This document shows, piece by piece, positions 1-34,296 of a stretch of DNA of 34,296 bases. Source of the stretch: Solirubrobacterales bacterium. GTDB lineage: Bacteria; Actinomycetota; Thermoleophilia; Solirubrobacterales; Solirubrobacteraceae. The position numbers and the translations under genes were made by a program. The stretch is taken from positions 1 through 34,296 of the forward strand of contig JAFASQ010000140.1 of assembly GCA_019244395.1 (NCBI GenBank), read 5' to 3'. The stretch's first letter is position 1; every line of letters starts with the position of its first letter. Below the pieces are notes generated by a model. The model was not told the origin of the DNA and did no database searches. It saw only the letters and a program-made list of their open reading frames with translations.

Positions 1-1
1 G

Positions 2-604
2 CTCTCACAGCGCGGCGCCGACCGCGTGAGCGGCTACTCGACCGGGATGCGCCAGCGCCTCGGGATCGCCGCCGCCCTGCTCCGGGCGCCGGCGCTCTTG
101 TTGCTCGACGAGCCGACCAGTGGGCTCGACCCCGCCGGCGTGCGCGATGTGGGCGCCCTGCTGCGCCGGCTGGCCTTCGAGGGCGTCGCGGTCCTGGTCT
201 CGAGCCACCTGATCGGCGAGATCGAGGGCATGTGCGATTCGTTCACGGTGCTCCGGCACGGGCGCGTGGTGTGGAGCGGCAGCGCGGCGCGGCTGCGCGA
301 GGCCGCGCCGGGCTCGGCGTTCCGGCTCCTCACGAGCGATGACCGGCGGGCGCTGGAGTTGGCGAGCGGTCACGGCGGCGTCTCGATCACGCGTTCGCCT
401 GCCGGAGAGCTGCGGCTCGCCGCGCGCACCAAGTCTTTGGATACGTTCGTCTTGGAGCTCGGTCAGGCGGGCGTGGCGATCCGCCGGCTCGAGCTGCTGG
501 TCAGCCCGCTCGAGTCGATGTTCTTCGCCCTGACCGGCGAGGTGGAGGTCGAGGATCCGGTGGCACTCGCCGAGCTCGCCGACGAGGTTCTGGCCGGCAC
601 GTGA
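2..604 (+). CDS. ABC transporter ATP-binding protein (5' truncated by the window edge)
   Basis: This is the C-terminal two thirds of an ABC ATPase that powers the permease encoded next. The frame is open from base 2. It starts just before the ABC signature, which here reads YSTGM instead of LSGGQ. A Walker B segment (LLLLDEPTSGLDP) and the switch histidine (VSSHL) follow. The Walker A region lies outside the window. After the nucleotide-binding domain come about 100 residues typical of the C-terminal extension of ABC-2 exporter ATPases. Its stop overlaps the permease start by four bases (GTGA at 601-604), so the two are translationally coupled. A GTG at 26 is an internal codon, not the true start. 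The substrate cannot be told from the sequence. Confidence 0.9.
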   Translation, partial: LSQRGADRVSGYSTGMRQRLGIAAALLRAPALLLLDEPTSGLDPAGVRDVGALLRRLAFEGVAVLVSSHLIGEIEGMCDSFTVLRHGRVVWSGSAARLREAAPGSAFRLLTSDDRRALELASGHGGVSITRSPAGELRLAARTKSLDTFVLELGQAGVAIRRLELLVSPLESMFFALTGEVEVEDPVALAELADEVLAGT

Positions 605-1941
605 GCGCTCTTGCTCCTGGAGTGAGCGTGGCGGGCGCGCCGGCGCGGCCGGTCGGTGGCGTGCGCGCGGCCTACCGGACCGAGCGGCGCAAGCTGGCCA
701 GCCAGCTCGCCCCGCGGTTGCTCGCGCTGGTCTGCCTGCTCGGGCCATTCGCGTTCGCTGGAGTCTTGAAGGTGCAGAGCGGCAGCCCGGCCGACACGCT
801 GTACGGCGTGTGGGTGCATTCGTCGGGGTTCGCGCTCTCGCTCGTGGTGCTCAGCTTCTCGGGCGCCTGGGGGCTGCCACTGATGGCCGGCGTCCTGGCC
901 GGCGACCTGTTCGCGTCCGAGGATCGCCACGGGACCTGGAAGACCGTCCTCACCCGGTCCTGCACGCGGCGGCACCTGTTCGCCGGCAAGCTGCTGGCGG
1001 TGACGGCGTTCGCGCTCGGGCTGCTCACGCTGCTGGCCCTGTCCAGCGTGGCCGCCGGCGTGCTGCTGGTGGGCGTGCATCCTCTGGTCAGCCTGAGCGG
1101 GACGTTGATGTCGAGCGGCCGCTCGCTCGTCCTGGTGGCGGTGGCGTGGCTGGCGTGCGCGCCACCGATGCTGGCCTTCGTCAGCCTCGCGGTGCTGCTC
1201 TCGGTGACGACGCGCAACGGGATCGTCGGGGTGCTCGGGCCGGCGGTGGTGGACCTGGCCATGCAGCTGCTCGCGCTGGTCGGAAGCGGCGTGTGGCTGC
1301 ACTCACTGCTGGTCGCCTCCGCGTTCGACGCATGGCATCCGCTGTTCGTGTCAGCGCCGTTCTTCGGACCGCTCGTGGTCGGCGAGCTGGTCAGCCTGAT
1401 CTGGATCGCGGTCTGCCTGGGCGCCTCGTGGCTGCACCTGCGCCGGCGCGACTTCGCCGGCGCCACGACCAGCCGCCGGCCGGGATGGGTGCTCCCGGTC
1501 CGGGTCGCGGTGGCGAGCGCGGCGCTGATCGCGGTCCTGGCCCTGGCCGGCAACTGGGGTCCGAAGGGGATCACGGCGACGCGCTTGAAGGCGAGCATCA
1601 CGCCGACGTTTAACAACTTGACCCTTTTGCAGCAGCAACAGCTGGGACGCGAGGTCCCGGCGGGCGCGAAGCTGAACGTACTGCCGAGCTGCAGCCGCCG
1701 AGGCAGCGCGCCGGCTGGACCGGGAGATTGGGCCTGCACGCTGACGGTGTTCATCCCGCAGCCCGGCGCGGTGCCGTTTCAGCAGACGCCCGTTACCTAC
1801 GACGTCACCGTGCAATCCAACGGGTGCTGGAAGGCACAGTCGCCACCGTCGTTCGTCGGACAGCAGACCATGCGCGATGCGGACGGCCGCCAGGTGGTCA
1901 ACCCGCTGTTCGTGATGTATGGCTGCCTGAACACGTTGTAG
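601..1941 (+). CDS. ABC-2 type transporter permease with C-terminal extracytoplasmic domain
   Basis: Membrane partner of the preceding ATPase, 446 residues, GTG start overlapping the ATPase stop by 4 bases. I count about seven hydrophobic segments between residues 30 and 320, beginning after a basic N-terminus, with a cytoplasmic loop containing ASEDRHGTWKTVLTRS, the usual pattern of ABC-2 permeases (first large loop with an acidic and RGTW/HGTWK-like motif). After the last membrane segment there are roughly 120 non-membrane residues with four cysteines (around residues 362, 376, 409 and 442). These are probably outside the membrane and possibly disulfide bonded. That tail is not a usual part of ABC-2 permeases. 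The substrate is unknown; export is more likely than import because no binding protein is seen. Confidence 0.85.
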   Translation: MSALAPGVSVAGAPARPVGGVRAAYRTERRKLASQLAPRLLALVCLLGPFAFAGVLKVQSGSPADTLYGVWVHSSGFALSLVVLSFSGAWGLPLMAGVLAGDLFASEDRHGTWKTVLTRSCTRRHLFAGKLLAVTAFALGLLTLLALSSVAAGVLLVGVHPLVSLSGTLMSSGRSLVLVAVAWLACAPPMLAFVSLAVLLSVTTRNGIVGVLGPAVVDLAMQLLALVGSGVWLHSLLVASAFDAWHPLFVSAPFFGPLVVGELVSLIWIAVCLGASWLHLRRRDFAGATTSRRPGWVLPVRVAVASAALIAVLALAGNWGPKGITATRLKASITPTFNNLTLLQQQQLGREVPAGAKLNVLPSCSRRGSAPAGPGDWACTLTVFIPQPGAVPFQQTPVTYDVTVQSNGCWKAQSPPSFVGQQTMRDADGRQVVNPLFVMYGCLNTL

Positions 1942-1961
1942 GCGCTTCGGGCCGGGCCGTC

Positions 1962-2576
1962 CTACGGGTCGGCGAGCCGCGGCTGCCCACTCTCCACGGC
2001 CAGGAGCAGGCGCTTGCGCTCCAGGCCCCCCGTGTAGCCGCCCAAACCGCCGCCCGAGTGCAAGATGCGGTGGCAAGGGACGACGATCGGGATCGGGTTC
2101 GACCCCAGCGCGTTGCCCGCGGCGCGGAAGGCCAGCGGGCTGCCGGCCTGCGCCGCCACCTGCTTGTAGGTCGAGGTGGCGCCGTAGGGCACGTTGGCCG
2201 TCGCCTGGAGGACCCGGCGGGTGAAGCCGTGCGTGAGGCGCCAGTCGAGCGGGAGCTCGAAGCGCCGGCGGGCGCCGGCGAAGTACTGGTCGAGCTCCCG
2301 GCGCGGCTCGTCGAGCTCGTGGCGAGCGGCGAGGATGCGCGGCGAGACCTTCGTCGCCAGCTGCTCGAGCACGCTGTCGGCGCCCTCGTGGTCCACGTAC
2401 GCGAGGCGGACGAGACCTCGCGGGGTGGTGGCCAGGAGCAGCGTGCCCAGCGGCGAGTCGAGGGTGGCGAAGGCGACATCGAGCAGCCCAGCCGCCGCAG
2501 CGGCCTGGCTGAGGTCGGGCACGGGGTCGGTTCTCGGAGCACGCCGCCTGAGCTCGTGCTCGATCTCGGTCATCAT
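1962..2576 (-). CDS. ogt: Methylated-DNA--protein-cysteine S-methyltransferase (O6-alkylguanine repair)
   Basis: Suicide repair enzyme that moves the alkyl group from O6-alkylguanine to its own cysteine. The active-site motif PCHRI is present (Cys168 from the chosen start). It is followed by the glycine-rich GGLGGYTGG segment, and preceded by the helix-turn-helix DNA-binding part with NVPYGATSTYKQVA and the arginine-finger region FRAAGNALGSNP. The start is ATG at 2576, which overlaps the stop of the upstream sigma factor in an ATGA of four bases. This gives 204 residues, about 30 longer than ordinary Ogt; the extra piece is N-terminal (residues 1-32, charged and then Ala-rich) and has no assigned role. 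The operon with an ECF sigma factor and the nearby Ku gene suggest a damage-response setting. It is convergent with the ABC permease. Confidence 0.93.
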   Translation of the reverse strand: MMTEIEHELRRRAPRTDPVPDLSQAAAAAGLLDVAFATLDSPLGTLLLATTPRGLVRLAYVDHEGADSVLEQLATKVSPRILAARHELDEPRRELDQYFAGARRRFELPLDWRLTHGFTRRVLQATANVPYGATSTYKQVAAQAGSPLAFRAAGNALGSNPIPIVVPCHRILHSGGGLGGYTGGLERKRLLLAVESGQPRLADP

Positions 2577-3082
2577 CGTCGGTACTCCGTTCGCAGTCGT
2601 TTCAGTGCTTCGTGGACGTTCCGCCTCGCTGCGTCCTCGCTCGTCCCCATCACGGCCGAGATCTCGTCGTAGCCGGCGTCGGCCACGTAGCGGAGCGCTA
2701 CGGCGGTGCGCTGCTTCGGCGGGAGCTCGCGTACCCGGGCCCACAGATCGTCATCGCCCAGGCCCGCGCCGCCTGGCGCGGCCGGGGCAGGTGACGGTTC
2801 GGGCGGCTCGCCGCCCACCGCCACCGGCGCCCGGCGTCTGGCTCGGACGTGGTCAATCGCCTTGCGGTGCGCCACCGTGAAGATCCAGCTCTTGAGGTTC
2901 GACGCGTCGTGCAGCCTCGGGTAGGCGCGCAGCGCGGCCAGCCAGGTCTCCTGGTAGCAGTCATCGGCATCGGTGGCCCCCACGCTGGCGATCAGGAATC
3001 GATGGACGTCTCGGCCGTGAGCATCGAGCAGCGTCTGGAACGGCGGGAGGCGCACTGGAGATGGAACGCGTCGGCGGGCCAT
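2573..3082 (-). CDS. ECF-type RNA polymerase sigma factor
   Basis: Alternative sigma factor of 169 residues. Region 2 is seen around residues 20-85 (DCYQETWLAALRAY, then LKSWIFTVAHRKAIDHVRAR). Region 4 is seen around residues 115-165 (LPPKQRTAVALRYVADAGYDEIS, then a helix-turn-helix with SEDAARRNVHEALKRLR). The ATG at 3082 was chosen because the open frame upstream of it (to 3229) encodes an Arg/Cys-rich stretch unlike any sigma factor. No Shine-Dalgarno sequence is evident. No anti-sigma gene is adjacent; instead the stop overlaps the start of ogt. Regulation by DNA alkylation damage is an inference from that pairing. The linker between regions 2 and 4 is Pro/Gly-rich. Confidence 0.88.
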   Translation of the reverse strand: MARRRVPSPVRLPPFQTLLDAHGRDVHRFLIASVGATDADDCYQETWLAALRAYPRLHDASNLKSWIFTVAHRKAIDHVRARRRAPVAVGGEPPEPSPAPAAPGGAGLGDDDLWARVRELPPKQRTAVALRYVADAGYDEISAVMGTSEDAARRNVHEALKRLRTEYRR

Positions 3083-3160
3083 GACGTGAGATGGTGGCGC
3101 GCCGCGACGATGGAGTGCACAACGCGCGAAAGCGCCGTCGCGGCAGCGCCCCGCGCGCAA

Positions 3161-3183
3161 ATAAGCGCCTCGCAGGCGCTTAT
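3161..3183. promoter_or_regulatory. Perfect 10-bp palindrome in the divergent sigma/ku promoter region
   Basis: Arms ATAAGCGCCT (3161-3170) and AGGCGCTTAT (3174-3183) are exact reverse complements around a 3-base CGC centre. The site lies 78 bp upstream of the sigma-factor start and 137 bp upstream of ku. It is more AT-rich at its ends than its surroundings. There is no T-run following it on either strand long enough for an intrinsic terminator, so an operator for a dimeric regulator is the simplest reading. The regulator is unknown. Confidence 0.5.
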
Positions 3184-3284
3184 GTTGCCCAGGCCGATGA
3201 GTTCGGGGGCGATTTTGCGTCTTATGCACCGGCGCCGTTGTCGGGCCCGCGAGATGCCCGCGCCGGCAAGACGCCGCTCACCAC

Positions 3285-3311
3285 TTGCCACCGCCGAGGG
3301 TTCGCTATACA
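3285..3311 (+). promoter_or_regulatory. Possible ku promoter
   Basis: TTGCCA at 3285-3290 and TATACA at 3306-3311 resemble -35 and -10 boxes, but the 15-bp spacing is short. A start point 7 bases after the -10 would leave almost no leader before the ATG at 3321. Confidence 0.3.
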
Positions 3312-3320
3312 AGAGGTCAT

Positions 3321-4214
3321 ATGGCTAGAGCAATTTGGTCAGGAGCGATCAGCTTTGGGCTGGTCAACGTGCCGGTCAAGCTGTACACGGCGACGTCGCC
3401 CAAGACGGTCCGCTTCAACCAGCTGTCGGGCAAGACCGGCGCGCGGATCAGGCAAAAGAGAGTCGACCCGACGACCGACGAAGAGGTTTCCTACGAGGAC
3501 ATCGTCAAGGGCTACGAGATCACCCCCGACCGGTACGTGACGATCACCAACGAGGAGCTCGAGGCGCTCGACCCCAAGGCCACGAAGACGATCGACATCG
3601 AGGAGTTCGTCGACCTGGCCGAGATCGACCCGATCTACTACGACCACAACTACTACCTGGCGCCCACCGCCGGCGGGGCCAAGGCGTATCGGTTGCTGCT
3701 CGACGCGATGCGCGAGTCGGGCAAGATCGGGATCGGCAAGGTGGTGATCCGCTCCAAGCAGCAGCTGTGCGCGCTGCGGCCGGTGGGCGAGGTGCTGGCC
3801 CTAACGACGATGCTGTGGGGGGACGAGGTCCTCTCGCCCGACCGGCTCGATGAGATCGGCGAGATCGAGGAGGCGCAGGCGACCGACCGCGAGCTGAAGA
3901 TGGCCGAGCAGCTGATCGACTCGCTGTCGGCCGAGTTCGAGCCGGAAAAGTTCCACGACGAGTACCGCGAGCAGGTGCTCGAGATGATCGAGCGCAAGGC
4001 GGCCGGCGAGGAGATCGCCGTCCAGCCGCAGGCCGAGGAGCCGGCCGCGGCGCCGGACCTGATGGCCGCGCTCGAGGCGAGCCTGGCCGCGGTGCGCCCC
4101 TCCGACGACGACGAGCCCGCGCCCAAGCCGCGCCGCCGGGCGGCCGCGAAGAGCGCCGACGGCGACGGAGCGCCGGCGCGCAGCTCCCGGAGCCGCGCCA
4201 AGGCCAAGGGTTAG
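3321..4214 (+). CDS. ku: Ku DNA end-binding protein (non-homologous end joining)
   Basis: Homodimeric ring protein that binds DNA double-strand ends and recruits the LigD ligase. The N-terminus MARAIWSGAISFGLVNVPVK is the hallmark of bacterial Ku. The ATG at 3321 that precedes it was preferred over upstream in-frame codons; AGAGG at 3312-3316 is a weak, close ribosome site. The Ku core runs to about residue 250, including YYLAPTAGGAKAYRLL and ALRPVGEVLALTTM. It is followed by a Lys/Arg/Ala-rich tail (about residues 265-297), as in Ku proteins with extended basic C-termini that help DNA binding and bridging. The length is 297 residues. No ligD is present in the window. It is divergent from the sigma-ogt pair. 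Confidence 0.95.
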   Translation: MARAIWSGAISFGLVNVPVKLYTATSPKTVRFNQLSGKTGARIRQKRVDPTTDEEVSYEDIVKGYEITPDRYVTITNEELEALDPKATKTIDIEEFVDLAEIDPIYYDHNYYLAPTAGGAKAYRLLLDAMRESGKIGIGKVVIRSKQQLCALRPVGEVLALTTMLWGDEVLSPDRLDEIGEIEEAQATDRELKMAEQLIDSLSAEFEPEKFHDEYREQVLEMIERKAAGEEIAVQPQAEEPAAAPDLMAALEASLAAVRPSDDDEPAPKPRRRAAAKSADGDGAPARSSRSRAKAKG

Positions 4215-4582
4215 CAGCCGGGCGTCCCCGCGTTCACGCCCCGACAGTACCGCGGCTGGTCGCCATAATCGCGCCCTTGTCGTCATAAGCCCACGCCCCC
4301 TCCGTGGGTCCGCCGTGCGCCGGAGCCAACACTCGCCGTCGCACGACCCAGGCGCTGCCAACGCCAGGAGGAGGACGATCGCTGTGACCCATGGGCGCTT
4401 GATCGCGGGACGGGGATGCTAATGGCGCGAGCGCGCGTACACTTGCGAGCAGAATCATCGCCGAGCAGGATGCCCGGCGGGACCGCCCCAGGGGATAAAT
4501 CACACCACGCTAACGAGTCCCTAACTGGCGCTGGTAGTCTTCGCCGACCACTCCTCCGTGCGCCTGTCTGCATCCTCCACCC
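4215..4582. other. Intergenic leader region upstream of gltB (368 bp)
   Basis: No convincing gene of usual size. It contains the strongest Shine-Dalgarno-like run in the window (AGGAGGAGG, 4366-4374), which serves only a 12-codon reading frame. It also has a few TAnnnT boxes (CATAAT 4264-4269, TACACT near 4439, TAGTCT 4535-4540) without good -35 partners. An antisense frame here encodes a signal-peptide-like stretch but has no start codon. The gltB start itself has no Shine-Dalgarno sequence. I see no riboswitch I can name. Confidence 0.6.
4384..4422 (+). CDS. Possible 12-residue leader peptide (uORF) in the gltB leader
   Basis: GTG at 4384 follows AGGAGGAGG by 9 bases and opens a frame of 12 codons (MTHGRLIAGRGC) closed by TAA at 4420-4422. 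The ribosome site is far better than that of any real gene nearby, which is why I list it. It ends about 160 bases before gltB. No attenuator hairpin was identified between them. It may equally be a chance purine run. Confidence 0.25.
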   Translation: MTHGRLIAGRGC

Positions 4583-7500
4583 ATGTCCCGACGTATCGTT
4601 CCCCCAGGGGCCAATGGCCTCTACGACCCCGCCAACGAGCGGGATGGCTGCGGCATCGCGCTGGTGGCCAAGCTGTGGGGCGAGGCCAGCCACGCGGTGG
4701 TGGAGAAGGCGCTCGATGCGCTCGGGAACCTGGAGCATCGCGGGGCCGAGGGCGCCGATCCGAACACCGGTGACGGCGCCGGCATCCTGCTGCAGATCCC
4801 CGACGGCTTCCTGAGGGCGGCCGTCGCCGGCGTCGAGCTGCCCCCGGCCGGCCGTTACGGCGTGGGAGTCTGCTACCTGCCCACCGACCCGGAGCGGCGG
4901 GCGGTGCTCGAACGGCTGATCGAGGAGACGATCGAGGCCGAGGGCCAGCGGGCACTCTGGTGGCGCGACGTGCCGGTCGACGACCGCCACGTGGGCGACA
5001 CGGCGCGCCTGTCGGCGCCGGTCATCCGCCAGGTGCTGATCGGAGCGGGGGAAGACATCGCCGACCAGGCAACGTTCGAGCGCAAGCTGTACGTGATCCG
5101 GCGGGTGATCGAGCGGGCGGCGGGGCGCGATCTGGCCCTGCCGAGCTTCAGCAGCCGGACCATGATCTACAAGGGGATGCTGACCGCGCCGCAGCTCCCG
5201 CGGTACTTCACGGATCTGAGGGATCCCCGAGTGGCGTCGCGGCTGGCGCTCGTGCACTCGCGCTTCTCGACCAACACGTTCCCGAGCTGGGAGCTGGCCC
5301 ACCCGTACCGGATGATCGCCCACAACGGCGAGGTCAACACGCTGCGCGGCAACGTCAACTGGATGCGCGCGCGCGAGTCCCAGCTCGCCTCCGAGCTGTT
5401 CGGCGAGGATCTTGAGAAGGTGATCCCGGTGGTCCGCGAGGGCGGCTCGGACTCGGCCATCTTCGACAACGTGCTCGAGTTGCTCGTGCTGAGCGGGCGC
5501 TCGATCCCGCACGCGGTGATGATGATGGTGCCCGAGGCCTACCGGACGCGCAGGGATCTCGATCCGGACGTCAAGGGCTTCTACGACTTCCACTCCTGCC
5601 TGATGGAACCGTGGGACGGGCCGGCGGCGGTGGTGTTCACCGACGGGCGTGTGGCCGGCGCCGTCCTCGACCGCAACGGGCTGCGGCCGGGCCGCTGGAT
5701 TCAGGACACCGAGGGCTACGTCGTCCTGGCCTCGGAGACCGGGGTGATGACGGTGGCGCCCGAGCATGTGCAGCGCAAGGGCCGCCTGGCCCCCGGCAAG
5801 GTGTTCCTGGTCGACCTCGAGGAAGGCAAGATCGTTGCGGACGAGGACGTCAAGCGCCGGGTGGCTCGCCGCCAACCCTACGGTGCGTGGTACGAGCGCT
5901 CGGTCGTGCACATCGATGACCTCCCCGAGCGCGATCCGCGCACGCCGCGGATCGAGCCGCTGCGCTCAAAGCAGCTGGCCTTCGGCTACTCCCAGGAGGA
6001 CCTGCGGCTGATCATCGCGCCGATGGCCACCAAAGGCGAGGAGCCCGTGGCCAGCATGGGCAACGACGCCGCCCTGGCCGTGATGTCCGACCGCCAGCCG
6101 CCGCTGTTCGCGTACTTCAAGCAGCTGTTCGCGCAGGTGACCAATCCGCCGATCGACCCGATCCGTGAGTCCGTGGTGATGTCACTGCAGGCCGGCGTGG
6201 GCGCCGAGGTGAACCTGCTGCACGAGAGCCCCGAGCAGGCCCACCAGCTGGTCATGGACCAACCGATCCTGCGCAACCACGAGCTCGAGAAGCTCCGCCA
6301 GGTGTCGCACGAGATCTTCGATGCGGCCACGCTCGACATCACATGGCCGATCGAGCAGGGACATCCGGGGATGGAGGCGCGGCTCGAGGCGCTGTGCGAG
6401 GAGGCCGCCCGCTACGTCGACAACGGGGCCAACATCCTGATCCTGTCCGACCGCAACCTGGGCGCCGAACGGGTGGCCATGCCCTCGCTGCTGGCCGTGG
6501 CGGCCGTCCACCACCATCTGGTCCGACGGGGCACGCGCCTGCGCACCGGGCTGGTGATCGAGTCCGGCGAGCCGCGCGACATCCACCACATGGCGACGCT
6601 GATCGGCTACGGCGCGGCGGCCATCAACCCGTACGTGATGTTCGAGTCGCTCGACGAACTGGCCGACCGATCCCTGCTCCCGGTCGATCTCACGCGCGAG
6701 GAGGCGGAGAAGCGGATCGTCAAGGCGATCGGCAAGGGCCTGATGAAGACGATCTCGAAAATGGGGATCTCGACCATCCAGTCCTACTGCGGGGCGCAGA
6801 TCTTCGAGGCGGTGGGGCTCGAGCGCGAGCTGATCGACAAGCACTTCACGGGCACGGCGTCGCGGATCGGCGGGGTCGGGCTCGAGCAGCTCGCGCAGGA
6901 GGCGATCGAACGCCACTTCCGGGCCTATCCCCGCACCGAGCGCGAGGTGCTCCCGGTCGGCGGCGTGCTCCAGTGGCGCCGTCACGGCGAGCTCCACGTG
7001 TGGAACCCCGACACGATCGCCACCCTCCAGCACGCGGTGCAGGGGGTCAACGGAGACCCACGCGAGACCTACGCCGAGTACGCCCGCATGGCCAACGAGG
7101 AGTCGGTGCGCCGGGGGCTGTTGCGCGGGCTGATGACATTCCGGGCGGCGGGCGAGCCGGTCCGAATCGAGGAGGTCGAGCCCGCCACCCGGATCGTCAA
7201 GCGCTTCACCACCGGCGCGATGAGCCTCGGCGCGCTCGGCCGCGAGGCGCACGAGACGCTGGCCATCGCGATGAACCGGCTGGGCGCGCGCTCCAACACG
7301 GGCGAGGGCGGCGAGGACGCCTCGCGCTATACGTCCGATCCAAACGGCGATTCGAGACGTTCGGCGATCAAGCAGGTGGCGTCGGGACGGTTCGGCGTCA
7401 CGATCCACTACCTGGTCAACGCCGATCAGCTCCAGATCAAGATGGCCCAGGGGGCCAAGCCGGGGGAGGGTGGCCAACTGCCGGGGCACAAGGTCGACGG

Positions 7501-9184
7501 GTACATCGCGTGGCTGCGCAACTCGACGCCGGGCGTGGGGCTGATCTCGCCGCCGCCCCACCACGACATCTACTCGATCGAGGACCTCAAGCAGCTGATC
7601 TACGACCTGCGCTGTGCCAACCCGACGGGCTCGGTGTCGGTGAAGTTGGTCAGCGAGGTCGGGGTGGGCACGGTGGCGGCCGGCGTGGCCAAGGCCAACG
7701 CCGACCACGTCACGATTGCCGGCCACGACGGCGGCACCGGCGCCTCGCCGCAGTCCTCGATCCAGGGGGCCGGCGTGCCGTGGGAGATCGGGCTGGCCGA
7801 GACCCAGCAGACGCTGCTCCTCAACGACTTGCGCTCCCGGATCGTGGTCGAGGTGGACGGCGGGATGCGTACCGGGCGCGACGTGGTGGTGGCCGCGCTG
7901 CTGGGCGCCGACGAATTCGGGTTCTCGACCGCGCCGCTGATCGCGATGGGCTGCATCATGATGCGCGTCTGCCACCTGAACACCTGCCCGGTGGGGATCG
8001 CCACGCAGGATCCGGAGCTCCGCCGGCGCTTCCGCGGCACGCCCGAGCAGGTGGTCAACTACCTGATGCTGGTGGCCGAGGAGGTGCGTGAGATCATGGC
8101 CTCGCTCGGCGTGCGGCATTTCGAGGACATGATCGGACGGACCGAGCTGCTCGACTCCGACCGGGCGATCGACCACTGGAAGGCCGGCCGGGTTGATCTG
8201 TCGATGGTGCTCCAGCCACCCGACCTGCCGGCGGGGACGCCGCGCTGCCGGACGCGGCCGCAGCAGCCGGTGCTCGACGATGCCTTGGACTGGGAGCTCG
8301 TGCGGCGGTGCACGCCGGCGTTGGAGGGTCGCGACGGGGTGAAGCTGGGCCCGATCCCGGTGAGGAATGTGAACAGGACCGTTGGCGGGATTCTGAGCGG
8401 TGAGATCGCGCGCCGGCATGGCGCCGGCGGGCTACCCGAGGGCACGATCGAGATCTCGTTCACCGGTTCGGCCGGCCAGAGCTTCGCGGCGTGGCTGGCG
8501 CCGGGCGTGACGTTCTCGCTGCGCGGCGAGACCAACGACTACGCCGGTAAGGGCCTGTCCGGCGGCGTGGTCTCGGTCCGCCCGCCCGAGAAGCACCGCT
8601 TCCGGGCCGAGGAGAACATGATCGTCGGTAACACCGTGCTGTACGGCGCCACGGCCGGACGGGCGTTCTTCCGCGGGCTGGCCGGCGAGCGGTTCGCCGT
8701 GCGGAACTCGGGCGCCTGCGCCGTGGTCGAGGGGGTGGGCGACCACGGGTGCGAGTACATGACCGGCGGGCGGGTGGTCGTGCTCGGCCGGACCGGCCGG
8801 AACTTCGCGGCCGGGATGAGCGGGGGGATCGCCTACGTATGGGACGTCGACCGGCGCTTCGAGGGTCGGTGCAATCTCGAGCTGGTCGACCTGGAGGAAC
8901 TGTCGGCGGCCGATGAGACCGAGGTGCGGGACCTGATCGCCGAGCACGTGGCGCGCACCGGCTCACTGGTGGCGCGCAACGTCCTGGCCTCGTGGGACCG
9001 GGGCACGCGCGATCGGTTCCTCAAGGTGATGCCGCGGGACTACAAGCGGGCGCTGGCCGAGGCGGTGGCGCGAGCCGAGGCGGGGGCGCGCAACGAGGTA
9101 GGGGCGCGCAACGAGGGAGGGGCGGGAGACGAGGCGGGGGCGCGAGGCGAGGCGGGGTCGCGCGGCGAGGCCGTCGAGGCGTAG
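4583..9184 (+). CDS. gltB: Glutamate synthase (NADPH) large subunit
   Basis: Converts glutamine and 2-oxoglutarate into two glutamates, with the small subunit supplying electrons. It has 1533 residues with the full domain order. The N-terminal class II amidotransferase has nucleophile Cys23 ([12 protein letters not shown]), exposed after removal of a propeptide. A central domain spans about 460-740 and the FMN-binding synthase domain about 800-1190. The latter carries the 3Fe-4S cysteines Cys1124, Cys1130 and Cys1135 (C-x5-C-x4-C). The beta-helix GXGXG domain runs about 1260-1440. The ATG at 4583 places the propeptide at the usual length. No Shine-Dalgarno sequence is present. The last 40 residues are a Gly/Ala/Glu/Arg hexapeptide repeat not normal for the family. 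gltD follows after 6 bases. Confidence 0.97.
9077..9166 (+). repeat. 18-bp tandem repeat in the 3' end of gltB
   Basis: Five consecutive 18-bp units, each beginning GAGG, run in phase with the gltB frame, followed by a partial sixth to the stop codon. The units encode [24 protein letters not shown] and EAGSRG, then EAVEA. The first two units differ at only two positions; later ones diverge more. Confidence 0.9.
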
Positions 9185-9190
9185 GTTTCG

Positions 9191-10765
9191 GTGGGCGAGC
9201 TCGGGGCGTTCCTCAAGATCCAGCGGGTCGGCTTCGACAAGCGCGACCCGCGGCAGCGCGTGCGCGACTACAAGCAGTACTTCGGGTTGCAGCCGGAGCT
9301 CGAGCTACGCCGGCAGGGGGCGCGGTGCATGGACTGCGGCATCCCGTTCTGCCACGAGGGATGTCCGCTCGGCAACCTGATCCCCGAGTGGAACGACCTC
9401 GTCTACCGGGGCAAGTGGCGCGAGGCGATCGACCAGCTGCACGCCACCAACAACTTCCCCGAGTTCACCGGGCGCATCTGCCCTGCGCCGTGCGAGTCCG
9501 CCTGCGTGCTGAACATCAACGACGACCCGGTGACGATCGAGCAGATCGAGATGGCGATCGCGGAGCGGGCGTTCGAGGAGGGCTGGGTCGTTCCCGATCC
9601 GCCTTCGCGGCGCACGGGCAAGCGGGTCGCCGTGATCGGGTCGGGTCCGGCGGGTCTGGCCGCGGCCGACGAGCTCAACCGGTGCGGCCACGCCGTCACG
9701 GTGTACGAGCGCGATGAGGGGCCCGGCGGCATGTTGCGCTTCGGCGTGCCCGACGCCAAGCTCGAGAAGCGGATCATCGACCGGCGCGTGGCGATCCTCA
9801 GGCAGGAGGGGATCGAGTTCGCCTACAACGTCCACGTCGGCCGGACTGTCTCGGCCGACGAGATCAGGGAGCGATACGACGCGGTGGTGGTGGCGATCGG
9901 CTCGCGCGTGCAGCGCGACCTCGAGGCGCCGGGACGTGAGCTGCGCGGGATCCATCCCGCCATGGACTACCTGTACCAGCGCAACCGCTGGGTGGCCGCC
10001 CGCGAAGGCCGCCGGTTCAAGGCGCCGGCGCCCGGGACCGAGATCACCGCCGCCGGCAAGCGAGTGATCGTGGTGGGCGGCGGCGACACCGGGATGGACT
10101 GCATCTCGAACTCGCACCGCGAGGGCGCGCGGACGGTGGTCCTGCTCGACGTGTACGCGGCGCTCCCTCCGGGTGGCCGCGACCCTCGCCATCCGTGGCC
10201 GCTCCCGGCGAAGCGGACGCTCACGACCTACGCACTCGACGAGGGAGGCAAACGGCGCTGGGGAACCGAGGTCACCGGCTTCGGGGGCCGCGACGGACGG
10301 GTCAGCCACGTGTACGCGCGGCAGGTCACCGGGTCCTCCTCGCGCGACCTGACACCGGTGCCGGGGAGCGAGTTCGTGCTCGAGGCCGACCTGGTGCTGA
10401 TCGCGATCGGGTTCTCCGGTCCAGAGCGCGCGGGGGCGGTCGAGCAGCTGGGCCTGGAACTCGACCGGCGGGGCAACATCCGCACCGAGCAGACCTACCG
10501 CAGCTCGACCACCGGCGTCTACGCCTGCGGAGATGCGCGGATCGGCCAGTCGCTGGTGGTGACCGCGATCGCTGAAGGACGCAAGTGTGCCCGGGTGGTC
10601 AACAAGGACCTGGGCGGGAGCCCCATGGATGCCGATCGGGAGATGCTGGCGATCGGCGCCTGGAGCGGAGAGGCCGATCGGACCCTCCGCCACGAGGCCG
10701 AGGCCGCGGGGACGGTGCGGGCCGGCGAGGAGTTCTTCACCGGGCCGGGCGCCGAGGGCCGGTGA
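9191..10765 (+). CDS. gltD: Glutamate synthase small subunit (NADPH-dependent)
   Basis: Oxidises NADPH and passes electrons through FAD and iron-sulfur clusters to GltB. It has 524 residues. N-terminal cluster cysteines are Cys46, 49, 54 and 58, with a second set Cys97, 101 and 105 (CPAPCESAC). An FAD-binding GSGPAG motif lies near residue 150, with TVYERDEGPGGMLRFGVP after it. An NADPH-binding GGGDTGMDC motif lies near residue 295, and the C-terminal FAD contact GVYACGDARIGQSLVVTAIAEGR is divergent only slightly from the family. The start is GTG at 9191, 6 bases after gltB, since the encoded GELGAFLKIQRV matches the family N-terminus. It is somewhat longer than usual because of a C-terminal tail of about 45 residues. 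Confidence 0.96.
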   Translation: MGELGAFLKIQRVGFDKRDPRQRVRDYKQYFGLQPELELRRQGARCMDCGIPFCHEGCPLGNLIPEWNDLVYRGKWREAIDQLHATNNFPEFTGRICPAPCESACVLNINDDPVTIEQIEMAIAERAFEEGWVVPDPPSRRTGKRVAVIGSGPAGLAAADELNRCGHAVTVYERDEGPGGMLRFGVPDAKLEKRIIDRRVAILRQEGIEFAYNVHVGRTVSADEIRERYDAVVVAIGSRVQRDLEAPGRELRGIHPAMDYLYQRNRWVAAREGRRFKAPAPGTEITAAGKRVIVVGGGDTGMDCISNSHREGARTVVLLDVYAALPPGGRDPRHPWPLPAKRTLTTYALDEGGKRRWGTEVTGFGGRDGRVSHVYARQVTGSSSRDLTPVPGSEFVLEADLVLIAIGFSGPERAGAVEQLGLELDRRGNIRTEQTYRSSTTGVYACGDARIGQSLVVTAIAEGRKCARVVNKDLGGSPMDADREMLAIGAWSGEADRTLRHEAEAAGTVRAGEEFFTGPGAEGR

Positions 10766-10836
10766 CTGCTCCACCATCCCGGTTGTAAACCAACGGCGCG
10801 CGAGGCCTATGTTTTACCGCCGCTGAGCAGGGGAAT

Positions 10837-11004
10837 GGTAAGCTCGTTCACACGGATTCGCGTGGTGGCGCGGCCTGCGGACTAAGTTTTAGTTTACGGA
10901 AAGCTTGGGACGGGGAAACTCGCCCCTGTCGGTCAGGGAACTGCGCCCCCACTTCCCTGACTCTCCGGGGGGCCCAGATGGATCTGGGCCCCCCGGGTCT
11001 TTTA
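10837..11004 (+). ncRNA. Candidate structured RNA or attenuated leader between gltD and a membrane gene
   Basis: Several inverted repeats follow each other. AAGCT near 10839 can pair with AGCTT near 10902. ACTAA/TTAGT sits around 10880. GACGGGG can pair with CCCC-T-GTC at about 10910-10930, with a one-base bulge. GTCAGGGAA (10932-10940) pairs exactly with TTCCCTGAC (10953-10961) around a C-rich 12-base loop. A strong terminator follows at once. A weak promoter may lie upstream (TTGTAA 10783, TATGTT 10808, 19-bp spacing). The C-rich loop next to a terminator recalls the actinobacterial 6C RNA, but only one loop clearly has a C run, so I do not assign it. It could be a small RNA or a cis-acting leader; boundaries are approximate. 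Confidence 0.4.
10965..11004 (+). terminator. Intrinsic terminator, perfect 15-bp stem
   Basis: CCGGGGGGCCCAGAT (10965-10979) and ATCTGGGCCCCCCGG (10982-10996) are exact reverse complements separated by two bases. A T-rich run, TCTTTT, follows at 10998-11003. It may end the gltBD transcript or the upstream RNA. It lies only 9 bases before the next ATG, so the downstream gene needs readthrough or a start within this region. Confidence 0.8.
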
Positions 11005-11012
11005 ATTGGTCC

Positions 11013-12059
11013 ATGCCTGCGGTGCCGGCAGCGGCGGTCTCGAGTGCCCATCACTCCTCGATCGCCTCCACGGTCCAGAGTCTCACCTCGTCGATCGGGA
11101 CGTTTTTCTCGCAGCTGGCCAGTCTGAGCTGGGGGGCGCTGCTCCTCGGCCTGGCCCTGTACGGGGTGTACCTGCTCCTGCGCTCGCGCGCGCTGTGGGG
11201 TGCGTTGCGAGCCGCGTACCCGGGCGTGGAGATCCGATGGCGCGACGTGTGGGGCGCGTACATGGTCGCCTACGGCATCAACAACGTGTTCCCGCTCGGT
11301 GGCGGGAGCGTGGCCCAGCTCTTCCTGACGCGGCTGGCGATTCCGCCGAGCACCTATCCGACCGTCGCCGCAGCGCTGAGCACGGGCGTGATCTTCGACT
11401 GGTTCATGGGGCTGCTCATCATGTGCTTCGCGTTCACGCAGGGCGTGTTCCCCAAGCCGCCGGACTTCTCGAAGCTCCCCGCCTTCGACATCAGCTTCTT
11501 CGCCTCGAACATGCGCTTCACCCTGTTCTTGCTGACGCTGGCCGGCGTGGGCTTCATGGTTGCCTTTGCGCTGCTCTCGGCGCGGGTCAAGGCGTTCTGG
11601 GCGCGCGTGCGGCAGGGATTCACGATCCTGCGTGATTTCCCGCGTTACCGCCGTGAGATGGCGAGCTGGCAGTTCGCGAGCTGGGTGGCGCGGTTCGCCG
11701 CCTATTGGGCGCTACTCGATGCGTTCCACATCGGGGGGTCCGTGCGCAACGCGTTGCTCGTGCTCGCCGTGCAGGTGGTGGCGTCGGTGTTCCCGTTCAC
11801 GCCCGGGGGCGCCGGGGTCCAGCAGGCGCTGCTGGTGACGATCTTCGCTGGGAGCGGCTACGTCGCGTCGTTCTCGGTCGGCCAGCAGATCGCCACCGCG
11901 GCATTGACCACCGCGTGCGGGTTCGCCGCGCTCGTGCTCATCTTCCGCTTTCGGAGCTTCCGTGAGGTGATCGAGCGGGGGAAGGCCCACCGACGGGGGG
12001 AGGGCGGGACGGTCGAGGCGACGGTGGAGCGGGGCGAGGACGTGCCGGCGCGCGCCTGA
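11013..12059 (+). CDS. Integral membrane protein, lysylphosphatidylglycerol synthase TM / YbhN-like (flippase-like) family
   Basis: Polytopic membrane protein of 348 residues with about seven to eight hydrophobic segments. Family marks are the GINNVFPLGGGSVAQLFLTR segment (about residues 88-107) and the PFTPGGAGVQQALL segment (about 263-276). The latter corresponds to the conserved P-G-G-x-G motif of the LPG_synthase_TM/UPF0104 group. Members are membrane-embedded parts of lipid-modifying enzymes or putative lipid carriers; no catalytic soluble domain is fused here, so the role is open. The frame is open further upstream but runs through the terminator hairpin, so ATG 11013 (or GTG 11022) is the likely start. 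No Shine-Dalgarno sequence is visible. The C-terminus is basic and charged. Confidence 0.82.
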   Translation: MPAVPAAAVSSAHHSSIASTVQSLTSSIGTFFSQLASLSWGALLLGLALYGVYLLLRSRALWGALRAAYPGVEIRWRDVWGAYMVAYGINNVFPLGGGSVAQLFLTRLAIPPSTYPTVAAALSTGVIFDWFMGLLIMCFAFTQGVFPKPPDFSKLPAFDISFFASNMRFTLFLLTLAGVGFMVAFALLSARVKAFWARVRQGFTILRDFPRYRREMASWQFASWVARFAAYWALLDAFHIGGSVRNALLVLAVQVVASVFPFTPGGAGVQQALLVTIFAGSGYVASFSVGQQIATAALTTACGFAALVLIFRFRSFREVIERGKAHRRGEGGTVEATVERGEDVPARA

Positions 12060-12093
12060 GCGGTTCGGCGTGTGCTCGGAGGGATGGCCGTGC

Positions 12094-12123
12094 TTGACGG
12101 GTTCGGCGCGCGCTTGTTACGGT
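12094..12123 (+). promoter_or_regulatory. Promoter of the flavin monooxygenase gene, leaderless type
   Basis: TTGACG at 12094-12099 and TACGGT at 12118-12123 are separated by 18 bp. The ATG at 12131 begins 8 bases after the -10 box, where transcription should start, so the mRNA would have no leader. Confidence 0.55.
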
Positions 12124-12130
12124 CGCGGCG

Positions 12131-13519
12131 ATGACGGCCCTACCGAGCGCGTGCGTGATCGGGGCCGGGTCGTCGGGCATCGCGGCGCTCAAGGCGCTGG
12201 CGGAGCGGGGGATCCCGGTCGAGTGCTTCGAGAAGTCCGACCGGGTGGGCGGCAACTGGGTCTTCGCCAACAAGACCGGCATGTCGTCGGCCTACCGCTC
12301 GCTGCACACGAACACCTCGCGCGAGCGCATGGCGTACTCGGACTTCCCGATGCCGCAGTCCTATCCGGACTTCCCGCACCACACGCAGATGGCGCAGTAC
12401 TTCTCCGACTACGTGCGGAGGTTCGGCCTGGAGCGGTTGATCTCCTTCGACACCGGCGTCTCGCACGCCGCCCGCGATCCCGACGGGGTGTGGAGCGTGG
12501 AACTCGACACGGGAGAGACCCGGCGCTACGACGCGCTGCTGGTGGCCAACGGGCACCACTGGGACCCGCTCTGGCCGGAGCCGCCGTATCCGGGGCAGTT
12601 CGACGGCGTCGAGATCCACTCCCATCACTTCGTCGACGCCGCCGACTTTCGCGATCGAAACGTGCTCGTCGTGGGGATGGGCAACAGCGCGCTCGATATC
12701 GCGGTCGAGGCGAGCTTCGCGGCCGGCAAGACGTTCGTATCCTCGCGGCGCGGCGCCCACGTGCTGCCCAAGTACGCGCTGGGCCGCCCGATCGATCAGA
12801 TCGCGGCGAGTCCCCTGTCGCCGCTCGTGCCGTTCGGTGTCCGGCATGCGCTGTTCCGAGCGATCTATCGCCTGGTCGTGGGGCGGGTAGAGCGCTACGG
12901 CCTGCCCAAGCCCGACCACCGGCTGCTCGAATCGCATCCCTCGCTGTCGGCCGATTTCCTCGGTCGGGTCGCGCAGGGCGAGATCACCTGGAAGCCGGGC
13001 ATCAGCTCGCTGGCCGGGGACCGGGTGCGGTTCGTGGACGGCAGCGTCGAGCCGGTCGAGGTGATCGTGTGGTGCACCGGCTACCAGGTGAGCTTCCCGT
13101 TCTTCGACGAGGACTTCATATCGGCGCCCGACAACGAGCTTTTGCTCTACCGGCGCGTGTTTAAACCCGGCGTGGACAACCTGTTCTTCATCGCGCTGCT
13201 CCAGCCGCTCGGGCCGACCATGCCGCTCGCCGAGGCGCAGGGCCGGTGGATCGCGGCGTATCTGCGCGGCGAGTACCACCTGCCGTCGCGCCCGGAGATG
13301 GAGGCGGACATGCGACGCGAGCGCGAACGCCGGCGCCGGCGCTACGTGGCCTCCAAGCGGCACACGATGGAGGTCGATTTCGACGACTACCTGTTCTGGC
13401 TGCGGCGGGAGATTGCGGCCGGGGCGCGGCGCGCCCGCGCCGCCGCCTTCCGCCTGCCGGTGGCGGCCCAGGCATCTGCGCTGCCGGGCGCAGCGGGCAC
13501 CGGGGGTGCGGTCGGTTGA
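12131..13519 (+). CDS. Flavin-containing monooxygenase (FMO-like, NAD(P)H dependent)
   Basis: Oxygenates a soft nucleophile (N or S) or carries out a Baeyer-Villiger type reaction using FAD and NADPH. It has 462 residues. FAD motif GAGSSG is at residues 11-16, with ECFEKSDRVGGNW just after. The FMO fingerprint F-x-G-x3-H-x3-F is at residues 157-167. The NADPH-binding GMGNSALD is at 182-189. The conserved CTGY lies near residue 317. The C-terminal 100 residues are Arg/Ala-rich. No Shine-Dalgarno sequence is present; a good promoter sits directly before the ATG. The substrate is unknown. The next gene, sulfate activation, begins 37 bases on, which makes a sulfur-containing substrate possible but not shown. 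Confidence 0.88.
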   Translation: MTALPSACVIGAGSSGIAALKALAERGIPVECFEKSDRVGGNWVFANKTGMSSAYRSLHTNTSRERMAYSDFPMPQSYPDFPHHTQMAQYFSDYVRRFGLERLISFDTGVSHAARDPDGVWSVELDTGETRRYDALLVANGHHWDPLWPEPPYPGQFDGVEIHSHHFVDAADFRDRNVLVVGMGNSALDIAVEASFAAGKTFVSSRRGAHVLPKYALGRPIDQIAASPLSPLVPFGVRHALFRAIYRLVVGRVERYGLPKPDHRLLESHPSLSADFLGRVAQGEITWKPGISSLAGDRVRFVDGSVEPVEVIVWCTGYQVSFPFFDEDFISAPDNELLLYRRVFKPGVDNLFFIALLQPLGPTMPLAEAQGRWIAAYLRGEYHLPSRPEMEADMRRERERRRRRYVASKRHTMEVDFDDYLFWLRREIAAGARRARAAAFRLPVAAQASALPGAAGTGGAVG

Positions 13520-13521
13520 AC

Positions 13522-13550
13522 TTCTGCCTATCCGTGCCCTGCGCTACGGT
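13522..13550 (+). promoter_or_regulatory. Possible leaderless promoter of cysNC
   Basis: TTCTGC (13522-13527) and TACGGT (13545-13550) are 17 bp apart, and the GTG start at 13557 lies 6 bases after the -10. The sequence TACGGTCGC is identical to that before the preceding monooxygenase gene. Confidence 0.35.
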
Positions 13551-13556
13551 CGCCCG

Positions 13557-15572
13557 GTGATTTCCAGCGGAGATGAAAAGATCTTCACGGCGGCGGGCAC
13601 CGCCGTGGCGACCGGGCTCGCGCAGTCGTCGGCCGGCGCGATGCTCCGCCTGGTCATCACCGGATCGGTGGACGACGGCAAGAGCACGCTGATCGGCCGG
13701 CTCCTGTACGACACCAAGCAGATCCTCGCCGACCAGCTCGAGGCGCTGCGCACGGCGTCCGAGCGCCGCAACGGGGGGCGGGGGCTCGATCTCTCACTGC
13801 TCACCGACGGGCTCCGGGCCGAACGCGAGCAGGGCATCACGATCGACGTCGCCTACCGGTACTTCCAGACCCCCCATCGCAAGTTCATCATCGCCGACAC
13901 ACCGGGCCACGAGCGCTACACGCGCAACATGGTCACCGGCGCCTCCACGGGCGACCTCGCGGTGATCCTGATCGACGCGCGCAAGGGGGTGGTCGAGCAG
14001 ACGCGCCGTCATGCGTTCATCGCCTCGCTGCTCGGGATCAGGCACCTCGTCGTGTGCGTCAACAAGATGGACCTGGTCGATTACGCCCAGGCACGCTTCG
14101 AGCAGGTCGAGCAGGACTTCCGCGAGTTCTGTGCCCGCCTGGAGACGACAGACGTGACCTTCATCCCGATGTCGGCCGTGAGCGGCGAGAATGTGGTCGA
14201 GCGCTCCGAGCACATGGACTGGTATCAGGGGCCGGCGCTCCTCTATCACCTCGAGCACGTCCATATCGCTTCGGACCGCAACCTGATCGACTGCCGGTTG
14301 CCCGTGCAGTGGGTGATCAGGCCCGGGCATGCCTCCGGACAGGGGGCCGGGCCGGCGGAGTGGCCGGGCGCCGGGCTGGGCGCGGAGCCAGGCCGGGGCG
14401 ATGGCCATCGCCATTACCGGGGATACGCGGGCCAGATTGCCGCCGGGGTGTTCCGGGCCGGTGATCCCGTGCTCGTGCTCCCGTCGGGGGAGGAGACGCG
14501 GGTCGCGTCGGTGGAAAGCTTCGACGGCTCGCTTCCGGAGGCCTGCGCGCCGATGTCGATCGCGCTGCGGCTCGACGACGACCTCGACATCTCGCGCGGG
14601 GACATGATCTGCCGCCCGCACAACCGGCCCACGGTCGACAGCCACATCGAGGCGATCGTGTGCTGGATGGCGGACGAGCCCGTCGCGAACGGCCGCGTGT
14701 ACGCGATCAAGCACACCACGCGCTCGGCCCGCGCGGTAGTGGAGGAAGTGCGCTACCGGATCGACGTCAACACGTTGCATCGCGACGAGAACGCGCGCCA
14801 GCTTGCCCTGAACGACATCGGCCGCGTGAGGCTGCGCACGACGGTGCCGCTGATCTTCGATGAGTACCGGCGCAACCGCACCACCGGGAGCTTCATCCTG
14901 ATCGACGAGGCGACCAACGGCACGGTGGGCGCGGGAATGATCATCGAGGCGCACATGGGGCCGGCTTCGGCCGAGGGCACGGAGGTCACCTGGGACTCAA
15001 GGCGGCTCGCCCGCGCGGCGCGCTGGTCCCTGGTCGGCCAGCGCGGCGCGACCGTGTGGCTGACCGGTTTGCCGGCGTCCGGCAAGTCGACGATCGCCGG
15101 GGCCCTGGAGGAGCGCCTCGCCCGCGACGGCTACCGCGCCTACCGGCTCGACGGGGACAACCTGCGGTACGGGTTGAACAGCGATCTGGGGTTCGAGCCG
15201 GGCGATCGGGCGGAGAACATCCGGCGGGTGGCGCATGTGGCCAGCCTGTTCGCGGACGCGGGCACGATCGCGATCGTCAGCGTGATCAGCCCGTACGCGG
15301 TGGACCGCCAGCTGGCCCGCAGCATCCACGACCGGGGTGAGCTCGAGTTCCTCGAGGTGTTCGTCGACACCCCGCTCGAGGAGTGCGAGCGCCGCGACCC
15401 CAAGGGTCTGTACGCCCGGGCGCGGGACGGCAAGATCCGCGGTTTCACCGGCGTCGACGCTCCATACGAGGCGCCGCGGAACGCCGATGTGGAGCTTCGC
15501 CCGTGTGAGGAGCCGATCGAGGAGCTGACCCAGCGGCTGGTGGCCGAGCTGCGGGCGCGGGGCGTGGTGTAG
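13557..15572 (+). CDS. cysNC: Bifunctional sulfate adenylyltransferase GTPase subunit / adenylylsulfate kinase
   Basis: Sulfate activation. The CysN part is the GTPase that drives APS synthesis with CysD; the CysC part phosphorylates APS to PAPS. CysN spans about residues 28-470 with G1 GSVDDGKST, G3 DTPGH and G4 NKMD motifs. CysC spans about 480-671 with P-loop GLPASGKST, LDGDNLRYGLN, ENIRRVAHVASLFADAG, ISPYAVDRQLAR and KGLYARARDGKIRGFTG. GTG 13557 is chosen because upstream codons overlap the monooxygenase frame; ATG 13641 is the alternative. It is odd in two ways. A Gly/Pro-rich insert of about 28 residues (257-284) sits between VIRP and HYRGYAG in the CysN beta-barrel. Also, cysD is not adjacent, although it usually precedes cysN. 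Confidence 0.93.
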   Translation: MISSGDEKIFTAAGTAVATGLAQSSAGAMLRLVITGSVDDGKSTLIGRLLYDTKQILADQLEALRTASERRNGGRGLDLSLLTDGLRAEREQGITIDVAYRYFQTPHRKFIIADTPGHERYTRNMVTGASTGDLAVILIDARKGVVEQTRRHAFIASLLGIRHLVVCVNKMDLVDYAQARFEQVEQDFREFCARLETTDVTFIPMSAVSGENVVERSEHMDWYQGPALLYHLEHVHIASDRNLIDCRLPVQWVIRPGHASGQGAGPAEWPGAGLGAEPGRGDGHRHYRGYAGQIAAGVFRAGDPVLVLPSGEETRVASVESFDGSLPEACAPMSIALRLDDDLDISRGDMICRPHNRPTVDSHIEAIVCWMADEPVANGRVYAIKHTTRSARAVVEEVRYRIDVNTLHRDENARQLALNDIGRVRLRTTVPLIFDEYRRNRTTGSFILIDEATNGTVGAGMIIEAHMGPASAEGTEVTWDSRRLARAARWSLVGQRGATVWLTGLPASGKSTIAGALEERLARDGYRAYRLDGDNLRYGLNSDLGFEPGDRAENIRRVAHVASLFADAGTIAIVSVISPYAVDRQLARSIHDRGELEFLEVFVDTPLEECERRDPKGLYARARDGKIRGFTGVDAPYEAPRNADVELRPCEEPIEELTQRLVAELRARGVV

Positions 15573-15604
15573 GCGCGGGCGGGGACCGGTTCCCGCGCGG
15601 ATCG

Positions 15605-16552
15605 TTATCCGGCGATCGGGCCGAGCGACGGTGTGCGGCCGTAGGTGCTGAACGCGCGGAAACGCGAAAACAGACGGTGCGCGGGGCCGTGGAAGTCCGA
15701 GGATCCGGTGCTCAGCAGGTCGAGCTCGGCGCAGCGGTCGGCCAGGACCTCGGCCTGCTCGCGGGTGTGGGTGGCATAGAAGCACTCGACGCCATCGAGG
15801 CCCGATGCGCGGAAGCGGTCGATCGCCTCCAACACCTCATCGGCGGCCTCGACGTCCCAGAACGGATGGGCCCAGACGGCGAGGCCGCCGGCGCCGTGGA
15901 TGGTCTCGATCGACTCGGCGATGGTGGGCTTGGTCCGGGGCCGGAAGGCGGGCCGGCCGTCGATCAGGTAGGCCTCGAGGAAGGCCGAGCGCTCGGCCAG
16001 TCCCTCCGACTCGAGGCGCCCGCGGTTGGCGGAATGCCGTACGACGGCATCGGCCAGGTGCGGGCGCCCAATCGGTTTGCCCTCGGCTCGCCGGCTTGCC
16101 AGCTCAGTCTCGTCGAGCTCATAGCCAAGCTCGCGCAGGGCATCGGCCATCGCGTCAGCGCGGTGCTCGCGGTCCTGGCGCCAGGCGGCGAGGCGCTCAC
16201 GGAGCAGGCGGTCGCGGTCATCGACTAGATAGCCGAGCACATGCAGGTCCTGCTGCTCGCCGTCCACCGAGGAGATCTCGACCGCGGGGACCAGCCTGAT
16301 CCCGACCTCGGTCGCGGCGTGGGTGGCGGAAGCCACCCCGTCGACGGTGTCGTGGTCGCTCAGCGCGAGCAGCTCGACCCCGGCCTCGGCGGCTGCGCTC
16401 ACCACGCCCCTCGGGTCAAGCGAGCCGTCGGAGTGCAGCGAGTGGCTTTGCAGATCGAAGGTGGGCGGTTGGGCGCTCAAGCGCCGAGAGGCTAGTGGCT
16501 GCCCGCGCGTCGCGCGCCGCAAGCTGGGCCGCGCGCGGACCGGGAGCGGCAC
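15605..16552 (-). CDS. PHP-domain metal-dependent phosphoesterase (RNase AM / TrpH-like)
   Basis: Metal-dependent hydrolase of the PHP superfamily, probably acting on nucleoside phosphates or RNA ends. The metal-ligand motifs are clear: DLQSHSLHSDGSL, ALSDHDTVDG, PAVEISSV, HVLGYLVD, GGLAVWAHPF, and C-terminal STGSSDFHG. From GTG 16552 the protein has 315 residues, but the first 24 are Arg-rich and not part of the fold. A TTG at 16480, just before SAQPPTFDLQSHS, would give a more typical N-terminus of 291 residues. The start is therefore uncertain. It is convergent with cysNC and divergent from the Zn-motif protein. The exact substrate cannot be read from the sequence. Confidence 0.85.
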   Translation of the reverse strand: MPLPVRARPSLRRATRGQPLASRRLSAQPPTFDLQSHSLHSDGSLDPRGVVSAAAEAGVELLALSDHDTVDGVASATHAATEVGIRLVPAVEISSVDGEQQDLHVLGYLVDDRDRLLRERLAAWRQDREHRADAMADALRELGYELDETELASRRAEGKPIGRPHLADAVVRHSANRGRLESEGLAERSAFLEAYLIDGRPAFRPRTKPTIAESIETIHGAGGLAVWAHPFWDVEAADEVLEAIDRFRASGLDGVECFYATHTREQAEVLADRCAELDLLSTGSSDFHGPAHRLFSRFRAFSTYGRTPSLGPIAG

Positions 16553-16587
16553 GCGGCCCCAGCGAGCTGAGGCTAGGCTGAGGAGAC

Positions 16588-17580
16588 GTGCCCACCTTCT
16601 GCCGCCACAACCGCCTGATCCAGAACTGCCCGATCTGCTCGCGCGAGCAGGCGATCGAGCTTCGCCCGATCGTGACCTCGAGCGCGCCGCGGACCGGCCA
16701 ACCGCGGCCGAGCCCGGCGGGGCCGCGCCGAGCGCGCCCGGCCGCGGCGCAGCGTGCCGGCGCAGGAGGAGGCGTCACCGTCCGGCGTGTGGCCCGGGGC
16801 TCGGAGGACGGGTACCGCAACTCGCTGGTGATCGGCCTGAAGTCCAGTGCGGATGCGCGGCGCCTGGCCGAGGAGATCGCGTTCGCCGAGCACCGGCTGA
16901 GGGTGCTCGAGCACGCGCCGCCGGGCCTCTACGCCGAGGTGGCTGATGCCGGGGCCAACCTGGAAGAACGCACGTGGCTGGCCTTCTTGATCGCCTACCT
17001 GGGCCCGCTCGAGGGCGAGCATCCGTTCGCCGAGATCACCCGCTCCAGGACGTCCTGGGCGTCCGGACAATCACCGAGCCTGGAGGGCATCGGGACGGGG
17101 CCGCGGACCGCGCACGACCCGGCGCGCGGCCCGCGCACGCTCGACGCCTACCGGATGTGGGCAGGCCGGGCCGGCTCCCAGGCGGTGGCCTTCACCGGGG
17201 AAGCCGCCTGGACGCCCGAGCGCCGGTTCGCCCGGGCGTTCGAGCGGCTCGCGCTGCCGGGCCTGCACCGGGACGCCCGGTTCGAGCTCTTGGTCAGTCT
17301 GGGGCGGCTCGGGGTCTACGACGTACGGGCGGCGTCGCTGGCCCTCGGGGGCGTGAACGACGTCACCGTCGGGGCCAAGCGGGCGTTCGGGATCGGCGAT
17401 CCCCTTCTGCTCGAGCGGCGGGCATCGGACCTCGCGGGCGCCTGCGGAATCCCGCTCGAGACGCTCGATCTCGGCCTGCACAACTGGCAGCGCGGCGAAC
17501 GAGACACGGTCGGGTTGGGCGTCGACTCCGCGCCTGAACCGGAGGCTGTGGCCGGCGTGCAAGCGGCGCTCGGTTTGTGA
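16588..17580 (+). CDS. Unknown protein with N-terminal zinc-binding motif
   Basis: I do not recognise this 330-residue protein. It begins with C-x-H-x7-C-x2-C (FCRHNRLIQNCPICSREQ), which looks like a small zinc knuckle. A Pro/Arg/Ala-rich linker of about 45 residues follows, then a folded domain of about 260 residues with alternating helices. This contains VIGLKSSADARRLAEEI, RTWLAFLIAYLGPLEG, TLDAYRMWAGRAGSQAVAFTG and, near the end, LETLDLGLHNWQRGE. No catalytic signature is evident. GTG 16588 puts the zinc motif at the extreme N-terminus; GAGGAG lies only 2 bases before it, while TAGGCT at 16574-16579 would suit a leaderless start. Codon usage looks like that of its neighbours. Confidence 0.75.
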   Translation: MPTFCRHNRLIQNCPICSREQAIELRPIVTSSAPRTGQPRPSPAGPRRARPAAAQRAGAGGGVTVRRVARGSEDGYRNSLVIGLKSSADARRLAEEIAFAEHRLRVLEHAPPGLYAEVADAGANLEERTWLAFLIAYLGPLEGEHPFAEITRSRTSWASGQSPSLEGIGTGPRTAHDPARGPRTLDAYRMWAGRAGSQAVAFTGEAAWTPERRFARAFERLALPGLHRDARFELLVSLGRLGVYDVRAASLALGGVNDVTVGAKRAFGIGDPLLLERRASDLAGACGIPLETLDLGLHNWQRGERDTVGLGVDSAPEPEAVAGVQAALGL

Positions 17581-17585
17581 AAAAT

Positions 17586-17625
17586 AGGTAGGCTTCCGAT
17601 CGTCGTTTGGCGACTGCCCCTACCT
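17586..17625 (+). other. Hairpin just before the CC-repeat secreted protein gene
   Basis: AGGTAGG (17586-17592) pairs exactly with CCTACCT (17619-17625), with GTCG/CGAC nested inside. The distal arm ends 3 bases before the ATG at 17629, so if transcribed it could affect translation start. It is short and could be chance. Confidence 0.3.
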
Positions 17626-17628
17626 GCG

Positions 17629-18546
17629 ATGCGTCGCGCGATCATTCCGCTCTCGGTCCTCGCCGCCGCTGCGGTCTGCGTGCTGGCCATAGCCGGCTCG
17701 GCGGGCGCGGCGGCGCGCGCGCCGCGCATCGTGTGCCCCGTCTCGAGCGCGCCCATCGTGCCGTGCTGCCCGGTTCCGACGCAGCCCGCTGCCGGCAGCA
17801 GCTCCGACGTCCAGCCGCTCTGCTGCCCGCCCACGGCGAGCAGCCCGACGGCGTGTTGCGTGGGCGCCACCACGCCCTGCTGCGTCAATGCCACCACGCC
17901 CTGCTGCGTCAATGCCAGCGCGCCCTGCTGCACGTCCACCTGCTGCCCGCCCGGCGGCTGCTGTCCGACCCCATGCACCCCCGGCAGCCTGACCATCGCG
18001 TCCGCGCCGAATCCCTCCACGGCCGGGCGCACGGTGGTGATCTCGGGCGCCCTCGTCGGCAACCCGGTCTCGGGCGCCCAGGTCGTGCTGTGGGGCAGGC
18101 TCGCCGGCCACTCGAGCTTCCAGAAGATGGCCCAGTCCACAACCGACAGCTCTGGGCGATACACCTTCGCGCTGCCGCGCGGAGCGGTGATGACCGATCA
18201 GGCGTGGTACGTCGCCTCGAATGGCGTGCACAGCGCGACGCTGCAGCAGCACGTCGACGCGCTGGTCGGCCTGTCCTCTTCGACGCACGCGGCGACGGTT
18301 GGCCAACCGGTCCGGCTGCGAGGTCACCTCACGCCTGCTCACGCGGGGGAGACCGTGCTGATCGAACAGCGCCGGGGTGGCACTTGGGGGGTGATCGCGC
18401 GGGCGAAGCTCAGCCGTACCTCGAGCTACGCGATCTCGCACCGCTTCTCGCACCCGGGCACGGTCGGGTTGAGAGCGGTGCTGCCGGGCGACACGCGTAA
18501 CGACTTATCGGTCTCGTCCACCTTCACGCTGACCGTCAAGCCGTAG
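17629..18546 (+). CDS. Secreted protein with vicinal-cysteine (CC) repeats and Ig-like domains
   Basis: Of unknown function, 305 residues. It has a clear signal peptide: basic MRRA, a hydrophobic run to about residue 25, then AGSAGAAARA for cleavage. Residues 35-115 hold nine Cys-Cys pairs in a Pro/Thr/Ser-rich setting (PCCP, LCCPP, ACCV, PCCV twice, PCCT, TCCPP, GCCP), including three 8-residue tandem units. Two beta-sandwich domains then follow, about 118-208 (with GALVGNPVSGAQVVLWGRL and SSGRYTFALP) and 210-305 (with LRGHLTPAHAGETVLIEQR). These resemble bacterial Ig-like or carboxypeptidase-regulatory-like folds of surface proteins. No sortase motif or anchor is present. The CC pairs could form disulfides or bind metal; this is inference. 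Confidence 0.8.
   Translation: MRRAIIPLSVLAAAAVCVLAIAGSAGAAARAPRIVCPVSSAPIVPCCPVPTQPAAGSSSDVQPLCCPPTASSPTACCVGATTPCCVNATTPCCVNASAPCCTSTCCPPGGCCPTPCTPGSLTIASAPNPSTAGRTVVISGALVGNPVSGAQVVLWGRLAGHSSFQKMAQSTTDSSGRYTFALPRGAVMTDQAWYVASNGVHSATLQQHVDALVGLSSSTHAATVGQPVRLRGHLTPAHAGETVLIEQRRGGTWGVIARAKLSRTSSYAISHRFSHPGTVGLRAVLPGDTRNDLSVSSTFTLTVKP
17860..17931 (+). repeat. 24-bp tandem repeat encoding the CC units
   Basis: Three in-frame 24-bp units encode VGATTPCC, VNATTPCC and VNASAPCC. Units two and three are identical apart from the codons for TT versus SA. Recent unit duplication is likely. Confidence 0.85.
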
Positions 18547-18559
18547 TCAGCGCCATCCC

Positions 18560-18588
18560 ACCGGCGCCGGCGCCCCGCCGGCACCGGT
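18560..18588 (+). terminator. Possible terminator hairpin after the CC-repeat gene
   Basis: ACCGGCGCCGGC (18560-18571) and GCCGGCACCGGT (18577-18588) form a 12-bp stem with one mismatch and a 5-base loop, 13 bases past the stop. No T-run follows, so termination by this alone is uncertain. Confidence 0.4.
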
Positions 18589-18644
18589 TACGTCCGGTCC
18601 ACCGCCTACCGTCTGCGGCGTTCGCATCCCCTACCGGAGCCGCA

Positions 18645-19100
18645 ATGTCACTCTGCTTCATCGAACCTCAGGACGCCATCCGCGTGATCGCAGAGTCGGT
18701 GGGGCGCGAGGCGCGCCGCCAGATCCTCGGCGAAGTGGTGCGGGCCTGGGTGGACGAGATCCCTGAGTCCGAGCTCGAGTCGCATTACGCCAAGGCGCTC
18801 GCCGACCTCGACGAGCACGACCTGTCGCTCCTCGCGGCCTGGCACGCATCGCTCGAGGTGGGGCATCCGCTGCCCAACCGCGAGTTCGTGGTCAACGTGT
18901 TCCCGTCACTGGGCGACCACCGGCGCGAGGCGCTCAAGATCGCCGCCGGCTTCCGCGGCGAGGAGGCGTTCGAGGCCGGTGTGGGCGAGGATCAGGCGTT
19001 CGATACCGTGCTGCCCTGGCTGTCCGAGGCGCGGTGCATCGAGCTGGCCAAGGAGTGCCTCGAGCTGTACTGCTGGGACCGGCTCGGCGTCGATAACTAA
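18645..19100 (+). CDS. Small unknown acidic protein
   Basis: A 151-residue protein that I do not recognise. It is acidic and predicted mostly helical, with segments such as ILGEVVRAWVDEIPESELESHYAKAL and LSEARCIELAKECLELYCW. It has no signal peptide and no membrane segment. GGAG at 18636-18639 lies 5 bases before the ATG, a normal ribosome site, and codon usage matches its neighbours, so it is probably a real gene. It is convergent with the STAS-HATPase gene (15-bp gap) and not linked to it. Four cysteines are present without a metal-binding spacing. Confidence 0.65.
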   Translation: MSLCFIEPQDAIRVIAESVGREARRQILGEVVRAWVDEIPESELESHYAKALADLDEHDLSLLAAWHASLEVGHPLPNREFVVNVFPSLGDHRREALKIAAGFRGEEAFEAGVGEDQAFDTVLPWLSEARCIELAKECLELYCWDRLGVDN

Positions 19101-19115
19101 CGGCCGCGTGGCTCC

Positions 19116-19937
19116 TTACTCCGCTTCGGCCGCGGCGACCCGTCGCTTGACCCCGGGCTCGTCCAGCGCGCCGGAGAGCTGACGCTCGACGTCGAGTTCG
19201 AACCAGACGCAGAAGCCGAGTGCGCCGTCGCTGGTTCGGTGGCTCGTTCCCCACCGGCTCGCCAGCCCGTCGACGACGATCAGCCCGTGGCCACCCGCCT
19301 CCCGGGGGCGCGGCGTCAGGCTGCCCGGGTCGAAACCCGATCCGGCGTCGCTGATCTCCACACGGACGCGGTCGGCGTAAGCGGTCATGCGCAACCCCAC
19401 CGAGCCCCCCACCCCCGGATCGGGGTGGATCACCGCGTTGGTCACCACCTCGGAGATCAGCAGCGTGAGCGTGGCCTGATCGGAGTCGCTGAGGCGCCCG
19501 GCGAACGCCTCGCGCAGCTCGGCGCGAGCGCGCGCGGGCGCGGCCGGCTCCCGAGGCAGCTCGAGCTCGACACGCTCGATGAAGGAACCGGCCGCAGGCG
19601 CGCCAGTGGCACGCGGGGCCAGGGTGACGCGGTCAGCCAGTCCGGTCATCCGGAGCATGTCCGTGACCGACCCGGCGGCCGGCACGACCGTCAACGCGAC
19701 CCCACGCTCGCCGGCGCTCTGCTCGACCATGATGATCGCGCGCATGCCCGCGGAGTCGATAAACGACAGCTCGGCGAAGTCCAGGACGACCTTGCGGGCG
19801 ACGTCCTGAGCGGCGATCTGCTCGAACGCGGAAACCAGCGCGCCGCACGTCGCACTGTCGAGCTCTCCACCCAGCTTGATGGTGGTTCCGGATCCTGTCT
19901 TGAGGGTCTCGATCCGGAAATTGGGCAGTGTCGACAC
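19116..19937 (-). CDS. Fusion of a STAS anti-sigma-antagonist domain and a HATPase_c anti-sigma kinase domain
   Basis: 273 residues in two parts. Residues 5-108 are a STAS domain with the phosphorylation-site motif FIDSAG (candidate Ser62), like RsbV/SpoIIAA. Residues 122-252 are a GHKL-type ATPase like RsbW: the N-box ISEVVTNAVIHP has Glu163 and Asn167, DAGSGF is at 197-202, and a GGHGL ATP-lid motif starts at 215. In the known systems the kinase phosphorylates its separate antagonist and holds a sigma factor; here both are on one chain. GTG 19937 has AGGAG 7 bases upstream. It is the last gene of a minus-strand run, 14 bp after a PP2C phosphatase that would dephosphorylate the STAS part. 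The sigma-factor target is unknown; none is adjacent. Confidence 0.88.
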   Translation of the reverse strand: MSTLPNFRIETLKTGSGTTIKLGGELDSATCGALVSAFEQIAAQDVARKVVLDFAELSFIDSAGMRAIIMVEQSAGERGVALTVVPAAGSVTDMLRMTGLADRVTLAPRATGAPAAGSFIERVELELPREPAAPARARAELREAFAGRLSDSDQATLTLLISEVVTNAVIHPDPGVGGSVGLRMTAYADRVRVEISDAGSGFDPGSLTPRPREAGGHGLIVVDGLASRWGTSHRTSDGALGFCVWFELDVERQLSGALDEPGVKRRVAAAEAE

Positions 19938-19951
19938 GTGACCGCTCCTGC

Positions 19952-22045
19952 TCAGGACACAGGAAGGGTACGGACTCGGCGGCTCCGATGTCCCTCGCGG
20001 GCGGGGCCGGCCGTGGAAACCGGACGCAGCGCGACGGCCGCGGTGTCATCGGCTTGGGGGCCGACCTGGAAGCGGTCAAGCGCGGCCTCGAGCTCGGAAA
20101 GGAGCCGCTGGGACGGGTTGCCGGCGTGCTCAGAGAGCAATCGCTTGAGTCCACCGAGGCCGAAGCGACCTTGCTCTCCGTGGGTGTCGATGACGCCGTC
20201 GGTGTAGAGGAACAGCGTCTCGTCGCGGGTGATCGGTACGGCTTGATCGCTCCAGCCGCCCCCGCTCCAGGCGCCCAGGATCGGTCCGGCGGCTCCGATC
20301 TCCCGCAGACGCCCGTCGTCGCGCACAACCAGCGCAGGCGGATGCCCGGCCGCGGCGACGATCGCCCGGTCGCGGTGCAGTCGCACGCACAGGGCGGTGC
20401 ACAAGAGCAGCCCAGCTTGCTCGCGCAGCGCGGCGTTCAACCCCGCGAGGATCCGGCTGGGACTTCGCTCGTAGCGGCTGAGCACACGGGCGCCATGGCG
20501 CACCAGGGACGTGACCGCGGCGGCCTCGATGCCCTTTCCGGTCACGTCGCCGAGCAGCACGACCCACCCATTGCTCTCGTAGAAGTCGTAGAAGTCGCCG
20601 CCCACCTCGACCTCTTCCGCGGCGCGCGCCGCCCGATAAAGCGTGGCTATGCTCCACCCGTCGATGTGCGGCACAACGTCGGGGAGCAGGCTCTTCTGAA
20701 GCGTCTGCGCGGTCTCGCGCCGGGCAGTGGCCAACCGGGCGTTCTCGACGGCGATGGCGGCGCCCGCGGCTACCTGCTCGGCGAACTCGCGGTCGTCGTC
20801 GTCGAAGCGGCGCATCGACTCGGCGTTGACCAGGGTCATGACGCCGAATGCACGCCCGCGCGCCTTCAAAGGGACGAGAATGGCCGAACGAAATCCCACC
20901 GCGCGCAACAGCGCGAGGTGCTCATCGTCGACGGCGGCGCGCACCAGGACCTCGTCCGAAATGTCGTGGTACAGCTCCGATGCTCCGGTGTGCAGGACCC
21001 TGCCCACGCCCCGCTCGGGGTCTAGTTGCTCTGGCTCGTAGCGGCGCAGCCGCTGGGCCAGATCGAGCTTGGCCGGGTCGCGGTGAGCGACCACGAGCTG
21101 CTGGCGAGCCCCCCGCCCGTCGACCAACTCGACCACACACCAGTCCGCGACCTCCGGCACGGCAAGCCAGGCCACGTTGCGCAGCGTCTCCTCGTAGTCG
21201 AGCGAGGTCATGAGCGTCTGGGTGGCGCGGGCCATGAAGCGGTCGCGCAGCTCGGCGAGTCGGCCGCGCGTGATGTCCTCGATGATCATCACGGTCGCGA
21301 TCGGACGCCCATCCTCGCCCTGGATCGGCGCCGCCTTGAGAAGCTCCCAGCGAAGCTGTCCGGTGGTTCGGTGGATGGTGCGGATCACGAGCGGCTCGGC
21401 TGGCTTGCCGTCGAGCAGGCGCACGGACGGGATCGCGTCCATCGCGAGCTCGCGCCCATGCTCGTCGTGGACGAGGTACTCGGAGAAGATGTTCTGCGGC
21501 GGCGTGCGCTGCATCTCCTCCAGCGAGTCGAAGCCCATCTGGCGGATCGCGGCACGATTGGCGTAGACGATGTGATGGTGCGCGTCCCGGATGGTCACCG
21601 CCTCGGCCAGCGAGTCGAGGATCTCGCCGAAGCCTGGATCTCGCCCGCGGAGCTGGGCCTCCACCCGGCGCAGGAGCTGGGCCCGTTCGGAGACATCGCG
21701 GATCCAGGCATGAATGATGGGCTGCCCTCGCTCGCGCACCACGGTTGCCGACACCTCCACCGGGAACTCGCTGCGATCGCGGCGAACCGCCTCCACGGAC
21801 AGCCGGCGGCGGAACACGCCGGTCTCGCCGGTGGTCCGCGCCCGCTCCAGACCGGCCCGGTGCAACACGCGGTAGCGCTCCGGAATGATCAGATCGGCCA
21901 GCGTGGCTCCGATCGCCTCCTCGCGGGAGTAGCCGAACAGCTCCTCGGCGCGCGGATTCCACTCGAGCACCCGTCCCTCCCCGTCGAGACTGACGAACGC
22001 GTTGTCGGCGATCTCGAGGATCGCGTGAGCGTCTTGAGCTTTCAC
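19952..22045 (-). CDS. PAS-PAS-GAF sensor with PP2C/SpoIIE phosphatase output (RsbU-like)
   Basis: Signal-responsive serine phosphatase of 697 residues. Two PAS domains come first, about 5-125 (VLEWNPRAEELFGYSREEAIG) and 130-255 (IVYANRAAIRQMG). A GAF domain lies at about 270-435 and ends in the EFAEQVAAGAAIAVENARL helix. The phosphatase domain spans about 450-680 with metal-binding motifs VGGDFYD, GDVTGKG, YTDGVID and ADDTAAVAL. No membrane segment is present, so it senses internal signals such as redox, light or small molecules; no cofactor residue is diagnostic. GTG 22045 overlaps the stop of the HAD gene in GTGA. The longer open frame, to 22306, is Arg-rich and overlaps the HAD gene, so it was not used. 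Its likely substrate is the STAS part of the next gene product. Confidence 0.9.
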   Translation of the reverse strand: MKAQDAHAILEIADNAFVSLDGEGRVLEWNPRAEELFGYSREEAIGATLADLIIPERYRVLHRAGLERARTTGETGVFRRRLSVEAVRRDRSEFPVEVSATVVRERGQPIIHAWIRDVSERAQLLRRVEAQLRGRDPGFGEILDSLAEAVTIRDAHHHIVYANRAAIRQMGFDSLEEMQRTPPQNIFSEYLVHDEHGRELAMDAIPSVRLLDGKPAEPLVIRTIHRTTGQLRWELLKAAPIQGEDGRPIATVMIIEDITRGRLAELRDRFMARATQTLMTSLDYEETLRNVAWLAVPEVADWCVVELVDGRGARQQLVVAHRDPAKLDLAQRLRRYEPEQLDPERGVGRVLHTGASELYHDISDEVLVRAAVDDEHLALLRAVGFRSAILVPLKARGRAFGVMTLVNAESMRRFDDDDREFAEQVAAGAAIAVENARLATARRETAQTLQKSLLPDVVPHIDGWSIATLYRAARAAEEVEVGGDFYDFYESNGWVVLLGDVTGKGIEAAAVTSLVRHGARVLSRYERSPSRILAGLNAALREQAGLLLCTALCVRLHRDRAIVAAAGHPPALVVRDDGRLREIGAAGPILGAWSGGGWSDQAVPITRDETLFLYTDGVIDTHGEQGRFGLGGLKRLLSEHAGNPSQRLLSELEAALDRFQVGPQADDTAAVALRPVSTAGPAREGHRSRRVRTLPVS

Positions 22046-22707
22046 GCGCGCAGGGCCGCCTCGACGTCGGCGATGGCCTGATCGGTCGACCGGAAGCGGA
22101 TCGTCTGCATACCGAGCGCTCGGGCGCCCTCGCAGTTGGCGTCGACGTCGTCGATGAACAACGTGCGGTCCGGTGCGACCCCGAGCTGCTCGAGCGTGAT
22201 CTGGTAGATCCGCGGCTCGGGCTTGCGGCTGCCCACGAAGGCCGAGTCGACAACCACGTCGAAGATCTCGTCCACCGGGAGCATCGCCCGCCACCGCGCT
22301 TCCCACTCCCGGACGTTGTTGGTGCAGATCGCCAGCTTGTAGCCGCGCTCGCGCAGCTGGCGCATGTAGTCGATCAGCCGCTCGTTCGGTTGCAGATGCC
22401 GGAAGTAGCGCTCGCCGAATCCGTCCAGCCGAGCGCGGTTCCCCAGCTGCGCAGAGAGCTCATCCGAGAGCCGGCCCATGAACGTCGACTCGCTCATGCG
22501 GCCGGTCTCGAGCTCGAACAGGGGATTGGTGCCCTCTCGCTCGGCGATTGCCGCCATCGCCTGGCCGAGGTCCTCGAGGGAGATCCCCGACGCCTCGAGG
22601 ACACCGACAAACGAATCGGTCAGCGAGGAGGTGAGCACTCCGCCGAAGTCGCTGATGATCGCCTCGATCGGTGTCACGGTGCGGGCGCCAAACTGCTCGC
22701 CCTTCAC
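22042..22707 (-). CDS. HAD-superfamily hydrolase (subfamily IA)
   Basis: Probable phosphatase or dehalogenase-like hydrolase of 221 residues. Motif I is ISDFGGVL (nucleophile Asp; the second Asp is replaced by Gly, as in HAD members close to the N-terminal domain of soluble epoxide hydrolase). Motif II is AICTNN, motif III the Lys of SRKPEPRIY, and motif IV FIDDVDANCEGA. The helical cap lies between residues about 25 and 90. GTG 22707 overlaps the stop of the upstream gene by 4 bases; GTG 22677, giving a start of TPIEAIISDFGG, is a good alternative. The first motif lacking its usual second aspartate argues against a simple phosphatase. Role in the operon is unknown. Confidence 0.87.
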   Translation of the reverse strand: MKGEQFGARTVTPIEAIISDFGGVLTSSLTDSFVGVLEASGISLEDLGQAMAAIAEREGTNPLFELETGRMSESTFMGRLSDELSAQLGNRARLDGFGERYFRHLQPNERLIDYMRQLRERGYKLAICTNNVREWEARWRAMLPVDEIFDVVVDSAFVGSRKPEPRIYQITLEQLGVAPDRTLFIDDVDANCEGARALGMQTIRFRSTDQAIADVEAALRA

Positions 22708-23459
22708 CGCCGCCGGGCCAGCAGATACATCCCGGCGCCGTCGCGGCCGCGGCTGTGCCAGCGAAACGGCTCGGCGCGCAGCTCGAGCGTGCCGGAGAGG
22801 GCCTCGGCGCGGGCGCCGGTGGCCTCGCCGGACGCCCGGCGGGGGTATTGCTGATCGGGCTCCTTGCCGGTCACCCACAGCTCGAGCCCCGCGCGCACCG
22901 GCCATCCGCCCTCCGCGTACGTCGTCGATAGCCGCGGGTCCTCGACCCTCGCTGGGCCATCGGCGGCGATCACCGTCGCGGCCAGAACATCGCGATCGTG
23001 CGCCTTGGCCTTGCGCGGCCGGAACGCCGCGAGCGCCATGCCCTCATCGGGGCCGAACCACGTCGAGACCGCGCGAATCGACTCGTAGCGCTCGAGCTCG
23101 AGCACCGGCGAGAACCAGCTCCGCAGGCCGAGGCACTCGACCGAACGTTCGGCGCCGTTTAGCTCGAATCGCCCGGTGACGCGACACAGCTGGTCCCAGG
23201 CCTCGATCCCGGACTCGGACGCGGGCGCGGCGACCGCCTCACCCGTGGGTGAGACGTCCAGGGTGGTGGTGCCGCCGGCGAGGCGCCATTCCTCACTGCC
23301 CTCCCCCGGCGACAGGCAGACGTCCTGAAGGACGCTCCAGTCGCGCCCCGCGCCCACGGTGGTGAGGGTCGGATGGTCCGGATCGGCCGCCCAGGCTGCG
23401 CCCCAGGAAGCCGGCGCCTCTAGCCCGCCGAAGGCGAGCGTGCGCAGGGCGGCGTTCAT
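22704..23459 (-). CDS. Conserved-looking protein of unknown function
   Basis: 251 residues from ATG 23459, which overlaps the fxsA stop in ATGA; its own stop overlaps the HAD start in GTGA. The position inside a tightly coupled operon and normal codon use support a real gene. It appears to be rich in beta strands, with a repeated-looking layout of strands (GGTTTLDVSPTGEAV, TGRFELNGAERSVECLG, AGLELWVTGKE, SGTLELRAEPFRWHS). It has no signal peptide and no membrane segment. I cannot name a family. The conserved-looking middle part, WFSPVLELERYESIRAVSTW, is the best query for a homology search. Confidence 0.7.
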   Translation of the reverse strand: MNAALRTLAFGGLEAPASWGAAWAADPDHPTLTTVGAGRDWSVLQDVCLSPGEGSEEWRLAGGTTTLDVSPTGEAVAAPASESGIEAWDQLCRVTGRFELNGAERSVECLGLRSWFSPVLELERYESIRAVSTWFGPDEGMALAAFRPRKAKAHDRDVLAATVIAADGPARVEDPRLSTTYAEGGWPVRAGLELWVTGKEPDQQYPRRASGEATGARAEALSGTLELRAEPFRWHSRGRDGAGMYLLARRR

Positions 23460-23905
23460 GGGTGCAGCTGCGCCTGATCGACGTCGGTGGCGGTCGAGTC
23501 GACGTCCGACGGCCGAGAGCTGCCGAACCGGGCCGCGCCGACGACGAAGCGGCTGTGCAGGTGGCGGGCGAGCTGTCGGCGCAGCAGCACGCGGGTTGGT
23601 GGCAGCAGCGCGCACGCGCCGAGGACGTCGGAGATGAACCCCGGGATGATCAGGAGCAGGCCGCCAATCAGGATCAGCGCGCCATCGAGCGCCTCGTGTC
23701 CGGGCGAGCGTCCAGCCGACACGGCCGTCGACAGACGGCGCCAAGCGGCGGCGCCCTGCGTCCGCAGTGCCCATGCCCCGACCGGCCAGGCGAGGATCAG
23801 CAGCAGGACGGTCTCGAGCACGCCGATGGCGTCGGCGACCTTGATCGCGACGAACAGCTCGGCCAGGAACCAGCCAATGACAAGGAGCACAATCACTGTG
23901 TTCAA
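23456..23905 (-). CDS. fxsA: FxsA family membrane protein
   Basis: Small membrane protein of 149 residues. In E. coli FxsA overproduction relieves phage T7 exclusion by the F plasmid; its normal role is not known. It has hydrophobic segments at about residues 3-20, 27-48 and 75-97. The family pattern is ELFVAIKVADAIGVLETVLLLI followed later by IPGFISDVLGACALLPPTR. The start is TTG 23905 or GTG 23896 a few codons in; neither has a good ribosome site. It is the first gene of the five-gene minus-strand run and diverges from the DivIVA-like gene across a 147-bp gap. Confidence 0.9.
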   Translation of the reverse strand: MNTVIVLLVIGWFLAELFVAIKVADAIGVLETVLLLILAWPVGAWALRTQGAAAWRRLSTAVSAGRSPGHEALDGALILIGGLLLIIPGFISDVLGACALLPPTRVLLRRQLARHLHSRFVVGAARFGSSRPSDVDSTATDVDQAQLHP

Positions 23906-24052
23906 GGCTAGCTTGCGTCAATCCTCCACAACGCTCCGGAGCCCGCACGGCGGGGTCGAACTCGCTTGACCGAGCAGGTAGCTTGATGCGTGGAGCTCGT
24001 GTCATATGCCACGGGCGGGCGTCCACCGATACGCGAGGAAGGGAGCTAGGCC

Positions 24053-25111
24053 ATGGGGCGTTCGGAGATGCACGGTAACGAGGCCGGCAAAGGCGACAGC
24101 GAGATCTCGCCCGATCTCGAAAGCCAGACGGCGGAGCTGGTCGGTGCGCGGGCCAGGGAGGAAGAGCGCTCGGCACGGCGTTTCGGAGCCAGTCGCGTCT
24201 TGTCGGCGGCCGATCGCGAGCGCATCCTCAAGGATGCGCGCGAGATCGAGTTCCCGGCCGCCCTGCGGGGCTACGACCGCGCCGCCGTGGATCGCTACGT
24301 GGAGAAGATGAGCCGTCTCATCACCGAGCTCGAGATGTCCTCCTCGCCCGAGGCCGCGGTTCGGCACGCGCTGGACGAGGTCAGCGACGAGACCCGGGAC
24401 ATCCTGCAACGGGCGCACCAGACCGCCGAAGAGATCACCGCGCGCTCGCGCGCCAAGGCGGACGATCGGCTCCAGACGGCCGAGCGTGAGAGCCGGGAGC
24501 TGCGGGAGGCCGCCGAGCGCCAAGCGGCCGAGATGCGCGACGCGGCCCGGGACGAGGCGAGCGGAGTGCGCGAGACGGCGGCGCGTGAGACGGGCGAGCT
24601 GCGAGCGGGCACCGAGCGCGAGGTGGCCGAGCTGCGCGAAGCCGCGCGGAGCGAGGTCGCGGAGCGGCGCGAGGCGGTGGATCGTGAGATGACCGAGCTG
24701 CGGGAGACCACCGCGCGGCAGGTCGCCGAGATGCGCGAGAGCGCCGAGCGCGAGACCCAGCAGCTGCGCTCGGCCACGCAGCGTGATACTGAGGAGGCGC
24801 GCGCGAGCGCGCGGCGCGACGCCGAGGAGATGATCGAGGCGGCCGAGACGCGGGCGCGCGAACTGGCCCGGAGCGCGGAGGCGATCTGGCGCGAGCGCCG
24901 CCGCCTGATCGAGGACATGCGCGCGGTCGGCGAGCAGCTGGTGGCCATTGGCGAGGCCGAGGGCAAGCGGTTCCCGCGCTTCGGCGAGGAGGGATCGGAG
25001 GTCGCCGGCCTGCTACGCGACCCGCACTCAGCGGTGGCCGCAGGGCTCCCGCGCGAGCCGGCCAAGCTCGAGGAGCAGGCAAACGGGAGCCCTGAGGTGG
25101 TGCCCGGCTGA
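24053..25111 (+). CDS. DivIVA-domain protein with a long hendecad coiled coil
   Basis: 352-residue cytoplasmic scaffold-type protein. Residues 62-95 (AREIEFPAALRGYDRAAVDR and following) match the DivIVA N-terminal membrane-curvature-binding segment, though an N-terminal extension of about 60 charged residues precedes it. Residues 135-277 are thirteen 11-residue repeats rich in Glu, Arg and Ala. The C-terminal 60 residues are not coiled coil. The start ATG 24053 follows GGGAG (24041-24045) by 7 bases. DivIVA relatives recruit cell-division or growth-zone proteins in Actinomycetota; the lack of FtsZ or division genes nearby means the site of action is not clear. The upstream 147-bp gap holds divergent promoters with no certain boxes. 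Confidence 0.85.
   Translation: MGRSEMHGNEAGKGDSEISPDLESQTAELVGARAREEERSARRFGASRVLSAADRERILKDAREIEFPAALRGYDRAAVDRYVEKMSRLITELEMSSSPEAAVRHALDEVSDETRDILQRAHQTAEEITARSRAKADDRLQTAERESRELREAAERQAAEMRDAARDEASGVRETAARETGELRAGTEREVAELREAARSEVAERREAVDREMTELRETTARQVAEMRESAERETQQLRSATQRDTEEARASARRDAEEMIEAAETRARELARSAEAIWRERRRLIEDMRAVGEQLVAIGEAEGKRFPRFGEEGSEVAGLLRDPHSAVAAGLPREPAKLEEQANGSPEVVPG
24455..24883 (+). repeat. Thirteen 33-bp (11-residue) coding repeats
   Basis: In-frame units such as ESRELREAAER, EVAELREAARS, EMTELRETTAR and QVAEMRESAER run without gaps from residue 135 to 277. The 11-residue period points to a hendecad coiled coil, which twists less than, or opposite to, a heptad coil. Confidence 0.85.
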
Positions 25112-25143
25112 TCCGGGCGCCCGGGATCGGAAGGCGACCGGTC

Positions 25144-25374
25144 CTAGGCCAGGGCGAGCGCGGGCTCGAACCGGATGGCGGGCAGCCGGTGAAGGCCGAC
25201 GTTCTTGATCAGCTTCATCACCTGGGGTTGAGCGCCGCGCACCAGGACCTCGCGTCCCCGGGCGCGCAGCCGGCGGGCCAGAACGGCAAGGTCGAGCATC
25301 ACCGAGGAGTCGGCGAAGGCCAGCTCGGACAGGTCGACGATGACGTTGCTCTCTGCGCGCAGCGCACGCACCAT
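25144..25374 (-). CDS. STAS-domain protein (true start probably upstream)
   Basis: Single STAS domain, as in anti-sigma-factor antagonists. From the first usual start codon (ATG 25374) it has 76 residues: NVIVDLSELAFADSSVMLDL (candidate phosphoserine in ADSS) to the C-terminal helix VMKLIKNVGLHRL. That start removes the first beta strands. The frame stays open to 25467 and encodes IVDFDETSAILRCCGDEDR and further residues that fit a STAS N-terminus. Yet it contains no ATG, GTG or TTG, and a TAG lies at 25468-25470. A promoter would put the transcript start on an ATC at 25458. The protein may therefore be about 105 residues with an unusual start, or the gene may be damaged. It is convergent with the DivIVA-like gene. 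Confidence 0.7.
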   Translation of the reverse strand: MVRALRAESNVIVDLSELAFADSSVMLDLAVLARRLRARGREVLVRGAQPQVMKLIKNVGLHRLPAIRFEPALALA

Positions 25375-25464
25375 CGCCTGACGGCGGCACCCCTGCGTTG
25401 TCCGGTCCTCGTCTCCGCAGCAGCGCAGGATTGCGGAGGTTTCATCGAAGTCGACGATTGCGGA

Positions 25465-25494
25465 AACCTACACAAAATGGTGCAGTGGCGACAA
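25465..25494 (-). promoter_or_regulatory. Possible promoter of the STAS gene
   Basis: On the minus strand TTGTCG (25494-25489) and TAGGTT (25470-25465) are 18 bp apart. The expected transcription start, 7 bases on, falls at 25458, the A of the ATC codon opening the extended STAS frame. Confidence 0.4.
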
Positions 25495-25531
25495 GAGGCC
25501 ACCCGCGCACACTCCCTAAACTGATCGCTGC

Positions 25532-25828
25532 ATGGCAACTGTCGAAGATGTGACCGACGCGCTGCGCGACGTGATCGATCCCGAACTGGGTCTCGACTTC
25601 GTCGAGCTGGGGCTGATCTACGACGTCGAGATCGAGGATTCCACGGTGCGCATCACCTACACCCTGACCAGCCCGGGCTGCCCGATCGGGCCGCAGGTCT
25701 CCGAGCAGATCGAGGAGTTCGTGGGTGAGCTCGAGGGCGTCGAGGACGTCATCCCCACCATGACGTTCTCGCCGCCGTGGACGCCCGAGCTGATGAGCGA
25801 GGACGCCAAGTTCGCCCTGGGATTCTGA
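25532..25828 (+). CDS. MIP18/DUF59 family iron-sulfur assembly protein (SufT/PaaD-like)
   Basis: 98-residue protein of the family that helps maturation of Fe-S proteins. It has the conserved VIDPELGLDFVELGLIYDV start, the reactive-cysteine segment TSPGCPIGP (Cys50) and the C-terminal PPWTPELMSEDAK. ATG 25532 is the only good start. A TAAACT box at 25517-25522 ends 9 bases before it and no Shine-Dalgarno sequence is present, so the transcript may be leaderless. It stands alone, without sufBCDS genes, as is common for this family. It runs towards the small minus-strand gene that follows. Confidence 0.92.
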   Translation: MATVEDVTDALRDVIDPELGLDFVELGLIYDVEIEDSTVRITYTLTSPGCPIGPQVSEQIEEFVGELEGVEDVIPTMTFSPPWTPELMSEDAKFALGF

Positions 25829-25850
25829 GGTCCCGGCCGGGGACTGAATC

Positions 25851-26069
25851 TCAGGCGGTACGCCGCAGCTCACGCCCGAGGTCGATCGCGCGGATCTCGT
25901 GCTCGCCGGGAAGCTTGGCCAAGACGGCCGCGACGACCTGTTTGACGTCGCGCTCCTCGTGACCGAGGTCGTCGAACAGCGACTTCAGCGCGGTGTGCAC
26001 GATCTTCAGCTGCGCCGCGGTCAGCTCGAGCCGGAAGGCCGTCTCGTCGGGCCGAATCAATTCGTTCAC
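25851..26069 (-). CDS. Small unknown protein
   Basis: 72 residues from GTG 26069 (85 from TTG 26108). I do not recognise it. It looks helical and charged: FRLELTAAQLKIVHTALKSL, then DLGHEERDVKQVVAAVLAKL and IRAIDLGRELRR. A helical bundle is plausible. The gap to the WS/DGAT stop on the same strand is about 41 bp, so it may be co-transcribed with it. No ribosome site is clear for either start. It is convergent with the Fe-S assembly gene. Confidence 0.6.
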   Translation of the reverse strand: MNELIRPDETAFRLELTAAQLKIVHTALKSLFDDLGHEERDVKQVVAAVLAKLPGEHEIRAIDLGRELRRTA

Positions 26070-26110
26070 AGCAGCCGGAACGCTAGCCGTTTGCAGGGAA
26101 AACGGCAAGC

Positions 26111-27697
26111 TCAGTCGGACTGGCCCTTGCGCGAGGTTTGGGAGCCCCGGCCGCGCTTGGCCCGCATGTCGGCCGCGGGTCCCCGTTTGGGCCGCCCGCC
26201 GGCGGTCGGGAGGATCCGGTCCGAGTCGCCGTTCCGCGCGCTGTCGTTGCTCGTCGGACTCGATCGTGCCGGGGGCTCGGAGGCGGCGGTCGGCCGAGCG
26301 GAGCGTGGCGCGGCCTCGAGCAGTTCGCGCAGGGAGGCGTCGATTCCGTCCGCGATGACATCGATGTCAGGCAGCGCGTCGTAGTCCGCGAGCAGCCCGT
26401 AGTCGATCGCGCCGTTGTAGGACATGACCGCCACCGCGAGCGCGTGGTTCTTGGGCAGGAAGGCGAGCGGGAACAGATCCTCGAGCCGCCGGCCGAGCAG
26501 GTAGAGCGGAAACTGCGGACCGGGGATGTTCGTCACGAGGAGGTTGAACAGCCGGGTGGAGAACTGCAGCCGCGAGGCCTGCGCGAGCACGGTAGGCGGC
26601 GCCAGGTTGTTGACCGCGGCCAGCGTGGCCGCCCCCACCGCCTGCTTTGACTCTTTGAGGCCATCCATCGCCCGGCGCACGAACTCCAGCCGCGCCACCG
26701 GGTCGTGGATGTAGACGGGCAGCGGCCCCCGCATCGCCGCCAGCTGATTGCCCAGCGTCCCGCGTTGGGCCTCGGTCCGCACCGACACCGGGACCAGGGC
26801 GCGCATCTCGAGCCCTTCGGTACGCACCCCGCGCGAGTGCAGCCAGCGCGCCAGCGCTCCCGAGACCACCGTCAGCAGCACGTCGTTGACGGTTCCACCC
26901 AGCGCGTTTTTGACCGCCTTGTAGTCGTCGAGCCGGTGGCGGACCACGACGTAGCGCCGATGCGGGCCGATCTCGACGTTCAGTGGCGTCTCCGGCGCCG
27001 GGTTGAGCCCGGCCCAGACGATCTCGCCGACGCCCTCGGCGGCGTCGCGCAGCACGCCGAGCGACCGTGCCGGCTGGGCGGCGGCCGATACCGTCCGCTC
27101 GAGGAGCCCGACCGCGGCCCCCGCCAGGCCGCGAACCCCCGCGGCGACGAGCTCGACCGAGGACGGCTCGGGGCGGGGCCGCCAGGGCTCGAGGTCGTCG
27201 GGCCGCGGGGCGGCGGACGGCTCAAGGTCGAGCAGGACGGTGGCCAGGTCCACGCCCGAGACGCCGTCGACGAGCGCGTGGTGGGTCTTGGAGATGAGCG
27301 CGAACCGATCCCCCTCGAGTCCCTCGACCAGCCAGTTCTCCCATAGCGGCTTGGCCCGGTCGAGCGGCTGGGAGGCGATCCGCGCCGCGAGCAGGAACAG
27401 CTGCTCTTCGGTTCCCGGGCCGGGCAGCGCGGTTTGGCGAACGTGGTACTCGAGGTTGAAGTCCGGGTCGTCGACCCACAGCGGTCGGCCGGTCTCGAGC
27501 GGCGGCGTGGTCAACTTCTGCCGGTAGCGCGGGACCAGGTGCAGCCGGCTACGGACGTGGTCCAAATACTGGGTGATGTCCGGCGGCGGTCCGTCGAATA
27601 CCAGCACGCCGCCGATGTGCATGTGCGACGTCGGTCCCTCCTGGTGGAGGAATGAGGCGTCGGTCGAGCTGAGGCGGTCCAGGTGGCGTTGCGGCAT
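26111..27697 (-). CDS. Wax ester synthase / diacylglycerol O-acyltransferase (WS/DGAT family)
   Basis: Transfers acyl groups from acyl-CoA to fatty alcohols or diacylglycerol, forming storage lipid at the membrane. It has 528 residues. The catalytic HHxxxDG is at residues 139-145 (KTHHALVDG). The PLW motif (QPLDRAKPLWENWLVEGL) and the NDVLL segment (GGTVNDVLLTVVSGAL) are also present. The C-terminal 65 residues are Ser/Arg/Lys-rich and disordered, longer than usual. ATG 27697 places the RLSSTDASFLHQEGP motif at the family position; the frame further upstream is Arg-rich and rejected. It is divergent from ispH with 74 bp between. Triacylglycerol or wax storage is common in Actinomycetota. Confidence 0.93.
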   Translation of the reverse strand: MPQRHLDRLSSTDASFLHQEGPTSHMHIGGVLVFDGPPPDITQYLDHVRSRLHLVPRYRQKLTTPPLETGRPLWVDDPDFNLEYHVRQTALPGPGTEEQLFLLAARIASQPLDRAKPLWENWLVEGLEGDRFALISKTHHALVDGVSGVDLATVLLDLEPSAAPRPDDLEPWRPRPEPSSVELVAAGVRGLAGAAVGLLERTVSAAAQPARSLGVLRDAAEGVGEIVWAGLNPAPETPLNVEIGPHRRYVVVRHRLDDYKAVKNALGGTVNDVLLTVVSGALARWLHSRGVRTEGLEMRALVPVSVRTEAQRGTLGNQLAAMRGPLPVYIHDPVARLEFVRRAMDGLKESKQAVGAATLAAVNNLAPPTVLAQASRLQFSTRLFNLLVTNIPGPQFPLYLLGRRLEDLFPLAFLPKNHALAVAVMSYNGAIDYGLLADYDALPDIDVIADGIDASLRELLEAAPRSARPTAASEPPARSSPTSNDSARNGDSDRILPTAGGRPKRGPAADMRAKRGRGSQTSRKGQSD

Positions 27698-27771
27698 GGC
27701 TCGTGCCTGTCGGGCGAGGACGGGAGCGCTCAAGGCTATCTTCTCGCATCCGCGCCCTACACTCACTGGCC

Positions 27772-28725
27772 GTGGGGACAACGCCTGAGAAACTCCTGCT
27801 CGCGGCGCCGCGCGGCTACTGCGCGGGCGTCGACCGCGCCGTGCAGACGGTCGAGCGGGCACTCGAGCTGTACGGAGCCCCCGTGTACGTGCGCAAGGAA
27901 ATCGTGCACAACAAGTACGTGGTGGAGCAGTTGCGCGAGCGCGGAGCGGTATTCGTGGAGTCAGAGCAGGATGTGCCCGAGGGCGCCACCGTGGTGTTCT
28001 CTGCCCACGGGGTGGCGCCTAGCGTCCACGCCGGCGCCCGCATGCGCTCGCTCCAGACGATCGACGCCACCTGTCCGCTCGTGACCAAGGTGCACGTCGA
28101 GGCGAAGAAGTTCGCCGCCGACGGCTACACCATCGTGCTGATCGGCCACGCCGGGCACGAAGAGGTCGAGGGGACGATGGGGGAGGCGCCCGAGAACATC
28201 GTGCTCGTCGAGTCCGAGGAGGATGTCGACCGCCTCGAGGTCCCTGACCCCGAGCGGGTGGCCTACATCTCCCAGACCACGCTGTCCGTCGACGAGACGC
28301 GCTCGATCATCAACCGCCTGCGCCGGCGCTTCCCGGCCATCATCGGGCCGCGGACGGACGACATCTGCTACGCGACGACGAACCGGCAGGCAGCGGTCAA
28401 ACAGCTGGCTGTGCAGTGCGATCTGGTGCTGGTGATCGGATCACGCAACTCCTCGAACTCAAACCGGCTGGTCGAGGTCGCGCGCGAGCACGGCGCGGAC
28501 TCCCACCTGATCGACAACGAGCGCGAGGTCCGGGAGGAGTGGCTGAACGGCAAGCGCGTGGTCGGCATCACCTCGGGGGCGAGCGCGCCGGAGTCTCTCG
28601 TGCAGCGGCTGGTCGACTTCTTCCGCGCACGGGGAACGAACGACGTGCAGGAGCTCGAGGTGGTGCACGAGGACGTCCGCTTCATGCTCCCCAAGGTGAT
28701 CCGCCAGGACATGGCGGCGGCGTAA
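27772..28725 (+). CDS. ispH: 4-hydroxy-3-methylbut-2-enyl diphosphate reductase
   Basis: Last enzyme of the MEP isoprenoid pathway, making IPP and DMAPP with a 4Fe-4S cluster. It has 317 residues. The three cluster cysteines are Cys17 (PRGYCAGV), Cys101 (DATCPLV) and Cys199 (DDICYATTNRQ). Substrate-binding motifs include HNKYVV, FSAHGVAP, IGHAGHEE and GSRNSSNSNRL. GTG 27772 is chosen; TACACT at 27758-27763 ends 8 bases before it and no Shine-Dalgarno sequence is present, which suggests a leaderless message. The longer open frame to 27703 overlaps the WS/DGAT promoter region and is basic. A phosphoesterase and a methyltransferase follow in an apparent operon. Confidence 0.96.
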   Translation: MGTTPEKLLLAAPRGYCAGVDRAVQTVERALELYGAPVYVRKEIVHNKYVVEQLRERGAVFVESEQDVPEGATVVFSAHGVAPSVHAGARMRSLQTIDATCPLVTKVHVEAKKFAADGYTIVLIGHAGHEEVEGTMGEAPENIVLVESEEDVDRLEVPDPERVAYISQTTLSVDETRSIINRLRRRFPAIIGPRTDDICYATTNRQAAVKQLAVQCDLVLVIGSRNSSNSNRLVEVAREHGADSHLIDNEREVREEWLNGKRVVGITSGASAPESLVQRLVDFFRARGTNDVQELEVVHEDVRFMLPKVIRQDMAAA

Positions 28726-28743
28726 CCCCTGCGCACCCTGGTC

Positions 28744-29790
28744 GTGTCCGACCTGCACCTGGGCGCCCGCGGGCGCCAGGACGTGCTGCGGCGCGAGAGT
28801 GAACGCGCGGCGCTGGTGGCGGCGCTGCGCGACTGCGAGCGGCTGGTCCTGCTCGGGGACGTGCTCGAACTGCGGCACGGACCTCTGCGGACCGCGCTGG
28901 CGCAGGCCGAGCCTGTGCTCGGCGCGCTCGGGTCGGCCGTCCGCGAGGTCGTAGTGGTGCCGGGAAACCACGACCACGGTCTGCTACGTGGGTGGCTGGA
29001 GCGCCGCGACTCCACGCCGTTGGGCTTGGAATCCGCCGTCGAGTGGGACGCGCGTGAGGCGCTGGGAGCGGTGGTCGAGGCGCTCGCCCCGGCGCGGGTG
29101 CGGGTGGCCTATCCCGGGGTGTGGCTGCGCGAGGACATCTACGCCATCCACGGGCACTACGGCGATCGCCACAACACCGTCCCGATCATCGAGCGGGTGG
29201 GAGCCGGCCTGACCATTCGCCTCACCGGTGAGCCGGAGGGCGGTCCGGCGCGGCCCGAGGATTACGAGGCGGCGCTCGCGCCGATGTACGCCTGGATCGA
29301 GACGGTGGCGCAGACGGGCGGGCTGCGGGGGTCGGGCGGCGACGGCAGCTTCCAGGTCACGGCGTGGCGGGCGCTGAGCGGCGCCGGCGGGCGGGGCGGC
29401 CTTCGCCGGCGCGGACTCGTCGTGGCGTTCCCGGCCGTGGTGGCGGGCCTCAACCGGATCGGGATGGGGCCGCTGCGCGCCGACGTCTCCGCGGTCGAGT
29501 TGCGCCGCGCCGCCCTGCGCGCGTTCGCCGAGGTGGTGGCGCGACTCGAGGTGCCCGCCGCTCACGTGATCTTCGGACATACGCACCGGGCCGGTCCGTT
29601 GCCCGGAGATGACGAGGGGGAGTGGACGACCGCGTCCCGGAGCCGCCTGCTCAACACCGGCAGCTGGGTGTACGAGCCCGGCTATCTCGGGGATTCGCCG
29701 GGTAGCAGCCCCTACCGCCCAGGGTTCGCCGCGGTCGTCGGCGACGAGGGGCCGCCTGAGCTCGTCAACCTGCTGGACGCCGATGCTTGA
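28744..29790 (+). CDS. Calcineurin-like metallophosphoesterase (start probably 15 bases upstream at CTG)
   Basis: Dimetal phosphoesterase of 348 residues or more. The motifs are SDLHLG (residues 2-7), LLGDVLEL, VPGNHDHG, an IHGHYGD segment in the middle, and C-terminal FGHTHRAG. From GTG 28744 the first strand is cut off. Five codons upstream a CTG at 28729 opens LRTLVV before SDLHLG, the usual strand in this family (M-R-T-L-V-V-S-D-L-H). The only codons between it and the ispH stop are one Pro. I give the conventional start but think CTG is likely. A 35-residue Gly-rich insert lies around residues 195-225. The substrate is unknown. It overlaps the methyltransferase by 8 bases. Confidence 0.87.
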   Translation: MSDLHLGARGRQDVLRRESERAALVAALRDCERLVLLGDVLELRHGPLRTALAQAEPVLGALGSAVREVVVVPGNHDHGLLRGWLERRDSTPLGLESAVEWDAREALGAVVEALAPARVRVAYPGVWLREDIYAIHGHYGDRHNTVPIIERVGAGLTIRLTGEPEGGPARPEDYEAALAPMYAWIETVAQTGGLRGSGGDGSFQVTAWRALSGAGGRGGLRRRGLVVAFPAVVAGLNRIGMGPLRADVSAVELRRAALRAFAEVVARLEVPAAHVIFGHTHRAGPLPGDDEGEWTTASRSRLLNTGSWVYEPGYLGDSPGSSPYRPGFAAVVGDEGPPELVNLLDADA

Positions 29791-30406
29791 CGCCACGGTC
29801 ACGAGCTTCGCCCTCCGGTCGCTCCCGCCCGCTCCGGCCCGCGTCCTCGAGGTGGGCGCCGGAGAGGGCGAGCTCGCGCTGGTGCTGTCCTGCGCCGGCT
29901 ACGACGTGGTGGCGATCGATCCCGCATCGACGTCTGAGAACATCCGCCCGGTGGCGCTGGCCGAGCTGTGCGAGCCGCCGGGGAGCTTCGACGCCGCGGT
30001 GGCCGTGGTCTCGCTGCACCATGTCGAACCGCTGGGCGACTCGTGCCGGCGGTTGGCCGAGGTAGTCAGACCGGGTGGGACGCTCGTCCTGGACGAGATC
30101 GACGTGGCGCGGTTCGACGAGCGAGGGGCGCAGTGGTGGCTCGAGCAGCGCGGCCCCCATGGGCACGATCCCGGACCGCCGGGGGAGATCGTGGGCTGGA
30201 TGCGCCATCACCTTCACGACCTGCGCACGATGCAAGGCGCGCTCGAGGAGTGGTTCGAACTCGGGCCGCCGGTGCGCGGCCCGTACCTCTATCGCTGGGA
30301 GCTCTCGCCCGAGCTGCGCGGTGCCGAGGAGGAGCTGATCGCCGCCGACCGGCTGGCCGCGGTGGGCGTCAGGCTGGTGGGGACCCGGAGGCCAGGCCGG
30401 GCGTAA
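29783..30406 (+). CDS. Class I SAM-dependent methyltransferase
   Basis: 207 residues. Motif I is RVLEVGAGEGELALVL; motif II VVAIDPAS; a VSLHHVEPL segment and VRPGGTLVLDEID follow, as in ubiquinone/menaquinone-type and small-molecule methyltransferases. ATG 29783 overlaps the phosphoesterase stop by 8 bases. The substrate cannot be told. Its 3' end overlaps the convergent redoxin-like gene by 38 bases (30369-30406). Confidence 0.85.
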   Translation: MLDATVTSFALRSLPPAPARVLEVGAGEGELALVLSCAGYDVVAIDPASTSENIRPVALAELCEPPGSFDAAVAVVSLHHVEPLGDSCRRLAEVVRPGGTLVLDEIDVARFDERGAQWWLEQRGPHGHDPGPPGEIVGWMRHHLHDLRTMQGALEEWFELGPPVRGPYLYRWELSPELRGAEEELIAADRLAAVGVRLVGTRRPGRA

Positions 30407-31163
30407 AGCAGACCGCGTGGCAGCGCACGCCGCCCGCGACCTCGAGCGCGAGCTCGCCGGCGGTGCTGCGCTCGTGGGCGATCAACTCGTAGCAGCCGGG
30501 GTGCTCCACGGCGATCGTCCGGCCGTTGACGGTCACCGTCCCGTGCCCGTCGAGCACGGCCCATACGCCGCCGGCGCGGTACGGCCCGGCGTACGGTCCG
30601 TCGACGTCGTCGCTCTGGGGCTCGAGCCGCGCGTCCGGCGCCTCCTCGAGCCGGACCGGGCCGAGCAGCGGCTGCTCGAGTCCGAGCAGCTCCTGGATCG
30701 CGCGCTCGGTCTCCGGGTAGCCGCCCTCGCCGTAGTGGTAGTGCAGCAGCATCCCGCGATGGTCGAACAGATAACGCGCCGGCCAGCCGAGGTTCCCGTA
30801 CAGATCCCACACCTCGAAGTCCGTGTCGATCGCCACCGGGTAGCGGATCTCCAGCCGCTCGACGGCGGCCCGCACCGCGTCCGGATCGGCCGAGGGGGCA
30901 AAGCCGGCAGCGTGGATGCCGATTACCTTCAGGTCCGGATACCGCGCGTGCCACGCCTTGGTGTAGTCGAGGGTGCGGATCGACTGGGGGCGGCAGAAAT
31001 CCCAGAACTCGACCAGCATCGGACGTCCCAGCTCGAGTTGCTGCGGTGTTGCGTTGACCCATTGCAGTCCGCGCGGGAAGGGGGGAGCGGCGATGTGGTC
31101 GACCGGGGCGCGCAAGGCGGTCCCCAATGTAGCTATGCCTCGACCCGGCCCCCGCCCCGGCAT
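30369..31163 (-). CDS. Redoxin-like (thioredoxin-fold) protein lacking the CxxC motif
   Basis: 264 residues. The first 150 match the TlpA/DipZ type of thioredoxin-fold proteins: MLVEFWDFCRPQSIRTLDYT, KVIGIHAAGF, and GWPARYLFDHRGML (the cis-Pro loop). Aligned with the DipZ pattern FWTYSCINCLRTLPY, the two redox cysteines are Arg and Ser, with a single Cys one place earlier. A second beta-rich domain (about 185-255) resembles the carbohydrate-binding-like domain following the thioredoxin domain in DipZ. No signal peptide is evident from ATG 31163, which abuts a perfect inverted repeat; a TTG further in could also start it. It is a probable binding or peroxiredoxin-like protein rather than a thiol-disulfide reductase. 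Confidence 0.72.
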   Translation of the reverse strand: MPGRGPGRGIATLGTALRAPVDHIAAPPFPRGLQWVNATPQQLELGRPMLVEFWDFCRPQSIRTLDYTKAWHARYPDLKVIGIHAAGFAPSADPDAVRAAVERLEIRYPVAIDTDFEVWDLYGNLGWPARYLFDHRGMLLHYHYGEGGYPETERAIQELLGLEQPLLGPVRLEEAPDARLEPQSDDVDGPYAGPYRAGGVWAVLDGHGTVTVNGRTIAVEHPGCYELIAHERSTAGELALEVAGGVRCHAVCFTPGLASGSPPA

Positions 31164-31202
31164 TTGGGAAGAAATGTTCACTATTCGGACATTTCTTCCC
31201 AA
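31164..31202. promoter_or_regulatory. Perfect 14-bp inverted repeat between ligase and redoxin genes
   Basis: TTGGGAAGAAATGT (31164-31177) and ACATTTCTTCCCAA (31189-31202) are exact reverse complements with an 11-base centre, and two further near-pairs inside. The element covers the stop codon of the ligase gene and touches the ATG of the redoxin-like gene (both minus strand). It is notably AT-rich for this genome. No T-run follows on either strand, so an operator or an mRNA hairpin is likelier than a terminator. Confidence 0.6.
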
Positions 31203-32632
31203 GCAAGCTCCCGCTTGATGACCTTGCCCATGGCGTTGCGCGGGAGCGCGTCGAGGAAGTGGACCTCCCGAGGGCGTTTGTGGCGCGTGAGGAGTTCGGC
31301 CACGTGCTCGGTCAGCTCGCCCGCCGTCGCGGCGCGGCCCGACTCGAGAACGACCCAGGCGACGATGCGCTCCCCGAGGTCCTCGTCGGGGGCGCCGGTG
31401 ACCGCCACCTCGGCCACGGCCGGGTGCTCGAGCAGTGCGCCCTCGATCTCGCCGGCGCCGATCCGGTAGCCCCCCGACTTGATCAGGTCGGTGCTCTTAC
31501 GGCCGACCAACCGGATCGACCCCGAGGCGTCCCGGGTGGCGAGGTCGCCGGTCAAAAACCAACCATCGCGCATGGACTCGGCGGTGGCCTCGGGGCGGTT
31601 CAGGTAGCCGGTGAACAGGTTGGCCCCGCGGACGGCGAGCTCGCCGACGGTCTCATCGTCGGTGGTGTCGAGGATCGTGCCGTCCTCGGCCATGAGCCGC
31701 AGCTCCACGCCGGGGAGGGGCGCACCGACGCGGCCGGGAATCACCGGCTGGCCGAGACGGACGCCGGCGTTCATCAGCGTCTCGGTCATGCCGTAGCGCT
31801 CCAGGATTTCCTGCCCGGTGAGCCGCTTGATCCGATCGTGGACGGTCGTGGGGAGTGCGGCCGAGCCGGATACGAGGAGCCGCGCGCCGGCGAACGCCTG
31901 CGCCAATCGGCGCTCGGTCTCGGCCTCGCGGGCGATCCGCCCGTACATGGTGGGGACGCCGAACACCATGGTGGCGCCGCGGTTCAGCGCTCCGGCCAGG
32001 GCGGTCGGCGAGAACCGGCCGGCGTGCTCGAGCTCGCACCCGCGGCGCAGCGGGCCGAGTATGCCGATGATCAGACCATGGACGTGGAACACGGGCAGCG
32101 CGTGAGTGAGGCGGTCCCCGTCGGTCCATTGCCAGATCTCAGCCAGCGCGTCGAGATTGCTGGTGATCGCCCGGCGGGGGATCTGGACGCCCTTGGGCAG
32201 CCCGGTGGTGCCCGAGGTGTACATCAGGAAGGCGACGTCCTCGGCGCCCAGCGCGTCCGCGAGCTCCCCGCCGCCGGCGGCGCGGTGGACGTCGAGCCGG
32301 GGCAGGGAGACCAGACGTCCCTCAGGCTCCACGCCCGGCCAGGCGAGCAGCTTCTCGGGGGCGCTGTCGGTGACGATGTGCTCGAGCTCGCGTGAGCCGA
32401 GGCCCGGGTTTATCGGGATCACGGTGACGCCGGCGGCCAGCGCGCCGACCACCGCGATGCACAGCTCGAGCGTCGGCTGCGCCCAGACGGCGACGCGGCC
32501 GCAGCCGTGGATCCGGTGGGTGACAGCTGCCGCGGCGCCCGCCAGTTCGGCGTAGGTCAGCCGGTGCTCGCCGATGCGGATCGCTTCGCGGCTGTCGGGG
32601 CTGGCAAGGCGTGGAAAAAGAGGTTCGCTCAT
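31181..32632 (-). CDS. AMP-forming acyl-CoA synthetase, malonyl-CoA synthetase-like
   Basis: Adenylate-forming ligase that joins a carboxylic acid to CoA, 483 residues. The core motifs are YTSGTTGLPKG (AMP binding), LPVFHVHGLIIG, ERYGMTET, TGDLATRD, GRKSTDLIKSGGYRIGAGEIE and the catalytic-lysine region RNAMGKVIKREL. The FHVHGL segment and short length resemble MatB-type malonyl-CoA synthetases, but substrate choice is inference. ATG 32632 has GGAG 5 bases upstream. Its last residues and stop lie inside the inverted repeat at 31164-31202. It is divergent from the moeZ-like gene, 64 bp away. Confidence 0.9.
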   Translation of the reverse strand: MSEPLFPRLASPDSREAIRIGEHRLTYAELAGAAAAVTHRIHGCGRVAVWAQPTLELCIAVVGALAAGVTVIPINPGLGSRELEHIVTDSAPEKLLAWPGVEPEGRLVSLPRLDVHRAAGGGELADALGAEDVAFLMYTSGTTGLPKGVQIPRRAITSNLDALAEIWQWTDGDRLTHALPVFHVHGLIIGILGPLRRGCELEHAGRFSPTALAGALNRGATMVFGVPTMYGRIAREAETERRLAQAFAGARLLVSGSAALPTTVHDRIKRLTGQEILERYGMTETLMNAGVRLGQPVIPGRVGAPLPGVELRLMAEDGTILDTTDDETVGELAVRGANLFTGYLNRPEATAESMRDGWFLTGDLATRDASGSIRLVGRKSTDLIKSGGYRIGAGEIEGALLEHPAVAEVAVTGAPDEDLGERIVAWVVLESGRAATAGELTEHVAELLTRHKRPREVHFLDALPRNAMGKVIKRELAWEEMSE

Positions 32633-32652
32633 CGCTGCTCCGCCGCTATACT
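32624..32652 (+). promoter_or_regulatory. Promoter of the rhodanese-ThiF gene
   Basis: TTCGCT (32624-32629) and TATACT (32647-32652) are 17 bp apart. GAGGAG at 32682-32687, 9 bases before the ATG at 32697, gives a conventional leader. Confidence 0.5.
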
Positions 32653-32696
32653 CTCTGAAGTATTGAATCCCTAGCGCATTTGAGGAGTTTTTCCTG

Positions 32697-33878
32697 ATGA
32701 GCCCGTCCGGAGCCGAAATCCTCCGCCAGATCAAGAGCAGGATCGACGAGGTCGATCCGGCCGCCGTGCGTGAGCAGGTCTCCAACGGCGCGGCGGTCGT
32801 CGACGTGCGCGAGCCCGAGGAGTGGGCGGCTGGGCACATCCCCGGCGCCGTGCACGTCCCCAAGAGCTATCTCGAGTCCCGGATCGAGGGGGCGGTCCCG
32901 GACCGCGCCAAGCACGTGGTTCTGTACTGCGCGTCGGGCAACCGCTCGGCGTGGGCCGCGCGCACGCTGCTCGATGACCTCGGCTACGAACACGTCGAGT
33001 CGATGACGGGTGGGTTCACGCTGTGGAAGGATCGCGGGTACGAGGTTGAAACGCCGCGTACCCTGACCGCCGAGCAGCGCGAGCGGTACTCGCGGCACCT
33101 GCTGCTGCCGGAGGTGGGGATGGACGGCCAGCAGAAGCTGCTCGATGCCAAGGTGCTCTTGCTAGGCGCCGGCGGGCTTGGTTCGCCGGCGGCGCTCTAC
33201 CTGGCGGCGGCCGGCGTCGGCACGCTCGGGATCGTCGACAACGACGAGGTGGACCTGTCCAACCTGCAGCGTCAGGTGATCCACTCGAGCGAGCGGATCG
33301 GCGTGCCGAAGGTCGACTCGGCCGAGCAGACGATCACTGCGCTGAACCCGGATGTGAAGGTCGAGAAGTACTCGCTGCGGCTGGGCCCGGAGAACATCAT
33401 GGACGTCCTGCCGGGATGGGACATCGTCGTCGACGGCCTGGACAACTTCCCCACCCGGTATCTGCTGAACGACGCATCGGTGCGGCTGGGCATTCCCGTG
33501 GTCTCGGCGGCGATCCTCGGGTTCGAGGGGCAGCTGTCTGTGTTCAAGCCCTACGACGGACCGTGCTATCGGTGCCTGTTCCCGGTGCCGCCGCCGGCTG
33601 AGCTCGCGCCGTCCTGCGGTGCCAACGGTGTGCTCGGCGTGCTGCCCGGCACGATGGGGATGCTCCAGGCGACCGAGGTCGTCAAGCTCATCCTGGGTGA
33701 GGGCGATCCGCTGATCGGCCGGCTGCTCATGTACGACGCGCTCGCCGCGAGCTTCACCGAGGTCAAGGTCCGCCGCGATCCGGACTGCCCGATCTGCTCC
33801 CGGGAACCCGACTCGATCAGCGACGAGGAGCTCGGCGTCTTCCCCGACTACGAGACGTTCTGCGCCGGCGCCCACTAG
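32697..33878 (+). CDS. moeZ: Adenylyltransferase/sulfurtransferase, rhodanese domain N-terminal to ThiF/MoeB domain (MoeZ-like)
   Basis: Activates the C-terminus of a ubiquitin-like sulfur carrier by adenylation and then transfers sulfur to it. It has 393 residues. The rhodanese domain comes first (about 18-116), with active-site loop CASGNRSA and Cys78. The ThiF/E1-like domain spans about 122-385 with ATP motif GAGGLGSPAALYL, DNDEVDLSNLQRQ, the zinc cysteines 290/293 and 364/367, and a candidate catalytic Cys307 (SCGANGVLG). In mycobacterial MoeZ and in MOCS3 the rhodanese is C-terminal; here the order is reversed. The next gene, 17 bp on, encodes the CysO-like carrier, which fits MoeZ function. 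A good promoter and ribosome site precede the ATG. Confidence 0.92.
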   Translation: MSPSGAEILRQIKSRIDEVDPAAVREQVSNGAAVVDVREPEEWAAGHIPGAVHVPKSYLESRIEGAVPDRAKHVVLYCASGNRSAWAARTLLDDLGYEHVESMTGGFTLWKDRGYEVETPRTLTAEQRERYSRHLLLPEVGMDGQQKLLDAKVLLLGAGGLGSPAALYLAAAGVGTLGIVDNDEVDLSNLQRQVIHSSERIGVPKVDSAEQTITALNPDVKVEKYSLRLGPENIMDVLPGWDIVVDGLDNFPTRYLLNDASVRLGIPVVSAAILGFEGQLSVFKPYDGPCYRCLFPVPPPAELAPSCGANGVLGVLPGTMGMLQATEVVKLILGEGDPLIGRLLMYDALAASFTEVKVRRDPDCPICSREPDSISDEELGVFPDYETFCAGAH

Positions 33879-33895
33879 GGTTCACCTCCGCAGCC

Positions 33896-34174
33896 ATGGC
33901 TACGGTCCGTATCCCACCCGTCCTGCGACCTGCGGTCGGCGGTGAGAAGGAGCTGAGCGCCTCCGGGTCCTCGGTGGGCGAGGTCCTGCATTCGGTGGCC
34001 GAGTCGCATCCGGACACCCAGTCGCAGCTGTTCGCCTCCGACGGCGGCCTGAACCGCTACGTGAACGTCTACTTGAACGACGAGGACGTGCGCGTGCTGG
34101 ATGGCCTGGACACTTCCGTCGGAGAGCACGACACGCTGGTGATCCTGCCGGCCATGGCCGGCGGCGCGCGCTAG
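33896..34174 (+). CDS. cysO: CysO-like sulfur carrier protein (MoaD/ThiS fold) ending Gly-Gly-Ala-Arg
   Basis: 92-residue ubiquitin-like protein. Its C-terminal glycine is thiocarboxylated by MoeZ and donates sulfur to CysM for cysteine synthesis, a route resistant to oxidants. It closely resembles mycobacterial CysO: VRIPPVLRPAVGGEKELSAS, NRYVNVYLNDEDVR and ILPAMAGG. Unlike that protein, it does not end at Gly-Gly: Ala-Arg follows before the TAG. Two residues must be removed before the glycine can be activated, presumably by a JAMM-type protease such as Mec; none is seen in this window. Start ATG 33896 is 17 bases after moeZ. Confidence 0.9.
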   Translation: MATVRIPPVLRPAVGGEKELSASGSSVGEVLHSVAESHPDTQSQLFASDGGLNRYVNVYLNDEDVRVLDGLDTSVGEHDTLVILPAMAGGAR

Positions 34175-34264
34175 ACGCACCCCAGAGTCGGATCGGACAT
34201 CGATGAGATCCGCGTCCGCACGCGGTCTGAGCTGACCGAAACCAACTCGGAAGGAGAACCCGCG

Positions 34265-34296
34265 ATGTACGCGTCACCTCAGCTGCTCACCGTCCA
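34265..34296 (+). CDS. Start of a downstream gene, cut by the window edge
   Basis: ATG 34265 has AAGGAG (34251-34256) 8 bases upstream and opens MYASPQLLTV before the window ends. Ten codons do not allow a sure assignment. A CysM-type O-phosphoserine sulfhydrylase would be expected after moeZ and cysO, by analogy to the mycobacterial mec-cysO-cysM order. That is inference from context only. Confidence 0.5.
   Translation, partial: MYASPQLLTV

What the first reader, a model, noticed from the sequence alone, without database searches (positions are those of the whole stretch)
10837..11012. Tandem hairpins and a perfect terminator 9 bases before a membrane-protein gene
A 9-bp perfect hairpin with a C-rich loop (10932-10961) and a 15-bp perfect stem with T-run (10965-11003) follow one another directly. 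Only 9 bases separate the T-run from the ATG at 11013. Strong U-tailed terminators are unusual in such GC-rich genomes. Either this is a small RNA gene with 6C-like features, or a riboswitch or attenuator controlling the membrane protein.
Basis: partly seen in the sequence, partly recalled or inferred. Interest (0 to 1): 0.6.

Follow-up and report, generated by a model that had tools for sequence, protein, structure and literature searches.

The report
Conserved C-loop small RNA after gltBD
Behind the glutamate-synthase genes of a group of soil Actinobacteria lies a strongly conserved, previously uncatalogued RNA made of three hairpins, one with an almost unchanging run of cytosines in its loop, which probably is a small regulatory RNA that pairs with G-rich stretches of messenger RNAs.

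Summary
The hairpins are real and where stated: P2 10932-10961, P3 10964-10997 with a TCTTTT tail, nine bases before ATG 11013. A third hairpin, P1, lies at 10909-10930. Together they are a conserved RNA, found in 25 of 28 genomes of the window's genus (Solirubrobacterales) and, with different stems, behind gltD in all 6 gltD-bearing genomes (of 7 searched) of a second genus. P2 and P3 covary: 38 cells changed on both sides, shuffles 9.8, slid controls 0-3. The C-rich P2 loop is near-invariant. gltD lies directly upstream in 23 of 25 genus genomes; in two the contig ends there. The downstream gene is of three kinds, so a riboswitch or attenuator for the membrane protein is unlikely. No Rfam family reaches its cut-off; 6C membership fails. 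An extended -10 motif (10836-10844) suggests a transcript of its own, about 150 nt. The T-run is not conserved, while hairpin P3 is. Best reading: a gltBD-linked sRNA working like mycobacterial 6C/B11, its C-rich loop pairing with G-rich mRNA sites. Transcription and targets are untested. A second C-rich hairpin RNA exists in the genus.

The parts
4583..9184 (+). gltB (large subunit of glutamate synthase), upstream operon gene; name taken from the finding and general knowledge
   Evidence: open frame of 1533 aa; homologues in the same order in relatives
9191..10765 (+). gltD (small subunit of glutamate synthase), the gene that always precedes the RNA
   Evidence: open frame of 524 aa; directly upstream of the RNA in 23 of 25 genus genomes
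10836..10844 (+). extended -10 promoter-like motif TGGTAAGCT (TGNTANNNT); predicted start of the RNA near 10851 (inferred)
   Evidence: motif in 16 of 30 loci against mean 2.2, maximum 7 in 1000 shuffles
10909..10930 (+). hairpin P1
   Evidence: fold of the region and of relatives
10932..10961 (+). hairpin P2 with the near-invariant C-rich loop (TGCGCCCCCACTT at 10942-10954), the proposed pairing site
   Evidence: alignment and pair counts
10964..10997 (+). hairpin P3, stem of the terminator, loop AUGGAU
10998..11003 (+). tail TCTTTT, which makes P3 a standard intrinsic terminator in this genome
   Evidence: TTTT follows P3 in only 5 of 25 rows of alignment A1 (by eye)
11013..12059 (+). membrane-protein gene behind the RNA (LPG_synthase_TM, PF03706); a neighbour, not part of the RNA
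   Evidence: Pfam match 65.2 bits; not conserved as the downstream gene

Best explanation
It is a small non-coding RNA gene, or the stable processed 3' end of the gltBD transcript, of about 150 nt, that has stayed with gltD in two genera of Solirubrobacterales. It probably starts from an extended -10 promoter at 10836-10844 and ends at hairpin P3, which in this genome also ends the gltBD transcript. Its active part is the C-rich loop of P2, which pairs with short G-rich stretches, such as Shine-Dalgarno regions, of other mRNAs and lowers or changes their translation, as mycobacterial 6C/B11 does. P1 and P3 give stability. Its level probably follows nitrogen assimilation. Shown: structure, covariation, near-invariant loop, linkage to gltD. 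Inferred: transcription, promoter, end points, action in trans, targets and the link to nitrogen.
For: Found in 25 of 28 genus genomes. P2 and P3 covary, 98.8% of cells paired, 38 cells changed on both sides, shuffles 9.8, slid controls 0-3. Core on average 89% identical to the window in 20 relatives against 79% for the 3' end of gltD and 56% for the 60 bases before the core. TGCGCCCCCACTT kept in 24 of 25 rows (by eye). The six gltD-bearing genomes of genus g22 keep three hairpins and a C-rich P2 loop with other stems. Promoter-like motif in 16 of 30 loci. Exact 24-base pattern found only in Solirubrobacterales, 27 stretches. Mycobacterial B11 represses through C-rich loops (passages of PMC10470900).
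Against: No expression data. No target found: the exact complement of the loop occurs nowhere as a candidate target in 28 genomes, and duplex energies with 17 gene starts of the window are about as in shuffles. The promoter-like motif is missing in 14 of 30 loci, and the sigma-70 scan found no promoter in 6000-16000. One genus genome with gltD lacks the RNA (G016). A loop can also be kept by a binding protein.
Confidence: 0.58

Rival explanations
1. A structured 3' end of the gltBD mRNA only: the hairpins end transcription and shield the mRNA from exonucleases, with no action in trans.
For: Always behind gltD on the same strand; P3 with TCTTTT is a good terminator in the window.
Against: A terminator needs neither a near-invariant C-rich loop in a second hairpin nor covariation in it; the T-run is not conserved although P3 is; divergent copies with the same loop lie away from gltD (L023, L025).
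Confidence: 0.25
2. A CsrA-binding RNA: the P3 loop AUGGAU (ANGGA) holds CsrA.
For: GGA of the P3 loop is invariant in 25 of 25 rows; CsrA is encoded in 26 of 28 genus genomes and 7 of 7 g22 genomes.
Against: Only one conserved GGA loop per RNA; two of six g22 RNAs (G194, G199) have lost GGA although their genomes keep CsrA; it does not explain the C-rich loop.
Confidence: 0.07
3. A riboswitch or attenuator that controls the membrane-protein gene.
For: In the window P3 ends nine bases before the ATG.
Against: The downstream gene is the membrane protein in only 12 of 25 genus genomes, an FMO-like gene in 3, a third kind in 6, unresolved in 4; no riboswitch family matches; no alternative antiterminator pairing was seen among the conserved pairs (which counts only the named pairs).
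Confidence: 0.04
4. A target RNA of ANTAR proteins, with the P3 hexaloop AUGGAU as one recognition loop.
For: AUGGAU has A at position 1 and G at position 4; one distant relative (L086) lies beside two GAF-ANTAR genes.
Against: The family has two such hexaloops (passages of PMC3369931); the P2 loop CGCCCC has neither base, and two g22 P3 loops lose G4.
Confidence: 0.03

Closest known systems
6C / B11 sRNA (Rfam RF01066) of mycobacteria and other Actinobacteria
   Same: Small structured RNA with a C-run exposed in a hairpin loop; likely to pair with G tracts near translation starts, as shown for B11 and eccB4 (passages of PMC10470900).
   Different: No match to the 6C model; one C-rich loop, not two; extra hairpin P1; linked to gltBD.
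gltD motif (SRC-18-1), candidate riboswitch of Selenomonadales and Veillonellales
   Same: Structured RNA next to gltD.
   Different: That motif lies directly upstream of gltD (passages of PMC8632094); this one lies downstream and in another phylum. No sequence comparison was made.
sRNAs made at the 3' end of nitrogen genes, such as GlnZ behind glnA of enterobacteria (recalled, no call)
   Same: Would be encoded at the 3' end of a nitrogen-assimilation gene and use its terminator.
   Different: No sequence relation tested; here a promoter of its own is suggested.
BjrC68 (Rfam RF02353), Bradyrhizobiaceae sRNA
   Same: Two hairpins, the second a terminator; best Rfam score here, 27.3 bits.
   Different: Below its cut-off of 39 bits; other phylum; the likeness rests on the two-hairpin shape.

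Membership tests
6C RNA (RF01066) | score at or above the curated cut-off (47 bits) | tested here: not met
   no match at E up to 10 in the region; 0 of 28 genus genomes over the cut-off
6C RNA (RF01066) | two hairpins with C-rich loops (two loops in B11) | tested here: not met
   only P2 has a C-rich loop; P1 and P3 do not
6C RNA (RF01066) | pairs with G-rich mRNA sites | not testable with these tools
   needs experiments; no target found
ANTAR-target RNA | two hairpins with hexaloops that have A at 1 and G at 4 | tested here: not met
   P3 loop fits in the genus, P2 loop CGCCCC does not; passages of PMC3369931
CsrA-sequestering sRNA | several GGA motifs in loops (recalled) | tested here: not met
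   one conserved GGA loop, lost in 2 of 6 g22 RNAs
Intrinsic terminator | G+C-rich stem followed by a T-run | tested here: met
   met in the window; the T-run is not kept in most relatives (5 of 25 with TTTT, by eye)
Riboswitch or attenuator of the downstream gene | constant association with that gene | tested here: not met
   three kinds of downstream gene
BjrC68 (RF02353) | score at or above the curated cut-off (39 bits) | tested here: not met
   27.3 bits
trans-acting sRNA | separate stable transcript and a target | not testable with these tools
   only indirect support: motif in 16 of 30 loci, covariation

The most novel reading that the evidence does not exclude
Solirubrobacterales carry a small network of C-rich-loop sRNAs. 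The gltBD-linked one reports nitrogen assimilation to many G-rich mRNAs; a second one, behind a wax-ester-synthase gene, reports lipid storage. Both arose apart from 6C, which would make C-rich-loop control a recurrent solution in Actinobacteria.
Probability: 0.25. Interest if true: 0.68.

Novelty: new variant of a known kind. Interest (0 to 1): 0.52.

Why it matters
It is a covariation-supported RNA family absent from Rfam 15, in a soil lineage for which a literature search (Conexibacter with sRNA) returned only two papers, each with one or two mentions of these words. It ties a central nitrogen-assimilation operon to a loop of the type that controls mRNAs in mycobacteria. It can be tested in a cultured Conexibacter. 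It also shows a terminator hairpin whose stem is kept by selection although its T-run is not.

Tried and rejected
Rfam on the window and region: nothing above cut-off; related loci the same. 6C: rejected as membership; its best genus hit (L185) is an array of similar inverted repeats. CsrA: motif and gene are both there, but GGA is lost in two genomes that keep CsrA. ANTAR: only one of two needed loops.

Targets: the exact complement of the loop (14 bases) was searched in 28 genomes. Of 30 places listed, 28 are the RNA itself; the other two (L212, L220) lie in what reads as coding sequence with the same sense as the RNA, so they are not targets. Duplex energies with 17 gene starts of the window: one of 17 was lower than nearly all its 100 shuffles, about what chance gives.

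Viral contigs: no match. A P3-only model (R2) found mostly the same RNAs, their reverse strands, the second RNA type and some unrelated hairpins. Loop GATGGATC is not general to strong hairpins: 15 of 60 distinct hairpins with stems of 12 or more in 325,819 held bases carry it, all of them in these RNAs or the second type (overlapping loci and loci picked for these RNAs were included, so this is no random sample).

Dropped before counts: L022 (copy of L037 at a contig end) and L025 were left out of alignment A1, which holds 25 of 27 sequences from 23 genomes, among them the divergent extra copies L023 and L024. P1 was left out of the pair count because its pairing differs between relatives. 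The g22 sequences are not in A1. Six of the 26 fetched loci were left out of the identity count, which used 20.

Full report
What is there. The window is contig C460 of genome G000, genus g1. gltD ends at 10765; the RNA region follows; the membrane-protein gene (LPG_synthase_TM, PF03706) starts at 11013. The two hairpins of the finding are exactly where stated. A third hairpin, P1, precedes them, and the region folds far better than shuffles (z -4.15).

Conservation. A DNA search found the core in 23 of 41 genomes, all in the same genus. Covariance model R1, built on 25 sequences, found it in 25 of 28 genus genomes. In a sample of 151 genomes of the order it matched 13: ten of the genus and three of another genus of the family, g22. 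In 20 relatives the core is on average 89% identical to the window, against 79% for the 3' end of gltD and 56% for the 60 bases before the core; the core is the more conserved in 17 of 20, the exceptions being the three most distant.

Covariation. For P2 and P3 (24 pairs, 600 cells) 98.8% of cells pair. Ten pairs and 38 cells show changes on both sides, against 5.1 and 9.8 in 500 shuffles (none as high) and 0-3 in structures slid by 1-3 columns. The number of further pair types is not exceptional (22 against 20.1; 64 of 500 shuffles as high). The structure was derived from these sequences, so the sliding control favours it somewhat, and the sequences are related.

A second genus. In g22, R1 matched 5 of 7 genomes, E 5.1e-6 to 3.3e-4. 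Six of the seven have a gltD match. Read behind gltD, all six show the hairpins, with a C-rich P2 loop of the form GTCTCCCCCRCG (by eye). The stems there are quite different, so structure, C-rich loop and place behind gltD outlast the sequence. The P3 loop is AUGGAU or AAGGAU in four, AUGCAU in G199 and AUGUUU in G194. Genus genome G016 and a genome of genus g54 (G173) have gltD but no such RNA; G015 and G042, the other two genus genomes without a match, are incomplete.

Context. gltD lies directly upstream on the same strand in 23 of 25 genus genomes (window; 20 loci; G041 and G043). In the other two, G014 and G018, the contig ends within 200 bases upstream of the RNA. The gene behind it is the membrane protein in 12 genomes, an FMO-like protein in 3, a third kind in 6, and unresolved in 4 (tallied by hand). 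The RNA thus goes with gltD, not with the membrane protein.

Promoter and end. TGNTANNNT occurs in the 130 bases upstream in 16 of 30 loci, against a mean of 2.2 and a maximum of 7 in 1000 shuffles of single letters. The loci are related, so these are not 16 independent cases. In the window it is TGGTAAGCT at 10836-10844, which would start an RNA of about 150 nt. The six g22 sequences have TANNNT shortly before P1 (by eye). The sigma-70 scan, which needs a -35 element, found none in 6000-16000. The T-run is present in the window, but TTTT follows P3 in only 5 of 25 rows (by eye).

What it is not. No Rfam family reaches its cut-off in the window or in eight related loci. At E up to 10 the best is BjrC68 with 27.3 of 39 bits. 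6C fails on score and on the second C-rich loop. CsrA genes are present in 26 of 28 genus genomes and 7 of 7 g22 genomes, but the single GGA loop is lost in two that keep CsrA. ANTAR-target RNAs have two A1/G4 hexaloops (passages of PMC3369931).

How it most likely works. The feature that changes least is the C-rich loop of P2. In M. abscessus the sRNA B11 (6C) represses eccB4 through its C-rich loops, and the eccB4 5' UTR has a tract of six G (passages of PMC10470900). The same chemistry is the simplest account here. It predicts short G-rich targets, in line with the absence of a long complement. That the targets concern nitrogen metabolism is a guess from the place behind gltBD. A processed 3' end of gltBD mRNA could act in the same way; the data do not decide between the two origins.

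A second RNA type. Scans with R1 and R2 led to a further RNA in the same genus: an outer CCGCCC/GGGCGG stem, a C-rich loop, then a long terminator-like hairpin. In four of the five loci used for its model a wax ester synthase/DGAT gene precedes it, and in four a FeS_assembly_P gene converges with it. Its model R3 matches eight genomes at E below 1e-7 and four more at 1e-5 to 5e-4. Its terminator loop varies. It has no Rfam match at E up to 0.5. In the window the matching interval (25829-26110) shows no such hairpin (by eye). Divergent relatives of the first type occur at four other places, by CheB, 3-hydroxyacyl-CoA dehydrogenase and a sigma factor, PaaX, and GAF-ANTAR genes; two of these (L023, L025) keep the loop exactly.

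Verdict. Function rests on inference. Literature searches were made; I saw their listings and passages of three papers. None of what I saw described this RNA.

Noticed in passing
L182:3064-3166, L183:4938-5042, L184:2026-2129, L174:4031-4137, L177:1589-1694: A second conserved RNA type in the same genus, with a C-rich loop and a long terminator-like hairpin, mostly behind a wax ester synthase/DGAT gene; no Rfam match.
   Followed up: partly
L023:4027-4123, L024:1870-1976, L025:3961-4056, L086:2801-2904: Divergent copies of the first RNA away from gltD, beside CheB, 3-hydroxyacyl-CoA dehydrogenase/sigma factor, PaaX and GAF-ANTAR genes.
   Followed up: partly
G000:C131:13533-13691 (own genome, outside the window): CsrA genes are present in nearly all genomes of both genera of these Actinobacteria (26 of 28 and 7 of 7).
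   Followed up: no
window 10998-11013: The tail TTTTAATTGGTCCATG holds TTTAAT six bases before the ATG and no clear Shine-Dalgarno sequence, so the membrane gene might be transcribed without a leader from a -10 that overlaps the terminator tail.
   Followed up: no
L022 and L037 (G017:C76 and G017:C176): Two contigs of one assembly end inside the same copy of the RNA and overlap there, as if the assembler had met a repeat or strain variants at this place.
   Followed up: no
L185:1481-1643: The best 6C-model match in the genus (40 bits) is an array of similar inverted repeats rather than a 6C RNA.
   Followed up: partly

What the first reader, a model, noticed from the sequence alone, without database searches (positions are those of the whole stretch)
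17629..18546. Secreted protein with nine vicinal-cysteine pairs
Cys-Cys dipeptides at nearly regular spacing in a Pro/Thr-rich segment, three of them in a 24-bp tandem duplication, are joined to two Ig-like domains. Adjacent cysteines cannot easily bond with each other, so a cross-linked surface layer, a metal-binding thread or a redox-sensitive stalk are possible. I do not know a described family with this layout.
Basis: partly seen in the sequence, partly recalled or inferred. Interest (0 to 1): 0.6.

Follow-up and report, generated by a model that had tools for sequence, protein, structure and literature searches.

The report
Secreted protein with chained cysteine pairs
A soil bacterium (order Solirubrobacterales) encodes an apparently exported protein made of two immunoglobulin-like domains and an N-terminal tail of eight cysteine pairs, whose strict one-two-two-…-two-one cysteine rule is kept in every relative with such a tail and suggests a chain of small loops, each closed by a disulfide bond.

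Summary
Three lie in a 24-bp tandem array; two Ig-like domains follow. In all seven the tail obeys one rule: single Cys, n Cys pairs, single Cys (n = 8, 7, 6, 6, 5, 3, 2). The rule also holds, with n = 1, in seven Ig-Ig-phosphoesterase (PF04185) proteins. Shortest spacing between Cys runs is 3 residues; Cys codons change only synonymously between close orthologues. Six of the seven genes share a genomic slot that in other genomes is empty or holds a phosphoesterase, with or without Ig domains. Best reading: the gene descends from a secreted phosphoesterase that lost its enzyme domain while its two-disulfide cap expanded into a chain of disulfide-closed loops, serving as a stiff, protease-resistant spacer for the Ig pair. 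Export and disulfides are inferred; connectivity and function are untested; metal binding or intermolecular cross-linking are not excluded. No Pfam, NCBIfam or PDB match covers the tail, and it was seen in one genus only.

The parts
17629..18546 (+). CDS, 305 aa: exported-looking protein with Cys-pair tail and Ig-like pair
17629..17715 (+). signal-peptide-like N-terminus, about residues 1-29 (cleavage site not determined)
   Evidence: read from sequence; similar N-termini in the orthologues
17734..17976 (+). Cys tail, residues 36-116: C-(CC)8-C, loops of 9,17,9,6,6,6,3,4,3 residues
17866..17931 (+). 24-bp tandem array, 2.8 copies (unit encodes ATTPCCVN); carries three CC; not present in the G023 orthologue's sequence
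17986..18231 (+). Ig-like domain 1, about residues 120-201
   Evidence: AlphaFold strands 120-197; CarboxypepD_reg-like below cut-off
18271..18537 (+). Ig-like domain 2, residues 215-303, Big_3_5-like
   Evidence: below curated cut-off
16588..17580 (+). upstream flank of the slot: aGPT-Pplase3-like gene
18645..19100 (+). downstream flank of the slot: 151-aa protein conserved across the order, no family match

Best explanation
An exported, non-enzymatic Ig-pair protein. Its N-terminal tail is a linear chain of small loops, each closed by a disulfide: every Cys pair bonds once to the run before it and once to the run after it, and the two single cysteines end the chain (C36-C46, C47-C65, C66-C76, C77-C84, C85-C92, C93-C100, C101-C105, C106-C111, C112-C116, or the local swap within a pair). 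The chain works as a stiff, protease-resistant spacer or cap in front of the Ig pair. The gene derives from a secreted PF04185 phosphoesterase with a C-CC-C cap and Ig pair that lost its enzyme domain, while the tail gained or lost loops in whole units. Shown: the Cys rule and its conservation, purifying selection, shared slot, domain architectures. Inferred: export, oxidation, connectivity, spacer role, direction of domain loss.
For: Rule C-(CC)n-C in all 14 tails examined, n = 1 to 8, without exception; this equals the bond counts of a linear chain (ends one, inner nodes two). Shortest loop 3 residues in 44 loops. Length changes between orthologues add or remove whole CC-loop units, the 24-bp array being a recent case. 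Cys columns of the tail: 7 synonymous and 0 nonsynonymous differences in two orthologue pairs; tail dN/dS 0.23 and 0.29. Tail has almost no charged residues and no His or Met. VKOR gene in the own genome and in 28 of 31 genomes searched; Actinobacteria commonly export proteins with even Cys numbers, oxidised by MdbA/VKOR (PMC9974433). The slot between the 16588 and 18645 genes holds the CC gene in six genomes, Ig-Ig-PF04185 in G009 (n=1), G027 and G436 (no Cys motif) with G025 compatible, and a PF04185-type protein without Ig in G003.
Against: No disulfide was observed; the loop-entropy model favours the chain far above uniform but gives only about 0.1-0.2 to neighbour-only bonding for n of 6 to 8. 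AlphaFold does not fold the tail. G023 has one extra Cys in the Ig region, so not every mature protein is even. The Ig tree does not resolve whether the stand-alone CC proteins are one clade; only four firmly are. No anchor or partner identified.
Confidence: 0.45

Rival explanations
1. Cross-linking protein: the Cys pairs bond between molecules (or to other surface proteins), building an insoluble extracellular layer, as keratin-associated proteins do in hair and EDCRP in feathers.
For: Pro-containing CC repeats at 8-11 residue spacing with species-specific copy number are the described layout of avian EDCRP and resemble KRTAPs (PMC4423139); copy number varies here as well.
Against: The strict single ends, even Cys number and a loop floor of 3 are not needed for random cross-linking; the same motif with only one pair caps enzymes, where network formation is unlikely.
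Confidence: 0.2
2. Each Cys pair forms a vicinal disulfide (eight-membered ring) and the two single cysteines bond end to end; the tail would be a redox-sensitive or ligand-binding strip.
For: Gives the same even count and would also tolerate gain or loss of any pair; vicinal disulfides exist (PMC7145985 and literature cited there).
Against: Vicinal disulfides are unusual in stably folded proteins and strained; does not explain a loop floor of 3, nor an end-to-end bond spanning from 14 to about 80 residues.
Confidence: 0.1
3. Metal-binding thread: reduced Cys pairs bind soft metals such as Cu(I), Hg or As outside the cell.
For: 18 cysteines in 81 residues; vicinal thiols bind soft metals (general knowledge).
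Against: Apparently exported into an oxidising setting with VKOR present; no His, Met or CXXC/CXC series; no metal-resistance genes among the ten neighbours scanned.
Confidence: 0.1
4. Disulfide-rich tail without defined connectivity, a Pro/Thr/Cys-rich spacer whose exact role is loose (for example protease resistance only).
For: Low-confidence fold; sequence between cysteines drifts.
Against: Cys order and minimum spacing are kept while all else drifts; Cys codons under purifying selection.
Confidence: 0.15

Closest known systems
PF04185 phosphoesterases with N-terminal Ig pair, same genus (L176, L003, L019, L158, L160, L161)
   Same: Homologous Ig pair; N-terminal C-CC-C motif before it; L176 sits in the same genomic slot
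   Different: They keep the enzyme domain and have one Cys pair; the window protein has no enzyme domain and eight pairs
Avian EDCRP and mammalian KRTAP (feather and hair Cys-rich proteins)
   Same: CC at about 8-residue spacing, Pro in the repeats, variable copy number (PMC4423139)
   Different: Intracellular, animal, no Ig domains described there, extra single Cys inside repeats (CCDPCQ), cross-linked between molecules; no homology detected
Fungal hydrophobins (from general knowledge)
   Same: Secreted, contain C-CC-C elements
   Different: Fixed eight-Cys pattern C-CC-C-C-CC-C with another connectivity; no Pfam match here
Big_3_5 bacterial Ig-like domains (PF16640)
   Same: Second domain matches over 87 of 88 positions
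   Different: Below curated cut-off; the family model has no Cys tail

Membership tests
PF04185 phosphoesterase | catalytic domain (HVVIIMQENRSFDQYFGT region) | tested here: not met
   absent from the 305-aa protein, and only 98 bp lie between it and the next gene; present in slot homologue L176, E 3.4e-65
Big_3_5 (PF16640) Ig-like | score above curated cut-off | tested here: not met
   28.3 bits vs 35.5
Ig-like beta-sandwich fold | two consecutive beta-sandwich domains | tested here: met
   AlphaFold strands 120-304; Foldseek top hits are Ig pairs
KRTAP / EDCRP-like | sequence homology to keratin-associated families | tested here: not met
   no Pfam match for two tails at E 10
KRTAP / EDCRP-like | intermolecular disulfide cross-linking | not testable with these tools
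   needs protein
Hydrophobin | eight-Cys pattern C-CC-C-C-CC-C | tested here: not met
   pattern is C-(CC)8-C
Metallothionein-like | CXC / CXXC clusters | tested here: not met
   only CC, with loops of 3 or more residues between runs; metal content not testable
Lipoprotein or sortase substrate | lipobox or LPXTG with C-terminal anchor | tested here: not met
   by reading the translation: the sequence before C17 (AAAV) is not a canonical lipobox and C17 is missing in G019 and G007; the C-terminus is LTVKP

The most novel reading that the evidence does not exclude
A previously undescribed bacterial linker type: an expandable linear chain of disulfide-closed loops written by the rule C-(CC)n-C, which grows or shrinks by whole loops while every cysteine stays paired, and which arose as an enzyme was turned into a structural Ig protein.
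Probability: 0.35. Interest if true: 0.65.

Novelty: new variant of a known kind. Interest (0 to 1): 0.45.

Why it matters
If right, the Cys order alone predicts the disulfide map, and relatives with 1 to 8 pairs form a natural length series for measuring how chained disulfide loops set stiffness and stability. It also gives a readable case of an enzyme losing its catalytic domain and becoming a structural surface protein, in a poorly studied soil lineage. Range is narrow: one genus.

Tried and rejected
No tblastn match in plasmids. PDB by sequence: none for the full protein or the tail. The named-genome scan gave one orthologue, in a Solirubrobacterales MAG contig of the same length as G023's (8,751 bp), and one weak Ig-only match. 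A DNA pattern for three spaced CC codons was no more frequent than its reversed control, so it cannot map the rule genome-wide. AlphaFold did not fold the tail. Loop-entropy pairing model: chain favoured but not decisive. Full-text search for an existing description of such a bacterial repeat found none among the titles listed. Other two-domain Ig proteins of the order lack the Cys tail. Considered and rejected: pure GC composition effect (Cys order kept with synonymous codon changes).

Full report
What is there. The ORF at 17629-18546 encodes 305 residues. Cysteines lie at 17 (hydrophobic N-terminal stretch), 36, then pairs at 46, 65, 76, 84, 92, 100, 105 and 111, then 116: eight pairs, not nine, flanked by two single cysteines. 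The tail (residues 34-117) holds 18 Cys and 17 Pro with Thr, Ser, Ala and Val, one Asp, and no His, Met, Lys, Arg or Glu. A 24-bp tandem array at 17866-17931 carries three pairs. Composition shuffles reach eight pairs in about 3 of 100,000 trials, and the full order in none. Residues from about 120 on are two beta-sandwich domains.

Homologues. The window lies in a genome of 580 contigs (G000:C460); the nearest named record is a Solirubrobacterales MAG. Within the 28 genomes held for the genus, stand-alone relatives with the tail occur in G000, G023, G019, G007, G010, G001 and G020. Profile searches of 146 genomes of the family, 399 of the class and 396 of the phylum gave tail-level matches only in this genus; the other matches inspected are to the Ig domain. 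The class and phylum sets are samples, and only the best first-look candidates of each genome were scored.

The rule. In all seven stand-alone proteins the tail reads single Cys, n pairs, single Cys, with n = 8, 6, 7, 6, 2, 5, 3. The same rule with n = 1 appears before the Ig pair of seven Ig-Ig-phosphoesterase proteins (L176, L003, L019, L158, L160, L161, L163; in L163 the last Cys lies inside the first Ig domain). A further phosphoesterase group has one Cys before the Ig pair and one inside Ig1 (L004, L159, L162, L063), which I read as n = 0; that is inference. Outside the rule lie only C17 of the signal region and one extra Cys in the Ig part of G023. Loop lengths run from 3 to 17; none of 44 is shorter than 3, the first is 7-10 and the second 10-17 apart from the n = 1 forms.

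Why a chain. Counting each Cys run as a node, the rule 1-2-2-...-2-1 gives the bond counts of a linear chain in which each run bonds once to each neighbour. Inserting a pair inside a loop, or duplicating a loop-plus-pair unit, leaves all other bonds in place and the total even; the 24-bp array is such a duplication, and orthologues differ by whole units. This argument does not exclude vicinal disulfides with an end-to-end bond, which obey the same count; the loop floor and the growing end-to-end span speak against that. An independent-loop entropy model puts the chain far above uniform chance but does not single it out for large n.

Selection and export. Between G000 and G023, and between G019 and G007, tail dN/dS is 0.23 and 0.29 and Cys columns show 7 synonymous and no nonsynonymous differences. 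The N-termini look like Sec signal peptides by eye. VKOR, the oxidase that re-oxidises MdbA/DsbA-type enzymes, is in the own genome and in 28 of 31 genomes searched, in line with the even-Cys exported proteins of Actinobacteria (PMC9974433).

Origin. The gene sits between an aGPT-Pplase3-like gene (16588) and a highly conserved 151-aa gene (18645). The same slot holds the CC protein in G023, G019, G007, G010 and G020. In about 14 other genomes of the genus the two flanking genes lie roughly 60-210 bp apart with no room for it (coordinates). In G009 the slot holds the n = 1 Ig-Ig-phosphoesterase, in G027 and G436 (another genus; the two N-termini printed are identical, so mis-binning is possible) an Ig-Ig-phosphoesterase without the motif, in G025 split contigs are compatible with the same, and in G003 a PF04185-type protein without Ig domains but with a Cys pair just before the enzyme domain. 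On the Ig tree the CC proteins lie inside the group containing the phosphoesterase fusions, apart from the four-Ig proteins (97/94); only the n = 8, 6, 7, 6 proteins form a firm clade. Loss of the enzyme domain is the simplest history, but its direction and number of events are not resolved. G001's CC protein lies elsewhere in its genome.

Function. With no enzyme domain, no lipobox, no LPXTG and no C-terminal transmembrane anchor visible, the most likely role is structural or binding: an Ig pair held off by, or protected with, a disulfide-built spacer. Cross-linking as in feather EDCRP, which shows CC at 8-11 residue periodicity and species-specific repeat numbers (PMC4423139), is the main rival. 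The resemblance is of layout only; no Pfam match was found for two tails.

Verdict. A real, conserved and unusual cysteine rule in an otherwise ordinary class of exported Ig-domain proteins; mechanism plausible but unproven; narrow distribution.

Noticed in passing
window 18645-19100: A 151-aa protein with matches of about 55-97% identity in 60 of 61 genomes of the order, with no Pfam or NCBIfam match: a conserved uncharacterised protein.
   Followed up: partly
L171 (G001:C371), + strand ORF from 764: Short ORF ending MRELTIHELDSELAEQLPARELMCCCQPPSCCSPCCPPPPCIDVCCNISACVSLTA, which looks like a RiPP precursor with a leader and a Cys-pair core.
   Followed up: no
L172 (G001:C281) and L173 (G001:C139): Other Cys-rich, CC-containing proteins with a different Cys order.
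   Followed up: no
window 17866-17931: The repeated unit and its neighbours encode N-x-T/S sequons (VNATTP, VNASAP) between Cys pairs; G019 has NGT at a similar place. Whether glycosylated is unknown.
   Followed up: no
L175 (G027:C49) and L235 (G436:C87): Identical printed N-terminal stretch of an Ig-Ig-phosphoesterase in genomes assigned to two genera; possible mis-binning.
   Followed up: no
window 24467-24738: 99-bp period tandem repeat, 2.7 copies, 73% matches, not part of this finding.
   Followed up: no
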